Shown piece by piece: positions 1 to 64,000 of a DNA stretch of 64,000 nucleotides. The stretch spans positions 1 through 64,000 of the forward strand of contig NZ_JARUXC010000018.1 of the NCBI RefSeq assembly GCF_030433855.1, in the 5' to 3' direction. The notes beneath the pieces are model-generated. The model was not told where the DNA came from. It searched no databases and saw nothing but the letters and a program-made list of their open reading frames with translations. Origin of the DNA: Agreia sp. PsM10 (GTDB lineage: Bacteria > Actinomycetota > Actinomycetes > Actinomycetales > Microbacteriaceae). The position numbers and the translations under genes were made by a program. Every line of letters begins with the position of its first letter. Position 1 is the first letter of the stretch.

Positions 1-330
1 ACGTATGGAGCAGCAACGGGTCGCTTACGCCGGCTGGTACGTACCCCTCGGGAACAATCGCCGTAGGAAATGGTTTCTTCCTGACGCCTTCTGGCGTGCT
101 TTACCACTATGGTGCGTCGGTCGCAGGAGGAGTCACGTCGGCGACTGGCCAGCATGTCGACGCGGCAAACGCAGACCAAGTCACATTCTTCGACTCGACC
201 GGTGCAGGATACGTATGGAGCAGCAACGGGTCGCTTACGCCGGCTGGTACGTACCCCTCGGGAACAATCGCCGTAGGAAATGGTTTCCTCTTGACGCCTT
301 CTGGCGTGCTTCACCACTATGGATCCGTTG
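1..330 (+). repeat. Tandem 210-bp coding repeat
   Basis: The sequence starting at base 1 recurs at base 211, a spacing of 210 bp or 70 codons. About 110 bp at the start of each unit are nearly identical, with differences such as ttcttcctg versus ttcctcttg. The units then diverge. The period is a whole number of codons, so repeat number could change without breaking the frame. Confidence 0.85.
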
Positions 331-416
331 TTAGCCAACCTATCGGCAGCGCGGTCGGCGAATACGTCACGTCTGACAACTCGGACCACGCCACCTTCGT
401 CGGGGCGCCCTGCTAG
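1..416 (+). CDS. Secreted repeat protein, C-terminal fragment
   Basis: The reading frame is already open at the left edge (codons in phase with base 3) and ends at TAG 414-416, so only about 137 C-terminal residues are visible. They consist of a roughly 70-residue repeat built around an AVGNGFFLTPSGVLYHY-like core, followed by Gly/Ser/Thr-rich spacers. The same kind of motif (IGNGMFLTPSGEVW) occurs in the convergent gene at 667-2031, and both proteins end in a Pro-Cys or Pro-Thr-Cys tail. The composition suits an exported, surface-exposed beta-rich repeat protein. No catalytic motif is visible and the function is unknown. The N-terminus, and therefore the signal peptide, lies outside the window. 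Confidence 0.7.
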   Translation, partial: VWSSNGSLTPAGTYPSGTIAVGNGFFLTPSGVLYHYGASVAGGVTSATGQHVDAANADQVTFFDSTGAGYVWSSNGSLTPAGTYPSGTIAVGNGFLLTPSGVLHHYGSVVSQPIGSAVGEYVTSDNSDHATFVGAPC

Positions 417-586
417 GGAACAATGCGTTGCGGGATCGTGGGGGACTCGATGTAGATTTTCAAGAGTGAGGCGAAACTTGCACGATGCAAGATCCCGCAT
501 CGGCAGGCTCTTCGAGAGACCGCCTGAACCGCCGAAGAACCACATTTCAGGCGATCAAGATTCTCTCCCGAACCCCGGACACAACA

Positions 587-620
587 GTGTGGCCGGTCCG
601 ACGAATCGGACCGGCCACAC
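587..620. terminator. Bidirectional terminator hairpin
   Basis: A perfect 14-bp inverted repeat (gtgtggccggtccg, 587-600, and its complement at 607-620) encloses a 6-nt loop. It lies in the 250-bp space between the two convergent repeat-protein genes ending at 416 and 667. There is no long T run, which is usual for actinobacterial terminators. It can serve both strands. Confidence 0.75.
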
Positions 621-666
621 ATCTCAACGAGGCGCTGCTGGATCAGCAACTACTACAGAAGCGTTC

Positions 667-2031
667 TTAGCAAGTAGGGCCCGCCATGTAGTTGAGTCGA
701 CCACTGCTGTCTGGGAGTTCATAGATCGCTGAGGTGACACCGGTGAGAGGAACTCCATTCACCACAAGGGGTGCGTTGGTCGACCAGACTTCTCCACTGG
801 GTGTGAGGAACATGCCGTTACCGATCGCGGTTGATCCTGTGGGCACAGCGGGATAGTTCGTCACCGTCGCACCTCCATCGGTGCTGTTGTGACCACCCGA
901 GGCATTGACCCACGTGATGCGCGGGCCCGGGCCGGGCGCAAACACGTGATTCGCTGACGTTACCCCCGACGCGATGACGGTGTTGTTTTGGTAGAGATCG
1001 CCGTTCTGGGCGAGAAACACCCCATTGCCTATCGCCGTTGCCCCGGAAGGAACACTCGACCAGTTCCACACCGTCGGATTGCCAGGAATGTATGTGTGCC
1101 CGCCGGTGCTTGTAACGTAGTTGAGTCGACCACTGCTGTCTGGGAGTTCATAGATCGCTGAGGTGACACCGGTGAGAGGAACTCCATTCACCACAAGGGG
1201 TGCGTTGGTCGACCAGACTTCTCCACTGGGTGTGAGGAACATGCCGTTACCGATCGCGGTTGATCCTGTGGGCACAGCGGGATAGTTCGTCACCGTCGCA
1301 CCTCCATCGGTGCTGTTGTGACCACCCGAGGCATTGACCCACGTGATGCGCGGGCCCGGGCCGGGCGCAAACACGTGATTCGCTGACGTTACCCCCGACG
1401 CGATGACGGTGTTGTTTTGGTAGAGATCGCCGTTCTGGGCGAGAAACACCCCATTGCCTATCGCCGTTGCCCCGGAAGGAACACTCGACCAGTTCCACAC
1501 TGGATTGCCAGGAATGTATGTGTGTGCCGAAGTGGTGGCCGGAGTGACGGTTACTACTGCTGCCGCGGTGGGTCCGGTGCTGCTGGTGGCGGTGATGGTG
1601 GGGGTGCCGGCGGCGCTGGTGGCTTTGATGCCGGTGAGGGTGACGTTGCCGCTGGCGTCGGTGGTGAATACCTTCGGTGTCGTTGTTCCGTCTGACCAAG
1701 TCAGCCCGGATGGCAGGGTGACGGTGACGGTCTTTCCTGGGTCAGGTGTTGTGCCGTTCGTAGTGAGGAGGAGGGTGACATCCTTCAACGTTCCACACGT
1801 GGCTACGTCGTAGGGTCCGTTCGTGAAAGCGAGAGTGGGTGCGGGTGATGCTGCTGCGAGCGGCGCGCCAACGGCGACCGCGACAACAGGGACTGTCCAG
1901 GCGGCACCCTGCACGATAGTGCGACGTGGGATGGGGTGGGGCCATCCGGGGCTGGTGGAGATCGTCTCCCCGTCGGCGGCGCCCCGATTTTCAGGGTCTA
2001 CTGGGCTTGTGGGGGGTGGGGTGGCAGACAT
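667..2031 (-). CDS. Tat-type exported Ig-like repeat surface protein
   Basis: A 454-residue protein whose ATG is preceded by an AGGAAG ribosome site 4 nt upstream. Residues about 36-62 form a twin-arginine-like signal (PRRTIVQGAAW, then a hydrophobic stretch ending near AAAS). Residues about 67-165 are Thr/Val-rich with an Ig-like/big-domain character (VTLTGIKATSAAGTPTITA). The rest is two nearly identical copies of a 143-residue module containing AIGNGVFLAQNGDLYQNNT and AIGNGMFLTPSGEVW, related to the repeats of the gene ending at 416. It ends in GPTC with no sorting signal or membrane anchor. A role as secreted adhesin or surface-layer-associated protein is inference from composition; no enzyme motif is seen. 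Confidence 0.75.
   Translation of the reverse strand: MSATPPPTSPVDPENRGAADGETISTSPGWPHPIPRRTIVQGAAWTVPVVAVAVGAPLAAASPAPTLAFTNGPYDVATCGTLKDVTLLLTTNGTTPDPGKTVTVTLPSGLTWSDGTTTPKVFTTDASGNVTLTGIKATSAAGTPTITATSSTGPTAAAVVTVTPATTSAHTYIPGNPVWNWSSVPSGATAIGNGVFLAQNGDLYQNNTVIASGVTSANHVFAPGPGPRITWVNASGGHNSTDGGATVTNYPAVPTGSTAIGNGMFLTPSGEVWSTNAPLVVNGVPLTGVTSAIYELPDSSGRLNYVTSTGGHTYIPGNPTVWNWSSVPSGATAIGNGVFLAQNGDLYQNNTVIASGVTSANHVFAPGPGPRITWVNASGGHNSTDGGATVTNYPAVPTGSTAIGNGMFLTPSGEVWSTNAPLVVNGVPLTGVTSAIYELPDSSGRLNYMAGPTC
688..1524 (-). repeat. 429-bp intragenic tandem duplication
   Basis: The block 688-1116 repeats at 1117-1524 almost without change over about 410 bp. The clearest difference is a 3-bp indel (cacaccgtcggattg versus cacactggattg). 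Near identity including third codon positions points to a very recent duplication or ongoing gene conversion. The period of 143 codons keeps the frame. Confidence 0.9.
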
Positions 2032-2276
2032 TGAGCTTCCTTTTCAGATAGGTGTTTAGAACATTCACCGTTTTGTATGGTGCTATGTGAACCTAAACAA
2101 AGAGCCCAAGCCATGCGTGCTCATCGCCCTGTTCCTGTCGTTTGTGCGTCACTTCCATGGCGCAAAATTGCACATTTGCGAGGGTGTGGCAACAGGTCGT
2201 GGTTGGCGTGCGAGTCTGGCAAATAGTGCGGCTTTCCGCGCACGGACATGGTTCACTGTCGAGAACGGAAGGATGA

Positions 2277-3320
2277 GTGTCGCTGTGGCCTTGGCAATCG
2301 TCTTCACTGGCCTGTGGGACGTCGCCGCTGGAACGAGCAAGGCGATTGGCTCTCGTGTTCTACCGTGGGCTCTATCTATATGCCGCGGTGGCTGCCTGCG
2401 CGATGGTGTTGTGCGTCAGCGTGATCGAGATCAACATGGCGTTCAACGCCAATGATGAAAGAATCGTCCATCCTGGCTTCGACGTTGTGATGTTCATCAT
2501 GTCGAGAATGGCTGACACCAGGCGGGCGAAGAAGAAGGGTTCTGTCGTGCCAGGCATCGATGACCCTGTCGTTCGGAAATTTACTATGCCAGTCTTGCGC
2601 CTTCTGCCTCTCTCGAAGGGGTCCGACGTTGTGGATGCGAGTGGGGGCGGGTCTACGGTGATCGGTAGTCCATACATTCGGCAAGGCACGGAGATTGTGC
2701 CGGCCGTGCCCGAATTGCGGACCTTGTCGGTCGATCCTGATGCCGTTGGTCGAGGGCTGCGTGCGCATCGGCTGCTGCAAGACGATCTCGCCAATCTCGC
2801 AATCGGCCGAGGGCTCACTCCGCTAAGTCCGGGACCGGCCGACGCAAACTTCAATCTCGCATGGATTGACCAAAATACTCTTACAGCTGTCGAAATCAAG
2901 AGCCTAACTGTCCAAAACGAGGCTCATCAGTTGATGTACGGCCTGGGGCAGATACTCGAATATGGCCACCCGATTGCGACTCAAAGGGGACGTCAGGCGA
3001 GACTCGTTCTTTTTGTCGACACAGGCCAGCGGGCGCTCATTGGGCAGAACTTGCAGGCTCGCATGGCGTCGAATTGCTGTGGCCCAGTTGTGCTACAGAA
3101 TTGTTCTCACCTTCGGTCGATCGATCGAGCTAAGGTCCTGGTTTCCCATCCCGACTGGCGGCGCCCGCCGCAGCATGCTCGAGCTGCTGGGCGATACGCG
3201 GTCTGTCAGCGACCCGGGAAGGGCGATCTGCCGACATGCGAGTGGGTGCGCTATCCATGCCTACGGTCGTCCTATATCGATGTATCGCCAGCCGACTTGT
3301 CGCCACGCTGCCGGGTCTAG
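2277..3320 (+). CDS. Probable PD-(D/E)XK nuclease-superfamily protein, termini uncertain
   Basis: The dependable part is residues about 150-245. It carries an AHRLLQDDLANLA helix, then NLAWIDQNTLTAVEIKSL, which looks like the D...ExK catalytic signature of PD-(D/E)XK nucleases, and a QLMYGLGQILEYGH helix typical of such folds in stand-alone actinobacterial endonucleases. Upstream lies a hydrophobic stretch (LYAAVAACAMVLCVSVI) that could instead belong to a shifted frame beginning at ATG 2273 behind GGAAGG. The last 80 or so residues are Arg/Pro-rich, look out of frame and run into the 3' end of the convergent ugd pseudogene. Both ends may therefore be damaged. No methyltransferase or phage gene is adjacent, so the biological role is open. 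Confidence 0.5.
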   Translation: MSLWPWQSSSLACGTSPLERARRLALVFYRGLYLYAAVAACAMVLCVSVIEINMAFNANDERIVHPGFDVVMFIMSRMADTRRAKKKGSVVPGIDDPVVRKFTMPVLRLLPLSKGSDVVDASGGGSTVIGSPYIRQGTEIVPAVPELRTLSVDPDAVGRGLRAHRLLQDDLANLAIGRGLTPLSPGPADANFNLAWIDQNTLTAVEIKSLTVQNEAHQLMYGLGQILEYGHPIATQRGRQARLVLFVDTGQRALIGQNLQARMASNCCGPVVLQNCSHLRSIDRAKVLVSHPDWRRPPQHARAAGRYAVCQRPGKGDLPTCEWVRYPCLRSSYIDVSPADLSPRCRV

Positions 3321-4567
3321 GCAGTTTCGTGCGTCGATCACGATGCGTGCCTGGGTGACGCCGAGAGCCTCCGTGGCCCGAAGCGAGACGAACTCTTCCG
3401 ATTCCGTGGACACCACGACTACCTAGGCGCCGCCCATCGCCTCGTCGAGGGTGTTCGAATAGCGTAGGTGCGGATGCTTGGCCTGCGCATTATTCTTGGC
3501 CTGCGGGTCGTAGGTGGTGACGTGCCTGCCCAGCGCGTTCAGACGCGCCGCCACATCGAGGGCAGGTGAATCGCGCACGTCGTCGGAGTTCGGTTTGAAG
3601 GCGAGTCCCAGGATGGCGACGCGCGTGTTCGGGCCGAGGTCCTCGAGCGCCCGTACCGTCAGGTCGACGACGCGGTCTCGGCGACGGAGGTTGATCGCGT
3701 CGACCGAACGGAGGAACGAGACCAACTCCGCCTTGCCCAGTTCCTCGGCGCGAGCGGTGAACGCGCGGATGTCCTTCGGGAGGCATCCTCCGCCGAATCC
3801 CAGGCCCGCATTCATGAACCGTCGGCCGATCCTGTTGTCGAGACCGATCGCATCTGCTAACTGCGTGACGTCGGCACCGGTGACCTCGGCGATCTCTGCC
3901 ATCGCGTTGATGAACGAGATCTTGGTCGCGAGGAAGGCGTTGGCCGCCGATTTGACGAGCTCCGCCGTCTCGTAGTTCGTGACGATGCGCGGAGTGCCGG
4001 CCGCAAAGGGCATCGGTGTAGAGTTCGCCGAGGAGCTCCGTCGCGCGCCGCCCTTCGTCGCCCCGGGATTCCGTAGACGAGCCGATCCGGCGACAGGGTG
4101 TCTTTGATGGCAAAGCCCTCTCTCAAGGACTCCGGGTTCCACGCGAGGGTCACGGTGCTCGATCGAGCGAGCGTTTCGGTCAGCCTTCGTGCGGCGCCGA
4201 CGGGAACCGTCGACTTGCCCACGACGAGTGAGTGCGCGGCGAATGGATCGAACAAGGTGAGGGCGGCCTCGAGATAGCGCAGGTCGGACGCCGCCGATCC
4301 GGGGATCTGAGGCGTTCCCACGGCGATGAAATGCACGTCGCTGCCGGCGGCGTCGGACATCGTGCTGCTGAAGCGGAGCCGTCCGCTGGCGAGGCCGGAG
4401 GCCAGGAGCTCGGGGAGCCCCGGTTCGAAGAAGGGTGCCTCGCCCGCATTCAAGCGGCTGACCTTGTCGATGTCGTTGTCGATGCCGATCACCTCGTGAC
4501 CGAGGCGGGCCATGCTCACTGCACGCACGGCGCCGAGGTATCCGCATCCGATCACCGACATTTTCAC
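3261..4567 (-). pseudogene. ugd: UDP-glucose 6-dehydrogenase, broken
   Basis: UDP-glucose/GDP-mannose dehydrogenase family, which oxidises UDP-glucose to UDP-glucuronate for polysaccharide synthesis. From GTG 4567 (GGAGG just upstream) the N-terminal NAD domain reads normally (SVIGCGYLGAVRA, ESLREGFA). Near 4052-4060 the frame moves by one base at a cccgggg run. Near 4002-4006 it moves again (tgcggccggc), restoring TPRIVTNYETAELVKSAANA and the catalytic FGGGCLPKDI. An in-frame TAG at 3423-3425 then interrupts the C-terminal domain, which continues open (VVVVSTESEEF through ARNCLDPAAWRQ) to the real stop at 3261. Three lesions make a working enzyme unlikely unless they are sequencing errors. 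Divergent from the pqqD-like gene at 4688. Confidence 0.85.
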
Positions 4568-4687
4568 GTCGCCTCCGAGGGCAGGAATGTGCATAGTTCG
4601 AATCGAAGCGTGCAACACGATCTGTTTGATAACATGCATAATGCTTATGTTTGCGAGTCCCTGTGACCTGAGACGGAAGCGGGGGCT

Positions 4688-5041
4688 ATGTATATGAAGG
4701 CGGTCAGACCTGTGTCGTACGCCGATACCTGGATCCATGCGCCCGATGTGGCATGGACCTCGGACGAGTCGCGCGTCGTCGTGCTCGATCTCGGCCGCGA
4801 GGATGCGGTTCCTCTGGCTCTGGAAGGCTCCGGTTCGGCCATCTGGCTGGCGCTCGACGGCGTGATGGACACGGCCGCGATCATCGATTCATTGTCTACG
4901 AAGTTCGACGTGCCGCGAAGCGAGATCGACTTCGTCGTCGTCACCTTCCTCCGAGATCTTCGACGGCGCGGCCTGATCTCCCTGCAAGGCGTGCACGGCG
5001 ATGAGGCTTCCCATCGCGGAGGCCGCGGTGCGCGCCTATGA
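4688..5041 (+). CDS. PqqD-family peptide-binding-like protein
   Basis: A 117-residue protein with the compact winged-helix layout of PqqD-like proteins: a beta-rich start with VVLDLGREDAVPLALEGSGSAIWLALDG, then IDSLSTKFDVPRSEIDFVVV and DLRRRGLIS. In RiPP pathways PqqD domains bind leader peptides; many others sit in polysaccharide clusters with no known ligand. It overlaps the next gene by 4 nt (ATGA at 5038-5041), so the two are translationally coupled. A purine-rich GGGGG lies before the ATG. No radical-SAM, lasso cyclase or precursor gene is seen nearby, so a surface-polysaccharide role is more likely than RiPP synthesis. Confidence 0.75.
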   Translation: MYMKAVRPVSYADTWIHAPDVAWTSDESRVVVLDLGREDAVPLALEGSGSAIWLALDGVMDTAAIIDSLSTKFDVPRSEIDFVVVTFLRDLRRRGLISLQGVHGDEASHRGGRGARL

Positions 5042-6003
5042 CCGGCTCACCCGTCGAGCTGGGTATGAGGGAAGCCGTGACCCTGGCGCATGTGCTCACG
5101 TCGTCCGTGGCACGGCAGAATGACATCCGCTTGCTCTCGATCAAGGGGCCGACCCTCGCGGCCCACGGCCTGCGCGACGACCGCTACTACGCTGACGCCG
5201 ATGTGTTCGTCGATCCGTCGAGGCTTAACGATTTCGTCGCGCTGCTCAACGCGCGCGGGTGGGTCGAGCGCTTCGAGCGACCGACGGCACGAATCCTGGC
5301 CGACCATTCTGTGACCCTTGTGCATCCACTCTGGCCGTGCGATATCGACGTGCACTGGTACTTCCCCGGGTACTTTGCAGCGCCTCAGGACGTGTTCGAT
5401 ATGCTGTGGAGTCGGAGAATGTCGATGCCCCTGGCCGGGGCGTCGATCGTTATGCCTGATCTCACGGCGAGCGCCAGCATCGCGGCCCTTCACTATCTGC
5501 GGCACCCACACTCCTCGCGGCATCAAGAAGAAATGGCCGAGCTCACGCGCAGGCTGATCGCGCTGGGTGACCAGCGCATTCTTGATGACCTTCTCCGCCT
5601 GGCCGAACGGGGCGGCGCTCCCGACGCACAAGCCGACTTTCTTATGTCTCTTGGACTGTCAGTGCCCGATTTATCTTTCGATCCTGTGCATCGTGCGCAG
5701 TGGTTCGCCTATGTCGAGACCCATGACGACGGCTCGACCGGTGCCTGGCTGCTCGAGCTGGGGGGCGTGGGCTGGCGGGCCAAGCTTCCGGAGCTGTGGC
5801 GCGCCCTGTTCCCCTCATCCGCCGAACTCCGAGCCGCCCACGGCGGTGTCGAGATGTCGCTCGGCGAGCGCACACGAACGAGGCTGAGTCGCATTCGAAA
5901 AGGCGTGCGAGCGGCACCGCACGCGGTCATGGTTTTGTTCTCCATCCGACGCGCGGGTATGCCTCCTGTGGCAGCGAGTCGAGACACACGAAGAGGCGGA
6001 TGA
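5038..6003 (+). CDS. Nucleotidyltransferase-family (NTP_transf_5-like) protein
   Basis: A 321-residue protein of the uncharacterised nucleotidyltransferase family often paired with PqqD-like proteins in polysaccharide loci. Visible marks are RLLSIKGPTLAAHGL, then DRYYADADVFVDP, which carries the paired acidic residues expected to bind metal, then CDIDVHWYF as a third acidic site. The rest is helical with no membrane segment. The start ATG overlaps the stop of the pqqD-like gene and the stop overlaps the start of the following glycosyltransferase, so the three genes form one tight transcription unit. The substrate is unknown; addition of a nucleotide to a sugar, lipid or protein in the exopolysaccharide pathway is only a possibility. 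Confidence 0.7.
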   Translation: MTGSPVELGMREAVTLAHVLTSSVARQNDIRLLSIKGPTLAAHGLRDDRYYADADVFVDPSRLNDFVALLNARGWVERFERPTARILADHSVTLVHPLWPCDIDVHWYFPGYFAAPQDVFDMLWSRRMSMPLAGASIVMPDLTASASIAALHYLRHPHSSRHQEEMAELTRRLIALGDQRILDDLLRLAERGGAPDAQADFLMSLGLSVPDLSFDPVHRAQWFAYVETHDDGSTGAWLLELGGVGWRAKLPELWRALFPSSAELRAAHGGVEMSLGERTRTRLSRIRKGVRAAPHAVMVLFSIRRAGMPPVAASRDTRRGG

Positions 6004-7118
6004 TGGCATCAGTGATCGTGCATGAATGGATTGAGAAGATCGGCGGATCCGAGAACGTGCTCGAAGCGATCGCCCAGACATTTCCTGAGTCAGATGTTCT
6101 CTGCCTGTGGAACAATGCCCCAGAGAGGTTTCCCGACAGAACCGTGCTCGAGACTGTGCTGGCCCGGAGTCCGCTTCGAGGTCGTAAGGCCATGAGTCTT
6201 CCGGTGATGCCGGCGGTCTGGCGGCATCAACGCAATCACGACTACGACTGGGCGATGGTCAGCAATCACGCCTTCGCGCACCACGTTCGTTTTACCTGCC
6301 AGGCGCCGGAGTTCAAGAAGCTCGTCTACGCGCACACGCCGGCGCGCTACGTCTGGACTCCCGACCTCGACGAGCGCGGGTCGGGGGTCGCTGTCAGAAC
6401 GATCGCCTCGGCCCTCAAAGGTCTCGATCGTCGCCGGGCGCAGGAGGCGATGTCGATCGCCGCGAACAGCTCCTTCGTTCAGACCCGCATCCGCGACACC
6501 TGGAAGCGCGAATCCGTCGTCATCCATCCACCCGTGGAGGTGTCGGCGATCCAGCAGGTCGCGGACTGGCGGGAGCGTCTGACGGCCGAAGAGCAGGGAG
6601 TCATGGCGGAATTGCCGTCGACCTACCTGCTCGGTGCCTCGCGCCTGATCCCTTATAAACGACTCGATCTCGTCATCCGGGCAGGCGAAGCAGCTCAGCT
6701 GCCCGTCGTCATCGCCGGTTCCGGGCCAGAAGAGGAGGCGCTGCGGGCGCAGGCGGCCAGATCGACCGTGGCCGTGCATTTCGTGGCCCATCCATCGGAT
6801 GCTCTGCTCCGCAGCCTGTGCCAGCAGGCGGTGGTCTACGTCTTTCCCGCGGTCGAAGACTTCGGCATCATGCCGGTCGAGGCCATGGCGGCCGGCACCC
6901 CGGTGGTGTGCGGTGCAGTAGGGGGAGTGGTCGACAGCGTGATCGACGGGGTCACCGGTGTTCACGTGCAATCGTGGACAGACGAGAATCTCGCGGTTGC
7001 CGTCAGATCGGCGTTGGCGTTAGACCCCGCGGTCATCTCGCACCACGCGAAGTCGTTCTCTCGAGAGGCCTTCCAGAGCAGTATTCAGCGCTGGAAGCTC
7101 GACTTCGTCGGTTTCTGA
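6000..7118 (+). CDS. GT4 family glycosyltransferase
   Basis: A 372-residue GT-B glycosyltransferase. The N-terminal half has VHEWIEKIGGSENV and LVYAHTPARYVWTPDLD. The C-terminal half has the group 1 signature: YLLGASRLIPYKRLD, VIAGSGPEEEAL and the nucleotide-sugar-binding FPAVEDFGIMPVEAMAAGTP with its E-x7-E pattern. ATG 6000 lies in an ATGA overlap with the preceding gene; ATG 6003 is an alternative. It probably transfers a sugar such as mannose or rhamnose to a lipid-linked intermediate in the cytosol; the exact donor cannot be read from sequence. A close paralogue, frameshifted, lies at 25512-26623. Confidence 0.85.
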   Translation: MMASVIVHEWIEKIGGSENVLEAIAQTFPESDVLCLWNNAPERFPDRTVLETVLARSPLRGRKAMSLPVMPAVWRHQRNHDYDWAMVSNHAFAHHVRFTCQAPEFKKLVYAHTPARYVWTPDLDERGSGVAVRTIASALKGLDRRRAQEAMSIAANSSFVQTRIRDTWKRESVVIHPPVEVSAIQQVADWRERLTAEEQGVMAELPSTYLLGASRLIPYKRLDLVIRAGEAAQLPVVIAGSGPEEEALRAQAARSTVAVHFVAHPSDALLRSLCQQAVVYVFPAVEDFGIMPVEAMAAGTPVVCGAVGGVVDSVIDGVTGVHVQSWTDENLAVAVRSALALDPAVISHHAKSFSREAFQSSIQRWKLDFVGF

Positions 7119-7134
7119 GCGGGTGGGGTGCGGT

Positions 7135-8586
7135 CTACGTCGATACGGCTGCCGTCACGCTCAGGTTCGGTGCGGGCTGGTGAAAGACGTCTCGCAGGGC
7201 GGCCTTGGCCGCGAGCCATCCAGGCATGCCGTGCACGCCGGTGGCGGGGATCGTCGACGAGGATGCCAGATAGACGCGGGCAGCGGTGTCCTCCACGGGG
7301 TTCTGGTCGCGGTCGGCCGTTGTTGGGCGGCCAGTTGCGACGCCGGGGTCGCTTTTGACCCGACGATCAGCTCGCGGAAGCCCGGCGCGAGTCGTTCGAT
7401 CTGATGGATGACGTCGGCCGTGCAGTCCCGCGTCGACCCGTTGGGTACATGGATGGACGCCGACACGGTCTGCAGACGTGCGGGTGCCCTGCTCGCATCG
7501 AAAAGCGAGGGCTGGGTGAGCAGAACATACGGAGTCGGCGAATGACGGCCCCAGCTGATCTCTGCCTCCGAGTTCGCGATCTCCCGACGGCTGCCCCCTA
7601 TGTGCACGGTCGGGCTCAGCGCGACGCTCTCGTTCGTCCAGGGGATCGGCGCCGCGAGAACGAAGTCGACCTTGCAGACCCCACGGCCGTCGCTGAGCGT
7701 TCTCAGGCGACGTGAATACCCATCGGGCATCATGCCCGCGGTGATCGACGCGAGAGAGGTCGCCGACGTGGCGAAGATCTTGACCCCGAAGCCGTCGAGC
7801 TCTGCGATATCGGCTATCACCACGCCCCGTTCTGCCTGCCCGCCATGGTCCACGAGATCGTCGGCCATCGCATCCGTGATCTTCTGCGACCCGCCCACGG
7901 GTATCGGCCAGCCCCGGCCGTGGGCGTAGCTGGCGAGAACCATGCCGACCGCTGCAGACGTGAGACCGGGAAGATCTGCGGCACTGTGGGCGGCGTCCCG
8001 TGAGCATGGCGGGCGCTACCTCGGCCCTGAACCGGGCGTTCCATGCCGATGTGCCCTGCTCGACCACGCGCGAGACCAGAGCTTTCGCAGCCAGCGGGTC
8101 ACGGGGCATCCTCACCAGCCCGCCACCCAACGACAGGTCGGCGATACCGCCCAGGCGTGCCAGCAGCGGTTCGAAGAGCCGTGTATAGGAGGGGCCATCG
8201 GCGCCGAGTGTGTCGGCAGTGCGCTGAATGTCTCGATACGCCAGGCCCACGCGGCCGTCCCACAGCGGATGCACGTAGGAGACCTCCGGTACGACGAACT
8301 CGACGCGTTTCTCGAGTTCGAACTGCCGAAAGAATTCGGAGACGTGTGCGGCGGGGTGCACGGTGGAGCCGACGTCGTGGAAGGCTCCGTCGACGATGAG
8401 TTCGGACGTGCGGGCGCCACCGCCCAGAGTGGCGGCGGACTCGAAGACGGTCACGGGGATGCCTGCGCGAGCGATCGTGACGGCGGCCGCGAGACCGTTG
8501 GGGCCGGATCCGATCACGGCGACGGGGGAGTCGGCCTTCGAGGCACGGCTCACACGACGGCTCAGATGAGTCCGTGGCAGGTTCAT
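7135..8586 (-). pseudogene. Phytoene-desaturase-type FAD oxidoreductase, broken
   Basis: The N-terminal third is a clean FAD-binding amine-oxidase/phytoene-desaturase fold: AVIGSGPNGLAAAVTIARAG, then ESAATLGGGARTSEL and DVGSTVHPAAH. Around 7987-7992 the frame slips by one base, after which LASYAHGRGWPIPVGGSQ and VLLTQPSLFDASRAP are read in another frame. Around 7270-7285 it slips back to give VYLASSSTIPATGVHGMPG, the C-terminal FAD motif. Between SQLAA and RPTATRTPW the usual GGD-I-containing segment of about 20 residues is missing, so there is an internal deletion as well. Relatives of this all-trans-retinol/phytoene desaturase class act on polyunsaturated lipids, but the substrate here is unknown. 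The start may be 8598 instead. It is probably inactive. Confidence 0.75.
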
Positions 8587-8647
8587 CTCTGCATACACCG
8601 CCCCACGCCCCCGAATCCCTTAAAGAACAGTATGGCGCAAAAGCGTC

Positions 8648-9160
8648 CTACTGATCTCTTCTCTCGTCGTCCAATTCCGCAAAAAACTGTTCAGTGTTGG
8701 CGGAAATCTGCTGAGAGATCAGAGGCGCGGATCGTGAGCGCGAACGCTCGAAGATCAAGATGGCCAGTCCGATCAGGGTTCCCAGGACAGCGCCGATCGA
8801 GTTCGCCAGAATGTCGACCGGAGACGACACCCGATCGGCCAGCAAGGCTCCTTGGATGAGTTCAACCTCCGCGCTTGCGAGGAGAAGGATCGGTATCGCG
8901 GTCCAGAACCAGCGCAGACCCGCGATGAGCGAGAGAAACGTTCCCAGAGGGACGAACACGATCACGTTGCTGACCCTCTCGATTGCACGGAAATCAAGCC
9001 ATGCGATCTTCGGGTGTTCGCTCGTCCAGTCGGTGAACGCATCCAAGGCGAACCTGACGAAATGGTCGATCGAAATGGGGCTGAACACGATCATGGATAC
9101 CCACGTGCCGTACAGGCAGAGCAAGAGAATCGATGGTGCACGATAGGCGCTTGCGCTCAT
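8648..9160 (-). CDS. VanZ-like membrane protein
   Basis: A 170-residue protein with the VanZ-like arrangement of about four membrane helices: LLLCLYGTWVSMIVFSP, VSNVIVFVPLGTFLSLI, AIPILLLASAEVELIQ and SIGAVLGTLIGLAILIF. The conserved SNV...FVPLG, SAEVELIQ and RVSSPVDILANSIGA motifs of the family are present. The start overlaps the stop of the upstream glycosyltransferase by 4 nt. VanZ-like proteins are common in surface-polysaccharide operons of Gram-positive bacteria and contribute to resistance to some lipoglycopeptides, but their biochemical activity is not established. Last intact gene of the 12822-8648 operon. Confidence 0.8.
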   Translation of the reverse strand: MSASAYRAPSILLLCLYGTWVSMIVFSPISIDHFVRFALDAFTDWTSEHPKIAWLDFRAIERVSNVIVFVPLGTFLSLIAGLRWFWTAIPILLLASAEVELIQGALLADRVSSPVDILANSIGAVLGTLIGLAILIFERSRSRSAPLISQQISANTEQFFAELDDERRDQ

Positions 9161-10137
9161 CGAATGAGATCCCGAACAGCTTCAACTCGCCCGTTGGGGG
9201 AGTGACGCGCGTAGTCGCCGTTGCGTAGTAGGCCGACTATTGCCGCCAAGCGAGGAACGAAACTCCGGGGCAGACGGGCGCGCCGCTCCTCGAATGCAAG
9301 GCGTGCGAGCGTTCTCAGAACGAGCTGCTCGTCTGCGTTGGACGTGGCCGCACGATGTGCCAAGAGAGTCGTGAATCGTCGAACGTTCCGGTTCGCGGTC
9401 GATTCCCCTGATTTTAAGAGTCGCCGAAGTCTCGCACTTCGCCGACTCGAGCCGGCGCCCAGCACGTTCTTGTCGTGTTGTCGATAACTCACGACAGGTT
9501 GCGGAAGGATACGAAGGCTTGCGCTCGCGGCAGCGTTGACGACGAGCCAATAGTCGTGGGGCCACGCATCGCCAATGGGGAGATGCGATCGTAAGAACGT
9601 GGCTCGAGCAAGCAGTGACATGCCTGGGATGACACTCCGTCGGATCGCGGAAAGGTAAGCGTCGCGACCATTCAGCTCCGCTATCTCAGCGGCGGATACT
9701 CCCATGGATTCGAAAAGTGTGCGTCCCAACGGCTGACCGTCCGGTCCGATGAGGATCGCGTCCGACGCCACCAGATCGGCTTTCCCATCGCGAGTCAAGA
9801 GATCTACCGCTGATTTGATGCGGTCGGGATCCCAGACGTCGTCTTGGTCGGAGAGCGCGACGTAGTCGCCCGTCGCGGCGGCCAATGACCGCTCGAAGTT
9901 CCGAGTGAAGCCGAGAGGATCTTGATGTGCCTCGAGAACGACTACCCGGAGCATCCGGTGGTCGGCGATTGTGTGCGCGGCGATGACGCGCTGAGCGATC
10001 TCGACGGTGGAATCCGTTGAGCCGTCATCTGCCCAGACAAGCTCGTCGGGAGGGAGTGTCTGCGCGAAAATCGAGTCGAGCTGCGCCTCGATATAGTCCG
10101 CCCCGTTATACGTGCACAGGGCGACGGACACCGTCAT
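9157..10137 (-). CDS. GT2 family glycosyltransferase
   Basis: A 326-residue GT-A enzyme. The N-terminal domain shows SVALCTYNGADYIEAQLDSI, the nucleotide-binding ADDGSTDST, and a metal-binding DXD-type ALSDQDDVWDPDRI. Similarity to rhamnosyl/galactofuranosyl-type transferases is suggested by QDDVW and the later RQHDKNVLGAG, but the sugar cannot be fixed. It has no membrane helices, so it acts at the inner face of the membrane on a lipid-linked acceptor. It overlaps both the flippase gene upstream and the vanZ-like gene downstream by ATGA, placing it in the middle of a five-gene operon. Confidence 0.85.
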   Translation of the reverse strand: MTVSVALCTYNGADYIEAQLDSIFAQTLPPDELVWADDGSTDSTVEIAQRVIAAHTIADHRMLRVVVLEAHQDPLGFTRNFERSLAAATGDYVALSDQDDVWDPDRIKSAVDLLTRDGKADLVASDAILIGPDGQPLGRTLFESMGVSAAEIAELNGRDAYLSAIRRSVIPGMSLLARATFLRSHLPIGDAWPHDYWLVVNAAASASLRILPQPVVSYRQHDKNVLGAGSSRRSARLRRLLKSGESTANRNVRRFTTLLAHRAATSNADEQLVLRTLARLAFEERRARLPRSFVPRLAAIVGLLRNGDYARHSPNGRVEAVRDLIR

Positions 10138-11564
10138 TTCGGCTCTCCCTCACCAAATGACACATACGTTGTCCTTCGTCGAGATGCCATCGCGTCGGTG
10201 CGGGCTTCGAGGAAGCGTCGAACCATCACAAGGTCTGGGACGATTTGCGCGAGCAGAATCCCGATGACGGCACCAGCCGTTACCGCCACTCCTCCGTATG
10301 CAGGCGCGAAGGTGACAGAGATGGCCACGCTCACCGTTGCCATCACGAAAACACAAGCGGCCTGCCACCGGAGCTCACTGGGAACCGTCAACAGAACACC
10401 CGCTGGCAGGTGAACGCATTGAACAATCAGCAGCGCGGCAAAGAGTGCGATCTGCGCTGGTTCGATCTCGAGCCGGCCGCCGCTGATGATCTCTCCCAGC
10501 CAGGGCCCGAGTGTAATGAGCACAACACCACCGATAAGCCCCAATCCGCCGAAGACGCCGACCATCTGTTTCCAGAGGCGGAGGTTCTCCGCGGCCTCCT
10601 TTCGCTGTTTTGCGAAGACCGTCCAGAGCGCTCCGCCGGCCGTCGTAACGACAGACCAGGCCAACGCGTAGAGCTGTGCTGATAGTGCGAAGCGCGAAAG
10701 ACCGTCAGCCGTGCTCGTATGGGAGAGAACCACGCGTCCCGTTTCGAGGCCGATAGGGAGGCCGATCATGACGATGAACATCCAGCCAGAGCCTGAAAGC
10801 AACCGCAGGTTCCGAAAGCGCTGCGCTGCGCCGCTCGCTCTCCGTCGCCACGGTCGATAATTCGAGAGCTTGAGGAATCGGATCGCCACGATCGCGACGA
10901 CCGCATTGCAACACAGGGTGCCGAAGAATCCCGAAATGGCGTAGGAGATCGGCGCCGCGTCGAGAGCAACGAGTGCCCAAGTGAACAGAAGAGTGAAGGC
11001 CGTGCCGGACAGGTTCAGCAGTACCGCGATGTGGTTCTTGCCGAAGCCCGTCAAGATCCTCGACCCGAGGCCGAAGGGGAGACAGATGAAAAACAGCGAC
11101 AGGGCGATCGAAATCACGACACGTTCTTCTTCGCTGAATGACCGGGACAGGATCAGATCCCACCAGCCGAGCAGTGCCGCAGACCAGCTGAGAATCAGCC
11201 CCGCAGTTGTGACGGCGCATAACGACAAGAATGCGGTGCGAATGGTCGCCGTGACAGTTTCCTGGTGTTTCGCGTCAGTGCTTCCGATCGCAACAGCGGT
11301 CGTGACGCCGGCCCCGATTCCGAGATCGGCGAACGGCAGCAGAGTACCGAGGGTCGCGATCGTGCTCACCGTGCCGTAGAGCACCGATCCTGTATGGGCG
11401 ATGACGAGCCCTGTATTCAGGAGTCCCAGAAAGGCTGTGACGGGGATGCCGACGATACGCGCCAGGCTTCCGGCGAAGACGGTGCGGAGCGTTCCCCCGA
11501 GCCGCGCAGGAACCCTGGCATCGGGTGCTTCCGTTATAGACGCCATCTGATCGTGTGATGTCAC
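10134..11564 (-). CDS. Wzx-type polysaccharide flippase
   Basis: A 476-residue protein with about 12-14 predicted membrane helices and the layout of the polysaccharide transporter (MATE/MOP) superfamily. It has an N-terminal helix pair with AFLGLLNTGLVIAHTG, an acid-containing PFADLGIGAGVTTAVA segment, and a basic internal loop (RFLKLSNYRPWRRRASG) dividing two halves. It would move undecaprenyl-pyrophosphate-linked repeat units across the cytoplasmic membrane before polymerisation. GTG 11564 overlaps the stop of the Dabb-domain gene (GTGA) and its own stop overlaps the GT2 gene. It is the only flippase seen in the locus. Confidence 0.85.
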   Translation of the reverse strand: MTSHDQMASITEAPDARVPARLGGTLRTVFAGSLARIVGIPVTAFLGLLNTGLVIAHTGSVLYGTVSTIATLGTLLPFADLGIGAGVTTAVAIGSTDAKHQETVTATIRTAFLSLCAVTTAGLILSWSAALLGWWDLILSRSFSEEERVVISIALSLFFICLPFGLGSRILTGFGKNHIAVLLNLSGTAFTLLFTWALVALDAAPISYAISGFFGTLCCNAVVAIVAIRFLKLSNYRPWRRRASGAAQRFRNLRLLSGSGWMFIVMIGLPIGLETGRVVLSHTSTADGLSRFALSAQLYALAWSVVTTAGGALWTVFAKQRKEAAENLRLWKQMVGVFGGLGLIGGVVLITLGPWLGEIISGGRLEIEPAQIALFAALLIVQCVHLPAGVLLTVPSELRWQAACVFVMATVSVAISVTFAPAYGGVAVTAGAVIGILLAQIVPDLVMVRRFLEARTDAMASRRRTTYVSFGEGEPK

Positions 11565-11851
11565 TCGAAGTAGTCGGCGACGTACCAGTCAGCGACCGAC
11601 GACATCACATGCGCTACCTCGGTATGTTCTGGGCTAGCCGTGTATGCCTCGAACGACTCTCGGCTATCGAACAGGCCTGTTTGGAAGAGAACCTGGCCCT
11701 TGCGGGTGTCGAGGGATCCCTCGACACCCCACTCGAGCACACCCGGGTAGGAGCTGAAGGACCGAAGTCGCTGAACGACCTCGGCGCGCGTGTCGTCATC
11801 GACAACCGGGTAGAACCGGAAGATGACGACGTGGCGAAAATTGGCTGTCAT
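11561..11851 (-). CDS. Dabb (stress-responsive A/B barrel) domain protein
   Basis: A 96-residue protein starting at ATG 11851. It shows the Dabb pattern: FRHVVIFRFYPVVDDDTRAEV, then WGVEGSLDTRKGQVLFQTGLF, then YTASPEHTEVAHVMSSVADWYVADYF. Dabb proteins are dimeric ferredoxin-like barrels; members include small monooxygenase-like enzymes and polyketide cyclases, and many have no known role. It is coupled on both sides by 4-nt overlaps, to the GDP-fucose synthase gene (11848-11851) and to the flippase gene (11561-11564). A dedicated role in this sugar pathway is therefore likely, but its nature is unknown. Confidence 0.8.
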   Translation of the reverse strand: MTANFRHVVIFRFYPVVDDDTRAEVVQRLRSFSSYPGVLEWGVEGSLDTRKGQVLFQTGLFDSRESFEAYTASPEHTEVAHVMSSVADWYVADYFE

Positions 11852-12822
11852 TCCCTGATCTCTTTCTTGTGAGTGCGGAACCAGTCGACGGTCGCCCGAA
11901 TGCCGTCGGTCAACTCGATGCTCGAGGTCCAACCGGCATTCGTCAGCTTGGTGACATCCAGAAGCTTCTGGCTCATTCCGTCGGGCTTGGTCGTGTCCCA
12001 GGTGGTCTGCCCTGTGTATCCGGCGGCGGCGGCCACTGCCTCGGCAACGTGTTTGATTGTCACATCGCTGCCGGTGCCGACATTGACCTGCCCGGCGCCG
12101 TCGTAGTGCTCAAGGAGGTGCAAGCAGGCGGCGGCCATGTCGTCGACGTGAAGGAATTCACGGCGAGGCGCACCCGTTCCCCAGTTGGAAACCTCGGTCG
12201 CCCCCATTTCGACTGCCTCGTCGTACCGGCGAATCAGTGCCGGAAGGACATGGGAACCGGTGCGACTGAAGTTGTCTCCAGGACCGTAGAGGTTGCTTGG
12301 CATTGCGGATATCCAGGGCAATCCATACTGTTTTCGCACGGACTGGATCTGCAGGATGCCTGCAATCTTCGCGATCGCGTAAGCGTCGTTTGTTGGTTCC
12401 AGGAGCCCGGTGAGGAGATAGTCCTCCTTGATGGGTTGCTCGGACTGGGCAGGGTAGATGCAGGAGGATCCGAGGAAGAGAACTCGTTCGACGGCCACGT
12501 CGAGTGCGGCGTCCAAGACATTCACCTGCAGCTGGAGGTTTTCGGACAGAAAGTCGACCGGATATGTGCTGTTCGCCATGATGCCGCCGACTTTGGCCGC
12601 GGCGAGGACGACGTAGCGCGGCCTGGTCTCGCGGAAGAAGTCGAAGACGGCCGGGCGATCCGTGAGATCGAGCTCGGCGTGCGTGCGTCCGATGAGGTTC
12701 GTAAATCCTTCTTTTTCGAGGGTGCGCCAGATAGCCGAACCAACGAGGCCCCGATGCCCGGCGATGAACAGGGGCTCATCCCGAACCAACGGGCCTGGCG
12801 TGAAGGTGACACTCTCCGACAT
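11848..12822 (-). CDS. fcl: GDP-L-fucose synthase
   Basis: A 324-residue extended short-chain dehydrogenase that converts GDP-4-keto-6-deoxymannose to GDP-L-fucose with NADPH. It shows FIAGHRGLVGSAIWR (Rossmann loop), AAAKVGGIMANSTYP (family-specific), FLGSSCIYP and the catalytic YAIAKIAG, then PSNLYGPGDNF and REFLHVDDMA. ATG 12822 (MSESVTF) is preferred to longer readings because the conserved fold starts soon after it. First gene of the fcl-dabb-wzx-GT2-vanZ operon. Its substrate would come from the gmd product encoded at 29251-30243. A C-terminal Lys-rich tail overlaps the next gene. Confidence 0.9.
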   Translation of the reverse strand: MSESVTFTPGPLVRDEPLFIAGHRGLVGSAIWRTLEKEGFTNLIGRTHAELDLTDRPAVFDFFRETRPRYVVLAAAKVGGIMANSTYPVDFLSENLQLQVNVLDAALDVAVERVLFLGSSCIYPAQSEQPIKEDYLLTGLLEPTNDAYAIAKIAGILQIQSVRKQYGLPWISAMPSNLYGPGDNFSRTGSHVLPALIRRYDEAVEMGATEVSNWGTGAPRREFLHVDDMAAACLHLLEHYDGAGQVNVGTGSDVTIKHVAEAVAAAAGYTGQTTWDTTKPDGMSQKLLDVTKLTNAGWTSSIELTDGIRATVDWFRTHKKEIRE

Positions 12823-12926
12823 TGATCGTCCTCGTCTATTGCAGTCGGCCGCTACTGCTAAGCCCCGAATATGAACACATTGTATTATAGGTTGCATTGT
12901 CTACCACGGGGCACCGGCAGGGGAGC

Positions 12927-13540
12927 ATGATGGAACGATCACGCGGCTTCGATCTCATTCGCATCAGCGCGGCAGCCGCAGTCGTGTGGGGTCACGCGTA
13001 CATGTTCGTCGGTTTGGTAGGCCTGTCATGGTCCTCGGTGACCATGCTTATCCTCTCGGCACAGTGGTGGTCTTCGTGTTCTTCGTCACGAACGCCAACT
13101 ACTTCGCCGATCCCGGTACGTGGTCATTTCGGATTCGCAACCTCCTGAGTTTTCCTATCAGCAGGTGCTTCCTGGCGTGTTTGAAGGGAACGTGGTGCCG
13201 GAGGTAAACGAAACCCTGTGGACTCTTGGCCTCGAGGTTGCCTGCTACGGCCTTATTGCCGTCGCTGGGTTGATGGGAGTTCTCACCAAGGCTCGATGGC
13301 TTCTTCTTGTGGGCACCGCGCTGGCATCGATTCTGGGATGGGACGCGGCGATCGGTTCCATCCTTCCCTTCTCCGCGATGATCAGATTCACTCTGCTGGC
13401 CCTCTTCCTGGTCGGCGCCGCCATGAAGGTGTACGGGGTGACACCGCGGCTGTGGCTCGCCATAGCGCTCAGTGCAGTCGCGATTGTGGGGATGTTTGTG
13501 CACCTTCCCGCGTCGATCCTGTTAGTCCCAGCTTGCCGGA
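12927..13540 (+). pseudogene. Acyltransferase family 3 (OafA-like), decayed
   Basis: Pieces of one O-acyltransferase appear in three frames. Residues from ATG 12927 give RSRGFDLIRISAAAAVVWGHAYMF, the N-terminal helix and catalytic-His region. From about 13030 a second frame gives GDHAYPLGTVVVFVFF. From about 13150 a third gives VLPGVFEGNVVPEVNETLWTLGLEV, the usual ETLWTL/SLWTL signature, and further helices to about 13530. A central segment of about 60 residues is missing, so this is real decay and not only a base-calling slip. The intact enzyme would have O-acetylated a polysaccharide. The 3' end abuts an IS remnant, suggesting disruption by insertion. Confidence 0.8.
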
Positions 13541-13555
13541 ATCCGGCTCCGTCGG

Positions 13556-14066
13556 CGCGTGAAGACCACGGTCCCTGACCAGTCGGGCCGGCGCTTGCCG
13601 GATCTGGTGGGCCGGGACTTCACCGCCGAGACGGTGAACAGCCGCTATGTCGGCGATATCACCTACCTGCCCATCGCCGACGACAGCACCCTCTACCTCC
13701 CGACCGTGATCGATCTGTGCTCACGCAAGCTGGCCGGCAGGGCGATGGCCGATCACATGTGCGCACTGAGCTCGTCGAAGACGCGCTGAAGGCCGCGTGG
13801 CGTGAGCGCGACACCCTCGCCGGGGCGGTGTTCCACTCCGATCACGGCTCGGTCTATACCTTGAAGGCGCCCACGCGTTCCCCGACGCTCCCACCGCTTA
13901 CCGGGCCGTGTTCCACTGGGCGAACCGCTACAACACCCGCCGACGCCACTCCGCGATAGGACACATCAGCCCGAACACCTACGAAACCGCCGCATCCGCT
14001 AGCTTCGCAGAAGCGGTATAACCCAACCGACACCGTGTCCAAGATCAGGGGTCAAGGCTCTGTCGG
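13556..14066 (+). mobile_element. IS3-family insertion sequence remnant
   Basis: The DDE transposase (OrfB) of an IS3-type element is spread over three frames. From 13559 comes RDFTAETVNSRYVGDITYLP and TVIDLCSRKLAGRAMADHM; from about 13761 comes RTELVEDALKAAWRERD and AVFHSDHGSVYT; from about 13862 comes AYRAVFHWANRYNTRRRHSA and ISPNTYETAA, ending at TAA 14021. A segment of roughly 50 residues between HSDHGSVYT and LEGAHAFPD is deleted, removing the catalytic glutamate region. The sequence gtgtccaagatcaggggtca at about 14036-14056 resembles the right terminal repeat of such elements. No left end was found. It is inactive. Confidence 0.85.
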
Positions 14067-14090
14067 CGGAAGTGGCATAGGTGATCTCGG

Positions 14091-15005
14091 TTACTTGTAG
14101 AGAGGCGGTTTTTCGCCCCTGAGCCTGCCGATGGTGGAGACGCGCCAGTCGTTCGCTTCGAAGTAGCGCAACTGGGCGAGCAGATGCACCACTCGCAGAG
14201 GCGGAGGTGTTTCGCGGCTGCGCTTCATGCTGTGAATGTGACCTCTGATTCGGCGCAGGTCTTGCCGAGTCATCACGTGTCGATATTTCTGCAGAAAGAG
14301 CTCTGCCGCTTTGGCGGCCCGGAGGCTCTTCGATGACAGGTGGTCGGAGCCGTTCGCGTCCTGAATCACGAGTTCGTCAGCGACGATGCGATAGTCGACA
14401 CCCGTGGCAAGTACACGCCTGAAAAAGTCCCAGTCCTCCATGGCCCACAACTCTTCGTCGTAGCCCCCGGACTCGAGAAAGGAGGCTCTCGCTACGACGG
14501 TATTGCTGCCTGTCACTCCGCGGCCCCAATATTGCCTGAACGTTCGAAAGTCGACGTCGACCTCGATGTGGCCGCCGGGGTAGCGCACACCACCCAGCTC
14601 TTTCTGCATCCAGGTGACCACAACGCCGACCCCTTTTTCGAACTGAGAGCGCACCTCGGCGAGGTAGTGGGGATGCCATTGGTCATCGTCATCGAGAAAG
14701 GCGATGAAGGCACCATCTGACGCTGACGCTCCAGCATTCCTCGACATGCCAGGTCCGATGCGAGGCCCTCCGCTGGTGTCGAGGTAACGAACCATCGAAG
14801 CTTCCGGATGCGACTCAACAAGCTCACGAGTGGACTCGAGCCCCAGATCGTCAGCGATGATGACCTCTCGTGGTTTGAGGGTCTGGCTCAGCGCCGATTC
14901 GATGGCTCGTGCGAGAAGGTGATCGCGGTCGTGAGCGGGGATCACGACCGAAATATCCTGAGTGGAATAGGCCGCCGCTTTCGAGCCTGCAGTAGAAGAC
15001 CTCAC
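14091..15005 (-). CDS. GT2 family glycosyltransferase
   Basis: A 304-residue GT-A enzyme starting at GTG 15005, which overlaps the stop of the upstream gene (GTGA). Motifs are ISVVIPAHDRDHLLARAIES, EVIIADDLGLEST, the metal-binding FIAFLDDDDQWHPHYL and the late acidic site YDEELWAMEDWDFFRRVL. The ED-x-D motif is typical of inverting family 2 transferases. It likely adds one sugar to a lipid-linked oligosaccharide in the cytosol. The C-terminal 60 residues are basic and could contact the membrane. The sugar is unknown. Its 3' end faces the IS remnant 25 bp beyond. Confidence 0.85.
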   Translation of the reverse strand: MRSSTAGSKAAAYSTQDISVVIPAHDRDHLLARAIESALSQTLKPREVIIADDLGLESTRELVESHPEASMVRYLDTSGGPRIGPGMSRNAGASASDGAFIAFLDDDDQWHPHYLAEVRSQFEKGVGVVVTWMQKELGGVRYPGGHIEVDVDFRTFRQYWGRGVTGSNTVVARASFLESGGYDEELWAMEDWDFFRRVLATGVDYRIVADELVIQDANGSDHLSSKSLRAAKAAELFLQKYRHVMTRQDLRRIRGHIHSMKRSRETPPPLRVVHLLAQLRYFEANDWRVSTIGRLRGEKPPLYK

Positions 15006-15799
15006 TTTGTTCGCCCGAATCGTCGTAGTCGTATGATCGCGGCCTCGCCAACTTCGAGACCGTAGGTAGTCAGTTCGTCTAGCCATGGGCGACCGAGGAT
15101 TCTCACCCCTGACTTGCGTCTGGCGTCTCTCGCCCAAGTCCAGTGTGTGTGACGGCTATGCCCGGACGAGACTCCGCCGGTGTCATACGTGCTCAATATG
15201 TGAGGGACGACAACCGGCTTCACCCTTTGCGCGGCTCGCATCATGACAACCTGGTCGCCCATGATCGGTACGTTTTCAGGAAAGGGCCCAACGTCCGCAA
15301 AGAGAACCGCGCCGATGAAAGAAGATTGATGAGGGATCGCGTGCTTTCCCAATACATGGAGTGTGAAATTGTACGGAAAAGCGCCATGTATTCCGTCGAA
15401 TTCACCATCCACGGAAAACCAACGAGAGAAGCCGTAGCCCCACTCGTGGGCCGGATTGGTGAGGTTGTCCATGGCATTCTGAACAGAAAATGGGTCTCCG
15501 AAGAGGTCACCCGAGTTCATGAACCACAAGACATCGCCGCTAGAACGATCGACGCCTTTATTCATTGCGGGGTACACCCCGTCGTCTGGCTCGCTAAGCC
15601 AGTTCACGTTTTCTGAAGAAAGTCCAGCCAGGAAATCGGAGACGTCGGTACCCGAACCGCCATCGACTATCACATTTTCGATTTCGCCGGCATATATCTG
15701 ACTTTCGATGCTGGCGCGTGTCTTCTTGAGCCCCCCGAGGTCTTTGTAGGTCACGGTAATGACGCTTACCTTCGGCATCCGCCGCTCGATCGAATCCAT
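15002..15799 (-). CDS. GT2 family glycosyltransferase (WcaA-like)
   Basis: A 265-residue GT-A enzyme with AGGAAG 8 nt before ATG 15799. It shows KVSVITVTYKDLGGLKKTR, NVIVDGGSGTDVSD, SEPDDGVYPAMNKGVDRSSG and the metal site LWFMNSGDLF. The EPDDGVYDAMNKG-type motif marks the subgroup found in colanic-acid-like clusters, where members add galactose or related sugars. Later IPHQSSFIG is also typical. Head of a two-gene operon with the next GT2 gene, coupled by a GTGA overlap. No gene is visible immediately upstream on this strand. Confidence 0.85.
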   Translation of the reverse strand: MDSIERRMPKVSVITVTYKDLGGLKKTRASIESQIYAGEIENVIVDGGSGTDVSDFLAGLSSENVNWLSEPDDGVYPAMNKGVDRSSGDVLWFMNSGDLFGDPFSVQNAMDNLTNPAHEWGYGFSRWFSVDGEFDGIHGAFPYNFTLHVLGKHAIPHQSSFIGAVLFADVGPFPENVPIMGDQVVMMRAAQRVKPVVVPHILSTYDTGGVSSGHSRHTHWTWARDARRKSGVRILGRPWLDELTTYGLEVGEAAIIRLRRFGRTK

Positions 15800-15892
15800 C
15801 TGTACAACTTCCTGACTGAATTACTTGGTATGCGTCGGAGCTTCGGCCATCGACCGAACTACGCCGAGCGAGACACTCTCAAATAATACATA

Positions 15893-16327
15893 GTGATTCA
15901 TATACGGCAGGACATACGATTTGGTGTTCTTGGCGCAAGGGTGAAATTCGCGTCGGTGGGCAGGCAGGTGAATGCCCAACGCCGGACAGCTATCGTTTGG
16001 GCTGCCGTAGTGGCGGACGCTATCGCAGTGCCATTTCACGGCATCGGTTACAACAGCACTCTTGGAGCTGCGCTCGCGATTCCGATAATTCGTTGCATAT
16101 ATCGACGGCTGCTCGGCGCACAGCGGCTTTCGAAGTTTCTCATCGGCGCGGCCCTTGCCGCCCTTGTCTTGCTGCCCGTAACCATCCTGATCAGTTTGAC
16201 TGTGGACGCCGCTCAAGTCTTCGACTTCAATACGGCTAAGTTCGAATTTCTCACGCTTGCGACCCTCGGCCTCATCACCGAAGGCGTCTACTGGGCTGCC
16301 TCTCCTGGCATCTGGTCGAGAAGCTGA
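15893..16327 (+). pseudogene. Truncated paralogue of the Wzy-like polymerase
   Basis: About 144 residues that resemble the N-terminal quarter of the Wzy-like gene lying convergent at 16389-17732. Compare LLPVTILISLTVDAAQVFDF here with SIPVTILVSLTIDPERSFRF there. The preceding helices (ALAIPIIRCIYRRLL versus VPLIPAIYRLV) and the following TEGVYWA versus VGGMFWS also match. The frame stops after ASPGIWSRS, where the full-length protein continues for another 300 residues. This suggests an old duplication that was inverted and cut. An AT-rich stretch just upstream (aataatacatagtgattca) could still act as a promoter. Confidence 0.6.
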
Positions 16328-16388
16328 CCATGAGCTGGGGAAGCGCTCCACTCGTCGGTCGGCATGCCAGCGTCGCACTGACCCCGCT

Positions 16389-17732
16389 TTAGGGATCTAG
16401 GGACAGTTCTTGAGCACGCTTCTCACCCAGCACAAAGAGCAGGACCCCGGCCACGACGGCGATGTTCGTTGCCAACGGAATGACCGGCTCGAACAGGCAA
16501 TCCCACAGCAGTTTCGATGTGGCGTACAGCAGAAGTCCGGCCATGTATTTGTCGCGCTTGTCGATAGCGAACATGAAACCTCGGAAGCCGATGAACATCA
16601 GGGTCAACACGAGCAGGGCCCCCGGGATGCCGTAGATCCACCAAGTCTCGCCGAGATTTGAATGAAGGAATATACGATTGGCGGCGATGGCTTCCCGCAT
16701 GTATCGGGCATCGTAGTCACCGCCACTGGGATTTACTCCGATGGCGATCAAGCCTTCGATGGCTGAATTCAGATCGTGACCTGAAGGCCAGACCCCGGGC
16801 CCAAGACCAAAAGGCGTTCTTTGAAAGAGTGCCACGGTTGCACCGGGTTCTATGCGACCCCCGAAAACTCCCGCACTTCCGACCTGCGCCGCCTGGTGCT
16901 CTTGGACCGATTCGCCGAAGTAGCCGGCCAGCGCGAGTTGCGGAATAGTGACAAATGCGAACAAGGCGGCGACGCCGATGGCAATGACGGACCTCACGCT
17001 GAATCTGACGGTGACCCTCTGTTGTGTCATAACCGGAACGCCGCGGGTTATCAGAATCACGACAATCGAGAGGGCCAATGCTGCCAACGCGCTCCGCAGG
17101 TTGCTCTGCGCAGTAATGGCCGCCAGTACGGCGATCGCGACCATTTGCAGAACGATCGGCGCTCTTGCAAGCAAGCCGAGAACGACGAACGGCACGACGG
17201 GACCGATTCGAAACTTCCAGATGGTCTCCACGAGAGTGTTGCCCTCTTCGGGCGCCACATCAGGCCAGAGCACGTAGCGCGCCACAACGCCCAGCCCCAT
17301 CAGAACCAGAACGTATTCAGGTCGAATCTTCGTGCAACTCCAGAACATCCCGCCGACTACGAGGGCGAGTGAGACGACGCGAACGACATCCGTTAAAAGC
17401 GACTCGAACCTGAACGATCGTTCGGGGTCGATGGTCAACGAAACGAGAATGGTTACTGGGATCGATATCAGTACGGCTCCGTAGAGTCGCATAAGCCAGA
17501 GAGGCAGCCTCGATGCCGATGTTCGCACCAGACGATAGATCGCCGGGATGAGAGGCACGACGAGAAGTGCGCTGAAGTGCAGCGTGTTCTGACTTCCGTC
17601 GATACGAAGCCCCGCTAGTAGGCAGACGAGCATGGCCCAGGCCACCGACAGACTGCTGCCCCTGGTCTTTGAGCTCGCTTGAGGCAGCGTTCGGCCCTGT
17701 ACTTGTGACACTCGCTCCGCCTCTATTACCAT
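16389..17732 (-). CDS. Wzy-like O-antigen/exopolysaccharide polymerase
   Basis: A roughly 447-residue membrane protein with about 11-12 hydrophobic helices, one long extracellular loop near residues 270-370 (GGRIEPGATVALFQRTPFGLG, SAIEGLIAIGVNPSGG) and an ILHSNLGETWWIYGIPGALL region characteristic of O-antigen ligase/polymerase (Wzy_C-type) proteins. It would polymerise flipped repeat units on the outside of the membrane, or ligate glycan to an acceptor. The start is uncertain: ATG 17732 is chosen, with TTG 17741 and GTG 17711 possible. It is monocistronic and convergent with its truncated paralogue. Confidence 0.75.
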   Translation of the reverse strand: MVIEAERVSQVQGRTLPQASSKTRGSSLSVAWAMLVCLLAGLRIDGSQNTLHFSALLVVPLIPAIYRLVRTSASRLPLWLMRLYGAVLISIPVTILVSLTIDPERSFRFESLLTDVVRVVSLALVVGGMFWSCTKIRPEYVLVLMGLGVVARYVLWPDVAPEEGNTLVETIWKFRIGPVVPFVVLGLLARAPIVLQMVAIAVLAAITAQSNLRSALAALALSIVVILITRGVPVMTQQRVTVRFSVRSVIAIGVAALFAFVTIPQLALAGYFGESVQEHQAAQVGSAGVFGGRIEPGATVALFQRTPFGLGPGVWPSGHDLNSAIEGLIAIGVNPSGGDYDARYMREAIAANRIFLHSNLGETWWIYGIPGALLVLTLMFIGFRGFMFAIDKRDKYMAGLLLYATSKLLWDCLFEPVIPLATNIAVVAGVLLFVLGEKRAQELSLDP

Positions 17733-17985
17733 TACGCACAATTAGCGCCAGTTAGTATTGTTAAATACACACTAACGATTTACTGGTAGAAAAAGGTAGG
17801 GAGTCAGCGTCCGGATATGGGTGGAGAACAGTCGATTCACTCGGGTCTGTCATCGACTTCAGCAGATGCGATTCAGTAGTCGGTCAGACTGGCGAGCCAT
17901 GACAGTCGGCCGGATTACGGGCAATCGAGCGGCGAAGTTAGACGGATAGGCGTTCGCCAATCCGTAACGTAACAGGAGACCCCAA
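17733..17985. promoter_or_regulatory. AT-rich divergent promoter region
   Basis: A 253-bp space between the divergent wzy-like gene and the Tat-exported lyase-like gene. It contains the AT-rich segment gttagtattgttaaatacac (about 17752-17771) next to the wzy-like start, and AGGAGA about 6 nt before TTG 17986. No further coding potential was seen. Exact -10 and -35 boxes cannot be fixed with confidence. Confidence 0.4.
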
Positions 17986-20153
17986 TTGTCCATTTCCCGC
18001 AGGTCTTTCATTGCCGGCGCGACAGGCGCAGCCGTCATCCCCGCCATCTTCGCGCCGCAAACGGCCTTCGGAGTGAGACTCCCAGCTGCACTCAGCACTC
18101 AGCTCCTCGCAAAACTTGTCTCTGGCGGCGCCTTTGCAGGCACGGCATTCGTGCCCTCGACAGATCGCCCCGACACAATCGTGCGAACGTCTAGAAATGG
18201 AACCCTGACTACCGCAGTTGCAACGGACAGCTTCTACCCACTGCAAAGAGACGTCGTCAACTTCGCCGTCAATCCGTCTTTTTCTGGCGCGGTCGTGGGC
18301 GTTCTCGGCGCGGGTGGCATGTTGCCGACAGCCTGGAAAATCGGCGACAGCGACCAATACAGGGTAGAAGTTCGGAGCATCCTCCCCAACGCGGTTGTGC
18401 TCGGAGTGACCTCACCCGCCTCAGGCATCTTCTTCTTCGACAAAGAGAACTCGAGCTCCAATAGGCATACGTAGGTTTCGCTGTTGCCCTCCATCGACGG
18501 CATGATCCGTCGAGGGGCCCCGACGACATCCCGAGGCGGGGTCGTCATATCGTCGCGCGTCGTCGTGAACTCCGCAGAATCCGGCTTCTCTTCGGCAATC
18601 ATGGGAGCGGGCATCTATAGCCCTGCACCTAATCCGTCGTGGCTCCGGGCCGCGACTCCCTGGTCTGTATACGTCGGCCCATCCGCTCCGACCCTGACGT
18701 CTGGGTCCACGGCGAGCGACGTCGGCAAGATCGACCGTCCACGGATTTGGACGACGTTAGAGCCTGGCCGACTTGTGCGACCGACGATGGGGTTCAAGTT
18801 CCAGAAGCCGTCGTCGACCGTGGAGGTGAACGTGGGCAGCCTCCAGATCGAAGATGCCCCCTCGAACAGCGACCGCACCGATTTCACCAACGGTCCGCGC
18901 GTCTCGCAGGATCTGCTCATCTCCATACCGAGCACAAGCACAGGTCCATTCAGCGTGCTTCTCTGCGGAAACGGGTTCGCGGAATGGCGGAACGGGCTCA
19001 ATTCAGCTGACGGCTGGCTACGACTTTCACCTTCCATCGGGAACCAGCGGGTGAAGGGCGTCTATGTTTTCACAGCTGGTCTCACCGCGGCCGAACAGAC
19101 CGAGATCCTCGATGCGCTCGACTCGGCGGCATCATCCTTCCGAGACCCCAAGTTCGGCATTATTGGCGGGAGCGTCCATGTGCTCGAAGGTCTCACCGCA
19201 GGCACCAATCGTCCATCGTCTTCAGAAGAGGGCCTTCCCGGCCTCAAATTCCGAAACATCGTCGTTCAGAAGAACTCGTCTTCTATTCCATTTCAGGAAG
19301 CGTGGAACCGAACGAGCTTCAACGATTTCAACTGATCCATCAGCCCGACGGCACGAGCAAAAATAGTCGCTCGGAGATCATGGGGGCGTCGTTCTTCGAC
19401 CAGACGGAACACGTCACGTTCACCAACGGACGATCGGCGCCGATGTACGTCTCATACTGGCTGAGGCTAGAGACAGCCGCCCAAGCCGACTGGGAGATCT
19501 ACGGCCAATGGCACGGCAGCCAGCTCCAACTTGTCGCAGACGGAAGTGCCGACGGCACGATCACGGGCCTCGAACCTATCGTCTCGTTCGGCAGCGGGGC
19601 GCGGGCTGAATACAAGAACAAGTTCGTCGTGACCTGGCGATCCGTAAAAACGAACCTGGACGCTGCGGCGGGTGGCCAATCATTCGCTACGGATCCGAAA
19701 CTCATGACTCCCTTGCCGGCACCGGGAACAGAATGGGGAATCAGAACGAGGTCCGTGATCGATGCGGTTCCTTTCCCCGCGAACGTCTGGACCCACATCG
19801 CCTCTCGAGTCGTTTTCGCCAAAGATGGAACGGGCGAGTTTCAGGTGTGGCGTGATGGACGCGCCCTCCTAGGAACCTCGCCCTCCAATGACAATCCCTC
19901 GAACACTCCCGTCGGCTACAACGAGAACATCGGCCCAGCCTTCAACCACGGAATCTATGCTTCTCCGACGACCTTCACCGACGCAGGAGTCGCCACTCAG
20001 GCAGCCACGTACACAAGGAACATCCACTACAGCGGCATTCAGTGGGGACGAGAACTCGTCAACTTCGCGGACTCCACGTCCACTCAACGTCTGATTGTCC
20101 CGAACTCGTCCACTGCCCCGTCGACCATTCACCTGCAGTCGCCCCGAGTGTAG
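17986..20153 (+). pseudogene. Tat-exported polysaccharide-lyase-like protein, broken
   Basis: One gene read in two frames. TTG 17986 (AGGAGA upstream) begins a twin-arginine signal, SISRRSFIAGATGAAVIPAI. The frame meets an in-frame TAG at 18472-18474 but continues open in the same frame through a lectin-like region (SVLLCGNGFAEWRNGL, VKGVYVFTAGLTAAEQTE). Near 19265-19275 it shifts one base, giving ELVFYSISGSVEPNELQRF, then SRSEIM, YVSYWLRLE, WEIYGQWHG and HGIYASPTTF. That last part has the pattern of heparin-lyase-I-like concanavalin-A folds that cleave acidic polysaccharides. Intact length would be about 720 residues. It may be decayed, or recoded. A role in trimming or releasing the local polysaccharide is inference. 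Confidence 0.65.
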
Positions 20154-20159
20154 ACGGCC

Positions 20160-21212
20160 TCAGACTGGTTTCGATGCCAGGTGTTCGTACGTAGCGGTGA
20201 GACCTGCAGCGATGTCGAACTGCGGCTGCCAGCCCAACGCCTCGAGCTTCGAGGCGTCGAGCAGCACGCGATCAACGGGACGATCGGCAGTCGTGTTCTC
20301 GCCCGAGAGATCGAAACGCACCGTTGTCGCGCCGAGACCGGCGACGATCGACGCGATATCGCCGATCGTCGCATTGGATGCGTCGTGAGCGATGTTGTAG
20401 GCATGGCCCGTTTCGCCGTTGAGCAGCGTCACCAGGAGACCTGTCGCGCTGTCGGCCACGTAGCAATAGGAACGCTCGCGTGTGCCGTCGCTCTTCATGA
20501 CGATCGTCTCTCCAGCGAGTGCATTCGTCATGAACTGCGGAACCACGCGGTTGTCCCATGACCCGATTGTGGGTCCGAAAATGTAGCCCGGGCGAGAGAT
20601 GACGACATCGACCGCGTACTGGTCTGCATAGGCGGCGCAGAGAGTCTCTGTGGCTCGCTTCGATGAGGGGTAACTCGATCTGGTGGCGAGGATGTCCACG
20701 TATCCAAGATCCGACTCTCTAAGGGCGGGGGACTCAGGGGCAACGTGCCCATAGATCTCCGAACTCGAAACATAGAGCACCCGGGCGACGCCTTCCGTTC
20801 TGGCGTAGTCGAGGATCGCCTTCATGCCGTTGAAGTTCGCATCCATCGTGCCGACCGGGTCGCCGTTGATGGTGGCCGGCGTTGCGTTGCCGCCGCAATG
20901 AACGATGAAGTCGGCTCTAGTACCCGACGGCAGCCCGATCGAGGATTCAAGCAATCGAAGGTCGGCCCGCGTGCCGTATCGCGCGAATCGAGTGTTCAAT
21001 CGGTCGAGCGAACGACCTACAGCGATGACATCGACGTGGGTACTGCCGGTCACGTTCTTCCGGAGCAGCAACTCGACGAGGTACGACCCGATTAGGCCTG
21101 TCGCTCCCGTGATGGCAACGACCTTGCCGTCCAGGCGAGTCCAGTCGACGCCTCCGTTGATCGTGTCGAGTTCGGTTTCCATGTCGATGAGGGGCGCCAC
21201 TTTCTGGGTCAT
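20160..21212 (-). CDS. NAD-dependent epimerase/dehydratase
   Basis: A 350-residue extended SDR: VVAITGATGLIGSYLVELLL (Rossmann GxxGxxG), FIVHCGGNATPATINGDP, LYVSSSEIYG, the catalytic YPSSKRATE, and RPGYIFGPTIGSWDNRVVPQF. It resembles nucleotide-sugar 4,6-dehydratases or decarboxylases. It is the third gene of an operon with a TarI-like cytidylyltransferase and a TagF-like transferase, with ATGA overlaps. In classical teichoic acid operons the matching position is held by the ribulose-5-phosphate reductase TarJ, which is a medium-chain dehydrogenase, not this fold. The substrate may thus be a CDP-linked sugar instead of a free pentose phosphate; this is inference. Confidence 0.75.
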   Translation of the reverse strand: MTQKVAPLIDMETELDTINGGVDWTRLDGKVVAITGATGLIGSYLVELLLRKNVTGSTHVDVIAVGRSLDRLNTRFARYGTRADLRLLESSIGLPSGTRADFIVHCGGNATPATINGDPVGTMDANFNGMKAILDYARTEGVARVLYVSSSEIYGHVAPESPALRESDLGYVDILATRSSYPSSKRATETLCAAYADQYAVDVVISRPGYIFGPTIGSWDNRVVPQFMTNALAGETIVMKSDGTRERSYCYVADSATGLLVTLLNGETGHAYNIAHDASNATIGDIASIVAGLGATTVRFDLSGENTTADRPVDRVLLDASKLEALGWQPQFDIAAGLTATYEHLASKPV

Positions 21213-21928
21213 CCGAAGATCTGTTGATTCTGGGTTGCCTCGTGGAGTGCCCGGAAGACGAAGAAATCACCCGGTGTCGTGATTTTGATGTTCTCGTGGG
21301 GGCCGTCCACCAGGCGCACCGGATGGCCGCCGAGTTGCATGATGGAGCACGAATCGATGCAGTCATCGAAACCACGCTCCAATGCGCTGATATGGCCTTG
21401 ATAGATGTCGTTCAAGAGAAAGCTCTGAGGGGCTCGAGCTATCCGGGTCTGCGCTCTGTCCGTGATTTCAGCAACGTATTCGTCGCCATCGGCAATGAGG
21501 ATCGTCTCCTTGACGACGCTGCACGTGACCCCGGACCCGAGCTCGCGGACGCTCGCAATGTTCCGGGAGATGAGATCAGCGTTGATGAGGGGTCGGACCG
21601 CATCGTGAATCAGCACGACAGGGTTCGTTCGTTCGAGATCCGCGGTGATCGCCTTGAGTCCATTGTAGATCGACAGCTGACCGGTCGCCCCGCCGGGAAC
21701 CAGCCAACGAACCTTGGTCATGCCGTACTCGTCGAGGAGTTCCCGGAGGTGGTCTATCCAGTCCTCGACACAGGCGATCGCGATGGCGTCGATCTCGGGG
21801 TGATGCTGGAAGTGTTCAAGGGTGTGGATGATGACAGGCTTGCCGTTCAGTTCGAGGAACTGCTTGGGAAGAGCCGATTGGTTCATCCGCCGGCCGACGC
21901 CACCGGCGAAGATCAGGGCGACGTTCAC
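21209..21928 (-). CDS. TarI/IspD-type cytidylyltransferase
   Basis: A 239-residue cytidylyltransferase: VALIFAGGVGRRM (CTP-binding glycine loop), LPKQFLELNGKPVIIHTLEH, then VLIHDAVRPLI, KETILIADG, ARAPQSFLL and a late GPHENIKITTPGDF. Members make CDP-ribitol (TarI) or CDP-methylerythritol (IspD). The position between a TagF-like polymer transferase gene and an epimerase gene argues for the polyol-phosphate role. GTG 21928 overlaps the stop of the tagF-like gene and its own stop overlaps the epimerase start. A chromosomal ispD for isoprenoids would be expected elsewhere, paired with ispF, which is absent here. Confidence 0.8.
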   Translation of the reverse strand: MNVALIFAGGVGRRMNQSALPKQFLELNGKPVIIHTLEHFQHHPEIDAIAIACVEDWIDHLRELLDEYGMTKVRWLVPGGATGQLSIYNGLKAITADLERTNPVVLIHDAVRPLINADLISRNIASVRELGSGVTCSVVKETILIADGDEYVAEITDRAQTRIARAPQSFLLNDIYQGHISALERGFDDCIDSCSIMQLGGHPVRLVDGPHENIKITTPGDFFVFRALHEATQNQQIFG

Positions 21929-23178
21929 TGCATCGCCCCCTCGATACGAGTCGTGGAGACGGCTGCTCGGGGATTCTTGCCCAGCCGTCGGGAGAACCGG
22001 GCCGAACTTCTTGCCATGAGCTCGTCCAGCATTCCGTGTGCCGCGTCGCGAGTGTGAACGAGGCCGGACCGCTCAGCCGTTGTGCGTCGACGTTCCGCCC
22101 AATGACTGCTTCCAGCCACCACCTCGTCGGCGAACTCGGCGATGTCCTCGTCGGTCAGCAGCTCCGGGCCGGGCAGCCAGTCGAAGATGTCCTTCGGGTA
22201 GACACCGCGGCCCGCCACATAGGCATCCTTGTCGGGAAAGAAGAAACCGATGGGCTTGTCGACGAGCAGGTAGTCGGACCAGACGCTGGACGTATCCGTG
22301 ATGAGTCCCGACGAGGCACCGAGCACTGAGTACAGACTGACGCCTGCGGTCAGCAGAACGTCGTCGTCTATCAGCACGGCACCGTCGACGTTCCGGGCTA
22401 CCGAGTCGAACGGGTGCGGCTTCACGACGACGGCGAGACCTCGACGTCGGAAGTGGTCGACGACGCGAGCGAACTGGCTTGCCATGCTGAGGTCTTCGGA
22501 GGTGTCCTTCGAGTCATTCATTGACCGCATGGTCCCTTGCGAGAGGGCTGTGCGGTACGACGGCATCCAGACCACAAAGCGCCCCGCAGCGATTCCGAGT
22601 TCCTCGAGTCGCTCCGCGGATGCCGGCCGGAACAGGTCGTCGTTGCGGGGATAGCCCACAAGAAGCACGTCGTCGTTGCTGAGCCCGCTGATCTCTGCGG
22701 TTCGATACCCCCACATGGCTGTCGCGCCGAGGATGTAGTCGCTGGGCTTCGACGACAGGCGTCGTTCCCCGAAAAGGGCGTCGCTCCACTTCATGCCGCC
22801 GCCATGCCACAGGTTCACTGTTGGTTTTCGGATGTCTGCGGCCGGTTCGCCGTATAGGCCGTGCGTGAAGAAAACGGCTTCGGCGGTGACATAGAGCCAC
22901 AACGCTCGTAGGGTTCCTTTTTTCACGCGGAGTATCTGGTCGGTTGGCGGGAAACCGACCTTCGACAGGTAGTTCTGGGATGGTGATTGGGCCCATGCGA
23001 TGCGGCCGTCGTATCTCTCCAGAATGGCTCGCGCTGTCTCTACCGCGTTGCCTTCGCCGCTCGGATACCCGACGAGGAACACATGATTCGCGGCAGGCAG
23101 TAGCGATCGCGCCACTGTCAGAACGCGCGGCAGCGCACCTCGGACCAAGACTCTCTTCACCGTGTCTACACGTCTCAT
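21925..23178 (-). CDS. CDP-glycerol/ribitol phosphotransferase (TagF-like)
   Basis: A 417-residue protein of the CDP-glycerol glycerophosphotransferase family, which polymerises polyol phosphate from CDP-polyol on teichoic-acid-type chains. Diagnostic parts are NLWHGGGMKWSDALFG, VVKPHPFDS and GLITDTSSVWSDYLLVDKPI, the donor-binding His/Asp/Ser cluster. ATG 23178 is chosen because GGAG lies just before it; an in-frame ATG at 23220 is also possible and would still avoid the divergent gene at 23227. Head of a three-gene operon with the cytidylyltransferase and the epimerase. It probably acts at the cytoplasmic membrane face. Confidence 0.85.
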   Translation of the reverse strand: MRRVDTVKRVLVRGALPRVLTVARSLLPAANHVFLVGYPSGEGNAVETARAILERYDGRIAWAQSPSQNYLSKVGFPPTDQILRVKKGTLRALWLYVTAEAVFFTHGLYGEPAADIRKPTVNLWHGGGMKWSDALFGERRLSSKPSDYILGATAMWGYRTAEISGLSNDDVLLVGYPRNDDLFRPASAERLEELGIAAGRFVVWMPSYRTALSQGTMRSMNDSKDTSEDLSMASQFARVVDHFRRRGLAVVVKPHPFDSVARNVDGAVLIDDDVLLTAGVSLYSVLGASSGLITDTSSVWSDYLLVDKPIGFFFPDKDAYVAGRGVYPKDIFDWLPGPELLTDEDIAEFADEVVAGSSHWAERRRTTAERSGLVHTRDAAHGMLDELMARSSARFSRRLGKNPRAAVSTTRIEGAMQ

Positions 23179-23226
23179 TCGCTCCGCTGCTTTCAATACA
23201 CTAAGTAATATAGTAAGCATAGAGGT
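23179..23226. promoter_or_regulatory. AT-rich divergent promoter region
   Basis: A short AT-rich segment (acactaagtaatatagtaag at 23197-23216) in otherwise GC-rich DNA separates the tagF-like operon from the divergent GT4 pair. The tract taatatagt offers -10-like hexamers on both strands. Both transcripts must start in or very near this 48-bp space if the starts chosen are right. Confidence 0.4.
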
Positions 23227-24483
23227 ATGGGAGTTGAGGACATGTTGCGCGTGCATGCTTCCTCGGCGAAAGGGAACGGGCCGGGCGCATCCGAACGACA
23301 GCTGCGCAGCCTCCATGTCTCGGACCAGACAGACAGTGGCGGTGCCGAGGCGGTCTTCCGCGACACTGTGGATGCGGCCGGCAAGCTCGGTCATGTGGTG
23401 CGGACCGTGGTCTCAGACGGGAATCGGACCGCGTTGTCGTACCTGATGTCCGCACGGTGGTACTCGTCCATCCGGCGCACGTTGAAGGAGTTCGATCCGG
23501 ACATCGTGCATGTGCAGAACTACTACCGGTTTCTCTCGCCGAGCATCCTGCTCGCACTCGCACTTCACCGTCGAACCCACCCCACGATGCGAGTTGTTTT
23601 CACCGCACATGACTACCATCTGGTCTGCCCGAATAGCGGGTTCCAACACTTTCCCCGCGGTGTGCGCACGACATTGAATATCGACAACCCTCGGGTCCCC
23701 GTCTGGGCCTCCTATGATCAACGCTCCCGGGCCCGAGCTTTCTTGAAATCACTACAACACCTGATGGCATACCGAATACTGCGACTGGACCGCACCTTCG
23801 ACCTCATCATTGCCCCCAGCGAATTCTTGAAGAACATCTTCGAGAAGTGCGGCGTCGAGGCTCCGATTGCACTGGTCCGAAATCCCGTGGAGTTTCCGGC
23901 AATTCGAAACGTGGCAAGCTCGAAGTCGGGTGACCTCGTCTACATGGGTCGCGTAGCGCCCGAAAAAGGGCTGCGCGAATTCATCCTCGCCTTGGAGGGG
24001 GAGGGCAAGCGCGTGAGTATCGATGTGTACGGTGCCGGAGTCGACTGGAAGGCACTGGACATCCTCGCTACGGGCCTGAACCATGTGTCGTTGGTCATGC
24101 GTGGGCCGGTAGCCCGGGCAGACGTTCCGGGCGTGCTCTCGAAGTACCGAGCTCTGATCTACCCGTCGATCTGGCCGGAGAACGCTCCGATCGTTGTCGT
24201 TGAAGCGATAGTCAACGGATTGCCCGTCGTCGTCCCCACGGATTCGGGCGCACTCGAGATGGGCAATCTCGGGGAGTTCGTGTCGAGTTTCACCATCGGC
24301 TCGCGCCACGAGATCAGCGAGGCTGTGCGGCGGGCACTCGACGTGTCTGCCAGAAATCACCTGGTGAACCCTCAAGATTTCGCACGGGACAGCTACGTCT
24401 CCGCGCTACGAGACATCTACAAGCACCTTCTCCATGGCCCCAGCAAGGCCACCCGTCGATCCCGGAAAGGGTCACCCTCATGA
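23227..24483 (+). CDS. GT4 family glycosyltransferase
   Basis: A 418-residue GT-B enzyme. The N-terminal domain has RSLHVSDQTDSGGAEAVFRD (typical GGAE loop of mannosyl/glucosyltransferases), DIVHVQNYYRFLSPSIL and FTAHDYHLVCPN. The C-terminal domain has LVYMGRVAPEKGLREFILAL and the donor-site PSIWPENAPIVVVEAIVNGLPVV. ATG 23227 is used; ATG 23242 is an alternative since conservation begins near residue 27. It is coupled to the next transferase by ATGA at 24480-24483. It likely adds a sugar to the lipid-linked repeat unit; the donor is unknown. Confidence 0.85.
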   Translation: MGVEDMLRVHASSAKGNGPGASERQLRSLHVSDQTDSGGAEAVFRDTVDAAGKLGHVVRTVVSDGNRTALSYLMSARWYSSIRRTLKEFDPDIVHVQNYYRFLSPSILLALALHRRTHPTMRVVFTAHDYHLVCPNSGFQHFPRGVRTTLNIDNPRVPVWASYDQRSRARAFLKSLQHLMAYRILRLDRTFDLIIAPSEFLKNIFEKCGVEAPIALVRNPVEFPAIRNVASSKSGDLVYMGRVAPEKGLREFILALEGEGKRVSIDVYGAGVDWKALDILATGLNHVSLVMRGPVARADVPGVLSKYRALIYPSIWPENAPIVVVEAIVNGLPVVVPTDSGALEMGNLGEFVSSFTIGSRHEISEAVRRALDVSARNHLVNPQDFARDSYVSALRDIYKHLLHGPSKATRRSRKGSPS

Positions 24484-25487
24484 TCGGCTTCTTCGACCCA
24501 AAGTCAGGACGAGGTGGCGGGCAGGTCGTCCTGGAGCGGCTCCTCGAACTATCCCTGGAGAACAGCACCACAGCCCTGGTGATGCCGCAGCCAGGGCAGG
24601 ACTCCATCGCCATTCCGAGCGGCGTGCAGACGTACACCGTAGCCGGTCACCTGCTGAGGAGCGTCGTTCCTGGCGAAAAGGTCGTTCTCGTATCGAATGC
24701 CACCCCGTGCCTGCCGGCCGTCATCAGAACAGGCGCGGCGCTCCGCCGCCAGGGGGTGTCGGCAACAACTGTGGCGATTCTTCACAACTACCCGGTCGGT
24801 CTACCGAAACTCGTCGCTACGCGACAACTGCTCAGGCAGGTCGACTTCACTATCGCTGTCGAACCGGGGCTGCAGACGCTCCGCCCCGACACAGTCATTC
24901 CGACCTGGCTGTCCGTGCCGCATTCCAGACGCTTCGCTGCGAGAGCACCGGAACCCATCACGGCGACCGGGGTCGTCAAATCCTACGCTCGACCCGACGC
25001 CACGAAGGGGATGCATCTGCTCCCGGCGATCTACCGGGCTCTTTCGTCTCTCGGCTACACATGCGAGGTCGCGCTGGGGCAGCCGCTCGATGGGCAGGAG
25101 AGATATCAAGCGAAGCTTGAGCGTGCGCTTGCTCCCTGGCTCGTCGATGGACGACGAAACGCCGACTGGGTTGACCCCGGTGATGTGTTCGTGATTCCGT
25201 CGGTCGCCGGGGAAGCGGCGTGTCTCACTGCCCAGGAGGCGTTGTCGAACGGCGCTTTCGTTGTCGCGTCGCGGATAGGTCTGATGAGCTACCTGTCGCC
25301 TACCAATCAGGGAATCCGAACGTTCGCCGTCGGTGACACCCGCGGCGCCGTCGACGCAATAGTCGATGCCATGGCGCTTTCTCCCGCAGAGTTCGACGAG
25401 GAATGTCGAGCGGGTGCCGCGGGAGTCAGCGCCCGCGAGTCACGGTGGTACGACGAGGTCGTCGCTTCTCTCGTCGCCCGGCTTTAG
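24480..25487 (+). CDS. Glycosyltransferase family 4-like protein
   Basis: A 335-residue GT-B-like protein: MIGFFDPKSGRGGGQVVLER resembles the acceptor-side GGG loop, AILHNYPVGLPKL and FTIAVEPGL follow, and the C-terminal half has ATKGMHLLPAIYRALSSLGY and IPSVAGEAACLTAQEALSNG, where the usual EGFG-type motif is replaced by AGEAACLTAQEAL, still with the E-x7-E-like spacing. It starts inside the stop of the preceding gene. It has no membrane segments. It is probably part of the same sugar-transfer step series, but family membership is weaker than for its neighbours. Confidence 0.7.
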   Translation: MIGFFDPKSGRGGGQVVLERLLELSLENSTTALVMPQPGQDSIAIPSGVQTYTVAGHLLRSVVPGEKVVLVSNATPCLPAVIRTGAALRRQGVSATTVAILHNYPVGLPKLVATRQLLRQVDFTIAVEPGLQTLRPDTVIPTWLSVPHSRRFAARAPEPITATGVVKSYARPDATKGMHLLPAIYRALSSLGYTCEVALGQPLDGQERYQAKLERALAPWLVDGRRNADWVDPGDVFVIPSVAGEAACLTAQEALSNGAFVVASRIGLMSYLSPTNQGIRTFAVGDTRGAVDAIVDAMALSPAEFDEECRAGAAGVSARESRWYDEVVASLVARL

Positions 25488-25511
25488 GGGAGCCTGCCGG
25501 AGGCGGGGACG

Positions 25512-26623
25512 TCATCGCAAGCTGTCGGACATCCAACTGTGAAGATGAGCGACGAATTTCTCCTTTGAGAAGTTCACCGAGTGCGCCCTGATCGTCGTTT
25601 TGTCCAATTCATCAAGTCGTCGGATCAGCGAAGCGAGCTCGGGGGAGGACCAGTCGTCGACGAGGACGCCAGTCACGCCATCCGCTACCGTCTCGCTGAC
25701 GCCGCCGAGGTTCCTGCCGATGACGGGGGTACCGAGGGCCATCGCCTCGACGGGCATGATGCCGAAATCCTCGACCGCCGGGAATACGAAGGCGAAGGCA
25801 CGCTGATACAGGGCCCGGAGGAGGCTGTTCGACGGCGAATCCACGAAACGCACATCGACGTCGGCGTGCCTGGCGAGAGTCCGGAGGGCATCCTCTTCCG
25901 GCCCTGAACCTGCGATGACGACGGGGCGACGGGATGCCTCCCCAGCACGAATGACCAGGTCGAGCCTCTTGTAGGGAACGAGGCGTGATGCGCCGAGAAG
26001 GTAGCCGTCCGGCAGGGATCTCAGGACGACCAGCTCCTGGTCGTTCAGACGAGCGGACCAGTCCTCGACGGCTTGGATCTCGGTCACATCGACGGGCGGG
26101 TAGATGACTTCTGTGTCCTGCCGCCAGGTGTCCTGCACGCGTCTGCCGACGAACGAGGAGATGACGGCGATACTCGTCGCTTCGCGCGGCGTCGGTCTAT
26201 GGTTTTCAGCGGGCCGGACGCGGCCCTGACCAGTGCGTTGCTTCCGCGAACGTCCAGTTCAGGCGTCCAGACGTAACGGGCCGGCGTGTAGACGTAGAGA
26301 AGCTTGCGGAAGTCCTTCTTCTGATTCTTGAATGAGACCTGCTGCGCGAAGGCGTGGCTGCTCACAAGAGCCCAGTCGTAGTCGTGGTTCTGCTGCCCTC
26401 GCCAGACGAATGGGAGGATCGGTAGCGCCAAGGCTTTGCGACCTCGGAGTGGCGTCCTCGCCAGGAACGACTCCCGCACGAGGCGGTTCGGGAAGCGTTC
26501 AGGCGCGTTGTTCCACAGGCAGAGGAGATCCGCGTCGGGGAGCGACTCCGCCATCGCCTGGAAGACGTTCTCCGAGCCGCCGATCTTCTCAACCCACTCA
26601 TGAACGATGACTCCACCGGCCAT
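25512..26623 (-). pseudogene. GT4 glycosyltransferase paralogue, frameshifted
   Basis: The N-terminal half reads from ATG 26623 (VIVHEWVEKIGGSENVFQAM, YTPARYVWTPELDVRG) to DRRRAKR near 26187. There one base (or four) is missing, and the C-terminal half continues in another frame: QDTWRQDTEVIYPP, YLLGASRLVPYKRLD, FPAVEDFGIMPVEAMALGTP. The protein is otherwise a full-length relative of the intact transferase at 6000-7118, with several shared runs. It follows the initiating transferase gene directly (GTG 26635 right after its TAG is an alternative start). A ribosome could restart at ATG 26138 within the second half, but this would give only a donor-binding domain. Confidence 0.85.
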
Positions 26624-26635
26624 CACACGAGCCAC

Positions 26636-28129
26636 CTAATGGGCGGAGTCTCCAGGCGCCACGACCGCCTTGACGGTCCTCAGCAGGATGGAGATGTCAC
26701 GGGTGAGGGACCAGTTCTCGATGTAGTACAGATCCAATCGAATCGCGTCGTCCCACGACAGTGACGACCGTCCGCTGACCTGCCAGAGGCCGCTCATGCC
26801 GGGCTTGACGATGAGTCGGCGCCGCGCGGCGTCGTCGTACAGTGCGACTTCGCCGTCGCGCTGTGGGCGGGGGCCGACGAGGCTCATGCTTCCCATGAAG
26901 ACGTTGACGAGCTGTGGGAATTCGTCGATGGAGTACTTGCGCAGGATCTTGCCTACGGGTGTGACCCGCGGGTCGTTACGCACCTTGTGGAGAGGGGTTC
27001 CGTCGCTTCCCTGCTGCTCGAGCAGGTCGAGGAGAGATGCGTCGGCACCGTCGACCATAGAGCGGAACTTGATCATGCCGAACGGCTGACCGTTGATGCC
27101 GACACGCTCCTGGCGGTAGAACACGTCTCCTGGTCCCGACTGCCGCACGAGGAACGAGACGACAAGGAAGAGGGGAGAGAAGACGGCGAGCATGACCCCT
27201 GACCCCACGATGTCGAAGAGTCGCTTTGCGAACCTCTGGCGGCCCTCGAACTTCGGCATCTCGACGTGGACCAACGGCAGGCCGGCGACCGGGCGCATGT
27301 GAATGCGGGGGCCCGCCACATCGGTGAGGCTCGGTGCGACGAGCAGATGCTGCCGCCCCGAATCGAGCATCCAGCTGATCTCTCGAACTCTCTCTGGTGG
27401 AACTTCGTCGCTACTGGAGATCAGCACGGTATCGGCCCCCGAGGCCTCCAGTGCCGACCCGAGTTGCTCGAGGTTGCCGAGGATGGGGATATCGGTGCCT
27501 GCAATATGACTTCCGGCGATACCCGTCGGAATGCAGACCCCGACGACGTTCAGGCCTGCCTGAGTCTGCTTCGCGAGCTCCTGGGCTATGCGCGAAGAGG
27601 AGACCTCGGACCCGATGATCAGAACGTTCGCCGAGAACTCCCTCCGTTTCCGCCTCGCTGCCAGCCACCTGCGCCAGACGAGACGCTCCAGGCACAGCAA
27701 CGCGATTCCGACAGGGAAAGCGAGGAGGAAGTATCCACGGGACAGATCCATCTTCATCAGGTAGGCGGCAAGAGCGGCGATTCCCAGCAGTCGGATCGAT
27801 GCGTCGATGACCGACCTGTACTCGGTGGTTCCGTATCCGATGTGGTGGGGCGCCCGAGTTCCGTAGATCGCCAGCACGGCAATCCATGCGCCGGCGAGGA
27901 CTACGGAGACGGCTGTGTATTCGATCGGCGTCACGGCGAGTCTTCCGCTGAGTTCGACGTAGCGGGTCGACGGGCCGACATAGAAGAACTGGGTGAGAAA
28001 TATGACTGCGATCACGATGATCACGTCGCTGACAACAAGCCTCGCGGAGTACTTGCGGGACCACGTCAATGTCGACGGCGGAGGCTGTTCTTCGCCCTCG
28101 ACTCGGCGTATTTCTTCGATACGACTCAT
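26636..28129 (-). CDS. Polyprenyl glycosylphosphotransferase (initiating transferase)
   Basis: A 497-residue enzyme of the WcaJ/WbaP type that transfers sugar-1-phosphate to undecaprenyl phosphate, the first step of polysaccharide repeat-unit synthesis. Residues about 25-165 hold four or five membrane helices. A central CoA-binding-like domain follows (NVLIIGSEVSSSRIAQELAK). From about residue 300 the catalytic domain shows KRLFDIVGSGVML, SGPGDVFYRQERVG, MIKFRSM, YSIDEFPQLVNVFMGSMSLV, VGPRP and VKPGMSGLWQVSGRSS. ATG 28129 is chosen; longer readings begin in low-complexity sequence. It lies just before the frameshifted GT4 gene and may once have been cotranscribed with it. Confidence 0.9.
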   Translation of the reverse strand: MSRIEEIRRVEGEEQPPPSTLTWSRKYSARLVVSDVIIVIAVIFLTQFFYVGPSTRYVELSGRLAVTPIEYTAVSVVLAGAWIAVLAIYGTRAPHHIGYGTTEYRSVIDASIRLLGIAALAAYLMKMDLSRGYFLLAFPVGIALLCLERLVWRRWLAARRKRREFSANVLIIGSEVSSSRIAQELAKQTQAGLNVVGVCIPTGIAGSHIAGTDIPILGNLEQLGSALEASGADTVLISSSDEVPPERVREISWMLDSGRQHLLVAPSLTDVAGPRIHMRPVAGLPLVHVEMPKFEGRQRFAKRLFDIVGSGVMLAVFSPLFLVVSFLVRQSGPGDVFYRQERVGINGQPFGMIKFRSMVDGADASLLDLLEQQGSDGTPLHKVRNDPRVTPVGKILRKYSIDEFPQLVNVFMGSMSLVGPRPQRDGEVALYDDAARRRLIVKPGMSGLWQVSGRSSLSWDDAIRLDLYYIENWSLTRDISILLRTVKAVVAPGDSAH

Positions 28130-28285
28130 GGTGTGCGCCCTCTCGGCTCTGTAGACGCATGGGTCCCGCCCGTCACCCGCATGCAGTGAGTACACGTATT
28201 TCGCTGGTGCGCGAATGTAGTTCGCAACGTGTTTTGAACATCATGCCGTATTGATTACTACAAAACAAGTCGTGTTGTACATGGA

Positions 28286-29248
28286 CTACGTCGTTGACTG
28301 GTTCATGAGCGCGATATCGGAATCGACCATCGCGTCGACGATGTCGGCGAACGACATCGTGCGGCGCCAATGAAGCCGATCTTCGATGCGCAGTGGATCA
28401 CCGACCTGGCTTGAAGGATCGACAGGGCGCGTGAGGGCGCTGTCGACGGTGACGAAGCGACGCCAGTCGGGGATTCCGGCTCTCAGGAAGGCCCGTTGAA
28501 CGAACTCCTCGATGGAGTGTGTTTCGCCAGACGCCACAACGAAATCGTCGGGATCGGCGGCTGAGGCGGCCAGACGCATGGCTTCGCAGTAGTCGGGAGC
28601 CCAGCCCCAGTCCCGCCGCGTGTTCAGTCCACCCAGGAACAGCTCGTTCTGGCGGCCTGCGGCGATGCGTGCGGCAGCGACCGTGATCTTGCGGGTGACG
28701 AAAGATTCCGGCCGACGCGGTGACTCATGGTTGTAGAGGATGCAGCTGGCGGCGAAGAGTCCTCGCTGGCGGTACACGTCCACCATGTGGTGCGCATATG
28801 CCTTGGCGGCTCCGTAGGGTGATGACGGGGCGATCGGCGTGCGCTCGGTCTGCGGAGACGAGAGCGCCCTCCCGAAGAGCTCCGCACTGGATGCCTGCAC
28901 GAATCGCACCTGTCGTCCCTCGCGCTCCTGAAGCTGCCAAGCGGACTCCAACAGCTGCGCAACGGCCAATGCATTGACCGCGGCTGTGTGAACCGGCTCG
29001 ATCCACGACGTGTAGACGGAGCTGATGGCGGCGAGGTTGTAGATCTCGTCGGGATTGCTGGCTGCGACAACGGCCGATATCTCGACCAGCGAATCCGAGC
29101 GGATGCGGTGCACCTCGATGCGGGGGTCCAATTTCGCCTGGCTTTGCTGCCGAACAACCCCATGCACGGTGTACCCCCGCTGCAGAAGAGACCGGGAGAG
29201 ATACCAGCCGTCCTGGCCCGAGATTCCCGTAATCAGCGCTACGGGCAT
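28286..29248 (-). CDS. GDP-mannose 4,6-dehydratase-family SDR, second copy
   Basis: A 320-residue extended SDR of the GMD group: ALITGISGQDGWYLSRSLLQ, DEIYNLAAISSV, RFVQASSAELFG, the catalytic SPYGAAKAYAH, then NHESPRRPESFVTRKIT, RDWGWAPDYCEAM and ETHSIEEFV. The RKIT and ETHS motifs are typical of true GMD enzymes, but this copy diverges from its neighbour throughout. It begins 2 nt after the gmd stop. It may be a second dehydratase, or an RMD-like reductase that turns GDP-4-keto-6-deoxymannose into GDP-rhamnose. Sequence alone does not settle which. Confidence 0.8.
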   Translation of the reverse strand: MPVALITGISGQDGWYLSRSLLQRGYTVHGVVRQQSQAKLDPRIEVHRIRSDSLVEISAVVAASNPDEIYNLAAISSVYTSWIEPVHTAAVNALAVAQLLESAWQLQEREGRQVRFVQASSAELFGRALSSPQTERTPIAPSSPYGAAKAYAHHMVDVYRQRGLFAASCILYNHESPRRPESFVTRKITVAAARIAAGRQNELFLGGLNTRRDWGWAPDYCEAMRLAASAADPDDFVVASGETHSIEEFVQRAFLRAGIPDWRRFVTVDSALTRPVDPSSQVGDPLRIEDRLHWRRTMSFADIVDAMVDSDIALMNQSTT

Positions 29249-29250
29249 CG

Positions 29251-30243
29251 TCAGCCGGCTCGAACGAGGAGCCGTTCCTGTTCTTCGACATCGTGCTTGA
29301 CCATCAACGACACAAGGGTGGGGAAGTCGACGGTCGGAGCCCACCCCAACCGGCTTTGCGCTTTCGTGGAATCCCCGATGAGGAGATCCACCTCGGCGGG
29401 GCGGGTGAAGCTCGGGTCGAAGGATACGAGGTGCGACCAGTCATCGATGCCGACCTCGGAGAAGGCGAGTTCGAGGAATTCTCTGATGGAATGCGTCTCG
29501 TTCGTGGAGATGACGTAGTCGTCGGCCTCGTCCATCTGCAGCATCCGCCACATGGCCTCGACGTAGTCACCGGCGAAGCCCCAGTCGCGGCGGGCCTCGA
29601 GGTTGCCGAGCATGATGCCGTCCTGCATGCCGAGTGAGATCCTCGCTACGGCCTGGGTGATTTTTCTGGTGACGAACTCCGGCCCGCGTCGGGGTGACTC
29701 GTGATTGAAGAGGATGCCGCTCGACGCGTGCATGCCGTAGGACTCACGGTAGTTGATTGTCATGTAGTGGCCGTAGACCTTGGCGACCCCGTAGGGGGAG
29801 CGGGGCCAGAGCAGAGTCTCTTCGGTCTGCGGCACTGTTTGGACCTTGCCGAACATCTCCGAGCTCGACGCCTGATAGAAACGGACTCGTTTCGGATCGG
29901 TCGGTGAGAACAGCCTCAGCGCTTCCAATGCATTCAAGACGCCGAGCCCGGTGACGTCCGAGGTGATTCGTGCGTTCTCCCAGGAGTACGCGACGAAAGA
30001 GATGGCCCCGAGGTTGTAGAACTCGTCGGGCTGTGAGGCTTCGAGGGCACGCAGAATGCTCGAGATATCGGTGAGGTCGCCGGTGACCAGGTGCACGCCG
30101 GGCACCGTCTGTTCCACGAGTTCTCGCTTGGGGTTGTTCTGTCCGCGCATCAACCCGTAGACCACGTACCCCTTTGCCAGCAGGAGTTCTGCGAGGTACA
30201 GCCCGTCTTGACCTGTGATGCCTGAGATGAGTGCGCGGGGCAT
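29251..30243 (-). CDS. gmd: GDP-mannose 4,6-dehydratase
   Basis: A 330-residue enzyme that makes GDP-4-keto-6-deoxymannose, the precursor of GDP-fucose and GDP-rhamnose. Motifs: ALISGITGQDGLYLAELLLA (NADP loop), DEFYNLGAISFVAYSWENA, RFYQASSSEMFGKVQ, catalytic SPYGVAKVYGHY, NHESPRRGPEFVTRKITQAV and RDWGFAGDYVEAMWRML. It is a little shorter than the E. coli enzyme but all catalytic positions are present. It is followed 2 nt later by a paralogous SDR gene. Its partner GDP-fucose synthase is encoded 16 kb away at 11848, so the pathway genes are split within the locus. Confidence 0.9.
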   Translation of the reverse strand: MPRALISGITGQDGLYLAELLLAKGYVVYGLMRGQNNPKRELVEQTVPGVHLVTGDLTDISSILRALEASQPDEFYNLGAISFVAYSWENARITSDVTGLGVLNALEALRLFSPTDPKRVRFYQASSSEMFGKVQTVPQTEETLLWPRSPYGVAKVYGHYMTINYRESYGMHASSGILFNHESPRRGPEFVTRKITQAVARISLGMQDGIMLGNLEARRDWGFAGDYVEAMWRMLQMDEADDYVISTNETHSIREFLELAFSEVGIDDWSHLVSFDPSFTRPAEVDLLIGDSTKAQSRLGWAPTVDFPTLVSLMVKHDVEEQERLLVRAG

Positions 30244-30367
30244 AATCTTCCTATCGTGCGACGGGAAGCGGATTCCCGAGAGTAAATAACAATACGTTGC
30301 GCATCATTCTAGTCAAAATGTTTTGCAAACCTTCAATCCACCGCTTGCCAGGATGCGATGGTGGGCT

Positions 30368-30988
30368 CTATTCAGACAGCACGGTGATCGCGAGGCCGGC
30401 CATCGAGTGGGCGATGTGAGACATCGCCAGAGAGATCTGTTCGCCCACCGTTTCGTGTATCTCTCGCGATTGGCGATACGGGTCGGCGATGTCGTCACGG
30501 CCGGTCAGCACGACGCGACTCCGGATGCGGGAGAACTCCTTGACCTTCGCCCGCCAGACCGCGGTGGAGGAGTCGGCTTCGACCGCGTCGGGACTGTGTC
30601 GGGGGTCCATGGCCAGTAGCTGCACGAACTCCGAGACGGTGAAGGCCCGCCGCAGCAGACGCGGGAAGTCCCTCACGACCTCGTCGCGCTGAGCTCGAGT
30701 CATGGTCAGAATGAGGTCGGCGCCCTCGGCGGTCATGGATGTGAGCTGCCGCCCCGCGTGCGCGCCGGGGTCGCCGCCGAGCCGCTCGGAGATCTCGGCC
30801 GGAATCTGATCCATGGGTGCGCCGACGACGGCAGAGAGGCCGGCGCTCTCGACGTCGAAAGAGGCGGCAAGTCCGGTGTCGTCGAAACGCGCCTGGAGTA
30901 GTTGCGCCGCGAGCGGCGAGCGGCAGATGTTGCCGGTGCAGACGGCGACGATCGTGAATGGCCGCGACTGATGGTTTGTGGTTGGCAT
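30368..30988 (-). CDS. Low-molecular-weight protein tyrosine phosphatase
   Basis: A 206-residue phosphatase with the active-site loop CTGNICRS near the N-terminus and the general-acid ADPYRQS near residue 170. The sequence between is typical of actinobacterial relatives of Wzb/Ptp. Such enzymes dephosphorylate BY-kinases or sugar transferases and so tune polysaccharide export. No BY-kinase or Wzz-type chain-length gene is seen in the window. ATG 30988 is preferred over ATG 31021 because the core fold starts directly after it. It diverges from the signal peptidase gene, with only about 77 bp between the starts. Confidence 0.85.
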   Translation of the reverse strand: MPTTNHQSRPFTIVAVCTGNICRSPLAAQLLQARFDDTGLAASFDVESAGLSAVVGAPMDQIPAEISERLGGDPGAHAGRQLTSMTAEGADLILTMTRAQRDEVVRDFPRLLRRAFTVSEFVQLLAMDPRHSPDAVEADSSTAVWRAKVKEFSRIRSRVVLTGRDDIADPYRQSREIHETVGEQISLAMSHIAHSMAGLAITVLSE

Positions 30989-31048
30989 GATCCCCCTGTC
31001 GCGGTCGGCAATGATCTTCATCCTAGCAAGATGTAAAACATTCTGTTG

Positions 31049-31066
31049 CGTTAGATACTGTACGTA
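31049..31066 (+). promoter_or_regulatory. Candidate leaderless promoter of lepB
   Basis: The -10-like element TAGATACT lies about 9 nt before the lepB ATG at 31066, and no Shine-Dalgarno sequence separates them. That spacing predicts transcription starting at or within a base or two of the start codon, giving a leaderless mRNA, as is common in actinobacteria. No convincing -35 box was found. Confidence 0.45.
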
Positions 31067-31794
31067 TGACTGACCTGATCGAACCGGGCCCTGCGTCGAT
31101 GACCGATCGCCGATCCTCTCGCGTGTGGCGTCGCATCCGGCGCAGTTTCTGGTTCAACCTGCTTGCCGCATGCGTCGTCATATTCGTCATTCAGGCGTGC
31201 GTCGTGAAGGTGTACTACGTTCCGTCCGGATCGATGGAGCGCACGCTCCTTGTCGGCGACAGGGTGCTGGTCGATCGGAACGCCTACCGGTTCGCGCCGC
31301 CGAGCGATGGCGACATCGTCGCCTTCACTGGCAACGAGCAGTGGGGTTCAGCGCCGACGGCAGACATGGACCCGGTGCACTACGCGCTCCGCTGGATCGG
31401 TGGAGTCACGGGGGTGGGGCCGAGCCTGGATCATCTCCTGGTCAAGAGGGTCATCGGCTCACCGGGAGAGACGATCTCGTGTTGCGACGCGAAAGGTCAG
31501 GTGCTTCGCGACGGAACCCCGTTAGCGGAGCCCTATGTCTATGAGGACTATCCATTCGCATCCGGTGTTCTGGATTGTCAGACCGAACCCGCCTCGATGA
31601 GATGCTTCGCGCCGATCACCGTCAAGGAGGGCGAGTTTCTCGTGCTCGGCGACCATAGGTCGCGGAGCGATGATTCCGTTTTCGCCTGTCGTGTTGCGGA
31701 CAGTGCCGGATGCGCGAAGTTCGCCGATCGGTCGGGGCTGATCGGGCGGGTATTCCTTCTCGTGCTGCCGCTCAATCGGTGGACGACTTTCTAG
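31066..31794 (+). CDS. lepB: Signal peptidase I
   Basis: A 242-residue S26 family protease. One N-terminal membrane anchor (FWFNLLAACVVIFVIQACVV) is followed by the catalytic serine in YYVPSGSMERTLLVGDRVLV and the catalytic lysine in HLLVKRVIGSPGETISCC. The C-terminal box GEFLVLGDHRSRSDDSVF is also present. It cleaves signal peptides on the outer face of the membrane. An insertion with paired cysteines (CC, then C-Q-T-E...C) could form disulphides. Its place inside a polysaccharide locus suggests a dedicated copy serving exported proteins of this locus, though it could equally be the housekeeping enzyme. It is convergent with the DUF4012 gene, leaving 4 bp between stops. Confidence 0.9.
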   Translation: MTDLIEPGPASMTDRRSSRVWRRIRRSFWFNLLAACVVIFVIQACVVKVYYVPSGSMERTLLVGDRVLVDRNAYRFAPPSDGDIVAFTGNEQWGSAPTADMDPVHYALRWIGGVTGVGPSLDHLLVKRVIGSPGETISCCDAKGQVLRDGTPLAEPYVYEDYPFASGVLDCQTEPASMRCFAPITVKEGEFLVLGDHRSRSDDSVFACRVADSAGCAKFADRSGLIGRVFLLVLPLNRWTTF

Positions 31795-31798
31795 GTCA

Positions 31799-33622
31799 TC
31801 ACCCGCAGGGAACGGAGTCTGCGACCGTTCGTTGCGTAGGACGGATCATGGGCGTTCCGCGCACCTCGAGGGGGCCGTAGACGCCGTCGGCTCCTGTGAA
31901 CGTGGTCGAGATCTCTCCTGTCTGGCCGTATTCGAGATACACCGTGAATTTGGCGACCGGGCGTCCGAGGTCGTCGACGGCAGGATAGAGCAGAGTCTCC
32001 CGCCCCTCGACGACGATGTGTGCGTCGGTCAACGTGGCGCCCACCGGCCCATAGATCTGGATCTCCGTGCCGAAGTACTTCGAACCGAAGGGAGAGCTCT
32101 TCACATATCGGGGAAGCGCATCGGCCTCTGCCTGGGTCAGAATGGAGGAGAGCTGCACGGTCGTCGTTATAGTCGGGCTCGCTGCGCCCGTGCAGATGTC
32201 GCTCGTCGTCGTTGTCGAGCTGTCGAGGTAGTAGTCGATCTTCGACGCGGACTGATCACGGAAGTAGACGCCGACGACCGTCGCATCTTGGTTGTCTCGC
32301 GGCAGGGTGCCCTGAAGGCGACTGCCGTCGAGCAGCGACTGCTCGTCGGGCCTGGAGCTCCAGACCATGATGCTGCCCTGATCGGTGCCGACCGTGAGGG
32401 CCTTGATCATCTCCTTGAGGTCGAAGTCGCCCGACTGCACTTTCGTGACAACGGCAGCTGCCGCGGCATGGAAGAAGTTGTCGGCTTTCTCTGGCTCGGT
32501 GTAACTGTCGTACATGAAATAGATGGTGTTGGTCAGCAGTTGCACGGCATTCTCGGCGGTCAGCGTCTGCCCGTCTGAAATCGGGACGGGGCCCGTTGCC
32601 CGGAGGAGGTGTGCGAGAACGGTCGGGTCCATCGAGATGACGCCGTCGACCTGCACCCCTCGATCTCGCGCCCAGTATGCCTGAAGCAGAGTCCCCGCAG
32701 TGGGGAAGTCCGGTCTGGCCGTTGCCAGATTCGAGTAGCCGAGAAGCCCGGATGTCAGCTCGACCGCGCTCGGGTCCACGGGAACGGTGAGGAGTTCGCC
32801 GGGGTGAAAGTCGCCGCTACTGGCCGCATCGGTGATGGTCACGACACCCGCCTCTGTGTGCAGAAGCGTGAACGAGGCTGAGACGCCCCCGAGGGCGGTG
32901 GCTTCAGCGTTGTTCTGAAAGGCGAGCAGATAGTTGCGTGGCCCGTCCTTTCCCAGAAGCGCCCCCGCGAATGTCACGTAATCCCGGGCGCTCGTGATTA
33001 CCGGGGGTGACTCGTCGACGATCTGAGTCAGCTGTGCCAGGGCGTCGGACACCGGTCCTACCGTGCGACCGGTATCGACGGTGTTCACTTTCAGCTGTGC
33101 GGAGTCGAGCACCTCGGTTGCAGCGTCGAGCAGCTCATCCGCCCTGTCCAAAGGGGTGAGGTCGACGGCGCCGGTGGCCGGATCGGCGCCCAGTTTAAGG
33201 TTGTTGGCTAGCAGGGCGGCCGGTTGCGCCACCTGTGTGGAGATCTGGCTCAGCGACTCGGCCACAACGCGAATGCCACGCAGGTTGTCGCCGACATACG
33301 GCACGGCCTCGGCCAGTCGCCAGATCGGATCGTCGGTTGCTTGTGCCGCGGCCGACGAGTGCTCACTCAGTTCTGCTGTGGTTCTGACGAGACCGGAGAA
33401 GTCGAGTTCGGATGCCTGCGCGGTGAGTTCCGACGTGAGGCTCTGAGCGGTCTCCAGCTCGGTCTTGACCGTGAGCGTCTTGAAGCCCAGCCACCCTACG
33501 GCGAACACCACGAAAAGAAGGACTCCCACCACACTGAGGCGAATCACCAGTTTTCGTCGACGCTTCGTCCTGCGGTGCGACGACCGCCTAGCGGAATGGC
33601 TCCGGGATGCCGATGTGCTCAC
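31799..33622 (-). CDS. DUF4012 domain membrane-anchored protein
   Basis: A 607-residue protein. GTG 33622 overlaps the stop of the upstream gene by GTGA. A highly basic N-terminus (RSSHRRTKRRRKLVIR) leads into one membrane helix (VVGVLLFVVFAVGWLGF), and the remainder is extracellular. The DUF4012 signature region is present: GKDGPRNYLLAFQNNAEATALGG, then DGVISMDPTVLAHLLRATGP and LLTNTIYFMYDSY. Such proteins are frequent beside actinobacterial polysaccharide transferases and may attach or handle glycan at the surface, distantly recalling LytR-CpsA-Psr proteins, but no activity is established. It has a type II topology. Confidence 0.85.
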   Translation of the reverse strand: MSTSASRSHSARRSSHRRTKRRRKLVIRLSVVGVLLFVVFAVGWLGFKTLTVKTELETAQSLTSELTAQASELDFSGLVRTTAELSEHSSAAAQATDDPIWRLAEAVPYVGDNLRGIRVVAESLSQISTQVAQPAALLANNLKLGADPATGAVDLTPLDRADELLDAATEVLDSAQLKVNTVDTGRTVGPVSDALAQLTQIVDESPPVITSARDYVTFAGALLGKDGPRNYLLAFQNNAEATALGGVSASFTLLHTEAGVVTITDAASSGDFHPGELLTVPVDPSAVELTSGLLGYSNLATARPDFPTAGTLLQAYWARDRGVQVDGVISMDPTVLAHLLRATGPVPISDGQTLTAENAVQLLTNTIYFMYDSYTEPEKADNFFHAAAAAVVTKVQSGDFDLKEMIKALTVGTDQGSIMVWSSRPDEQSLLDGSRLQGTLPRDNQDATVVGVYFRDQSASKIDYYLDSSTTTTSDICTGAASPTITTTVQLSSILTQAEADALPRYVKSSPFGSKYFGTEIQIYGPVGATLTDAHIVVEGRETLLYPAVDDLGRPVAKFTVYLEYGQTGEISTTFTGADGVYGPLEVRGTPMIRPTQRTVADSVPCG

Positions 33623-33933
33623 TCGCCGAAGAAGAGCGGTTCGGACGAGATCTCGATGTACCACGTGTCGAGATCGACGAACCAGGTCGATACGCCACCG
33701 CGCAACGGATGCGAGTTCTTCGTCATCTGCAAGGCGGCCGCCCACCGGCTAGTTAGCTCCTCGGGGTCGGCTTCTTCATCGACGGGCCGACCTTCCAGAG
33801 ATGGGCTCTCAGCGAAAGGCACCATTCGCCATGTCAGGGCGGATAGGCCGTTCAGGCTTCCCCACTCGTTGAGAGTCTTAGTCAGGGCCTCCTCGAGGCC
33901 GAGAGATAACTTGAGGCCAAAATTGTTGCTCAT
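33619..33933 (-). CDS. Small protein of unknown function
   Basis: 104 residues, acidic, soluble, ending in WYIEISSEPLFFGE. No known family is recognised. An N-terminal helix (LGLEEALTKTLNEWGSLNG) is followed by SALTWRMVPF and a Trp-rich end, which hints at a compact alpha/beta fold. GTGA coupling to the DUF4012 gene downstream supports it being translated. Upstream DNA is AT-rich and differs in composition from the flanks. There is no convincing Shine-Dalgarno sequence, only GGA about 6 nt before the ATG. It could be a recent arrival. Confidence 0.5.
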   Translation of the reverse strand: MSNNFGLKLSLGLEEALTKTLNEWGSLNGLSALTWRMVPFAESPSLEGRPVDEEADPEELTSRWAAALQMTKNSHPLRGGVSTWFVDLDTWYIEISSEPLFFGE

Positions 33934-34270
33934 ATCAAGTCCAAACCCGATTCACTAAACATTAAAGATGGGGAGATTCCCCTGCGTTTTCCTTGACCAA
34001 CGGCAGGCGCTGTGGTGCCGGCTGTCCCCTGAAAAGATCCTTTCGCCGATGCGAATGAATTTAACTCATTGTTGCCGTCTTGTGCTAATTAAGCAAGATT
34101 ACCTCGAAAAGCACAAAACGTTAATTTAACTTGAGCGCTCCCATCGGTTGGAGTGCGAGTCGTCAGACGCCCGATTTCTCTGGTGCCTCGCCCTGCGCGG
34201 TGGACCTGCTGGAGCCGATCTTCGGTAGGTCGCTCCATAGTGATGGGCTTATGTTCGTTGCGGGAGTCCG
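33934..34270. other. AT-rich gene-free segment
   Basis: A 337-bp stretch with no supported gene. The part at about 34051-34130 is much richer in A and T than the surroundings (for example tgctaattaagcaagattac), as expected for a promoter island or recently acquired DNA. No tRNA cloverleaf, terminal repeats or clear hairpin was found. It lies at the boundary between the polysaccharide locus and the core-like region. Confidence 0.5.
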
Positions 34271-34711
34271 GTGTCGGGGATTGTTTCTACGCCTTTGGTG
34301 ATGACGACAAGACACTGTGTGGTCTGCAAGCAGTACATGGATGCGGCTACCCCTCATATTCATGACCTGAAGTTCTGTCCGGGCTGCGAGAAGACGTTTC
34401 CTGCCGCTAGATTTTCGCGTCGTCCGTCCGCTGCCGATGGCCGTCGCGGGCGGGGTGAGGGCCGCGTGCAAGAGAAGGTGCTGGAGACGAAGGCCAGGGG
34501 CAAGACTCTGTGCGATTCGCACCGCAAGTCGCGCAACAAGCGGTTCCCCCTCCACGGATACCGATGGCTGCCGCGCCTGCCGAGCGTCGAGGGTAGTTTT
34601 GACTGGATTCTCTTGGACCCGACTGGGCGGCGTATCACGGAGGACGATGCCGAGTCCAGAATTGGTCAGAAGCGCTACGGCTCCCAGTTCGACGGCTGGC
34701 AGTTGGCATGA
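34271..34711 (+). CDS. Zinc-ribbon-like small protein, unknown
   Basis: 146 residues starting at GTG 34271 (GGGAG just upstream) or ATG 34301. Two CxxC pairs (HCVVCKQYMD and FCPGCEKTFPAARF) near the N-terminus suggest a structural zinc site. A basic middle (SHRKSRNKRFPLHGYRW) could bind nucleic acid. The tail (WILLDPTGRRITEDDAESRI) resembles no family I know. It stands alone next to an XRE regulator in a lower-GC patch, in keeping with a mobile or phage-derived origin, which is inference. Confidence 0.5.
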   Translation: MSGIVSTPLVMTTRHCVVCKQYMDAATPHIHDLKFCPGCEKTFPAARFSRRPSAADGRRGRGEGRVQEKVLETKARGKTLCDSHRKSRNKRFPLHGYRWLPRLPSVEGSFDWILLDPTGRRITEDDAESRIGQKRYGSQFDGWQLA

Positions 34712-34829
34712 TCGCTCTCGGCGGTTCAATTGTGTGCCTTCATGTCCGAAGCCTCGCACTTCGCCGACGTGGCTGGACTGCTTGCGCTTCAGTAGGACTG
34801 CGCTCGCGTCCTGGCAAATGCGCCCCGGT

Positions 34830-35147
34830 CTAGGGGGCCAGTTCGGAGAGTTTCTCGTCATGCTTTGCCTTGTCTGTTTCGACGGAAGCTGACGGGTGCT
34901 CCAGTCCCAGGATCAGCTCAGCTGGACTAGTGCCGAGCGCTTCGGCTAGTCCAAACAGGCTCGTGAGTCGCAGGTTCGAGGGTGGGCCGTCTTCGCGGGC
35001 GGAACCACGTCCAGACTCAATGAGCTGAATCGCGTTCTTTGTAATCCCTGCGGCATGAGCGAGATTCTCCTGCGTGAGGCCGCGGTCCTTCCGTAGCTGC
35101 TTGATACGAATCCCGAGGAGCCGTGCGGCAGCGTTTGACCAAATCAT
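34830..35147 (-). CDS. XRE-family transcriptional regulator
   Basis: 105 residues. The helix-turn-helix occupies residues about 12-70: GIRIKQLRKDRGLTQENLAH, then AGITKNAIQLIESGRG, the recognition helix, then LFGLAEALGTSPAELI. The C-terminus is a short acidic tail with no ligand domain. It diverges from a TetR regulator gene at 35300, with a 152-bp intergenic region that could hold its operator. The target is unknown. It may be a free-standing repressor from a mobile element. Confidence 0.8.
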   Translation of the reverse strand: MIWSNAAARLLGIRIKQLRKDRGLTQENLAHAAGITKNAIQLIESGRGSAREDGPPSNLRLTSLFGLAEALGTSPAELILGLEHPSASVETDKAKHDEKLSELAP

Positions 35148-35248
35148 CTTCAGATGTTCAGCTGTTAACCATATTTATACGACCCTGTATACCGGGATTT
35201 TTCGAGTATGGCATGAGGGTTGGGGTTATCGAGGCATAGGGGGCCTTT

Positions 35249-35278
35249 TTGCCGTTTGAATACAACATGTTTTATAGT
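35249..35278 (+). promoter_or_regulatory. Candidate promoter of the tetR-like gene
   Basis: TTGCCG (35249-35254) and TATAGT (35273-35278) with an 18-bp spacer resemble -35 and -10 boxes. The spacer contains the small palindrome aacatgtt, a possible operator for autoregulation. The gene start follows about 21 bp after the -10 box. Confidence 0.45.
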
Positions 35279-35299
35279 GTGTGATGTATCGACGAGCCG

Positions 35300-36019
35300 A
35301 TGGGCTCCACTCACTTGATCAAGGAAGCCGTGACTCGCAACCCGCGCCCCAGGATTACCGGCAATAGATGGAGCCGGGCGTTGATAGAAGGGTCTGTCAT
35401 CGGCGACTCGCGCTTCTATCGGACGCTTCCGGTGCAGCAGAGATCGCATGACACGGTCGTTGCGGTTCTCGAAGCCGCTCGCCAGGTTCATGCCGAGGAG
35501 GGGCTGAGTGCCTCTCTCGGCGGGATCGCGGCACGCGCGGGTGTGACCGGCCCCGGAGTCTTTCGCTACTTTGATGACATTCATGCCTTACGGGGAGCCC
35601 TTGTCTCGCAAAGCCGATGGCGCTATTTGAACGACGTTGCCGACTATCTGGATGCTACGACCGTTGAGTCGTGGCGTGACATAATCATGATGCACGTCGA
35701 AATACGAGCGCGAAGCTACAGAGATGGCGATGCTCCTGTCGCAGAGATCGCGCGGGAGCCGAGCCTGAACGAGTCGAATCGGCTCGCACTGTTTTTCGGG
35801 TCACTGATCACGGAGTACTGCGGCATCAAGGTTGGTCGTGCGGCCCGACAAAGACTCGAGTTGGGACTCCGGCTGGCCGATTCGTTGATTCGGCGAGCCT
35901 TTCTGTTCTCGGACGAGGGGGATCCTATCTGGATTTCTGCGTGCGAGAACACGGTTGTGGGTTTTCTGGGGTCTGTATTCGACGAACACTCCGGACAGCC
36001 AAAAATCTCATCTCTCTGA
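35300..36019 (+). CDS. TetR-family transcriptional regulator
   Basis: 239 residues. The DNA-binding part lies at about 48-98: VAVLEAARQVHAEEGLSASL, GGIAARAGVTGPGVFRYFDD, followed by HALRGALVSQSRWR. A long 45-residue leader precedes it, so the true start may be internal. The ligand domain (residues 100-235) is helical with no known signature. The adjacent genes do not form an obvious target operon. The nearest downstream gene is a frameshifted lipoprotein gene 42 bp on, which it might control. Confidence 0.75.
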   Translation: MGSTHLIKEAVTRNPRPRITGNRWSRALIEGSVIGDSRFYRTLPVQQRSHDTVVAVLEAARQVHAEEGLSASLGGIAARAGVTGPGVFRYFDDIHALRGALVSQSRWRYLNDVADYLDATTVESWRDIIMMHVEIRARSYRDGDAPVAEIAREPSLNESNRLALFFGSLITEYCGIKVGRAARQRLELGLRLADSLIRRAFLFSDEGDPIWISACENTVVGFLGSVFDEHSGQPKISSL

Positions 36020-36060
36020 CTTATTTTGTCGTTTATTAGCCAAATTGCTACATTCAGGGC

Positions 36061-36665
36061 ATGAAGACTGCCTGGATGTTGCCGATCGCCCTTCTTGCTC
36101 TTGCGATTACGTTCGGAGCGAGTGGCTGCTCGTTTAATCCGTCAGAACCCGACGACCCTTCGCGGATCGACCCATCGTCCGCGGCGTCCGTCGGACCCGC
36201 TCCGCTCGGCGCGAAGCCGGCCGAAGGTTCGACGATCGCCGGCAATGGATACAGCTATTCCGTGCCTCGAGGCTGGGCCCGCGCGACCCGTCGCTGGATC
36301 CCGGCGCCGACACGATCGCGGCCGAGGTTCAGCCGGTGACCGCTTTCGCCACCAACGTGAACGTCGTTGTGTCCGATGGCGGCGGCGACATGGCCGCAGT
36401 GCTCGAATCCACTGCAAGACAGGATCTGGAAAAAGCAGGCGGGATGAATGTCGCCGTGCATGCCCCGGTGCTGGTTGCCGAATCCGAAGCGGCGCACGTG
36501 AGCGGTCAGTTCGGCGGCACAGATAAGAACTACTTCGTGCACGTGTACCAGTTCTCGCACGCGACGAACCAGTACGCCGTCACGTTCTTGTTCGGCGAGG
36601 CCATCTCGCAAGACAACGCGATCGCACTTGCCGAGTCGGTGCTGGCGTCGTGGGCGTGGAGCTGA
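36061..36665 (+). pseudogene. Lipoprotein, frameshifted
   Basis: The first frame (ATG 36061) gives a lipoprotein signal peptide with lipobox (ALLALAITFGASGCSFNPSE) and runs to about residue 80 (YSYSVPRGWA). Near 36280-36290 a single-base slip is needed to join the second frame, which continues as DPSLDPGADTIAAEVQPV, then VTAFATNVNVVVSDGG and QFSHATNQYAVTFLFGE, to TGA 36665. The joined product would be a normal lipoprotein of about 200 residues. The two frames overlap by GTGA at 36336-36339, so coupled translation of the second half is conceivable, but it would lack an export signal. Confidence 0.65.
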
Positions 36666-36684
36666 GCGCGCGAGATGTTTCGCG

Positions 36685-36927
36685 CTACTCCGACGGGCAG
36701 TGCAACTGCGTGCGCTCGCCGCTTCTGTCGATGGTGTGCAGCGTCATCGACCTGCCGCAGAGCGGGCAGTGCGGGTCGGTCGGCGCCACGTACGGATCTT
36801 CGGGCCGCCCGATTCCGACCTGCGCCGGCCCTGTGAACGAGTAGACGATGCGGTTGAGGTTGTTGATGAACCCCGGCTTTCCGTCGAAGGGGTTCATGGG
36901 GTTGGGCTTGCGTGCCGGCCGGGTCAA
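36685..36927 (-). CDS. Small zinc-ribbon-like conserved protein
   Basis: 80 residues. The middle reads FINNLNRIVYSFTGPAQVGIG, and the end carries PHCPLCGRSMTLHTIDR and a last Cys (LHCPSE), a CxxC plus Cys pattern that could bind zinc. TTG 36927 follows GAGGATCAG and is chosen; ATG 36897 would give 70 residues. It resembles small hypothetical proteins seen in many actinobacteria, probably soluble. Function is unknown. It stands alone between the lipoprotein remnant and the MFS transporter gene. Confidence 0.6.
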   Translation of the reverse strand: MTRPARKPNPMNPFDGKPGFINNLNRIVYSFTGPAQVGIGRPEDPYVAPTDPHCPLCGRSMTLHTIDRSGERTQLHCPSE

Positions 36928-37003
36928 CTGATCCTCGAATGCTTGGCGCCAAAATGGTTAGTGCGCTAATCATATCGCGATCGCGTCGAGGAGACCCCGC
37001 TGA

Positions 37004-38302
37004 TCAGGAGTCGCTCGGCACCAGTGATCTCGGCTTGGTCGAGATGGCGATGCTCACCACGGCAGCCACGACGCAAAGGCCCGCCGCTCCGAACCAGGCC
37101 AGCGTGTACTCGCCGGTGGTGTCGCGCACGACGCCCGCGACCGTCGCCGCGATGGCCGCGCCGATCTGGTGCGACGCGAAGACCCACCCGAACACGATCG
37201 GCCCGTCTGGCCCGAAGATCTCGCGGCACAGCGCGACGGTCGGTGGCACGGTTGCCACCCAGTCGAGGCCGTAGATCACGATGAACACCACGATCGGCGG
37301 ATGCACGGCCTCCGAGAGCAGGAACGGCAGCACGGCGAGACCGAGACCACGGCCCGCGTAGTAGACGGCGAGCAGGATGCGCGGGTTCACGCGGTCGGTC
37401 AGCCAGCCGGATGCGATGGTGCCGACGATGTCGAAGATTCCGACTACCGCGAGCAGGCCGGCCGCCGTCGTCTGGGGCATGCCGTGGTCGTGGGCACTCG
37501 GAATGAAGTGCGTTCCCACGAGCCCGTTGGTCGTCGCCCCGCAGATCGCGAATCCGGCGACGAGCGCCCAGAAGGTGCGGACACGGCTGGCCCTCGCGAG
37601 GGTCGACAGAGTGAGGCGCACCACATTGCCGCGAGGTCGCGGCGGGGCGACGAAGTCGCCCGGAGCCCCGAACGGGGTGAGACCCAGATCGGCCGGACGA
37701 TTGCGGAGAAAGAGAAGCACGAGCGGCACCACGATGAGGGCCCCGACGGCCACGAGCAGGGATGCCTGCCGCCAGCCGGCGTTCTCGACGAGGATCGCGA
37801 TGAACGGCAGGAAGGCCAGCTGCCCGGTCGCGCTGCCGGCGGTCAGGATGCCGACGACGAGCCCGCGACGTCGAACGAACCACTGGTCCGCCACCGTCGC
37901 CGCGAAGACGAGGGCCATCGACCCCGTGCCCAGGCCGATGAGCACGCCCCACGTGAGCACCAGCATCCACGGGGCCGTCGCCAGCGTCGACAACCCGGCG
38001 CCCGCCGCCACCAGCACCAGCGCGCTCGACGTGACGGCCCGCATGCCGAAACGGGCCATGAGGGCAGCAGCGAACGGGGCCATCAGGCCGTAGAGCAGCA
38101 GGTTGACCGTGACGGCGAACGAGAGCTCGGTGATCGACCAGCCGAACTCCTGCTCGAGCGGGAGCATCAGCACGCTCGGCGCGGCGCGGAAGCCGGCGGC
38201 GCCCACGAGCGCGAGGAACGCGACGGCGGCGACGACCCACGCGGGATGCAGGCGTTTCATGGCCCTCCGCCGGTGCTCGGCAGACGGGAACTCGTCGGTC
38301 AT
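37004..38302 (-). CDS. MFS transporter
   Basis: 432 residues with 12 predicted membrane helices in two halves. GMRAVTSSALVLVAAGAGLS and the loop after helix 2 match the family pattern, with DRVNPRILLAVYYAGRGLGL as the pseudo-repeat in the second half. The layout resembles monocarboxylate/oxalate-type MFS carriers (ELSFAVTVNLLLYGLMAPFA). The substrate cannot be assigned. ATG 38302 overlaps the stop of the upstream gene by ATGA, so the two are cotranscribed. Confidence 0.85.
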   Translation of the reverse strand: MTDEFPSAEHRRRAMKRLHPAWVVAAVAFLALVGAAGFRAAPSVLMLPLEQEFGWSITELSFAVTVNLLLYGLMAPFAAALMARFGMRAVTSSALVLVAAGAGLSTLATAPWMLVLTWGVLIGLGTGSMALVFAATVADQWFVRRRGLVVGILTAGSATGQLAFLPFIAILVENAGWRQASLLVAVGALIVVPLVLLFLRNRPADLGLTPFGAPGDFVAPPRPRGNVVRLTLSTLARASRVRTFWALVAGFAICGATTNGLVGTHFIPSAHDHGMPQTTAAGLLAVVGIFDIVGTIASGWLTDRVNPRILLAVYYAGRGLGLAVLPFLLSEAVHPPIVVFIVIYGLDWVATVPPTVALCREIFGPDGPIVFGWVFASHQIGAAIAATVAGVVRDTTGEYTLAWFGAAGLCVVAAVVSIAISTKPRSLVPSDS

Positions 38303-39207
38303 ACGGTCCACGATTCGTAGCCGTGGTCGCCCGCGTCGAGTCGCTTCCGCGCTCCACCGGACATCGCGACGACCCCTCCTCCGAGGCTCATCGACGAGAT
38401 GGGCCGGCTTGCAGACCAGGTCCGGCCATCTGCGCCCGTGATGACGGTGTCGAACGAGCCGGAGGACTCGTCGCTGCGAACGCTTTCGCGGATCCGTCCG
38501 GACGCGACGGATTCGACGATCAGGCGAAGATCGTGAACCGTGTCGAGGCTTGCGGCCAACCTCCACCGCCCGTCACCGGCGGTGAGCCACAGGATGTCGT
38601 CTGCCTCGCCGGAGCGGGACCACGACATGCTCGCCGTCCCTCGCGCGGTCGGCGTGATCGACACAGCCGCCCCGTCTTCGCTGCGCGCGATCTCGGCGAC
38701 GGAGGCGTAATCGCGTCGGGTGTCGTCGGCCAATGTCCGAAGCAGCGTGCCTATGGCGTCGCGTGCGCGACGCGCGACGAGCTCCTTCCGCCGGGTCTCC
38801 TGTTCGACGATCGACGTCTGCTCGACGAATGCGGGCAGCTCGGCCCGGTCGTCGATGTCGAGCGTCAGGATCAATCCGTCGAATCCGCCCGTGCTGCGCT
38901 CGGCGACCGCATCGAGAACGGACGATGCCGTGATCGCGGGTCCGATGCCAGTTACCTCGTGTGATCCGGGGTGGCGTCGCCTCTCGTAGGTCACACCGGC
39001 GATGCGGGCGATCGTGCCCGTCACCTCGAGTCGGGGTACGTCGTCGGGCGTCTGGCCGTGATGCTCCTCGAGGAATCGAGCCGGGGCATCCGTCTCGGCC
39101 AGGGCCGGATCGCGCGCGACGATCGAGACCGTCGCCTCGGTGCCGCGCGTGAATGCCGGACCGCAGCAGCTCTGCTCCCATCCGGAGACGACCACATCGA
39201 TGCGCAT
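38299..39207 (-). CDS. DUF6578-like protein of unknown function
   Basis: 302 residues. The N-terminal 75 residues (VVVSGWEQSCCGPAFTRG with paired cysteines, then DVPRLEVTGTIARIAGVTYE) resemble DUF6578, a small actinobacterial family with no known activity. The remaining 220 residues contain LILTLDIDDRAELPAF, an Arg-rich helix (RRKELVARRARDAIGTLLRTL) and a beta-rich tail with DDILWLTAGDGRWRLAA. No signal peptide or membrane helix is present, so it is cytosolic. It is coupled to the MFS transporter gene downstream. The family assignment is from memory and should be treated as tentative. Confidence 0.6.
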   Translation of the reverse strand: MRIDVVVSGWEQSCCGPAFTRGTEATVSIVARDPALAETDAPARFLEEHHGQTPDDVPRLEVTGTIARIAGVTYERRRHPGSHEVTGIGPAITASSVLDAVAERSTGGFDGLILTLDIDDRAELPAFVEQTSIVEQETRRKELVARRARDAIGTLLRTLADDTRRDYASVAEIARSEDGAAVSITPTARGTASMSWSRSGEADDILWLTAGDGRWRLAASLDTVHDLRLIVESVASGRIRESVRSDESSGSFDTVITGADGRTWSASRPISSMSLGGGVVAMSGGARKRLDAGDHGYESWTV

Positions 39208-39237
39208 GTGCCCAGCCTAGGGATGTCTGAACGCGGA

Positions 39238-39277
39238 ATGCCCGCCTCCCGCCGCACGAAGCGGGGGAGACGGGCAT
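39238..39277 (-). terminator. Hairpin terminator after the amidase gene
   Basis: Inverted repeat atgcccgcctcccgc (39238-39252) with an imperfect complement at 39261-39277 and an 8-nt loop. It lies 29 bp past the amidase stop and before the next gene on the same strand, so it should end transcription of the cohesin-amidase pair. Confidence 0.6.
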
Positions 39278-39305
39278 CCGGAACCGACGGTGCAGGGCCT
39301 GCCGG

Positions 39306-41156
39306 CTAGGGCAGATCCGGATACAGCGCCGGGGTGGTGCGGTAGTGCGTGGCCTGCTCGAACGCGTAGGCGAGGCCGATGAGGGTGCCCTCGTCGTAGT
39401 TGTGGCCGAGGAACTCCAGGTTGACTCCGGCGTTCGGAATGGCATTCGGGCCATCGTCGGTCGACGTCTGGCCCATGGGAACCGTGACCGCGGGCATGCC
39501 CGTGTTCGGACTCAGGCGCATGTTGTTGCCGTTGGTGCCGTAAGGCGTGCCCGACGGGTACACGATCGAGTCGAGGTCGAGCGAGTCCATCAGGGCGGTC
39601 ACGTTCGTGCTGGCGTTCGCGATGAACGTGGTGTGCGTTCCGGTCGGGCCTGCCCAGTTCTGGTACGTCTGCTCGGTGACCGCTTCACGCTGAACGTAGG
39701 TGCTCTTGCGCGACGGCACGAACGTGCCCGAGTCCACGATCTGCGTCAGGCTTCGCGCAGTGACCGCCGGCGACAGGTGGTTCTGCGCGTAGATGGCGAG
39801 GTCGTGCTTGAACTCGTTCGTGCTTCCACTGCCTTCGCCCATGACGGTCGTGAGCAGTGCCGCGTCGGCTCCTGTGAGCTCCACTACCGTGGCGCCCTGC
39901 GCCTCGAGCGTGGCCTTCGCCGCTGCCCACAGACGCACGTCGGTGGCGTTCGCGCCGATCATGGATGCGGAGAAGCCGATTCGTGTGCCGGCCAGCGCCG
40001 TCGGGTCGAGGTACTCGGTGTAGGAGTCGGGAACCAGACCGGTCTGCTCGGCCGTGATCGCGTCGTTCGGGTCGACCCCCACGACGGCGTCGAGCGCGAC
40101 GGCCGCGTCGCTGACGCTGCGTGCGATCGGTCCACCGGTGTCCTGGCTCAGTGCCAGCGGGATGATGCCGTCGCGGCTGGTCAGGCCGACGGTGGGCCGG
40201 ATGCCGACGAGCTGGTTGTACGTCGAGGGGATCCGGATCGAGCCGCCCGTGTCGGTGCCGAAGCCGATGCCGGCGAGGTTCGCCGCGATCGCCGCTCCCG
40301 TTCCTCCGCTGGAGCCACCGGCCGTCCTGCTCGTCACGTACGGGCTCGCCACGAGGGTCGACGTTCCGGCGGGCTGGAACGAGGAGTACTCGGAGGCGAA
40401 GCCGAAGGCGAACTCGTCGAGGCTGGCCTTGGCGAGGATGATCGCTCCCGCGTCGCGCAGGCTCTTCACCATGAACGCGTCATCGGAGGTCTGGTTCGCG
40501 TCCCAGCAGCCGCAGCCGCCGGTCGTGACCATGTCGGCCGTGTCGTAGTTGTCCTTCACGGCGATCGGGATTCCGAGCAGCATGCTCGTCATCCCCTGCT
40601 CGGCGCGCATCGCATCCGCGGCCGCGGCTGCCTCCAGCGCGACGGTGCTCGTCGTGATGATCGAGTTGAGCGCGCGTCCGTTCTGGGCGGGATCGATCTT
40701 GGCCTTGTCGTAGGCCGCTATGCGGTCGAAGTACTCCTGCGTCAGCGCCACCGAGGTGGTGACCCCGGCGTTCATCGCGGCCTGCATGTCGATGGTCGAC
40801 GCCTCGACGATGTCGAAGGGGCCGTCGTCGTAGATGATGCGGCTCGAGACCGCGGCGATGTCTGTCACCGTGATCGTGCCGTCGGCATCCACGTCGCCCG
40901 TCTGCACCGAGGCCCACTCGGGCGACGAGCTGGTCGCTCCGAGGCTGTCGGCGAGCAGCTGCAGGTCGTCGTCGGCGACCTGGTCGTCGCCCGTCAGGTC
41001 GAGTTCGGTGTAGTACGGCGCGAGAAAGACACCGGTCGCGGGTTCTGCGACAACGGGGTCGGCGCTGGCCGGAGCGGCCGCGAGGGTGCCGACGGCGAGC
41101 ATCGAGATGATGCCTGTCGCTGCGATTGCCGTCTGGCGAACGCGTCGTGAGATCAC
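39306..41156 (-). CDS. Secreted dockerin-bearing amidase
   Basis: 616 residues from GTG 41156, with AGAGGA 8 nt upstream. A signal peptide (AATGIISMLAVGTLAAAPASA) is followed by a type I dockerin-like pair at about 45-110: LDLTGDDQVADDDLQLLADS and GDVDADGTITVTDIAAVSS, each a calcium-binding loop of EF-hand-like D-x-D pattern plus helix. The amidase-signature domain follows, with catalytic lysine in GIPIAVKDNYD, serines in TAGGSSGGTGAAIA and GFGTDTGGSIRIPS. The hydrolase should act outside the cell on an amide, perhaps a peptide or wall component. The neighbouring gene encodes a cohesin-domain protein with a wall-sorting signal, a probable docking partner. Confidence 0.85.
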   Translation of the reverse strand: MISRRVRQTAIAATGIISMLAVGTLAAAPASADPVVAEPATGVFLAPYYTELDLTGDDQVADDDLQLLADSLGATSSSPEWASVQTGDVDADGTITVTDIAAVSSRIIYDDGPFDIVEASTIDMQAAMNAGVTTSVALTQEYFDRIAAYDKAKIDPAQNGRALNSIITTSTVALEAAAAADAMRAEQGMTSMLLGIPIAVKDNYDTADMVTTGGCGCWDANQTSDDAFMVKSLRDAGAIILAKASLDEFAFGFASEYSSFQPAGTSTLVASPYVTSRTAGGSSGGTGAAIAANLAGIGFGTDTGGSIRIPSTYNQLVGIRPTVGLTSRDGIIPLALSQDTGGPIARSVSDAAVALDAVVGVDPNDAITAEQTGLVPDSYTEYLDPTALAGTRIGFSASMIGANATDVRLWAAAKATLEAQGATVVELTGADAALLTTVMGEGSGSTNEFKHDLAIYAQNHLSPAVTARSLTQIVDSGTFVPSRKSTYVQREAVTEQTYQNWAGPTGTHTTFIANASTNVTALMDSLDLDSIVYPSGTPYGTNGNNMRLSPNTGMPAVTVPMGQTSTDDGPNAIPNAGVNLEFLGHNYDEGTLIGLAYAFEQATHYRTTPALYPDLP

Positions 41157-41227
41157 GGGGGTGTTCCTCTGCGAGAAGGGGGATCGGCTGATCCCGGATG
41201 CGGATTCGGGGGTACGGGGTCGGCGGC

Positions 41228-41932
41228 TCATCGGGCGCCCGCAGACCGGCGGCGGAGCGCCACGAAGCCGACGCCGAGAGCGGCGATGGCGAAGACGGCC
41301 AGGGCTCCGGCACCGAAGCCGGTGATGGCCAGGGAGCCGTCGCCGTTGGACGACGAGGCGGGTGCGGCGGTCGGGGTGGGGGTCGGGTCGCCGCCCGAGG
41401 TCGGTGGCGTCGTCGTGGTCGGCGGTGTGGTCTCGACGGGAACGGCGGTGATGGTCACGGGTGCGGTCGCCGCGTCGGCCAGAACGGTGGTGGCGCCGAC
41501 CGTGTCGACGAGGGTCACGGATGTCGTGAGGGTCGCGTCGCCGGCGGCCAGGCTGGTGAACTGCAGGGATGCGGCGAGGTCGCCCGCGAGGGCGGGTGAC
41601 GTTCCGAGACGGCTGTGCAGGATCGTGACGCTGCCGGCTGCCTCCTCGACGCTGTCGAATCCTCCGGCCGGACCCTCGGACGCGCTGCCGTCGACGTAGT
41701 CGAGCAGAGCGGGGTCGAACGTCACTGTGATCGCGTAGCTGTAGGCGTCGACCGTGCCGGCGAGCGCAACGGAGGCGTCGACGACGTCGCCGGCCTCGAC
41801 CTCGGGGGTCGCCGTCATGGTCACGGTGGTCGTGGGGGCGGCGAGCGCGGGTGACGCCGCGACCATCGAGAGGCCGAGGGCGATGCCGCCGGCGGCGAGG
41901 ACTGCTCGCAGGCGAGATGCGGTGTGTTTCAT
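41228..41932 (-). CDS. Cohesin-domain protein with LAxTG wall-sorting signal
   Basis: 234 residues: signal peptide ending near ALAAP, then a cohesin-like beta domain at about 35-160 (VSVALAGTVDAYSY-type strands: VTFDPALLDYVDGSA, SVTILHSRLGTSPALAGDLA, LQFTSLAAGDATLTTSVTLV), a Thr/Pro linker, then the sorting signal LAITGF, a hydrophobic helix (GALAVFAIAALGVGFVAL) and an RRR tail. LAxTG is the motif recognised by class E sortases of high-GC actinobacteria. The protein should thus be covalently attached to peptidoglycan and present one cohesin. The dockerin amidase gene 71 bp downstream is the likely partner. Confidence 0.8.
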   Translation of the reverse strand: MKHTASRLRAVLAAGGIALGLSMVAASPALAAPTTTVTMTATPEVEAGDVVDASVALAGTVDAYSYAITVTFDPALLDYVDGSASEGPAGGFDSVEEAAGSVTILHSRLGTSPALAGDLAASLQFTSLAAGDATLTTSVTLVDTVGATTVLADAATAPVTITAVPVETTPPTTTTPPTSGGDPTPTPTAAPASSSNGDGSLAITGFGAGALAVFAIAALGVGFVALRRRSAGAR

Positions 41933-42311
41933 CAGGACGTGGTCCTTCTTTCTTCACTGTGGGGATGCTGGCCGACGAGTCGACGGGCGCGACGAAGAGC
42001 TCCGTGTGCGGGCCAGTTCCGGCTCAGGGTCGGAGGTTCTGTCGAGCAGGGGGAGCGGGTCGCCGACGGGATCGGGTGCGGTCAGCGGGAGAGTGGTGCA
42101 GGAATCCTCACAGTATCCGCGGGCACGATCTGCACCGTTTCACCGATGTTTCGTGCTGGTAACAAAGTTGAAGGATCATCGCATCGGAAGGCCGATCGAG
42201 GCCCCGATGCGTCGCGAACGAGTCGAACCACGCCGGTCTGCACTCGGAGGTGCGGTCTCAGCGCCGCGCACATCAGCGTGTTCCGAGCGCGGACGCAAGT
42301 AGTCTGCTGCA
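41933..42311. promoter_or_regulatory. Divergent intergenic region
   Basis: 379 bp between the cohesin gene and the divergent gene at 42312. It holds AAGGA about 11 nt before the cohesin ATG. The stretch ctggtaacaaagttgaagga (about 42159-42178) is relatively AT-rich and may be part of a promoter. No small gene or strong hairpin was found. Confidence 0.4.
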
Positions 42312-42824
42312 ATGGAAGAGTCTCCCTCCGAGCAGGTGCGCCGGCTGGTGGCCCGCTCCATCGACTCGCTCGTGAGCCAGGGCGTACACGACGAGGCGCT
42401 CGGCGTGATGCGCGAGCCGCGCGGCTTCTCGGTGTTCAAGACCGCGCCGATGATCGCCCCGGCCGGCCGGGCATGGAGGCTCGGAGTTCTGCTCGTCGAC
42501 CGCGACGGCGGCGTCTACGAGACGGGCGACGTGACGCGGGCCATCGAACCGCTGCGCGCGGTCACGAACCGGTCGGCCGAGGCCGAGGCCAGACGCGACG
42601 ACCGCCGCGCCGCGGCGCGAGGAAAGTTCCCCGAGGGCGAGGTCGTGAACCATCGCTTCGTTCCGCTCGCCCTCGACGACGAGAGCCTGGATGCCGGCTC
42701 GGGCCCGTTGCAGGTTCGCGACGGCACGGTCGTCGTGCACTGGGACCTGTCGAGTCCCGGCCGCGGAGTCTCGACCCTCGACCGCTACCTCGCCGACCGC
42801 GTGAGCGTGCTCACGTTGGATTGA
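42312..42824 (+). CDS. Conserved hypothetical protein
   Basis: 170 residues. The N-terminal helix (EQVRRLVARSIDSLVSQGVHD) leads into FSVFKTAPMIAPAGRAWRLG and VLLVDRDGGVYETGDVTRAI, then an Arg-rich segment and FVPLALDDESLDAGSGPLQV, TVVVHWDLSSPGRGVS. It is soluble with no signal peptide. The pattern recalls uncharacterised actinobacterial proteins found near core genes. No catalytic motif is recognisable. It is monocistronic and convergent with the oxidoreductase gene ending at 42913. Confidence 0.65.
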   Translation: MEESPSEQVRRLVARSIDSLVSQGVHDEALGVMREPRGFSVFKTAPMIAPAGRAWRLGVLLVDRDGGVYETGDVTRAIEPLRAVTNRSAEAEARRDDRRAAARGKFPEGEVVNHRFVPLALDDESLDAGSGPLQVRDGTVVVHWDLSSPGRGVSTLDRYLADRVSVLTLD

Positions 42825-42912
42825 CACTTTCGGCACCGCGCACCTCGAGAGATGGCACTTCGGTTGGCCCGAAGCGTCATCTCAGCCGCGTGGAGTGCAC
42901 CGAAGCGTCAAC

Positions 42913-43896
42913 TCACCGCAGCGCCGCGCGGTCGAACCCGGCCGCCGTGTAGATCGCGTCGATGGCCTGCATCTGCGCCACGGAATCGGTGCCCTCGGTG
43001 AGCAGACGCTCGCCGCTCGCGAGCCCCTCGACCACGGCCGCGAGCTGGTGGTCGTAGGTCTCGAGCCCGGACACGGTGGAATTGCGGGAGATGCCGTCGC
43101 GGGTCTCGCTGATCGTGTGCCCCTTCGACGGGAACACGAGGTTGTCGACATGCAGGCTGCCGAGGGTGCCCACGACGTCGAGCGAGGAGTTCAGCTCCGC
43201 ACCCTCGACCATGCTGCAGGTCACGCGCGCCGAGGCGCCCGACGCGAACCGCAGCGACGCATCCATGCTGAGATCGGCACCCATCGAGTTGACCGTCGCC
43301 ATCGCATCCAGAACCTCTGGCTCGCTCGCCATCAACGCGCGCAGCTGGTGCAGCGGGTAGCACCCGAGATCCATGAGCGATCCGCCGCCCACTGCCGGGT
43401 CGTGGCGGATCGATGCCGGATCGAAGGGAATGGATGCGGTGAAGTCGGCGTGTGCCGAGACGATCTCGCCGAGCCGCCCCGAGGCGACGATGCGGTCGAT
43501 CTCGGCGCTCAGCGGGTGGTAGCGGTCGTGGAAGGCCTCGATGAGGCGCAGGCCCGTGTCGGTGGCGGCCGTGGTCATGAGCTCGGCCTCGGCGGCCGAC
43601 ATGGCGAAGGGCTTCTCGCAGAGTACGTTCTTGCCCGACTCGAGGGCCGCGATCGACCAGCGGGAGTGCTCGGACGGGGGCAGGGCGTTGTAGATGAGGT
43701 CGATGTCGGGGTCGGCCAGCAGGCGCTCGTAGCCTCCGTAGGAGCGCGGGATCGCGTGGGCGGCCGCGTAGGCGTTCGCCGACGACTCGCTGCGGGATGC
43801 GACGGCCGCGATCTCGACGTCGTCGCGACGACGTGCGGGGGTGATGATGGCGTTCGGGGCGATGCCGGCCGCGCCGAGGATTCCGATTCTGAGCAT
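42913..43896 (-). CDS. Gfo/Idh/MocA family oxidoreductase
   Basis: 327 residues. The NAD(P)-binding half has RIGILGAAGIAPNAIITPAR, IPRSYGGYERLLADPDIDLI, YNALPPSEH and the family signature VLCEKPFAMSAAEAELM with its catalytic lysine. The C-terminal half contains VGGGSLMDLGCYPLHQLRAL, typical of the catalytic/sheet domain with the Asp-x3-Tyr-x3-His region. It oxidises or reduces a sugar, polyol or related compound; the substrate is not predictable. It is monocistronic; the next gene on this strand upstream ends at 43982 beyond a hairpin. Confidence 0.85.
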   Translation of the reverse strand: MLRIGILGAAGIAPNAIITPARRRDDVEIAAVASRSESSANAYAAAHAIPRSYGGYERLLADPDIDLIYNALPPSEHSRWSIAALESGKNVLCEKPFAMSAAEAELMTTAATDTGLRLIEAFHDRYHPLSAEIDRIVASGRLGEIVSAHADFTASIPFDPASIRHDPAVGGGSLMDLGCYPLHQLRALMASEPEVLDAMATVNSMGADLSMDASLRFASGASARVTCSMVEGAELNSSLDVVGTLGSLHVDNLVFPSKGHTISETRDGISRNSTVSGLETYDHQLAAVVEGLASGERLLTEGTDSVAQMQAIDAIYTAAGFDRAALR

Positions 43897-43926
43897 GACT
43901 CCAGCGTGTCATACAGCGAACGTCAT

Positions 43927-43973
43927 CGTTCCCTGAGCTTGTCGAAGAAGCCCTTCGACAGGCTCAGGGAACG
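43927..43973. terminator. Long inverted repeat, likely terminator
   Basis: Arms cgttccctgagcttgtcgaag (43927-43947) and its near-perfect complement at 43953-43973 (one G-T-type mismatch) with a 5-nt loop. The hairpin lies 8 bp after the stop of the diiron protein gene. This particular palindrome (tccctgagcctgtcgaag) is, to my knowledge, a common intergenic repeat in high-GC actinobacterial genomes. Confidence 0.7.
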
Positions 43974-43981
43974 GAAGGGCG

Positions 43982-44770
43982 TCAGACGCCGAGCGCGTTC
44001 AGGGAGTCGTCGACGATCGTGAGGCCCTCGAGGCCCGGCAGGCCGCTGATGGCGGTGTCGATCTTGCGCGCCGCCTTGCGTCCGTCTTCGCCGCCCATGA
44101 GGTGACCCATGACGTGCTTGACCTCGTTCTTCTCCATGATGCTGGAGCCGACGGGCGCCCAGAAGTTGCTCAGGGCGAAGCGCGCGAACTTCTGCGCCTT
44201 CGAGCTCTTCGCGAGTCGCTCGCGGGCCTGCGAGGTGTAGAAGGCCACGTGGCGCGCCTCCTGCTTGGCGATGCGCTTCAGCAGCTCGGCGAGCACCGGG
44301 TCTTCTTCGAGCGCGGCCATGCGGTTGTAGGCGGTGATCGCCGACCACTCGTTGGCGGCGCCCCAGGCCATGTGCACGGCCACGAAGTCGGCGCCGACGA
44401 CCTTGCCGATGACGGACTGCTTGATGGGGTCGAGCTTGTCGCGCCAGCCGAGCTTGAGGCGCTTGGCCTTGAGCTCGTCGAAGTCGACGTGGATTCCGTG
44501 GATGCCGAGGACGGTGGCGAGGGCCTCGCCGTGCCAGAACTCCTCGCGGTTCCACATGGTCATGAATGCGCCCATCTCGGCCTCTTTATGGGAGGGCGTG
44601 GTGAGCAGGTCACGGGTGTAGCAGACCGTGTGATATTCCACATCGGCCATGTACCGCAGGGTGCGCAGAGAGCCCTCGGGCAGAGGGTGTTCGCGGAACC
44701 GCTCGAGGTCGAGGTCGTCCCAGTTCACGCTCACCGAGGTGGCGGTGTATTTGTCTACGTCGAATGCCAT
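43982..44770 (-). CDS. Diiron ferritin-like desaturase/oxygenase
   Basis: 262 residues from ATG 44770. The complete diiron ligand set of acyl-ACP-desaturase-type four-helix proteins is visible: E45 (DVEYHT), E77 and H80 (EEFWH), E141 (ANEWSA), E171 and H174 (EARH). It is soluble with no signal peptide, and shorter than plant stearoyl-ACP desaturase. Enzymes of this fold use oxygen to desaturate or oxygenate acyl chains. It starts 14 nt after the acyl-reductase gene and so belongs to the same operon, with a degenerate paralogue at its head. In the ether-lipid reading of this locus it is the best candidate for a vinyl-ether-forming desaturase. This is inference. Confidence 0.8.
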   Translation of the reverse strand: MAFDVDKYTATSVSVNWDDLDLERFREHPLPEGSLRTLRYMADVEYHTVCYTRDLLTTPSHKEAEMGAFMTMWNREEFWHGEALATVLGIHGIHVDFDELKAKRLKLGWRDKLDPIKQSVIGKVVGADFVAVHMAWGAANEWSAITAYNRMAALEEDPVLAELLKRIAKQEARHVAFYTSQARERLAKSSKAQKFARFALSNFWAPVGSSIMEKNEVKHVMGHLMGGEDGRKAARKIDTAISGLPGLEGLTIVDDSLNALGV

Positions 44771-44784
44771 GGTGTGAGGAGAGT

Positions 44785-47073
44785 TTACTCTCCGGTTCCC
44801 TTCGCGAATTGCGGCAGAGCGGATGCGCCGCGGGCGCCGCGTTTCCAGTTGTGGATGCTCCATCTTCTTCGGAGCGCCTCACGCGAGAGATTGGTGTCGG
44901 GGTTGATCGCCGTGGGATTTCCGACGAGCTGCAGCCACACCAGGTCTGCGTGGCTGTCGCCGTAGCCGTACGACTTCGACAGGTCCATGCCGTGCGTCTC
45001 GGCATAGCGGCGCAGCCAGGCCGCCCGCGCCTCGTCGACCAGCGGCGGCTGGGCCAGGTAGCCGGTCAGGATTCCGTCGCGCTCGTGCATCGATCCGGCG
45101 ATGACGTCGTCGAAGAGCGAGGCGAGCGGCGACGCCAGGATGCCGATGGACCCGGTGACGAGAACGGTGCGGTGGCCGGCGGCGCGGTGCTCCTCGATGC
45201 GCGCGATGGCCGACGGCATCGTGTGCCGCAGCAGGGTCTCTCGGTATCCGCCCGACACGACCTTCTCGAGCCGTTTCGCCGGCATCCCGCTGTAGCGGCG
45301 CAGGAAGGCGCGGATGAACTCGCCACGGTCGCGGTGCTCGGCCTTGAGATAGCCCGGCAGAGACGTGAGCAGGCTTGCCACCTCGCTCGGCCAGGCCGCC
45401 TTGCGGAATCCGGCCGAGCGCACCCACAGGTACTGCTCGACGATGTTGGAGTCGACGACGGTGCCCTCGAAGTCGAAGACGGCGAGAACGTCACTGCGCT
45501 CGGGGAGCGCCTTGGCCACGCGCTCCGACGCGGCGGGCCGCAGCGAGAATGCGCGCGTGAGGGCCGTGATCGACGGGAAGTGCACCTTCTGCAGGTAGTC
45601 CTCCCAGTCGATCGCGGTCACGTCGAATCCGATGTCGTCGCGCAGCTCGGCGGGCAGGGAGTTGTGCAGCGCCCGGGTGTTGCGGTCGTCGAAGATGATC
45701 TCGGTCTGCACGTAGGCCCGGTACAACTCGACGAACGTGCGCAGGTTTTCGAGGTCGTCTTTGCGCTTGAGCGCCTTCTTCACGTGCACGCGGGTGCGTT
45801 CGGTCGAGGGGAGGCGTTCGAGCGCCCTCTCGAGCCGGGCGTTCCAGATCTCCTGATTGTGCAGCACCCGGTCGACCTTGCGGGTTCCGGGGAAGGTCCA
45901 GTACGGAACCTCGATGTGACCGTCGCTCTCATGCGGCAGCGGATTGGCCGTGAAGAACTCGTTCATGTTCGTGAACATGCGGTGGATCGGCAGCGGGTTC
46001 CGGGCGCCGGAGCTCACGTGATAGTACGCGGAGTCGACCTCGGACTCGGGCGTCGGCGGGGTGGCCGCGACGGCGAGGATGACGTTCACCACGTAGTCGA
46101 CGGGAATCACGTCGAGCACGGTGTCCGGCAGGGCGGGGAACTGCGTGAGGTTGCCGCGGGCATAGGCGAGCACGAGCGGGTCGGCCACCTTGAAGCCGTC
46201 GATCCAGCCGGGGTAGGGGTGCCGCAGTGCGCTCTCGATGATGGCGGGGCGCACGACCGACAGTCGGTGGCCGGTCTCGCGCCACAGCTCTTCGGCGGCG
46301 CGCTCGGCGAACGACTTTGTGAGCGTGTACACGTCTGTCCAGCCGAGGCTCTGCGCCCGGCTGCGCCCGTAGTCGACGAGACGCTCGCGCACCCACTCGA
46401 CGCGGCCGGTCTCTGCGGCGGTGGCGACCGCCTGCGGGCCCTCCTTGCCGTGGACGGCGCGCGCATCCGACATGAAGGTGCGCAGTGTCTCGGGTTGCCG
46501 CGACGCCATCTCGACCCGCACCCGCGCATCCCGGGCCGCGGTGAGCTCTGCGCGCCAGTCGACCTCGTGCTTCAGGCGCCCCTCGGGAACGATGCCCTTG
46601 CGCAGGCCGCCGACGTAGGCCGTCGAGACGTGCACCACGTGGGCGTCGCTGCCCGATTCGGCCAGTGCCGTGTACAGGGCGATGGCCCCGCCGAGGTTGG
46701 TCTCGAACGCCTGGTCGATGGGCGGGTCGAACGACACGGTGGATGCGCTGTGGATCACGACGTCGAGATCGTCGGGCAGAGCGGGCACGGTCGCGAGGTC
46801 GCCCTCGATCACCCGCAGTCGCTCGCGCACGGCGCGCTCGACCTCGGCCTCGCCGACGCGCTCGCGCCAGGGTCCGAACACCGGCTTGCGCAGCAGCGTG
46901 CGCAGGCGGTCTTCGGCCGTCGTGCTGCCCTTGGTGCGGATGAGCAGCGAGATCGTGGTGTCGGGGTGCGACGAGAGCAGCCTCTCGACGATGGCCTGGC
47001 CCACGAAGCCCGTGCCTCCCGTGATGAAGACGTGCGCGTTGCCGAGATCGCCGGTCACGGTCGCGCCGCTCAC
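44785..47073 (-). CDS. Fatty acyl reductase fused to HAD-IB phosphatase
   Basis: 762 residues from GTG 47073, overlapping the upstream stop by GTGA. Residues 1-410 form a fatty-acyl-CoA-reductase-type SDR: VFITGGTGFVGQAIVERLL, VIHSASTVSFDPP, the catalytic pair Y249 and K253 (YTLTK), VVRPAIIESALRHPYPGWI. Residues about 525-750 form a HAD-IB phosphatase: motif I VFDFEGTVVDSN (D534, with Glu at position 536 where Asp is usual), motif II TVLVTGSIG, motif IV YGYGDSHADLVWL. The first part should reduce an acyl-CoA to an aldehyde or alcohol with NADPH; the second may act on a phosphorylated lipid intermediate. The same operon holds two ferritin-like proteins. Confidence 0.85.
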   Translation of the reverse strand: MSGATVTGDLGNAHVFITGGTGFVGQAIVERLLSSHPDTTISLLIRTKGSTTAEDRLRTLLRKPVFGPWRERVGEAEVERAVRERLRVIEGDLATVPALPDDLDVVIHSASTVSFDPPIDQAFETNLGGAIALYTALAESGSDAHVVHVSTAYVGGLRKGIVPEGRLKHEVDWRAELTAARDARVRVEMASRQPETLRTFMSDARAVHGKEGPQAVATAAETGRVEWVRERLVDYGRSRAQSLGWTDVYTLTKSFAERAAEELWRETGHRLSVVRPAIIESALRHPYPGWIDGFKVADPLVLAYARGNLTQFPALPDTVLDVIPVDYVVNVILAVAATPPTPESEVDSAYYHVSSGARNPLPIHRMFTNMNEFFTANPLPHESDGHIEVPYWTFPGTRKVDRVLHNQEIWNARLERALERLPSTERTRVHVKKALKRKDDLENLRTFVELYRAYVQTEIIFDDRNTRALHNSLPAELRDDIGFDVTAIDWEDYLQKVHFPSITALTRAFSLRPAASERVAKALPERSDVLAVFDFEGTVVDSNIVEQYLWVRSAGFRKAAWPSEVASLLTSLPGYLKAEHRDRGEFIRAFLRRYSGMPAKRLEKVVSGGYRETLLRHTMPSAIARIEEHRAAGHRTVLVTGSIGILASPLASLFDDVIAGSMHERDGILTGYLAQPPLVDEARAAWLRRYAETHGMDLSKSYGYGDSHADLVWLQLVGNPTAINPDTNLSREALRRRWSIHNWKRGARGASALPQFAKGTGE

Positions 47074-47888
47074 GAGCGCAGCTTCCGGGCGACGGCGTCG
47101 CCGATCTGCGGGGTCAGGCCGGGAAGTTCTGCCACTCTGTTTCCGATCGTGGTTGCGCGCTGGAGTCCGTCGGCTCCGCCGAAGACGGTCTGTTCGAAGA
47201 AGGTGCGGTCTGAATCGGAGCGGTCGACGGCCCCGATCGGCCAGGCAGCGTGCGCGAGGTGATTCGCCGCCTGCCTGACGGTCTTGGGCGAGTCGGCCAG
47301 CCTGCGTCGCGCCTCTTCGCTGAAGAACGATTCGTGCCGGCTCTTGATAGCGCGGACCGTGTCGATCGTCGCGGTGAGCGTCGGGTGGCCGGCGAGGGCA
47401 TCCAGCCGTGCATATGCCGTGCCCATGACCCATTCGTCGATGAGGCCTGTCGTCATGTGCACGCCGGTGAGCGGAACACCCTGCCCCATGGCGAGGATGG
47501 CGCGCCGGATGGGCCCGCGGCGTTCGGCCGACTCCGACCGGTCGGAGCGCGGTGCGCCCTCGTCGCCGACCTGCGCGCCGGTGCTTCCGTTGGCCACGAG
47601 GATCTGGTCGATGGCATCGGCGATCCAGAACTTCTCGAAGGCCCAGGTGACGAGGAACGCCGTGACGCGGGCGTCTTTGTGGGTGGCGGTCACGAGCAGG
47701 TTGCGCAGCTGCTCCATCGTGGCGCTCTCGAGGCGACCGAGGTAGCGCAGCAGATGCACGGCATCGGCCGAGAGCTGCGCGCCGTCGTAGGCATCGAGCT
47801 GGAGCTCGGGACGGAGATTTCCGCGGGCGGTGCCGGCGAATGCCCGCACGTCGAACCGCGCACTCGAAGTTGCATCTGTGGATGTCAT
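47070..47888 (-). CDS. Ferritin-like paralogue lacking diiron ligands
   Basis: 272 residues, alignable along its length with the diiron protein at 43982-44770. THKDARVTAFLVTWAFEKFW here matches SHKEAEMGAFMTMWNREEFW there, and GLIDEWVMGTAYARLDAL matches AANEWSAITAYNRMAAL. Of the six ligands, E54, E152 and H185 remain. Those at E77, H80 and E171 of the active protein are K86, I89 and K182 here. A metal centre is thus unlikely, and a structural or regulatory partner of the active enzyme is plausible. First gene of the operon, with a 71-bp divergent promoter region. The middle 40 residues (GAQVGDEGAPRSDRSESAER) look disordered. Confidence 0.75.
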   Translation of the reverse strand: MTSTDATSSARFDVRAFAGTARGNLRPELQLDAYDGAQLSADAVHLLRYLGRLESATMEQLRNLLVTATHKDARVTAFLVTWAFEKFWIADAIDQILVANGSTGAQVGDEGAPRSDRSESAERRGPIRRAILAMGQGVPLTGVHMTTGLIDEWVMGTAYARLDALAGHPTLTATIDTVRAIKSRHESFFSEEARRRLADSPKTVRQAANHLAHAAWPIGAVDRSDSDRTFFEQTVFGGADGLQRATTIGNRVAELPGLTPQIGDAVARKLRS

Positions 47889-47959
47889 GAAAGCCCTGCC
47901 GACTGGTCGAAAACCCGCGTGCGTAAACGACGCCGTGAAGAGCAGACTAACCTAACCCC
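47889..47959. promoter_or_regulatory. Shared divergent promoter of the two lipid operons
   Basis: 71 bp separate the two divergent operons that make up the proposed ether-lipid locus. On the plus strand TAACCT lies 6 nt before ATG 47960, consistent with a leaderless start. The other strand has no clear SD either. Both operons could respond to one regulator here, though no obvious palindrome was found. Confidence 0.45.
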
Positions 47960-48736
47960 ATGGCTGTAGCTCTCGTTACGGGAGGAACGTCTGGCATCGG
48001 TGCTGCGTTCTCCCGCTCCCTCGCCGCGCAGGGATATGACCTCGTTCTCGTCGCTCGGAGCGTTCCGCGACTGGAGGAGATGGCCGCAGACATCCGCGCC
48101 CTCGGCCGCTCCGTGGAGATCCTGCCCGCCGACCTCGCAGATCGGGCCGACGTCGCGCGGGTCGCCGAGCGGCTCGAAGACGCCTCCCGGCCGATCGACA
48201 TGCTGGTGAACAACGCCGGGTTCGGGGTGCACACCTCGCTCATCGACTCCGACGTCTCGGCCCACGACAAGGCCTTCGAGGTCATGTGCCGTGCCGTGCT
48301 GGTGCTGTCCGGCGCCGCGGCGCGGGGGATGCTGCCCCGCGGCTCGGGCAAGATCGTCAACGTCTCGAGCACGGCCGGCTTCGTGACCATGGGCGCCTAC
48401 TCGGCGCTGAAGGCCTGGGTCACGTCGTTCAGCGAAGGACTCGCGGTCGAGCTGCGAGGCACGGGAATCGGCGTGACGGCGCTCTGCCCGGGCTGGGTGC
48501 ACACCGAGTTTCACGAGCGCGCCGGGATCAAGGCGTCGAGCATTCCAAACTTCTTGTGGCTCGACGCCGAACAACTTGTCACGGCATGCTTGCGCGACGT
48601 CGACCGGGGCAGGGTAATCTCCATACCGACTGTTCGGTACCGAACCCTCATCTGGTTGGCTCGCCACGCACCGAGGAGTGCGATACGCGCAGTCTCCGGG
48701 TCGATCTCATCGAGTCGAAAGAAGCCGGTCACCTAG
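47960..48736 (+). CDS. Short-chain dehydrogenase/reductase
   Basis: 258 residues, classical SDR: VALVTGGTSGIGAAFSRSLA (cofactor loop), ADLADRADV, LVNNAGFGVHTS and the catalytic S137, Y147 and K151 (VSSTAGFVTMGAYSALKAW), then CPGWVHTEFH. The C-terminus (VRYRTLIWLARHAPRSAIRA) is basic and hydrophobic and may contact the membrane. The next gene starts immediately after its stop, and an alkyl-DHAP-synthase-like gene follows. In that setting it could reduce an alkyl- or acyl-DHAP to the glycerol-3-phosphate form, the job that the SDR DHRS7B is credited with in animals. This is inference from context. Confidence 0.8.
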   Translation: MAVALVTGGTSGIGAAFSRSLAAQGYDLVLVARSVPRLEEMAADIRALGRSVEILPADLADRADVARVAERLEDASRPIDMLVNNAGFGVHTSLIDSDVSAHDKAFEVMCRAVLVLSGAAARGMLPRGSGKIVNVSSTAGFVTMGAYSALKAWVTSFSEGLAVELRGTGIGVTALCPGWVHTEFHERAGIKASSIPNFLWLDAEQLVTACLRDVDRGRVISIPTVRYRTLIWLARHAPRSAIRAVSGSISSSRKKPVT

Positions 48737-49486
48737 ATGGCTGCAGAAGAACCCGCCCCCTCGGGGCCCGCCAAGGTCGTTGCCGGCGTGCGCGACCGTT
48801 TCAACTCGCCCAGCGTCGCGGCCGCTCGCTTTCTCGTTCAGCGCGGGCTGCTCAAGCCCCTCATCTGGTCGCTCACCCGCGTCACGGTGATCGGTCGCGA
48901 GAAGCTCAAGGACCTGTCGGGGGGCTTCGTCGTCGTCGCCAACCATTCCAGCCATCTGGATGCCCCGCTGATCGTCGGCTCCTTGCCCCGCCGGCTTGCG
49001 CGGTACCTGGCCACGGGTGCGGCCGCCGACTATTTTTTCGCCGTCTGGTGGCGGCGCGGCCTCACCGCACTCTTCTTCAACGCGTTCCCGGTGAAGCGCA
49101 TGGAGTCGAAGGCCAAGTCGATGAGCGCCCGGTCTCTGCTGTCGCGGGGCATCCCCATCCTCATCTTCCCCGAGGGCACCCGGTCGAAAGACGGCGAGGT
49201 CGGCACCTTCAAGCCCGGCGCCGCCGCGCTCGCGGCTTCCTGTGACGTGCCCACGATTCCCATGGCGCTCATCGGCGCCCACGTCGCACACCCGCGTGGC
49301 GCCAACTGGCCCCGTCGAGGGCGGTACCCGGTCGGCGTCGTCTTCGGCGAACCGCTGAGGCCCGTCGCAGGCGAGACCCCCGGTCATTTCGCCGAGCGCA
49401 CGAAACAAGAGATCCTGCGCCTGCGCGACCTTCATTCGGCCACTATCCTTGGCCAGTCCCCCCGATCAAGAGGAGCCCTCAAGTGA
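48737..49486 (+). CDS. PlsC-type 1-acyl-glycerophosphate acyltransferase
   Basis: 249 residues. Acyltransferase motif I is NHSSHLD (H70 with D75, the HX4D catalytic pair). Motif III-like FPEGTRSKDGEVGTFKPGAA binds the glycerol phosphate. An amphipathic hydrophobic stretch (YFFAVWWRRGLTALFFNAFP) lies between. It transfers an acyl chain to a glycerophosphate or DHAP acceptor at the membrane. No base separates it from the SDR stop, and GTGA couples it to the flavoenzyme gene. Together the three resemble the acyltransferase, reductase and alkyl-exchange steps of ether phospholipid synthesis. Confidence 0.85.
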   Translation: MAAEEPAPSGPAKVVAGVRDRFNSPSVAAARFLVQRGLLKPLIWSLTRVTVIGREKLKDLSGGFVVVANHSSHLDAPLIVGSLPRRLARYLATGAAADYFFAVWWRRGLTALFFNAFPVKRMESKAKSMSARSLLSRGIPILIFPEGTRSKDGEVGTFKPGAAALAASCDVPTIPMALIGAHVAHPRGANWPRRGRYPVGVVFGEPLRPVAGETPGHFAERTKQEILRLRDLHSATILGQSPRSRGALK

Positions 49487-51150
49487 GCGATGTCAAGCAC
49501 ATGAAATGGTGGGGCTGGGGCGTCGACGGCGTCGCATTCCACCACGAGAACAAGCCGGGCTTCGCCCCCTTCGTGAAGAAGAACCTGGGGCTCGACCTCA
49601 CCAAGACCAAGGGCGAGCCGCCGACATTCGACGACATCGACGTCCCCTCCAGCCGTGCGGCTGAGTCCTTCGTCCTGCTCCTCGCCGGAATCGTCGGGGA
49701 TGACCACGTCGAGACCGACGACATGTCGCGGGTCGTGCACACCTTCGGCAAGAGCATCCGCGACCTCATCCGCGTTCGCACCAGCGCGTTCCCTCGCGCC
49801 GTCGACGTGGTCGTCTATCCGGCCAACGAGGCCGAGGTGCGTCTGATCGTCGACGCGGTCGTCGCTGCCGACGCCGTGCTCATTCCGTTCGGCGGCGGCA
49901 GCAACATCGCCGGCAGCCTCGAGCCCCTCGCGGGCGAGCAGCGCACCGTGGTGTCGCTCGACCTCGGCCGGCTCAACCGCGTCATCGAGGTCGACGCCGA
50001 CTCGAGCCTCGCACGCATCCAGGGCGGCGCCCAGGGCCCCGACCTCGAGGCCGAGCTGAACGCGGCCGGCTGGACCTTGGGGCACTTCCCCGACAGCTTC
50101 ACCCACTCCACAGTCGGCGGCTGGGTGGCCACGCGCTCCTCCGGCATGCAGAGCGACAAGTTCGGCGACATCGCCGACATCGCGAAGGGTCTGCGTGTCG
50201 TCCGCCCCGGCGGCGTGCTCGTTCTGCGCCCGCTGCCCAGCACCTCGACCGGACCCAGCGTGCGCGAGATGATCCTCGGCAGCGAGGGGCGCCTCGGTGT
50301 CATCACCGAGGTCACCGTGCAGATCCACCGCATCCCGGCCAAGCGCGAGATCCTCGCCTACCTCTACCCCACGTGGGACGCCGGACTCGCGGCCATGCGC
50401 GAGATCTCCGAGAGCGACGCCACGCCGTCGATCACCCGCGTCTCCGACGGCAACGAGACGCTGTTCTCGTTCGCCACGTCGAAGAAGAGCAAGGGCTTCT
50501 CCGCCCTCGCCACCAAGGGCCTCGGCGTCTTCCTCAAGGCCAAGGGCTGGGACACCGAGAAGATGTGCCTGTCGTTCGTCGGCAACGAGGGCGGCGAAGA
50601 ACTGGTCGCGACGAACCAGAAGATCATCGCCGGCATCGTGAAGAAGCACGGCGGCATCACGGTGGGCAAAGGCCCCGGCGTGCTCTACGACCAGAAGAAG
50701 TTCGACACCCCGTACATCCGTGACTGGTTCCTCGACTGGGGAGGCTCTGCAGACGTCTCCGAGACCGCGGCGCCCTGGGCCAAGCTGCCCGAGCTCTACC
50801 GCAACGTGATCGCCAGCGCCAACCACGCGTTCGACGAGATCGGTGTGAAGGGCTGGATCATGGCCCACCTGTCGCACTCCTACACGTCGGGCGCGTGCCT
50901 CTACTTCACCTTCGCCTACCTCGACACGGGCGACGCGATCACCAACTACGACGTGGTCAAGGGTGCTATCCAACAGGCCTTCATCGACGCGGGCGGAACG
51001 CTGTCGCACCACCACGGAGTGGGCCTCGAGCACGCCCCGTGGATGGAGCAGGACATCTCGACCGAGGGCGTCAAGATCATGCGCGGACTGTTCGGCTCGG
51101 CCGACCCCGGTCGTCACTTCAACCCGGGCAAGGTTCTGCTCGACGAATGA
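49483..51150 (+). CDS. Alkyldihydroxyacetonephosphate synthase-like flavoenzyme
   Basis: 555 residues from GTG 49483. The N-terminus MKWWGWGVDGVAFH and AGPS-typical spacing precede the FAD-binding domain: VLIPFGGGSNIAGSLEP, then FTHSTVGGWVATRSSGMQSD and KFGDIADIAKGLRVV. The C-terminal domain ends with the active-site SHHHGVGLEH. These features match alkylglycerone-phosphate synthase, which swaps the acyl group of acyl-DHAP for a fatty alcohol to create an ether bond; related FAD-linked oxidases include D-lactate dehydrogenase but lack the HHH motif in this context. A fatty acyl reductase encoded in the divergent operon could supply the alcohol. Confidence 0.85.
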   Translation: MSDVKHMKWWGWGVDGVAFHHENKPGFAPFVKKNLGLDLTKTKGEPPTFDDIDVPSSRAAESFVLLLAGIVGDDHVETDDMSRVVHTFGKSIRDLIRVRTSAFPRAVDVVVYPANEAEVRLIVDAVVAADAVLIPFGGGSNIAGSLEPLAGEQRTVVSLDLGRLNRVIEVDADSSLARIQGGAQGPDLEAELNAAGWTLGHFPDSFTHSTVGGWVATRSSGMQSDKFGDIADIAKGLRVVRPGGVLVLRPLPSTSTGPSVREMILGSEGRLGVITEVTVQIHRIPAKREILAYLYPTWDAGLAAMREISESDATPSITRVSDGNETLFSFATSKKSKGFSALATKGLGVFLKAKGWDTEKMCLSFVGNEGGEELVATNQKIIAGIVKKHGGITVGKGPGVLYDQKKFDTPYIRDWFLDWGGSADVSETAAPWAKLPELYRNVIASANHAFDEIGVKGWIMAHLSHSYTSGACLYFTFAYLDTGDAITNYDVVKGAIQQAFIDAGGTLSHHHGVGLEHAPWMEQDISTEGVKIMRGLFGSADPGRHFNPGKVLLDE

Positions 51151-52022
51151 GCCGCGCCCGTCTCGGCGGGCCCGTCGGTGCGGCGGGTCTCGTCGTCGCC
51201 GGGCTGGCATGCCAGGAGGTCGGCGCGGCCTTCGCCGTGCTGCTCTTCCCGAGCGTCGGCGCGCTCGGCATGGTGGCACTTCGCCTCACCTTCTCCGCCG
51301 TGATCCTGCTCGCCATCGCGCGCCCGTCGGTACGCGGCCGCAGCCGCGGCGACTGGATGACGGTGGTGCTGTTCGGCGTGGCCCTCGCGGTGATGAACGG
51401 CTTGTTCTACGAGGCGCTGGCGCGCATTCCGCTGGGCGCCGCGGTGACCATCGAGGTGCTCGGGCCGCTGATCCTGTCGGTGGCCACGAGCCGGCGCGCA
51501 TCCAGCTGGCTCTGGGCCGTGCTGGCATTCGTCGGCGTCTTCCTGCTGGGGCAGGGCAGCTTCGGAGAGCTCGACCCCGTGGGCGTGCTGTTCGCCGCCG
51601 GTGCCGGAGCGACCTGGGCCGGCTACATCGTGCTGTCGTCGCGCACGGGCAGCCGCTTCGCCCGACTCGACGGGCTCGCGCTCGCCATGGCGATCGGAGC
51701 CGTTCTCACGCTGCCGCTGGGGCTCGCCGCAGCGGGCCCCGCGATCGTGCGCCCCGACATCCTGCTTCTGGGGGCGGCCGTCGCCGTGCTGTCGTCGACG
51801 ATCCCGTACGCCCTCGAGCTGTTCGCGCTGCGTCGCATCCCCTCGTCGACCTTCGCCATTCTCATGAGTCTCGCACCCGCGATCGCCGCACTCGCCGGAG
51901 TCGTTCTGCTGGCGCAGCACATCTCGATCGTGGGAATGCTCGCGATCGCCCTCGTGGTTATAGCCAGCATCGGGGCCGTGCGCAGCGCGCGACCACCCGC
52001 ACCCGCACCACCACCACTGTGA
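51147..52022 (+). CDS. EamA/DMT-family transporter
   Basis: 291 residues with ten predicted helices in two EamA repeats: [20 protein letters not shown] and [13 protein letters not shown] in the first, [33 protein letters not shown] and [19 protein letters not shown] in the second. It resembles the RhtA/threonine-homoserine exporter branch. It overlaps the flavoenzyme gene by ATGA, so it is the last gene of the plus-strand operon. Its link to lipid synthesis is unclear; a lysophospholipid or amine substrate would be a guess. Confidence 0.8.
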
Positions 52023-52032
52023 AGGATTGATC

Positions 52033-52476
52033 ATGCCATTGACCGGAGAATACGAACCGAGCACGTCCGACTGGGCACGCGAGCAGGTCGAGGAGTACGA
52101 GGCCTCGGGCGGAACGAGCGGCACGACGCTGCGCGGCATGCCGGTGATCGTGCTCACCTCGGTCGGCGCGAAGTCGGGCAAGCTGCGCAAGACCCCGCTG
52201 ATGCGCGTCGAGCACGAGGGCGAGTACGCCGTCGTCGCGTCTCTCGGCGGTGCGCCCAAGCACCCGGTCTGGTACTTCAACCTGCTGGCCGAGCCGCACG
52301 TCGAACTGCAGGACGGCCCGCAGAAGAACGACTACACGGCCCGCGAGGTGACCGGTGACGAGAAGGCGCTCTGGTGGGAACGGGCCGTGGCCGCGTATCC
52401 CGACTACGCCGACTACCAGGTCAAGACCGAGCGCGAGATTCCCCTGTTCGTTCTGACGCCTCGGCAGCCGGAGTAG
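52033..52476 (+). CDS. Deazaflavin (F420)-dependent nitroreductase-family protein
   Basis: 147 residues from ATG 52033 (AAGGA 7 nt upstream). It follows the Ddn/DUF385 pattern: [64 protein letters not shown]-like [10 protein letters not shown] and [17 protein letters not shown]. Members bind F420 and reduce quinones, nitro compounds or unsaturated lipids. It lies 10 bp after the transporter gene, possibly in the same transcript. Its 3' end overlaps that of the convergent MFS gene by 56 bp. Confidence 0.85.
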
Positions 52477-53692
52477 GCTCCCGGCCTCCTGTGAGGCCGA
52501 CGACGGCACCGGCGACGCCCGTGACGATCGCGCCGGCAGCGGTCACCGTGAGGCCCGAGAACGCTGTGCCGGCGTCGATCAGGGCGCCGGCCACCGCCGA
52601 GCCCACGGTCACGCCCACGGCGAGGCCGACCGACGGCCACGACAGCGCCTCGGTGAGTCGACGACGGTCGACGCGCACCTCGATCAGTGAGATGCCCGAG
52701 ATGAGAACGGGCGTGGTCACCAGACCGGCGAGGAGGACCGCCACCGTGAGCGTTTCCAGGTCGCGGAGGAGCACGATCCAGGGGATCACGAGCGCGTAGG
52801 CGATGCCGGTGACCAGCACGCGGCGGCCCGCGGGCCACGACGCGCTGAGCGGGCCGAACGCGATTCCGGCGACGACGCTGCCCAGCGCCAGGACGGCGAG
52901 GATCAGGCCCGCGCTCGCAGGCTGCCCGGCGAACGACGAGACGCTGACGGCAGAGAGGTCGACGGACCCGAAGACGAGCCCGACCCCGAAGTACATCGGC
53001 AGAATTCCGATGACGACGCCGGGCAGACGCGCGCGGCGGCGTGCGGCGGACGTGCGCTGCGCGCCGGCATCCGGAATCACGGCGGCGGGCCGGGGAGCCG
53101 TCGAGCGCAGAAGCAGCAGCGCGACACCGCCCAGGATGCCCACGGCGATGCCCGTGGCGAAGCCGTAGACGGGGCCGAGCGTCGTTGCGAGCACGGTGAC
53201 CACGGGCGGCCCGATCACGAAGACCAGCTCGTCGTTCACGGACTCCAGGGCGAGCGCGGTGTGCCTCTGCGTGGGTTTCGTGAGGATCCCCGACCACCGC
53301 GCCCGGGCCAGCGAGCCCATGTCGATGGAGGTGAGGCCGACGAGGAAGGCCGCCACGAACCAGCTCCACCGTGGCGCTCCGACGAGCACGACCGTGCCGA
53401 GGGCGACCGCCGACAGCGTCGACGCGACGAGCCCGATCGGCAGCACGGCCAGCTGGCCCCGGGCGTCGACGGCGCGTGACCAGAGCGGGCCGCCAACGGC
53501 GATACCCACGATGATCGCGCCGGAGACCAGCCCGGCCAGCGCATAGCTCTGTGTCGCGCCTGCCACGAGGAGCACGGTCGCGATGCCGGCGGTCGAACGG
53601 GAGACGCGCCCGAACCATCCGGCGACGCTGAAGGCCACGGTTCCCGGGTTGGAGAGGATGTCGGCGTAGGAGCCCAGCAGTCGGATTGCCAT
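52421..53692 (-). CDS. MFS transporter
   Basis: 423 residues from ATG 53692, about 12 membrane helices. [20 protein letters not shown] opens the protein, and [20 protein letters not shown] shows the loop after helix 2. It resembles drug-efflux-type MFS proteins of actinobacteria that lack a clear substrate. A leader version from GTG 53758 is less likely because it has no hydrophobic character. It is convergent with the nitroreductase gene with overlapping 3' ends, so each could affect the other's transcript. Confidence 0.8.
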
Positions 53693-53833
53693 CGACCATG
53701 CCTTACGGTCACAGCACGAAGGCGGGGATGCCCGCCGGCGACTCGAGGGTGACGTCACGAATGAGCCTAGCCGAGAGCGGGCCCCTCCCTATGCTGGAGG
53801 CGACGCCACCCCGGCGCGCCGAAAGGAGCTTCA

Positions 53834-54451
53834 GTGACGAATCCATACGACTACTCCGGCCAGACCCAGCCCGCGGGGTGGTATCCGGACCCGTCGGGAG
53901 GCCAGGGCACGCGCTGGTGGGACGGTCAGCAGTGGACCCAGCACGTCTCGGACCCGGCCCTGCAGGTGTACGCGAGCAACGAGCCTCGGCGGGTCGACCC
54001 CTCCACGCCGCTGTACACGCCCTGGATCTGGCTGATCGTGCTGCTGCCGTTGCTGTCGATCGTCGAACTGCTGTTCTGGGACATGGACGCGTACATGGCC
54101 TCGTCGATCTCGGCGACGCGCGACCCGCTCGCCCAGTACTCCGACCCCGGCTACCTGCTGATCCAGGGGTCGAGCTGGCTGTTCTATGCAGTGACCGTGC
54201 TGTTCGCGTTCCTCGACCGGCGTGTGCTGCTGCAGCGCGGCTTCGACCGGCCGTTCCACTGGGCGTGGACCTTCCTGGGTTCCACGGTCTACATCATCGG
54301 ACGGTCCGTGATCGTGCGACGCCGCTCCGGCAGAGGACTGCTGCCGATCTGGGTGACCATCGGTGTCTTCGTGGTGTCGCTGGTCGTCGCCATCGTCAAG
54401 ATCTCGTCGGCGGTGTCCGTGATGACGACCCTGCTTCCCCAGCTGCGCTGA
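53834..54451 (+). CDS. DUF2510 membrane protein
   Basis: 205 residues. The N-terminal 40 residues are a DUF2510 module (PAGWYPDPSGGQGTRWWDGQ, QWTQHV), a short Trp-rich domain common in actinobacterial membrane proteins. Four hydrophobic helices follow (WIWLIVLLPLLSIVELLFW, GSSWLFYAVTVLFAFL, WAWTFLGSTVYIIG, IWVTIGVFVVSLVVAIV). No enzyme motif is seen. The module may bind protein or wall partners, but its role is not established. Monocistronic. Confidence 0.8.
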   Translation: MTNPYDYSGQTQPAGWYPDPSGGQGTRWWDGQQWTQHVSDPALQVYASNEPRRVDPSTPLYTPWIWLIVLLPLLSIVELLFWDMDAYMASSISATRDPLAQYSDPGYLLIQGSSWLFYAVTVLFAFLDRRVLLQRGFDRPFHWAWTFLGSTVYIIGRSVIVRRRSGRGLLPIWVTIGVFVVSLVVAIVKISSAVSVMTTLLPQLR

Positions 54452-54555
54452 GCAGCTTGCTGCCAAGTCGCCGCTGACGGTCCCGCGTCGGTACGAACTG
54501 GGCCTAGGGTCACAGGTACGGAGTCAGCCGGGCTCTCGGAACGAGGGAGTACACC

Positions 54556-54693
54556 ATGGGCGAGAAGTCCGCACGAAAAGCCGTAGCCAAGCCGGCCGCA
54601 CGCAGCCTCAAAGAGAAGCGCGCCGACAAGAAGACGAAGAGCAACTCGGTGAACCACTCGACCGACGCGGTGACGAACGTCAAGAAGAAGTAG
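54556..54693 (+). CDS. Small lysine-rich protein
   Basis: A 45-residue reading frame beginning at ATG 54556 with GAGGGAG about 7 nt upstream. The product (MGEKSARKAVAKPAARSLKE... ending NVKKK) is strongly basic, with alternating Lys, Arg, Ala and Ser. It resembles short Lys-rich proteins found in many actinobacteria, which are suspected nucleic-acid binders. A hairpin terminator follows 8 bp after the stop, giving it the form of an independent gene. Confidence 0.65.
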   Translation: MGEKSARKAVAKPAARSLKEKRADKKTKSNSVNHSTDAVTNVKKK

Positions 54694-54700
54694 CCGGGTC

Positions 54701-54742
54701 TGAGAAAGCCCGCACATGATGGTCATGCGCGGGGCTTTCTCA
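54701..54742. terminator. Bidirectional hairpin terminator
   Basis: tgagaaagcccgc (54701-54713) pairs with gcggggctttctca (54729-54742) with one extra G. It serves the small Lys-rich gene on one strand and the VIT-type transporter gene ending at 54753 on the other. Confidence 0.7.
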
Positions 54743-54752
54743 CGTCTGCGGC

Positions 54753-55841
54753 CTACAACCCCGTCGTTCCGAAGAGCAGGCCGAGCAGGTAGGTCACGAG
54801 CGCGGCGCCATAGCCGATCGCGAGTTGGCGCAGTCCCCGCTTGAGCGGCGACGCTCCGGAGAGGATGCCGACCACGGCACCGGTGCCGAGCAGCGCGAGT
54901 CCGACGAGCACGGCGGCCACGACGAGGGCCGCGAGCCCCGACAGCCCGAACAGGTAGGGCAGCACCGGAATGATCGCGCCCGACGCGAAGAAGCAGAAGC
55001 TCGAGAGGGCGGCGCTCATGCCTGTGCCCACGGCCTCGTGTTCGTCGCTCTCCGCGTGCACGGCCGGATCGGCCGTCAGCGCCAGGTCGTGCGTCTGCAG
55101 CACCTCGGCCGCATGGGCATCGGCCTCCGACTCGCTCATTCCGCGAGCACGGTAGACGAGCGCGAGCTCGTTCGCGTCGACATCGAGGTCGGCCACGGCG
55201 GTGCGCGCCCCCGGATCGGGCGTCGACGACTCGAGCAGTTCGCGCTGCGACCGCACCGAGACGTACTCGCCGGCGCCCATCGACAGGGCTCCCGCGAGCA
55301 GGCCGGCGATGCCGGTGAGCAGCACGACGTTGTTGCCGACACCGCTGGCCGAGATTCCGATCACCAGGGCGAGGTTGGAGACGAGTCCGTCGTTGGCCCC
55401 GAACACGGCCGCGCGGAATGTGCCGCTCAGTCGCATGCGCCCCCGCGTGGCGAGCCCTCGAACGACCTCTTCGTGGATTCGTTCGTCTGCGGCCATCGCG
55501 GCCGTCGCATCCGAATCGGTGTCGTAGGGCGAACGCGATTCGGCACGCTGCGCGAGCGCGAGCACGAAGACCGACCCGAAGCGGCGGGCGAGGAAGCCGA
55601 GCACGCGGGTGCGCAGGGCGCCCCGACGGGTCGGCCCGATCTGGTCGCCCAGGAGGGCACGCCAGTGGGCCTCGTGCCTCGCCTCGGCCTCGGCGAGGGC
55701 GAGCAGGATCTCGCGCTCCTCGCCCGTGCGCCTCGAGGCCAGGTCTCGGTATACGGCGGCTTCGAGCTGTTCGTCGGCCAGGTAGCCGCGCCAGCGGCGG
55801 ATCTCGGATGCGCGCGGGGTGCGCTGCGCGTCGCTGCTCAC
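54753..55841 (-). CDS. Ferritin-like/VIT1 fusion metal transporter
   Basis: 362 residues from GTG 55841. Residues about 10-140 form a rubrerythrin-like helical domain with EEREILLALAEAEARHEAHW (ExxH ligands) and DERIHEEVVRGLA. From about 150 the VIT1/CCC1 transporter domain begins: AVFGANDGLVSNLALVIGIS, then GAGEYVSVRSQRELLES, and the last helices to the C-terminus. The arrangement matches the MbfA/Erv1-type proteins that export iron or manganese. It should protect against excess metal. The start lacks a clear ribosome site. Confidence 0.85.
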   Translation of the reverse strand: MSSDAQRTPRASEIRRWRGYLADEQLEAAVYRDLASRRTGEEREILLALAEAEARHEAHWRALLGDQIGPTRRGALRTRVLGFLARRFGSVFVLALAQRAESRSPYDTDSDATAAMAADERIHEEVVRGLATRGRMRLSGTFRAAVFGANDGLVSNLALVIGISASGVGNNVVLLTGIAGLLAGALSMGAGEYVSVRSQRELLESSTPDPGARTAVADLDVDANELALVYRARGMSESEADAHAAEVLQTHDLALTADPAVHAESDEHEAVGTGMSAALSSFCFFASGAIIPVLPYLFGLSGLAALVVAAVLVGLALLGTGAVVGILSGASPLKRGLRQLAIGYGAALVTYLLGLLFGTTGL

Positions 55842-55861
55842 GGCGGCCGTGTCTGCGTCGG

Positions 55862-56296
55862 TCAGTTGCCGGCGGCGGCGCGCTGGCTCTCCTGGCGCGC
55901 GACGTGCGCTGCCTTGCGAGCCTTGTCTTCGTTGAGCTGCTTCACCCGGGCGGCTTCGCGGCGCACCTCGGCCTGCGTGGCGCGTTCGCGGACGAGCCAC
56001 TCGGGTCGGTTGGCGAGCAGGTCCTGGATCTGGGCCGTCGTGAGCGGCTCGGTGACGCCGCCCCGGGCGAGGCCCGAGATGGTGACGCCGAGCTTCGACG
56101 CGATGATCTGGCGTGGGTGCGGACCGGCGAGGCGCAGCTGCACCACCCACTCGGGCGGAGTGGAGAGCAGCTCGTCGAGTTCGGTGCGGGTGACCGTGCC
56201 CTGCTGGAATTCCGCGGGCGTGGCCTCGAGCAGCACGCCGAGCTTCTTGGCCGCCGTCGCGGGCTTCATGGTCTGGGGGGTTTTCGCGGGCGTCAT
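55862..56296 (-). CDS. DUF5997 family protein
   Basis: 144 residues from ATG 56296. It is entirely helical: MKPATAAKKLGVLLEATP, FQQGTVTRTELDELLSTPPE, WVVQLRLAGPHPRQIIASKL and a Lys/Arg-rich tail. This is the DUF5997 type, found mostly in Micrococcales. No activity is known. It is divergent from the LysR regulator gene that starts 60 bp away, an arrangement that often means regulation by that protein. It may be cotranscribed with the VIT gene, which starts 20 bp after its stop. Confidence 0.75.
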   Translation of the reverse strand: MTPAKTPQTMKPATAAKKLGVLLEATPAEFQQGTVTRTELDELLSTPPEWVVQLRLAGPHPRQIIASKLGVTISGLARGGVTEPLTTAQIQDLLANRPEWLVRERATQAEVRREAARVKQLNEDKARKAAHVARQESQRAAAGN

Positions 56297-56356
56297 GATG
56301 CCAAGGGTAGCCTGAGACCGCGCCGGAAGCCCGGCGCGAGGCGTGAGGAGCTTTTC

Positions 56357-57406
56357 GTGCAGATCGATCCGACCACACTTCGCTGGTACACGGCCGTGGC
56401 CACCGAGCTGCATTTCGGGCGCGCCGCCGCGTCGCTGGGCATCGCCCGCACCCGGTTGAGCAAGGCGATCGTCGAACTCGAGGGGCTTCTGGGCTACCCG
56501 CTGTTCGATCGCGAGCAGCAGGGCACGGTGCTCACGGATGCCGGAAGGCAGCTTCTCGACGACGCTCCGGCTCTGATCGAGGAGGGCGACGAGCGCGTCG
56601 CCGAAGAGGCCGAGGAGGCGGCGAGGCCCGTGCCGTTCCGGCTGTCGTTCGTTCCCGGCGTCACCGTCACGAAGTGGACCACCGAGTGGGCGGAGCGCCA
56701 CCCCGACATCCCCCTCGAGGTGCGGCCCGTCGCCGAGGACGCGCGAGTGTCCGGGGTGCGCGACGCGGCCGTCGACGTGGCGTTCGTGCGCCTGCCGATC
56801 GAGCGCGAGGGTCTCAGCGCCATCCGGCTCTACGACGAGGTGCCCGTGGTCGTCGTCTCGAAGGACAACGCGCTCTCCCTGCTCGAGGAGGTGCGTCTCG
56901 CCGAGCTGCTCGACGAGCATCTCGTGCAGGACCCGGCCGAGGTCGAGGGATGGGCGGAACAGGCGGCCGAGATGATCGAGGGCACGAGGATCGACATGCC
57001 GGCGCCCGCGTCCGTCGAAGACGCCATCGACCTCGTGGCCGCGGGAACGGGCATCGCCGTGCTTCCCCACTCGGTCGCCCGGCTTCACGCCCGCAAAGAC
57101 GTGGTCGCCCGCCCGGTGCTCGATCTTCCCGAGACCCAGATCGCCATCGTCTGGCTCGCCGACGAGACGACGGAGCGCATCGAGGAGTTCATCGGCATCG
57201 TGCGCGGCCGCCGCACCTCGAGCTCGCGAGCGGCCGTCTCCGCTCCAGAGGAGAAACCGCGCGCAGCCGCTCCGAAGAAGCCCCGCACCGGAGCAGGAGC
57301 CGGTTCGGGCAGGGGAGCCAAGGGTGCCGCTGCGAAGACGCCGCGCCCGCTCGGCACCGCTCGCAAACCGCGCCCCTCCGGCGGCTACCGCAAGAAGGGC
57401 CGCTGA
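56357..57406 (+). CDS. LysR-family transcriptional regulator
   Basis: 349 residues from GTG 56357 (GAGGAG upstream). The winged helix is at residues 1-60: LRWYTAVATELHFGRAAASL, then IARTRLSKAIVELEGLLGY and FDREQQGTVLTDAG. The effector domain covers about 90-270 (FRLSFVPGVTVTKWTTEWAE, VDVAFVRLP). The last 70 residues are a Lys/Arg/Ala/Pro-rich tail (PKKPRTGAGAGSGRGAKG) unusual for LysR proteins, perhaps an extra DNA-binding arm. A role for the divergent DUF5997 gene is likely. Confidence 0.8.
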   Translation: MQIDPTTLRWYTAVATELHFGRAAASLGIARTRLSKAIVELEGLLGYPLFDREQQGTVLTDAGRQLLDDAPALIEEGDERVAEEAEEAARPVPFRLSFVPGVTVTKWTTEWAERHPDIPLEVRPVAEDARVSGVRDAAVDVAFVRLPIEREGLSAIRLYDEVPVVVVSKDNALSLLEEVRLAELLDEHLVQDPAEVEGWAEQAAEMIEGTRIDMPAPASVEDAIDLVAAGTGIAVLPHSVARLHARKDVVARPVLDLPETQIAIVWLADETTERIEEFIGIVRGRRTSSSRAAVSAPEEKPRAAAPKKPRTGAGAGSGRGAKGAAAKTPRPLGTARKPRPSGGYRKKGR

Positions 57407-57494
57407 CCGAACGCGGGAGTTCGCGCACGACGCGGCGGCGCGGCCACCGCCCTGTGCGCGAAGACCCGCGCTCGGCGTACGGAACAATGGGGCA

Positions 57495-58397
57495 GTGACT
57501 TCTTCTGCTCCCCGGTTCGGACTCCTTCTCGATGTCGACGGGCCCATCGCCAGCCCGGTGACCCGCTCGATCGCCATCCCCTCGATCGGCCGTGACCTGG
57601 CCGCGCTCGCGAACGCGGGCATTCCGGTGATCTTCAACACCGGGCGCTCCGACGCCTTCATCGCAGGCGAGGTCGTCGAGCCGCTCCTCGCCGCGGGCCT
57701 GCAGCCGCACGCCCGCGTGTTCGCCATCTGCGAGAAGGGGGCGACGTGGTTCGCGATCACGCCGCAGGGAGCGGGAGAGGTCTCGATCGACGACTCGCTC
57801 ACCCCGCCCGCCGGCTTCGCCGACGACGTGCGCACGATCGTGGCCGAGAACTACGCCGACCTCGTCTTCTACGACGAGACCAAGCGGGCCACGGTCACGT
57901 TCGAGCAGCGCCTCGACGTCTCGAAGGAGGACTTCCTCGCGCGCCAGCTCGAGATCGACGAGGCGGCCATCGCCCTGCTCAACGCGCGGGGCTTCGGGGC
58001 GCGACGCGGCGACGTCGACTACCCCGACGCATCCGGTGCCGTTCAGTACCGGGCCGACCCCTCGATCATCTCGACCGACTTCGAGTCGCTGCGGGTCGGC
58101 AAGGACTTCGGCGCCGAGCGTGCCTTCGCCCTGCTCGAGGGAACCGGCGAGATGCCGCTCGAGTGGCGCACGATGGGCGACTCCCGAGGCGATTACGCCA
58201 TGGCCACGTGGCTGCACGAGCGGGGCGAGACCGTCGCGCACGTCGACGTGCGGCCTGCCGACGGCATCCCCGACACCGCCTACCCGGTGCTGACGGCGGG
58301 CGACCTGATCCACGACGAGGCCGGGGCGCTGTTCCTCACCCGCTGGCTGGCCATGCTCGACGACGCCGAGCTCACCGACGACCGGCTCGGTCGCTAG
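57495..58397 (+). CDS. HAD-superfamily hydrolase, Cof/sucrose-phosphatase-like
   Basis: 300 residues from GTG 57495. Motif I is LLLDVDGPIASPVT, motif II-like INTGRS appears as IFNTGRSDAFIAG, and motif IV as WRTMGDSRGDYAMATWL. A cap domain lies between about 90 and 210. It should dephosphorylate a small metabolite, possibly a sugar phosphate. The plus-strand stop overlaps the minus-strand deacylase stop by 4 bp, so the pair is convergent. Confidence 0.75.
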   Translation: MTSSAPRFGLLLDVDGPIASPVTRSIAIPSIGRDLAALANAGIPVIFNTGRSDAFIAGEVVEPLLAAGLQPHARVFAICEKGATWFAITPQGAGEVSIDDSLTPPAGFADDVRTIVAENYADLVFYDETKRATVTFEQRLDVSKEDFLARQLEIDEAAIALLNARGFGARRGDVDYPDASGAVQYRADPSIISTDFESLRVGKDFGAERAFALLEGTGEMPLEWRTMGDSRGDYAMATWLHERGETVAHVDVRPADGIPDTAYPVLTAGDLIHDEAGALFLTRWLAMLDDAELTDDRLGR

Positions 58398-58888
58398 AGG
58401 CGTCGGATGCGCGCGGCCTGGCCGCGGGTCGCCTCGAGCACGGCGGCCGGCGACAGCTCGATGTCGAAGCCGCGTCGACCACCCGAGACGAGGATGGTGT
58501 CGAACTCGAGCGCGGAGTCGTCGAGCACGGTCGGCAGGGGAGTCCTCTGACCGAACGGACTGATGCCTCCGACCACGTAGCCGCTCTTGCGCTCGGCCAC
58601 GGCGATGTCGGCCATGGCCGCCCGCTTGCCGCCGAGCGACGAGGCGAGCGCCTTCAGATCGAGCATGCCGCTCACGGGCACGATGCCGATGCCGAGACCG
58701 GCGTCGGTGTCGACCATGAGCGTCTTGAAGACGCGTGCCGGGTCGATGCCGAGCACCTCAGCGGCCTCCGAGCCGAAGTCGGTGACCGCGGGGTCATGAG
58801 CGTAGGCGTGGGGAACGAACGGGATGCCCGCCCGGCTGAGAGCGGTCGTGGCCGCCGTGGTCGGAGCGGCGGCGTTCTTCTTGGCCAT
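58394..58888 (-). CDS. ybaK: YbaK-type aminoacyl-tRNA deacylase
   Basis: 164 residues, Cys-tRNA(Pro) deacylase (YbaK/EbsC) family. Visible: AGIPFVPHAYAHDP, then VFKTLMVDTDAGLGIGIVPV with the conserved K-T loop, LGGKRAAMADIAVAERKSGY and VGGISPFGQR, the substrate-pocket GxSPFG motif. It removes wrongly attached amino acids from tRNA(Pro) in trans. The genes on either side are unrelated; it lies 9 bp after the esterase stop on the same strand. Confidence 0.9.
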   Translation of the reverse strand: MAKKNAAAPTTAATTALSRAGIPFVPHAYAHDPAVTDFGSEAAEVLGIDPARVFKTLMVDTDAGLGIGIVPVSGMLDLKALASSLGGKRAAMADIAVAERKSGYVVGGISPFGQRTPLPTVLDDSALEFDTILVSGGRRGFDIELSPAAVLEATRGQAARIRRL

Positions 58889-58897
58889 GGTCCGTGA

Positions 58898-59587
58898 TCA
58901 GACGGCCAGCAGCGTCTGCTCGAGGAACTCCCGCACGTCGGACACCTCGTCGCCCGTGATGCCGTGACCGGCGCCGGGATAGAGACGTGCTTCGGCGGTG
59001 GCGTGCGTCTCGAGCCACGTGGCCGTGCGGGCGACCGCCGACGGCGGGATGATGGGATCGCGCTCGTCACGCCCCCAGAAGACACGGGGTCGCAGGTCCT
59101 GCAACTCTGCGTCGGCCGGGGCCTCGCCCGAGATCGAGAAGCCCGACAGGTTCACCGTCGACGCGAAGCGGTGCGGGTCGTGGCGCAGCAGCTGCAGAGC
59201 CATCGCGCCGCCCTGCGAGAAGCCGAGCGTCGAGACGGCGGCCGGCGAGCCGTAGCTCGACGCGAGACCGTCGAGCCAGGCGAGCACCCCGCGGGCCGCG
59301 GCATCCACCCCGCTCGGTTCCGGATTGCCCGGTGCGCCGATCTGGAACCAGGCGAAGCCGTTCTGGATCGGGGCCGGGGCGATGAGCGGTGCGCGCAATG
59401 ATGCGCACACGATGTCGCCCGGCAGGTGCGGGGCGAGGGAGATCAGGTCGGCCTCGTGCGAACCGTACCCGTGCATGATCACGAGGAGTCGAGAGCCCGG
59501 GACGCGCGCAGCGAGTTCGTCGCGCGGGATCGACCACACCACGGCCCGATCGTCGATCATGGGCTGGGTCGGTGAGAAGTCGGTCAC
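58898..59587 (-). CDS. Phospholipase/carboxylesterase
   Basis: 229 residues from GTG 59587 (GTG 59593 also possible). Alpha/beta-hydrolase fold of the acyl-protein-thioesterase group: LLVIMHGYGSHEADLISL (oxyanion loop), nucleophile elbow LGFSQGGAMALQLL, then WGRDERDPIIP (Asp) and GAGHGITGDEV (His). The Ser-Asp-His triad is complete. It hydrolyses short acyl esters or lysophospholipids in the cytosol. It lies in the same direction as ybaK and may share its transcript. Confidence 0.85.
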   Translation of the reverse strand: MTDFSPTQPMIDDRAVVWSIPRDELAARVPGSRLLVIMHGYGSHEADLISLAPHLPGDIVCASLRAPLIAPAPIQNGFAWFQIGAPGNPEPSGVDAAARGVLAWLDGLASSYGSPAAVSTLGFSQGGAMALQLLRHDPHRFASTVNLSGFSISGEAPADAELQDLRPRVFWGRDERDPIIPPSAVARTATWLETHATAEARLYPGAGHGITGDEVSDVREFLEQTLLAV

Positions 59588-59631
59588 CCTCACGACGATA
59601 CCCGAGCGCCGAGACTGTCGGGCAGAGCCGC

Positions 59632-60294
59632 TCAGTCCATGAGGTCGAGCAGCGCCACGCCGCCGTTCATCGCCCACTCGTTGGTCAGGGAGGCCAGTTG
59701 AGGAACGTCCTGAAGAGCCACGCCGCCGGAGGTCAGGACCACGACGACGCCATCGCGGATCACCTGCACGCCCGTCACGTCGAGCTGCTCGGCCGGGTCG
59801 TATCCGCCGCCGACCTTCAGCGCCCACGCCCCGGCGGCAGACACGGCCGGAACGTCGACGTTCCATCCGACCGGCTCCATGCTCTCTTCGGTGTACTCGG
59901 GGTCGCGCGAGATGCCGATCGAGATGCCGCCGTATTCGGCGACGTCGATACTCGAGCCGTCGGTCTCGGGGGTGTGCCAGCTGCAGATGAGCTCCGGCCC
60001 GGTGGCGCCCGTCGTGATGCCGTTGTCGCTGCCCTCGAGCTCGATGAGGCCGCTCACCTCAGGGCCGAGCGCCGCCTTCGCCTCGTCGCACGTGGGATAT
60101 GCGGCGTTCGTCGTCGGTGAATCGGTGCTCGGCGCTGTGCGGGTCTCCGAAGCCGTAGCGGTCGCCGGCGGTTCGCCAGGTGACGATCCCGCCGCATCGT
60201 CGCTCGAGCCGGCCCCGCTGCATCCGGTGAGGATGCCGGCCGCCACCACCACCGCGACCACGATTCCCGCACGTCGACCCGTCTCCGGCGCCAT
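59632..60294 (-). CDS. Lipoprotein of unknown function
   Basis: 220 residues. The signal peptide ends in lipobox ILTGC after a hydrophobic run (IVVAVVVAAGILTGC). A Ser/Thr/Pro spacer leads to a DUF3558-like domain: TCDEAKAALGPEVSGLIEL, CSWHTPETDG, then GIS...PVGWNVDVPAV and NEWAMNGGVALLDLMD. Two cysteines (TCDEA and ICSWH) could pair as in DUF3558. Lipid-anchored on the outer membrane face. Function unknown. Confidence 0.7.
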   Translation of the reverse strand: MAPETGRRAGIVVAVVVAAGILTGCSGAGSSDDAAGSSPGEPPATATASETRTAPSTDSPTTNAAYPTCDEAKAALGPEVSGLIELEGSDNGITTGATGPELICSWHTPETDGSSIDVAEYGGISIGISRDPEYTEESMEPVGWNVDVPAVSAAGAWALKVGGGYDPAEQLDVTGVQVIRDGVVVVLTSGGVALQDVPQLASLTNEWAMNGGVALLDLMD

Positions 60295-60370
60295 CGCATT
60301 CCCCTTCTCTCGGCGGTCTCTCCGACCTCGAGATTATGGGTGCACGGCCGACGGATTCAAGTCGATGAGG

Positions 60371-60649
60371 TCACGACCGGTTGCGGCTGAGCTCGTAGAT
60401 CTTGACGAGCTCGTCGATGGCCCCGTCGCGGGTCTCGCCGCCCGCCTCGAACATCTCGGTGACGTGGGTCTTCAGGTGGTTCTCGACCATGAGCTTGTTG
60501 AGCGAGCCGAGCGACTTCTGGATGGCCAGGGACTGCGTGATGATGTCGAGGCAGTACTCCTCGTTCTCGATCATCTTCTCGAGGCCGCGCAGCTGCCCCT
60601 CGAGGATGCGGGTGCGGTGCAGGGCGCGCTTCTTGATGTCGTCGATCAC
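60371..60649 (-). CDS. CsoR/RcnR-family metal-sensing repressor
   Basis: 92 residues with the all-helical fold of the family: LHRTRILEGQLRGLEKMIEN, then EEYCLDIITQSLAIQ and VENHLKTHVTEMFE. The metal site reads C33, H58 and H62. Copper-sensing CsoR has Cys-His-Cys, and nickel/cobalt-sensing RcnR has Cys-His-His plus an N-terminal His, so this protein is closer to the RcnR set but lacks a His near its N-terminus. The metal and target genes are unknown; no metal transporter lies next to it. Confidence 0.85.
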   Translation of the reverse strand: MIDDIKKRALHRTRILEGQLRGLEKMIENEEYCLDIITQSLAIQKSLGSLNKLMVENHLKTHVTEMFEAGGETRDGAIDELVKIYELSRNRS

Positions 60650-60719
60650 GAGGCCAGAATACTGCCTCGAGCGACCGTACCTCCCCGGGGTATGACGGAT
60701 GCCCGGGGCGCGGCGCGCG

Positions 60720-61508
60720 TCAGGTCTGGCAGCGGGGGCACCAGTACACGTCGCGCAGCGACAACGGGTCGGCCCCCAGCTTGCCGGCCCGGATGCGCGT
60801 GCCGCACCGGCGGCACGGCTGGCCCTCGCGGCGATAGACCCAGCTCTGCCGGCCCGGCCGCAGGTCGCCGGTGGTGGAGCGCTCGGTGCGATCGCGGTTC
60901 GCGAGGATCACGCGGTGCCCGAGGGCCACGAGAGCGGGCAGATCTGCCACCTCGCCGATTGGCCGCGTCGGAAGGACGCCGCGCAGGAAGCACAGTTCGT
61001 TGGCGTAGACGTTGCCGAGTCCCGCGAGATTGCGCTGGTCGAGCAGGGCGACATGGGTTTCTCGTTGCGGCTGCGCGGAGAGGCGCAGCACGGCCTCGGA
61101 TGCCAGAGAGTCGTTCCACTCGGGGTCGAGCACGTCGGGGCCCAGGTAGCCGACGACCGATTCCTCGTCGGTGCGGGCGACGACCTCGACCGTGCCGAGG
61201 TCGAAGCCCACCGCGACCCAGTCCGCTGTGGCCAGAACGATCCTCGCCGCGTAGGCCGGTCTCCTCCACGCCGACGTCGGCCGATACAGATGCCACGACC
61301 CTTCCATCTTCAGGTGGGTGTGGATGCTGACGTCGCCGACGCGGGTGAGCAGGTGTTTGCCGACGCTCGCCACGCCCTCGACGACGTCGCCCACGAGGTC
61401 GAGTTCGGCGAACTGCGGAACGCGGAAGTCGCTGCGGATCAGGGTGGCTCCGGCGAGGGCCTGGTCGAGGTGTCGCGCGGTTCGGTAGACGGTGTCGCCT
61501 TCGGGCAT
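60720..61508 (-). CDS. nei: Endonuclease VIII-type DNA glycosylase (Nei)
   Basis: 262 residues beginning PEGDTVYRTARHLDQAL, with Pro-Glu as catalytic residues after removal of Met. Other features: VGKHLLTRVGDVSIHTHLKM (Lys and helix pair), LLDQRNLAGLGNVYANELCF (helix-two-turn-helix), and a C-terminal zinc finger CRRCGTRIRAG, CPRC. It removes oxidised pyrimidines and nicks the strand. PEGDT instead of PELPE marks the Nei2 group of actinobacteria. GGAGG lies 6 nt before ATG 61508. It starts 11 bp after the lhr stop, so the two are likely cotranscribed. Confidence 0.9.
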   Translation of the reverse strand: MPEGDTVYRTARHLDQALAGATLIRSDFRVPQFAELDLVGDVVEGVASVGKHLLTRVGDVSIHTHLKMEGSWHLYRPTSAWRRPAYAARIVLATADWVAVGFDLGTVEVVARTDEESVVGYLGPDVLDPEWNDSLASEAVLRLSAQPQRETHVALLDQRNLAGLGNVYANELCFLRGVLPTRPIGEVADLPALVALGHRVILANRDRTERSTTGDLRPGRQSWVYRREGQPCRRCGTRIRAGKLGADPLSLRDVYWCPRCQT

Positions 61509-61518
61509 CGGTGACCTC

Positions 61519-64000
61519 CTACGAAGCGCGCAGGCGGAAGCCCTGCGGGGTCGCGCCGAATCCGGCGGTCTCGAGGGCACGACCGATGTCTGTGCCCAGG
61601 GCGTACTCGCCGTTGACCTTCTCGACGGTGAGCTTGGCGACGCGACCCGAGATGACCGTGGCGGCCAGCGAGGCGGCGGCGGTGGCCAGTTCGTCGCCGT
61701 TCGCCGCGAACGAGAGCAGAGTCTTGCCGCCGCGCTCGACGTAGAGAACCAGGCGCCCCTCGACCAGCACGACGAGCGCACCCGCCTTGCGGCCCGGCCG
61801 GTGACCCGTTCCGCCGGGCCAGGGAAGGGCAGCGCCATAGGGGTTCGCCGGATCTGTGGCCGCCAACGTCACAGCCCTGTCGGTGGCCGCTCTCTCGTCG
61901 CCCTTCTCGCTCCTGCCCGGACCGCGCTCGGCGAGGGCCTCGGCCGTGAACGAGCGCAGCCGGTCGATCGTGCCGCCGGTGGCGAACTGGGATGCGCCGA
62001 GGGTCTCGACGAAATAGCCGCGCCGGGCGCGGCCGGTCTCCTCGAAGCCGGAGAGCAGGCGGTAGGCGAGGGCGAAGCCGCCCACGATGCGTTCGGCGAC
62101 AACCGCACCCTTGGTGACGACGCCGTAGCGCTCGAGCAGCAGGTCGCCGAGCGCATGGCCGCGTACGGTGGCATCGGTCTCGGGCTCGGGCAGCAGCGAC
62201 CAGCGGCCACCCGCCGTCGGCGGGCCGATTCGAGTGACCATCGTGGGGCGCGCATAGGAGCGCCCACGGTAGAGCTTGGAACGGGGAGCCGCGCGCTTGG
62301 TGCTGTGCGCCGACTTGCCGCCGCCCGTGAGCGACCGCAGCGGCGCGAGGGTGTCGTTCGTGACGCGGCCGGCCCACACCAGATCCCACAGCGCGGTCAC
62401 GAGTTCGGCGTCGTCGACGGCCCCGCCCAGAGCGGTGCCCACCGTGTCTGACAGCGCGCGGAAGAAGTACGCGCCCCCGCCCTGCAGCGCCCCGAGCACG
62501 GCGTGCTGCAGCGTGGTGGCCTCGAGAGGTTCGGCGAGCGGAATCGTGAGCGGGGCGGTCTCGGCGAGGTGAAGGGAGACCCAGCCGTCGTTGCCGGGCA
62601 GAGAACCCGCGCCCGACCAGACGACCTCACCCGTGGCCGTGAGCTCGTCGAGCATGGCCGGGCTGTATTCGCGCACGCGGCTCGGCAGAATCAGCGTCTC
62701 CCAGGCCGAGGCGGGAATCGGCACCCCGGCCAGCTGGTCGATCACGGTCGCGACCCCGTCGACTCCGCGCAGGGTGCCGCCGACGTGCTGCCACGAGGGC
62801 AGGAAGCGGGCGAGCGTGGCCGTGTCGACCGGTTCGACCTCGTGCCGCAGGGCCGCGAGCGATCGGCGCCGGAGCCGACGCAGCACCTCGACGTCGCTCC
62901 ACTCGGTTCGCGCCGCGTTCGGGGTGTCGGCGCCCAGGGGGCGGAACTCGCCCTCGATCACGCGTCGGGCGCTCTCGAGCCGGCGCAGCGCATCCAGAAC
63001 CACGGCGGAGCCGAGCCCGTAGCGGCTCGCCGCCTCGGCCACCGTGAAGGGGGCGTGGGTGCGGGCGTAGCGGGCCACGAGGTCGGCGACGGGGTCGGGC
63101 ACGGGCTCGATGAACGCATCGGGAACGCCGTAGGGAACGGGCACTCCGAGCGCGTCGCGCAGGCGGCCCGCGTCTTCGATGGCGGCCCAGCGCTGGTCGG
63201 CTGCGATGGTCACGACGAGCGCGCGGCGGGCGTCGACGAGCTGGGCCAGAATCTCGGATGCCCGGGGTGCGGCCTCGTCGACCAGCCTCGCCGTGACCTC
63301 GGCCAGCGACAGCGGGCCGAGCACGCGGATGAGGTCGGCCACTCCTTCGGCGTCCCGAGCCTTGCGGTCGGGCGCGAGTCGCTGCAGCTCGAGCTCGGTC
63401 TGCGCGATGACCCCGGGGTCGAGGAGCTCGCGCAGCTCGGCGCGGCCGAGCAGCTCGGAGAGCAGGGTGGGGTCGAGCGACAGGGCGGCGGCGCGGCGCT
63501 CGGCGAGGGGGCTGTCTCCTTCGTAGACGAATGAGGCGACGTAGCCGAAGAGCAGCGACTTGGCGAAGGGCGACGGTTCCTGGGTCTCGGCCTCGACAAC
63601 CCGGATGCGCCGAGCCTCGAGGTCGCGGGCGAGGCCGATGAGCGCGGGCAGGTCGTAGACGTCTTGCAGGCACTCGCGGATGGTCTCGAGAATGATGGGG
63701 AAGCTGGGGAACTTGCGGGCCACGTCGAGTAGCTGGGCGCTGCGCTGGCGCTGCTGCCAGAGCGGCGATCGCTTGCCGGGGTTCTGCCGGGGCAGAAGCA
63801 GGGCGCGGGCCGCGTTCTCGCGGAAGCGTGAGGCGAACAGGGCGGAGCCGCCCACCTCTTGAGTGACGATCTGCTCGAGCTCGTCGGCCTCGAAGAGGAA
63901 CAGTTCGGCGCCCGGCGGCTCGCTCTCGGTGTCGGGCAGACGAAGGATGATGCCGTCGTCGTTGGCGACGGATGCGCCGTCGATGCCGAAGCGCTCGCGC
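61519..64000 (-). CDS. lhr: Lhr-type ATP-dependent helicase, C-terminal part
   Basis: About 827 C-terminal residues; the gene continues past the right edge of the window. The visible region carries FGIDGASVANDDGIILRLPD, TQEVGGSALFASRFRENAAR, LLPRQNPGKRSPLWQQRQRS and LDVARKFPSFPIILETIREC, all typical of the large-helicase-related (Lhr) family after its RecA core. The rest is the Lhr C-terminal beta-barrel and winged-helix region (KAGALVVLVEGRLVLYVERG, GFRLRAS). The helicase core lies outside the window. It unwinds DNA or RNA:DNA in repair. Next to nei, consistent with a repair operon. Confidence 0.9.
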   Translation of the reverse strand, partial: RERFGIDGASVANDDGIILRLPDTESEPPGAELFLFEADELEQIVTQEVGGSALFASRFRENAARALLLPRQNPGKRSPLWQQRQRSAQLLDVARKFPSFPIILETIRECLQDVYDLPALIGLARDLEARRIRVVEAETQEPSPFAKSLLFGYVASFVYEGDSPLAERRAAALSLDPTLLSELLGRAELRELLDPGVIAQTELELQRLAPDRKARDAEGVADLIRVLGPLSLAEVTARLVDEAAPRASEILAQLVDARRALVVTIAADQRWAAIEDAGRLRDALGVPVPYGVPDAFIEPVPDPVADLVARYARTHAPFTVAEAASRYGLGSAVVLDALRRLESARRVIEGEFRPLGADTPNAARTEWSDVEVLRRLRRRSLAALRHEVEPVDTATLARFLPSWQHVGGTLRGVDGVATVIDQLAGVPIPASAWETLILPSRVREYSPAMLDELTATGEVVWSGAGSLPGNDGWVSLHLAETAPLTIPLAEPLEATTLQHAVLGALQGGGAYFFRALSDTVGTALGGAVDDAELVTALWDLVWAGRVTNDTLAPLRSLTGGGKSAHSTKRAAPRSKLYRGRSYARPTMVTRIGPPTAGGRWSLLPEPETDATVRGHALGDLLLERYGVVTKGAVVAERIVGGFALAYRLLSGFEETGRARRGYFVETLGASQFATGGTIDRLRSFTAEALAERGPGRSEKGDERAATDRAVTLAATDPANPYGAALPWPGGTGHRPGRKAGALVVLVEGRLVLYVERGGKTLLSFAANGDELATAAASLAATVISGRVAKLTVEKVNGEYALGTDIGRALETAGFGATPQGFRLRAS

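What the first reader, a model, noticed from the sequence alone, without database searches (positions are those of the whole stretch)
43982..51150. Candidate aerobic ether-lipid/plasmalogen gene cluster
Two divergent operons sharing 71 bp encode a fatty acyl reductase (with HAD phosphatase), a diiron desaturase-like protein, a ligand-depleted paralogue, an SDR, a PlsC acyltransferase and an alkyl-DHAP-synthase-like flavoenzyme with the HHHGVG and HSTVGGW motifs. Known animal ether lipid synthesis uses the same set: FAR1, a DHAP acyltransferase, AGPS, an acyl/alkyl-DHAP reductase and a diiron desaturase. Plasmalogen-derived dimethylacetals are recorded in several Microbacteriaceae, yet the anaerobic PlsA route would not suit oxygen-using cells. 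No membrane PEDS1/CarF-type desaturase is seen here, so the soluble diiron protein could be a different answer to vinyl-ether formation. Motifs are seen directly; the pathway is inference.
Basis: partly seen in the sequence, partly recalled or inferred. Interest (0 to 1): 0.9.

Follow-up and report, generated by a model that had tools for sequence, protein, structure and literature searches.

The report
Aerobic ether-lipid (plasmalogen) gene cluster
A plant-associated bacterium carries a conserved six-gene set that looks like the animal route to ether lipids but with an unstudied soluble iron enzyme where animals use a membrane one, so it may show a second oxygen-using way to make plasmalogens.

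Summary
The window lies in the genus Agreia (Microbacteriaceae). Two divergent operons, 71 bp apart, encode D2-FAR/HAD-D1 and SDR-PlsC-AGPS. The flavoenzyme is an AGPS-family protein: 390 and 279 bits against solved AGPS structures, 78 against glycolate oxidase; R419, R515, Y578 and H615-617 are kept; the tree separates it from GlcD-like paralogues. All six genes, in one order, occur in 61 of the 80 closest D1 loci. In 150 family genomes D1 (44), FAR (41) and AGPS (40) co-occur (D1+AGPS 38). In other families D1 is away from AGPS in 20 of 34 genomes yet still co-occurs. D1 has an invariant diiron ligand set and a fold like acyl-ACP desaturases and R2-like oxidases; D2 is ligand-depleted. Of 32 FAR-positive genomes without D1, 19 carry another diiron protein (D3). 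Dimethylacetals are published for Subtercola, Frigoribacterium faeni and Agreia, all carriers. Best reading: an aerobic DHAP-type ether-lipid pathway (strong), with D1/D2 as probable vinyl-ether desaturase (plausible, unproven). Against it: Agromyces, Humibacter and others carry D1/D2 without the rest, and papers report no dimethylacetals in Frondihabitans, Frigoribacterium endophyticum or Herbiconiux, which carry the cluster.

The parts
43982..44770 (-). D1: soluble ferritin-like diiron protein, 262 aa; candidate vinyl-ether (delta-1') desaturase
   Evidence: E45, E77xxH80, E141, E171xxH174 invariant in 27 aligned sequences; PF03405 at 21.7 bits, just below cut-off 22.7; AlphaFold model from A2, pLDDT 87.5, pTM 0.86; best PDB folds acyl-ACP desaturase 7t63 and R2lox, E 2e-3, prob 1.00
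44785..47073 (-). FAR/HAD: fatty acyl reductase fused to a HAD-IB phosphatase, about 762 aa
   Evidence: PF07993 127 bits, PF12710 112.9 bits, PF03015 (FAR C-terminal) 35.1 vs cut-off 35.4; GTG start read from sequence. Genome searches used 44785-47064, three residues shorter
47070..47888 (-). D2: ligand-depleted paralogue of D1, 272 aa; probable non-catalytic partner
   Evidence: 29% identical to D1 over residues 3-248; K, I, K replace E77, H80, E171; no Pfam family
47889..47959 (.). 71-bp divergent intergenic region between the two operons
   Evidence: 69-183 bp in 61 loci
47960..48736 (+). SDR reductase, candidate alkyl-DHAP reductase
   Evidence: PF00106 153.5 bits; TGGTSGIG and YSALK read from sequence; specificity not determined
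48737..49486 (+). PlsC-type acyltransferase, candidate DHAP acyltransferase
   Evidence: PF01553 82.1 bits; NHSSHLD and EGTR read from sequence
49483..51150 (+). AGPS-family flavoprotein, candidate alkyl-DHAP synthase, 555 aa
   Evidence: 2uuu 390 bits, 4bby 279 bits, glycolate oxidase 78 bits; catalytic residues and tree

Best explanation
The cluster makes ether-linked glycerolipids in air by the route animals use. FAR reduces a branched acyl thioester to the fatty alcohol; PlsC acylates DHAP; the AGPS homologue swaps the acyl chain for the alcohol, giving 1-O-alkyl-DHAP; the SDR reduces it to alkyl-glycerol-3-phosphate. A D1/D2 complex, with one active diiron subunit and one inactive partner, then uses oxygen to introduce the 1',2' double bond, giving plasmalogens that appear as dimethylacetals in fatty-acid analyses. 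Shown here: gene content, AGPS-family membership with conserved catalytic residues, conserved gene order, genome-level co-occurrence, diiron ligands and predicted fold of D1. Inferred: every substrate, the order of steps, the D1/D2 complex, and that D1 makes the vinyl ether. The HAD domain's role is unassigned.
For: AGPS identity. Family sample of 150 genomes: D1 44, AGPS 40, FAR 41, D1+AGPS 38. Order sample of 297: D1 42, FAR 71, both 39. Close AGPS in 37 of 39 D1+FAR+ genomes (36, plus the window genome), in 25 of 32 FAR+D1- and in 0 of 48 examined of the 223 FAR-D1- genomes. Of 34 D1+AGPS+ genomes of other families, D1 and AGPS are unlinked in 20: 8 on one contig over 400 kb apart, 12 on different contigs (coordinates; count). 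D3, another protein with the same six ligands, in 19 of 32 FAR+D1- and 1 of 48 FAR-D1- genomes, beside FAR in G316 and G330. Dimethylacetals in Subtercola (S. lobariae about 21% of peak area, my sum from Table 2) and, at up to 4%, Agreia (PMC5945732 passages), and in F. faeni and strain D8 (PMC12823222 passages). Clusters in S. lobariae L166, F. faeni NBRC 103066T L140, A. bicolorata L089, A. pratensis L091, and Leaf186 L126, which has ANIb 96% to a sister strain of D8. Structure.
Against: D1/D2 occur without close FAR or AGPS in G025, G057, G079, G102, G142 and G382 (G142 has a distant AGPS). In named loci of Agromyces, Humibacter, two Leifsonia and Glaciibacter the pair stands without cluster genes in the DNA held. 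Eight such rows form one clade inside the cluster-linked D1s (98/86), so it looks like one derived event, but it shows D1/D2 may have another substrate. In the phylum sample distant D1s go with FAR (17 of 19) but AGPS only in 4 of 19, all distant. 12 of 62 FAR+AGPS+ order genomes have neither D1 nor D3 at the cut-offs used. Chemistry: PMC5945732 says Frondihabitans lacks dimethylacetals although L136 and L150 carry the cluster, and its genus table gives none above 5% for Agreia; PMC12823222 says two other Frigoribacterium species lack the 14:0 2OH and dimethylacetal peaks, though F. endophyticum AS3.20 (L146) has the cluster; main-text passages for Herbiconiux species that carry it (L129, L131, L151) name none. 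Known plasmanyl desaturases are membrane proteins; soluble acyl-ACP-desaturase-type enzymes act on carrier-bound acyl chains (recalled). No Foldseek match reached E 0.001.
Confidence: 0.5

Rival explanations
1. The cluster makes alkyl ether lipids, but D1/D2 is a desaturase or hydroxylase acting on another bond (for example mid-chain desaturation or 2-hydroxylation of the acyl or alkyl chain); the vinyl ether is made by another enzyme.
For: D1/D2 without FAR/AGPS. Nearest solved folds and weak sequence matches are acyl-ACP desaturases, including M. tuberculosis DesA2, and R2-like oxidases. 'C14:0 2OH' is reported in F. faeni. PlsA/PlsR orthologues exist in some Actinobacteria, Actinomycetales included (PMC9702350 passage), and I did not search this genome for them.
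Against: Dimethylacetals are reported in cluster carriers and no CarF/PEDS1 family match was found in 150 family genomes (control silent). F. faeni's 14:0 2-OH may be a retention-time misnaming of anteiso-15:0 dimethylacetal (inference, untested).
Confidence: 0.32
2. The AGPS homologue and its neighbours make something other than membrane ether lipids, for example wax-type or aldehyde/alkane products from fatty alcohol, with D1 as an aldehyde-active diiron oxygenase.
For: FAR plus a soluble diiron protein resembles cyanobacterial alkane synthesis (recalled). Distant D1s accompany FAR without close AGPS in the phylum sample.
Against: AGPS catalytic residues conserved; PlsC and SDR in one operon with AGPS in 61 of 80 loci; FAR and close AGPS co-occur in 40 genomes of the family sample; dimethylacetals in carriers.
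Confidence: 0.1
3. D1/D2 is an oxygen-consuming or sensing accessory (R2lox- or ferritin-like) with no direct lipid substrate, coupled to the cluster for protection or regulation.
For: R2-like ligand-binding oxidases, whose role is unknown (recalled), are among the best fold matches.
Against: Tight association with FAR even when unlinked and apparent replacement by another diiron protein, D3, in FAR genomes.
Confidence: 0.08

Closest known systems
Animal ether-lipid/plasmalogen pathway (FAR1, GNPAT, AGPS, alkyl-DHAP reductase, PEDS1/TMEM189)
   Same: Same set of reaction types (pathway from PMC9131029 passages); AGPS homologous with conserved catalytic residues; SDR and acyltransferase of the right kinds
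   Different: Bacterial operons; FAR fused to a HAD phosphatase; a soluble diiron protein pair instead of the membrane PEDS1
Myxococcus xanthus elbA-E and MXAN_1676-1674 operons with CarF
   Same: AGPS homologue, FAR, acyltransferase, HAD protein and reductases for aerobic ether lipids (PMC9131029 passages)
   Different: M. xanthus uses the large multidomain ElbD and membrane CarF; the review says true CarF homologues beyond myxobacteria are reported only in Leptospira
Soluble acyl-ACP desaturases (PF03405, e.g. 7t63, 1oq4, DesA2 1za0) and R2-like ligand-binding oxidases
   Same: Diiron helical-bundle fold and E..ExxH..E..ExxH ligands
   Different: D1 scores below the PF03405 cut-off (21.7 vs 22.7), 11-20% identity in the fold matches listed; has a ligand-less paralogue beside it
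Anaerobic PlsA/PlsR plasmalogen route
   Same: Makes plasmalogens in bacteria
   Different: Converts diacyl lipids, mainly in anaerobes (PMC9702350 passages); not searched for in this genome

Membership tests
Alkyl-DHAP synthase (AGPS) | Catalytic residues R419, R515, Y578, H615-617 (guinea-pig numbering; roles recalled) | tested here: met
   All six conserved in the window protein; the two GlcD-like paralogues differ at 419, 578, 615 and 616 and share R515 and H617
Alkyl-DHAP synthase (AGPS) | Groups with eukaryotic AGPS, not with D-lactate/glycolate oxidases | tested here: met
   Branch 100/100 separates the two GlcD-like rows from the 26 AGPS rows; long branches noted, and the exact join to the two eukaryotic rows is unresolved
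Alkyl-DHAP synthase (AGPS) | Converts acyl-DHAP and fatty alcohol to alkyl-DHAP | not testable with these tools
   Needs enzyme assay
Fatty acyl reductase (FAR1-like) | NAD-binding male-sterility domain plus FAR C-terminal domain | tested here: inconclusive
   PF07993 127 bits vs 20.1 met; PF03015 35.1 vs 35.4, just below cut-off
Soluble acyl-ACP desaturase (PF03405) | Pfam gathering score | tested here: not met
   21.7 vs 22.7 bits
Soluble acyl-ACP desaturase (PF03405) | Six-residue diiron ligand set and similar fold | tested here: met
   Ligands; fold (R2-like oxidases match equally well, so this does not single the family out)
PEDS1/CarF (PF10520) | Membrane Lipid_desat domain encoded in the genome | tested here: inconclusive
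   0 of 150 family genomes, but the 14 control genomes were also silent
PlsA/PlsR anaerobic route | PlsA and PlsR orthologues | not tested
   Not searched
Plasmalogen pathway | Vinyl-ether lipids (dimethylacetals) in the organism | tested here: inconclusive
   Reported for Agreia at genus level (iso-15:0 DMA up to 4% in the text, none above 5% in the table; PMC5945732 passages); not measured for this strain

The most novel reading that the evidence does not exclude
D1/D2 is a soluble diiron plasmanyl desaturase, unrelated to membrane PEDS1/CarF, and D3 is a second divergent solution in other families of the order: oxygen-dependent vinyl-ether formation would have arisen again on the acyl-ACP-desaturase fold, with an inactive partner subunit, explaining the long-recorded dimethylacetals of aerobic Microbacteriaceae.
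Probability: 0.4. Interest if true: 0.86.

Novelty: new variant of a known kind. Interest (0 to 1): 0.7.

Why it matters
Plasmalogen-derived dimethylacetals in aerobic Microbacteriaceae are recorded as taxonomic markers; I found no pathway given for them in the passages and listings seen. The review passages read place CarF-type vinyl-ether synthesis in bacteria with myxobacteria and Leptospira. A compact six-gene cluster with defined homologues makes the question directly testable by gene removal and lipid analysis, and could give a soluble, easily purified enzyme for a reaction known from membrane proteins.

Tried and rejected
Rejected: the flavoenzyme as D-lactate or glycolate oxidase. A neighbour of the solitary D1/D2 pairs that would name another substrate: no lipid enzyme recurs in the 12 loci; the most frequent recurring neighbour (7 of 12) is a Na/H exchanger, and a LigD-type primase-polymerase recurs in 4. 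Around unlinked and distant D1s (20 regions) only window genes were recognised by BLAST; other ORFs there were not annotated. An operator in the 71-bp gap: a palindrome seen in some relatives is not in the window gap. RNA families at 42000-53000: none. Literature for a published cluster of this kind: the listings (4 of 4 papers; 20 of 30; 16 of 17; 15 of 22; 12 of 12; 12 of 133) showed none by title or abstract; the library holds open papers only. First structure job (single sequence) was poor, pLDDT 41.6; the alignment-based one succeeded.

Rows left out of counts: family sample, weak D1 hits G045, G099, G116, and G113 (D2-like hit only), and distant AGPS G017, G063, G064, G142 (292-327 bits). 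Order sample: 54 genomes matched D1 at E 0.001; 12 weak ones (E about 1e-3 to 1e-8) were counted as D1-negative. Phylum sample: 26 of 396 matched; 3 from the family and 4 weak ones (G453, G514, G663, G821) were dropped, leaving 19; FAR and AGPS were not searched in the D1-negative phylum genomes. In one search, AGPS hits below 390 bits (2 of 32, 4 of 48) counted as absent; its 48 FAR-D1- genomes were taken mostly in handle order from 223. D3 was not searched in D1-positive genomes. Fisher values ignore relatedness.

Full report
WHAT IS THERE. The window belongs to the genus Agreia: five loci named Agreia carry D1 at 98-99% identity. The neighbouring GFO/IDH gene is near D1 in the five Agreia loci; in other loci only weaker, more distant hits appear.

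THE FLAVOENZYME IS AN AGPS HOMOLOGUE. Against solved structures it scores 390 bits with Dictyostelium AGPS and 279 with guinea-pig AGPS, against 78 for glycolate oxidase and 75 for D-lactate dehydrogenase. R419, R515, Y578 and H615-617 are kept. Two GlcD-like paralogues of the same genome, with GEHGVG or GEHGIG in place of HHHGVG, differ at four of these six sites and fall on the far side of a 100/100 branch. The tree has long branches and does not settle where exactly the eukaryotic rows join. Seven distant actinobacterial AGPS-like proteins (35-37% identical) also keep these residues, so the residues alone do not prove ether-lipid synthesis.

THE GENES TRAVEL TOGETHER. Of the 80 best loci kept by the D1 scan (402 relatives found), 61 hold all six genes in one order and orientation. 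Of the other 19, two miss only PlsC and two only AGPS at my cut-offs (each visible in part), 11 hold the D1/D2 pair alone and 4 hold D1 without D2, one of them (L158) at a contig end. In 150 family genomes D1 is in 44, AGPS in 40 and FAR in 41; D1 and AGPS share 38, AGPS and FAR share 40 (Fisher 9e-27 and 9e-36, relatedness ignored). Two genomes have AGPS and FAR without D1: G113, where the FAR match stops short, and G101, unexplained. In 297 genomes of the order, D1 is in 42, FAR in 71 and both in 39. Of 34 D1+ AGPS+ genomes of other families, D1 lies within 20 kb of AGPS in 14 and elsewhere in 20, of which 8 are over 400 kb away on one contig and 12 on another contig (coordinates; one search counts 16 and 20 with two family genomes included). 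So the association is not mere linkage. Close AGPS was found in 25 of 32 FAR+D1- genomes and in 0 of the 48 FAR-D1- genomes examined. FAR plus AGPS thus looks like the core and D1 an addition to it.

D1, D2 AND D3. In 27 sequences E45, E77, H80, E141, E171 and H174 of D1 are invariant. The model (73 sequences, pLDDT 87.5, pTM 0.86) matches soluble acyl-ACP desaturases and R2-like ligand-binding oxidases best (E 2e-3, prob 1.00, TM mostly 0.5-0.6; none at E 0.001 or better). By sequence D1 is just below the PF03405 cut-off. The eight D2 rows aligned, the window's included, have lost E77, H80 and E171. A third family, D3, keeps all six ligands in the three rows aligned, has no Pfam match, and occurs in 19 of 32 FAR+D1- genomes against 1 of 48 FAR-D1- genomes (Fisher 5e-9). 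It lies beside FAR in G316 and G330 but not in G266. So 58 of 71 FAR genomes have D1 or D3; 13 have neither at these cut-offs.

CHEMISTRY RECORD. PMC5945732 (passages) gives dimethylacetals for four Subtercola species, 7-17% iso-16:0 and 3-11% anteiso-15:0, and iso-15:0 up to 4% for Agreia (its table shows none above 5% there); it says Frondihabitans lacks them and has 14:0 2-OH. PMC12823222 (passages) gives 14:0 2OH and anteiso-15:0 aldehyde/dimethylacetal in strain D8 and F. faeni, not in the two other Frigoribacterium species. PMC7033078 (passages) lists 14:0 2-OH at 17.0% in F. faeni and 4.2% in Glaciihabitans tibetensis. I infer that 14:0 2-OH may be a misnamed dimethylacetal; this is untested. 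Clusters are in S. lobariae, F. faeni, A. bicolorata, A. pratensis and G. tibetensis, and also in Frondihabitans, F. endophyticum and Herbiconiux. Main-text searches for Herbiconiux, Lacisediminihabitans and one Salinibacterium show no dimethylacetal; supplements were not seen. PMC10713820 (passages) lists ordinary major fatty acids for Agromyces, a genus with D1/D2 only in the seven loci seen. I did not survey dimethylacetals in cluster-negative genera.

AGAINST THE PLASMALOGEN STEP. Six genomes have D1/D2 but no close FAR or AGPS. Eight solitary rows form one clade within the linked D1s (98/86); Jiangella and one MAG row lie elsewhere. This points to a single derived escape, but the pair must then do something without this pathway, or use ether lipids from outside. 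In the phylum sample, 19 genomes with more distant D1 relatives (31-45% identical) have FAR in 17 and AGPS in only 4, all distant; I have no FAR background for the rest of that sample.

VERDICT. An aerobic DHAP-type ether-lipid cluster is likely (my estimate 0.85). That D1/D2 forms the vinyl ether is about 0.45-0.5. A soluble diiron plasmanyl desaturase would be new; the listings showed no report of it. In PMC9131029 (passages) true CarF beyond myxobacteria is reported only for Leptospira. PMC11868695 (passages) surveys AGPS and ElbD homologues across bacterial phyla and warns, for ElbD, that a homologue need not mean ether lipids.

Noticed in passing
L166:7596-9859, L123 about 7690-9990: Subtercola and Labedella have about 2.4 kb more between FAR and D1; in Subtercola L166 this is a lactate-racemase-N-like protein (PF09861) and a second PlsC-type acyltransferase, and Labedella ORFs look alike by eye.
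   Followed up: partly
intergenic D2/SDR of L118, L121, L131, L145: A palindrome-like TACGCTACGG...CGTAGCG lies in the divergent gap of several relatives, a possible operator; not in the window's gap.
   Followed up: partly
44785-47073: The HAD domain's nucleophile motif reads DFEGT (DxE), and DLEGT in L166, instead of the usual DxD (usual form recalled).
   Followed up: no
L208:777-1733, L209:1756-2628, L212:5103-6062: D3, a diiron-type protein without a Pfam family, accompanies FAR in many genomes without D1.
   Followed up: partly
L104 and L107 (one MAG, RYN_67): Two D1 copies in one MAG, one in the full cluster and one alone.
   Followed up: no
G193, G160, G264 and other f12 genomes: The FAR/HAD match holds one stop in these genomes, suggesting separate FAR and HAD genes where the window has a fusion.
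   Followed up: no
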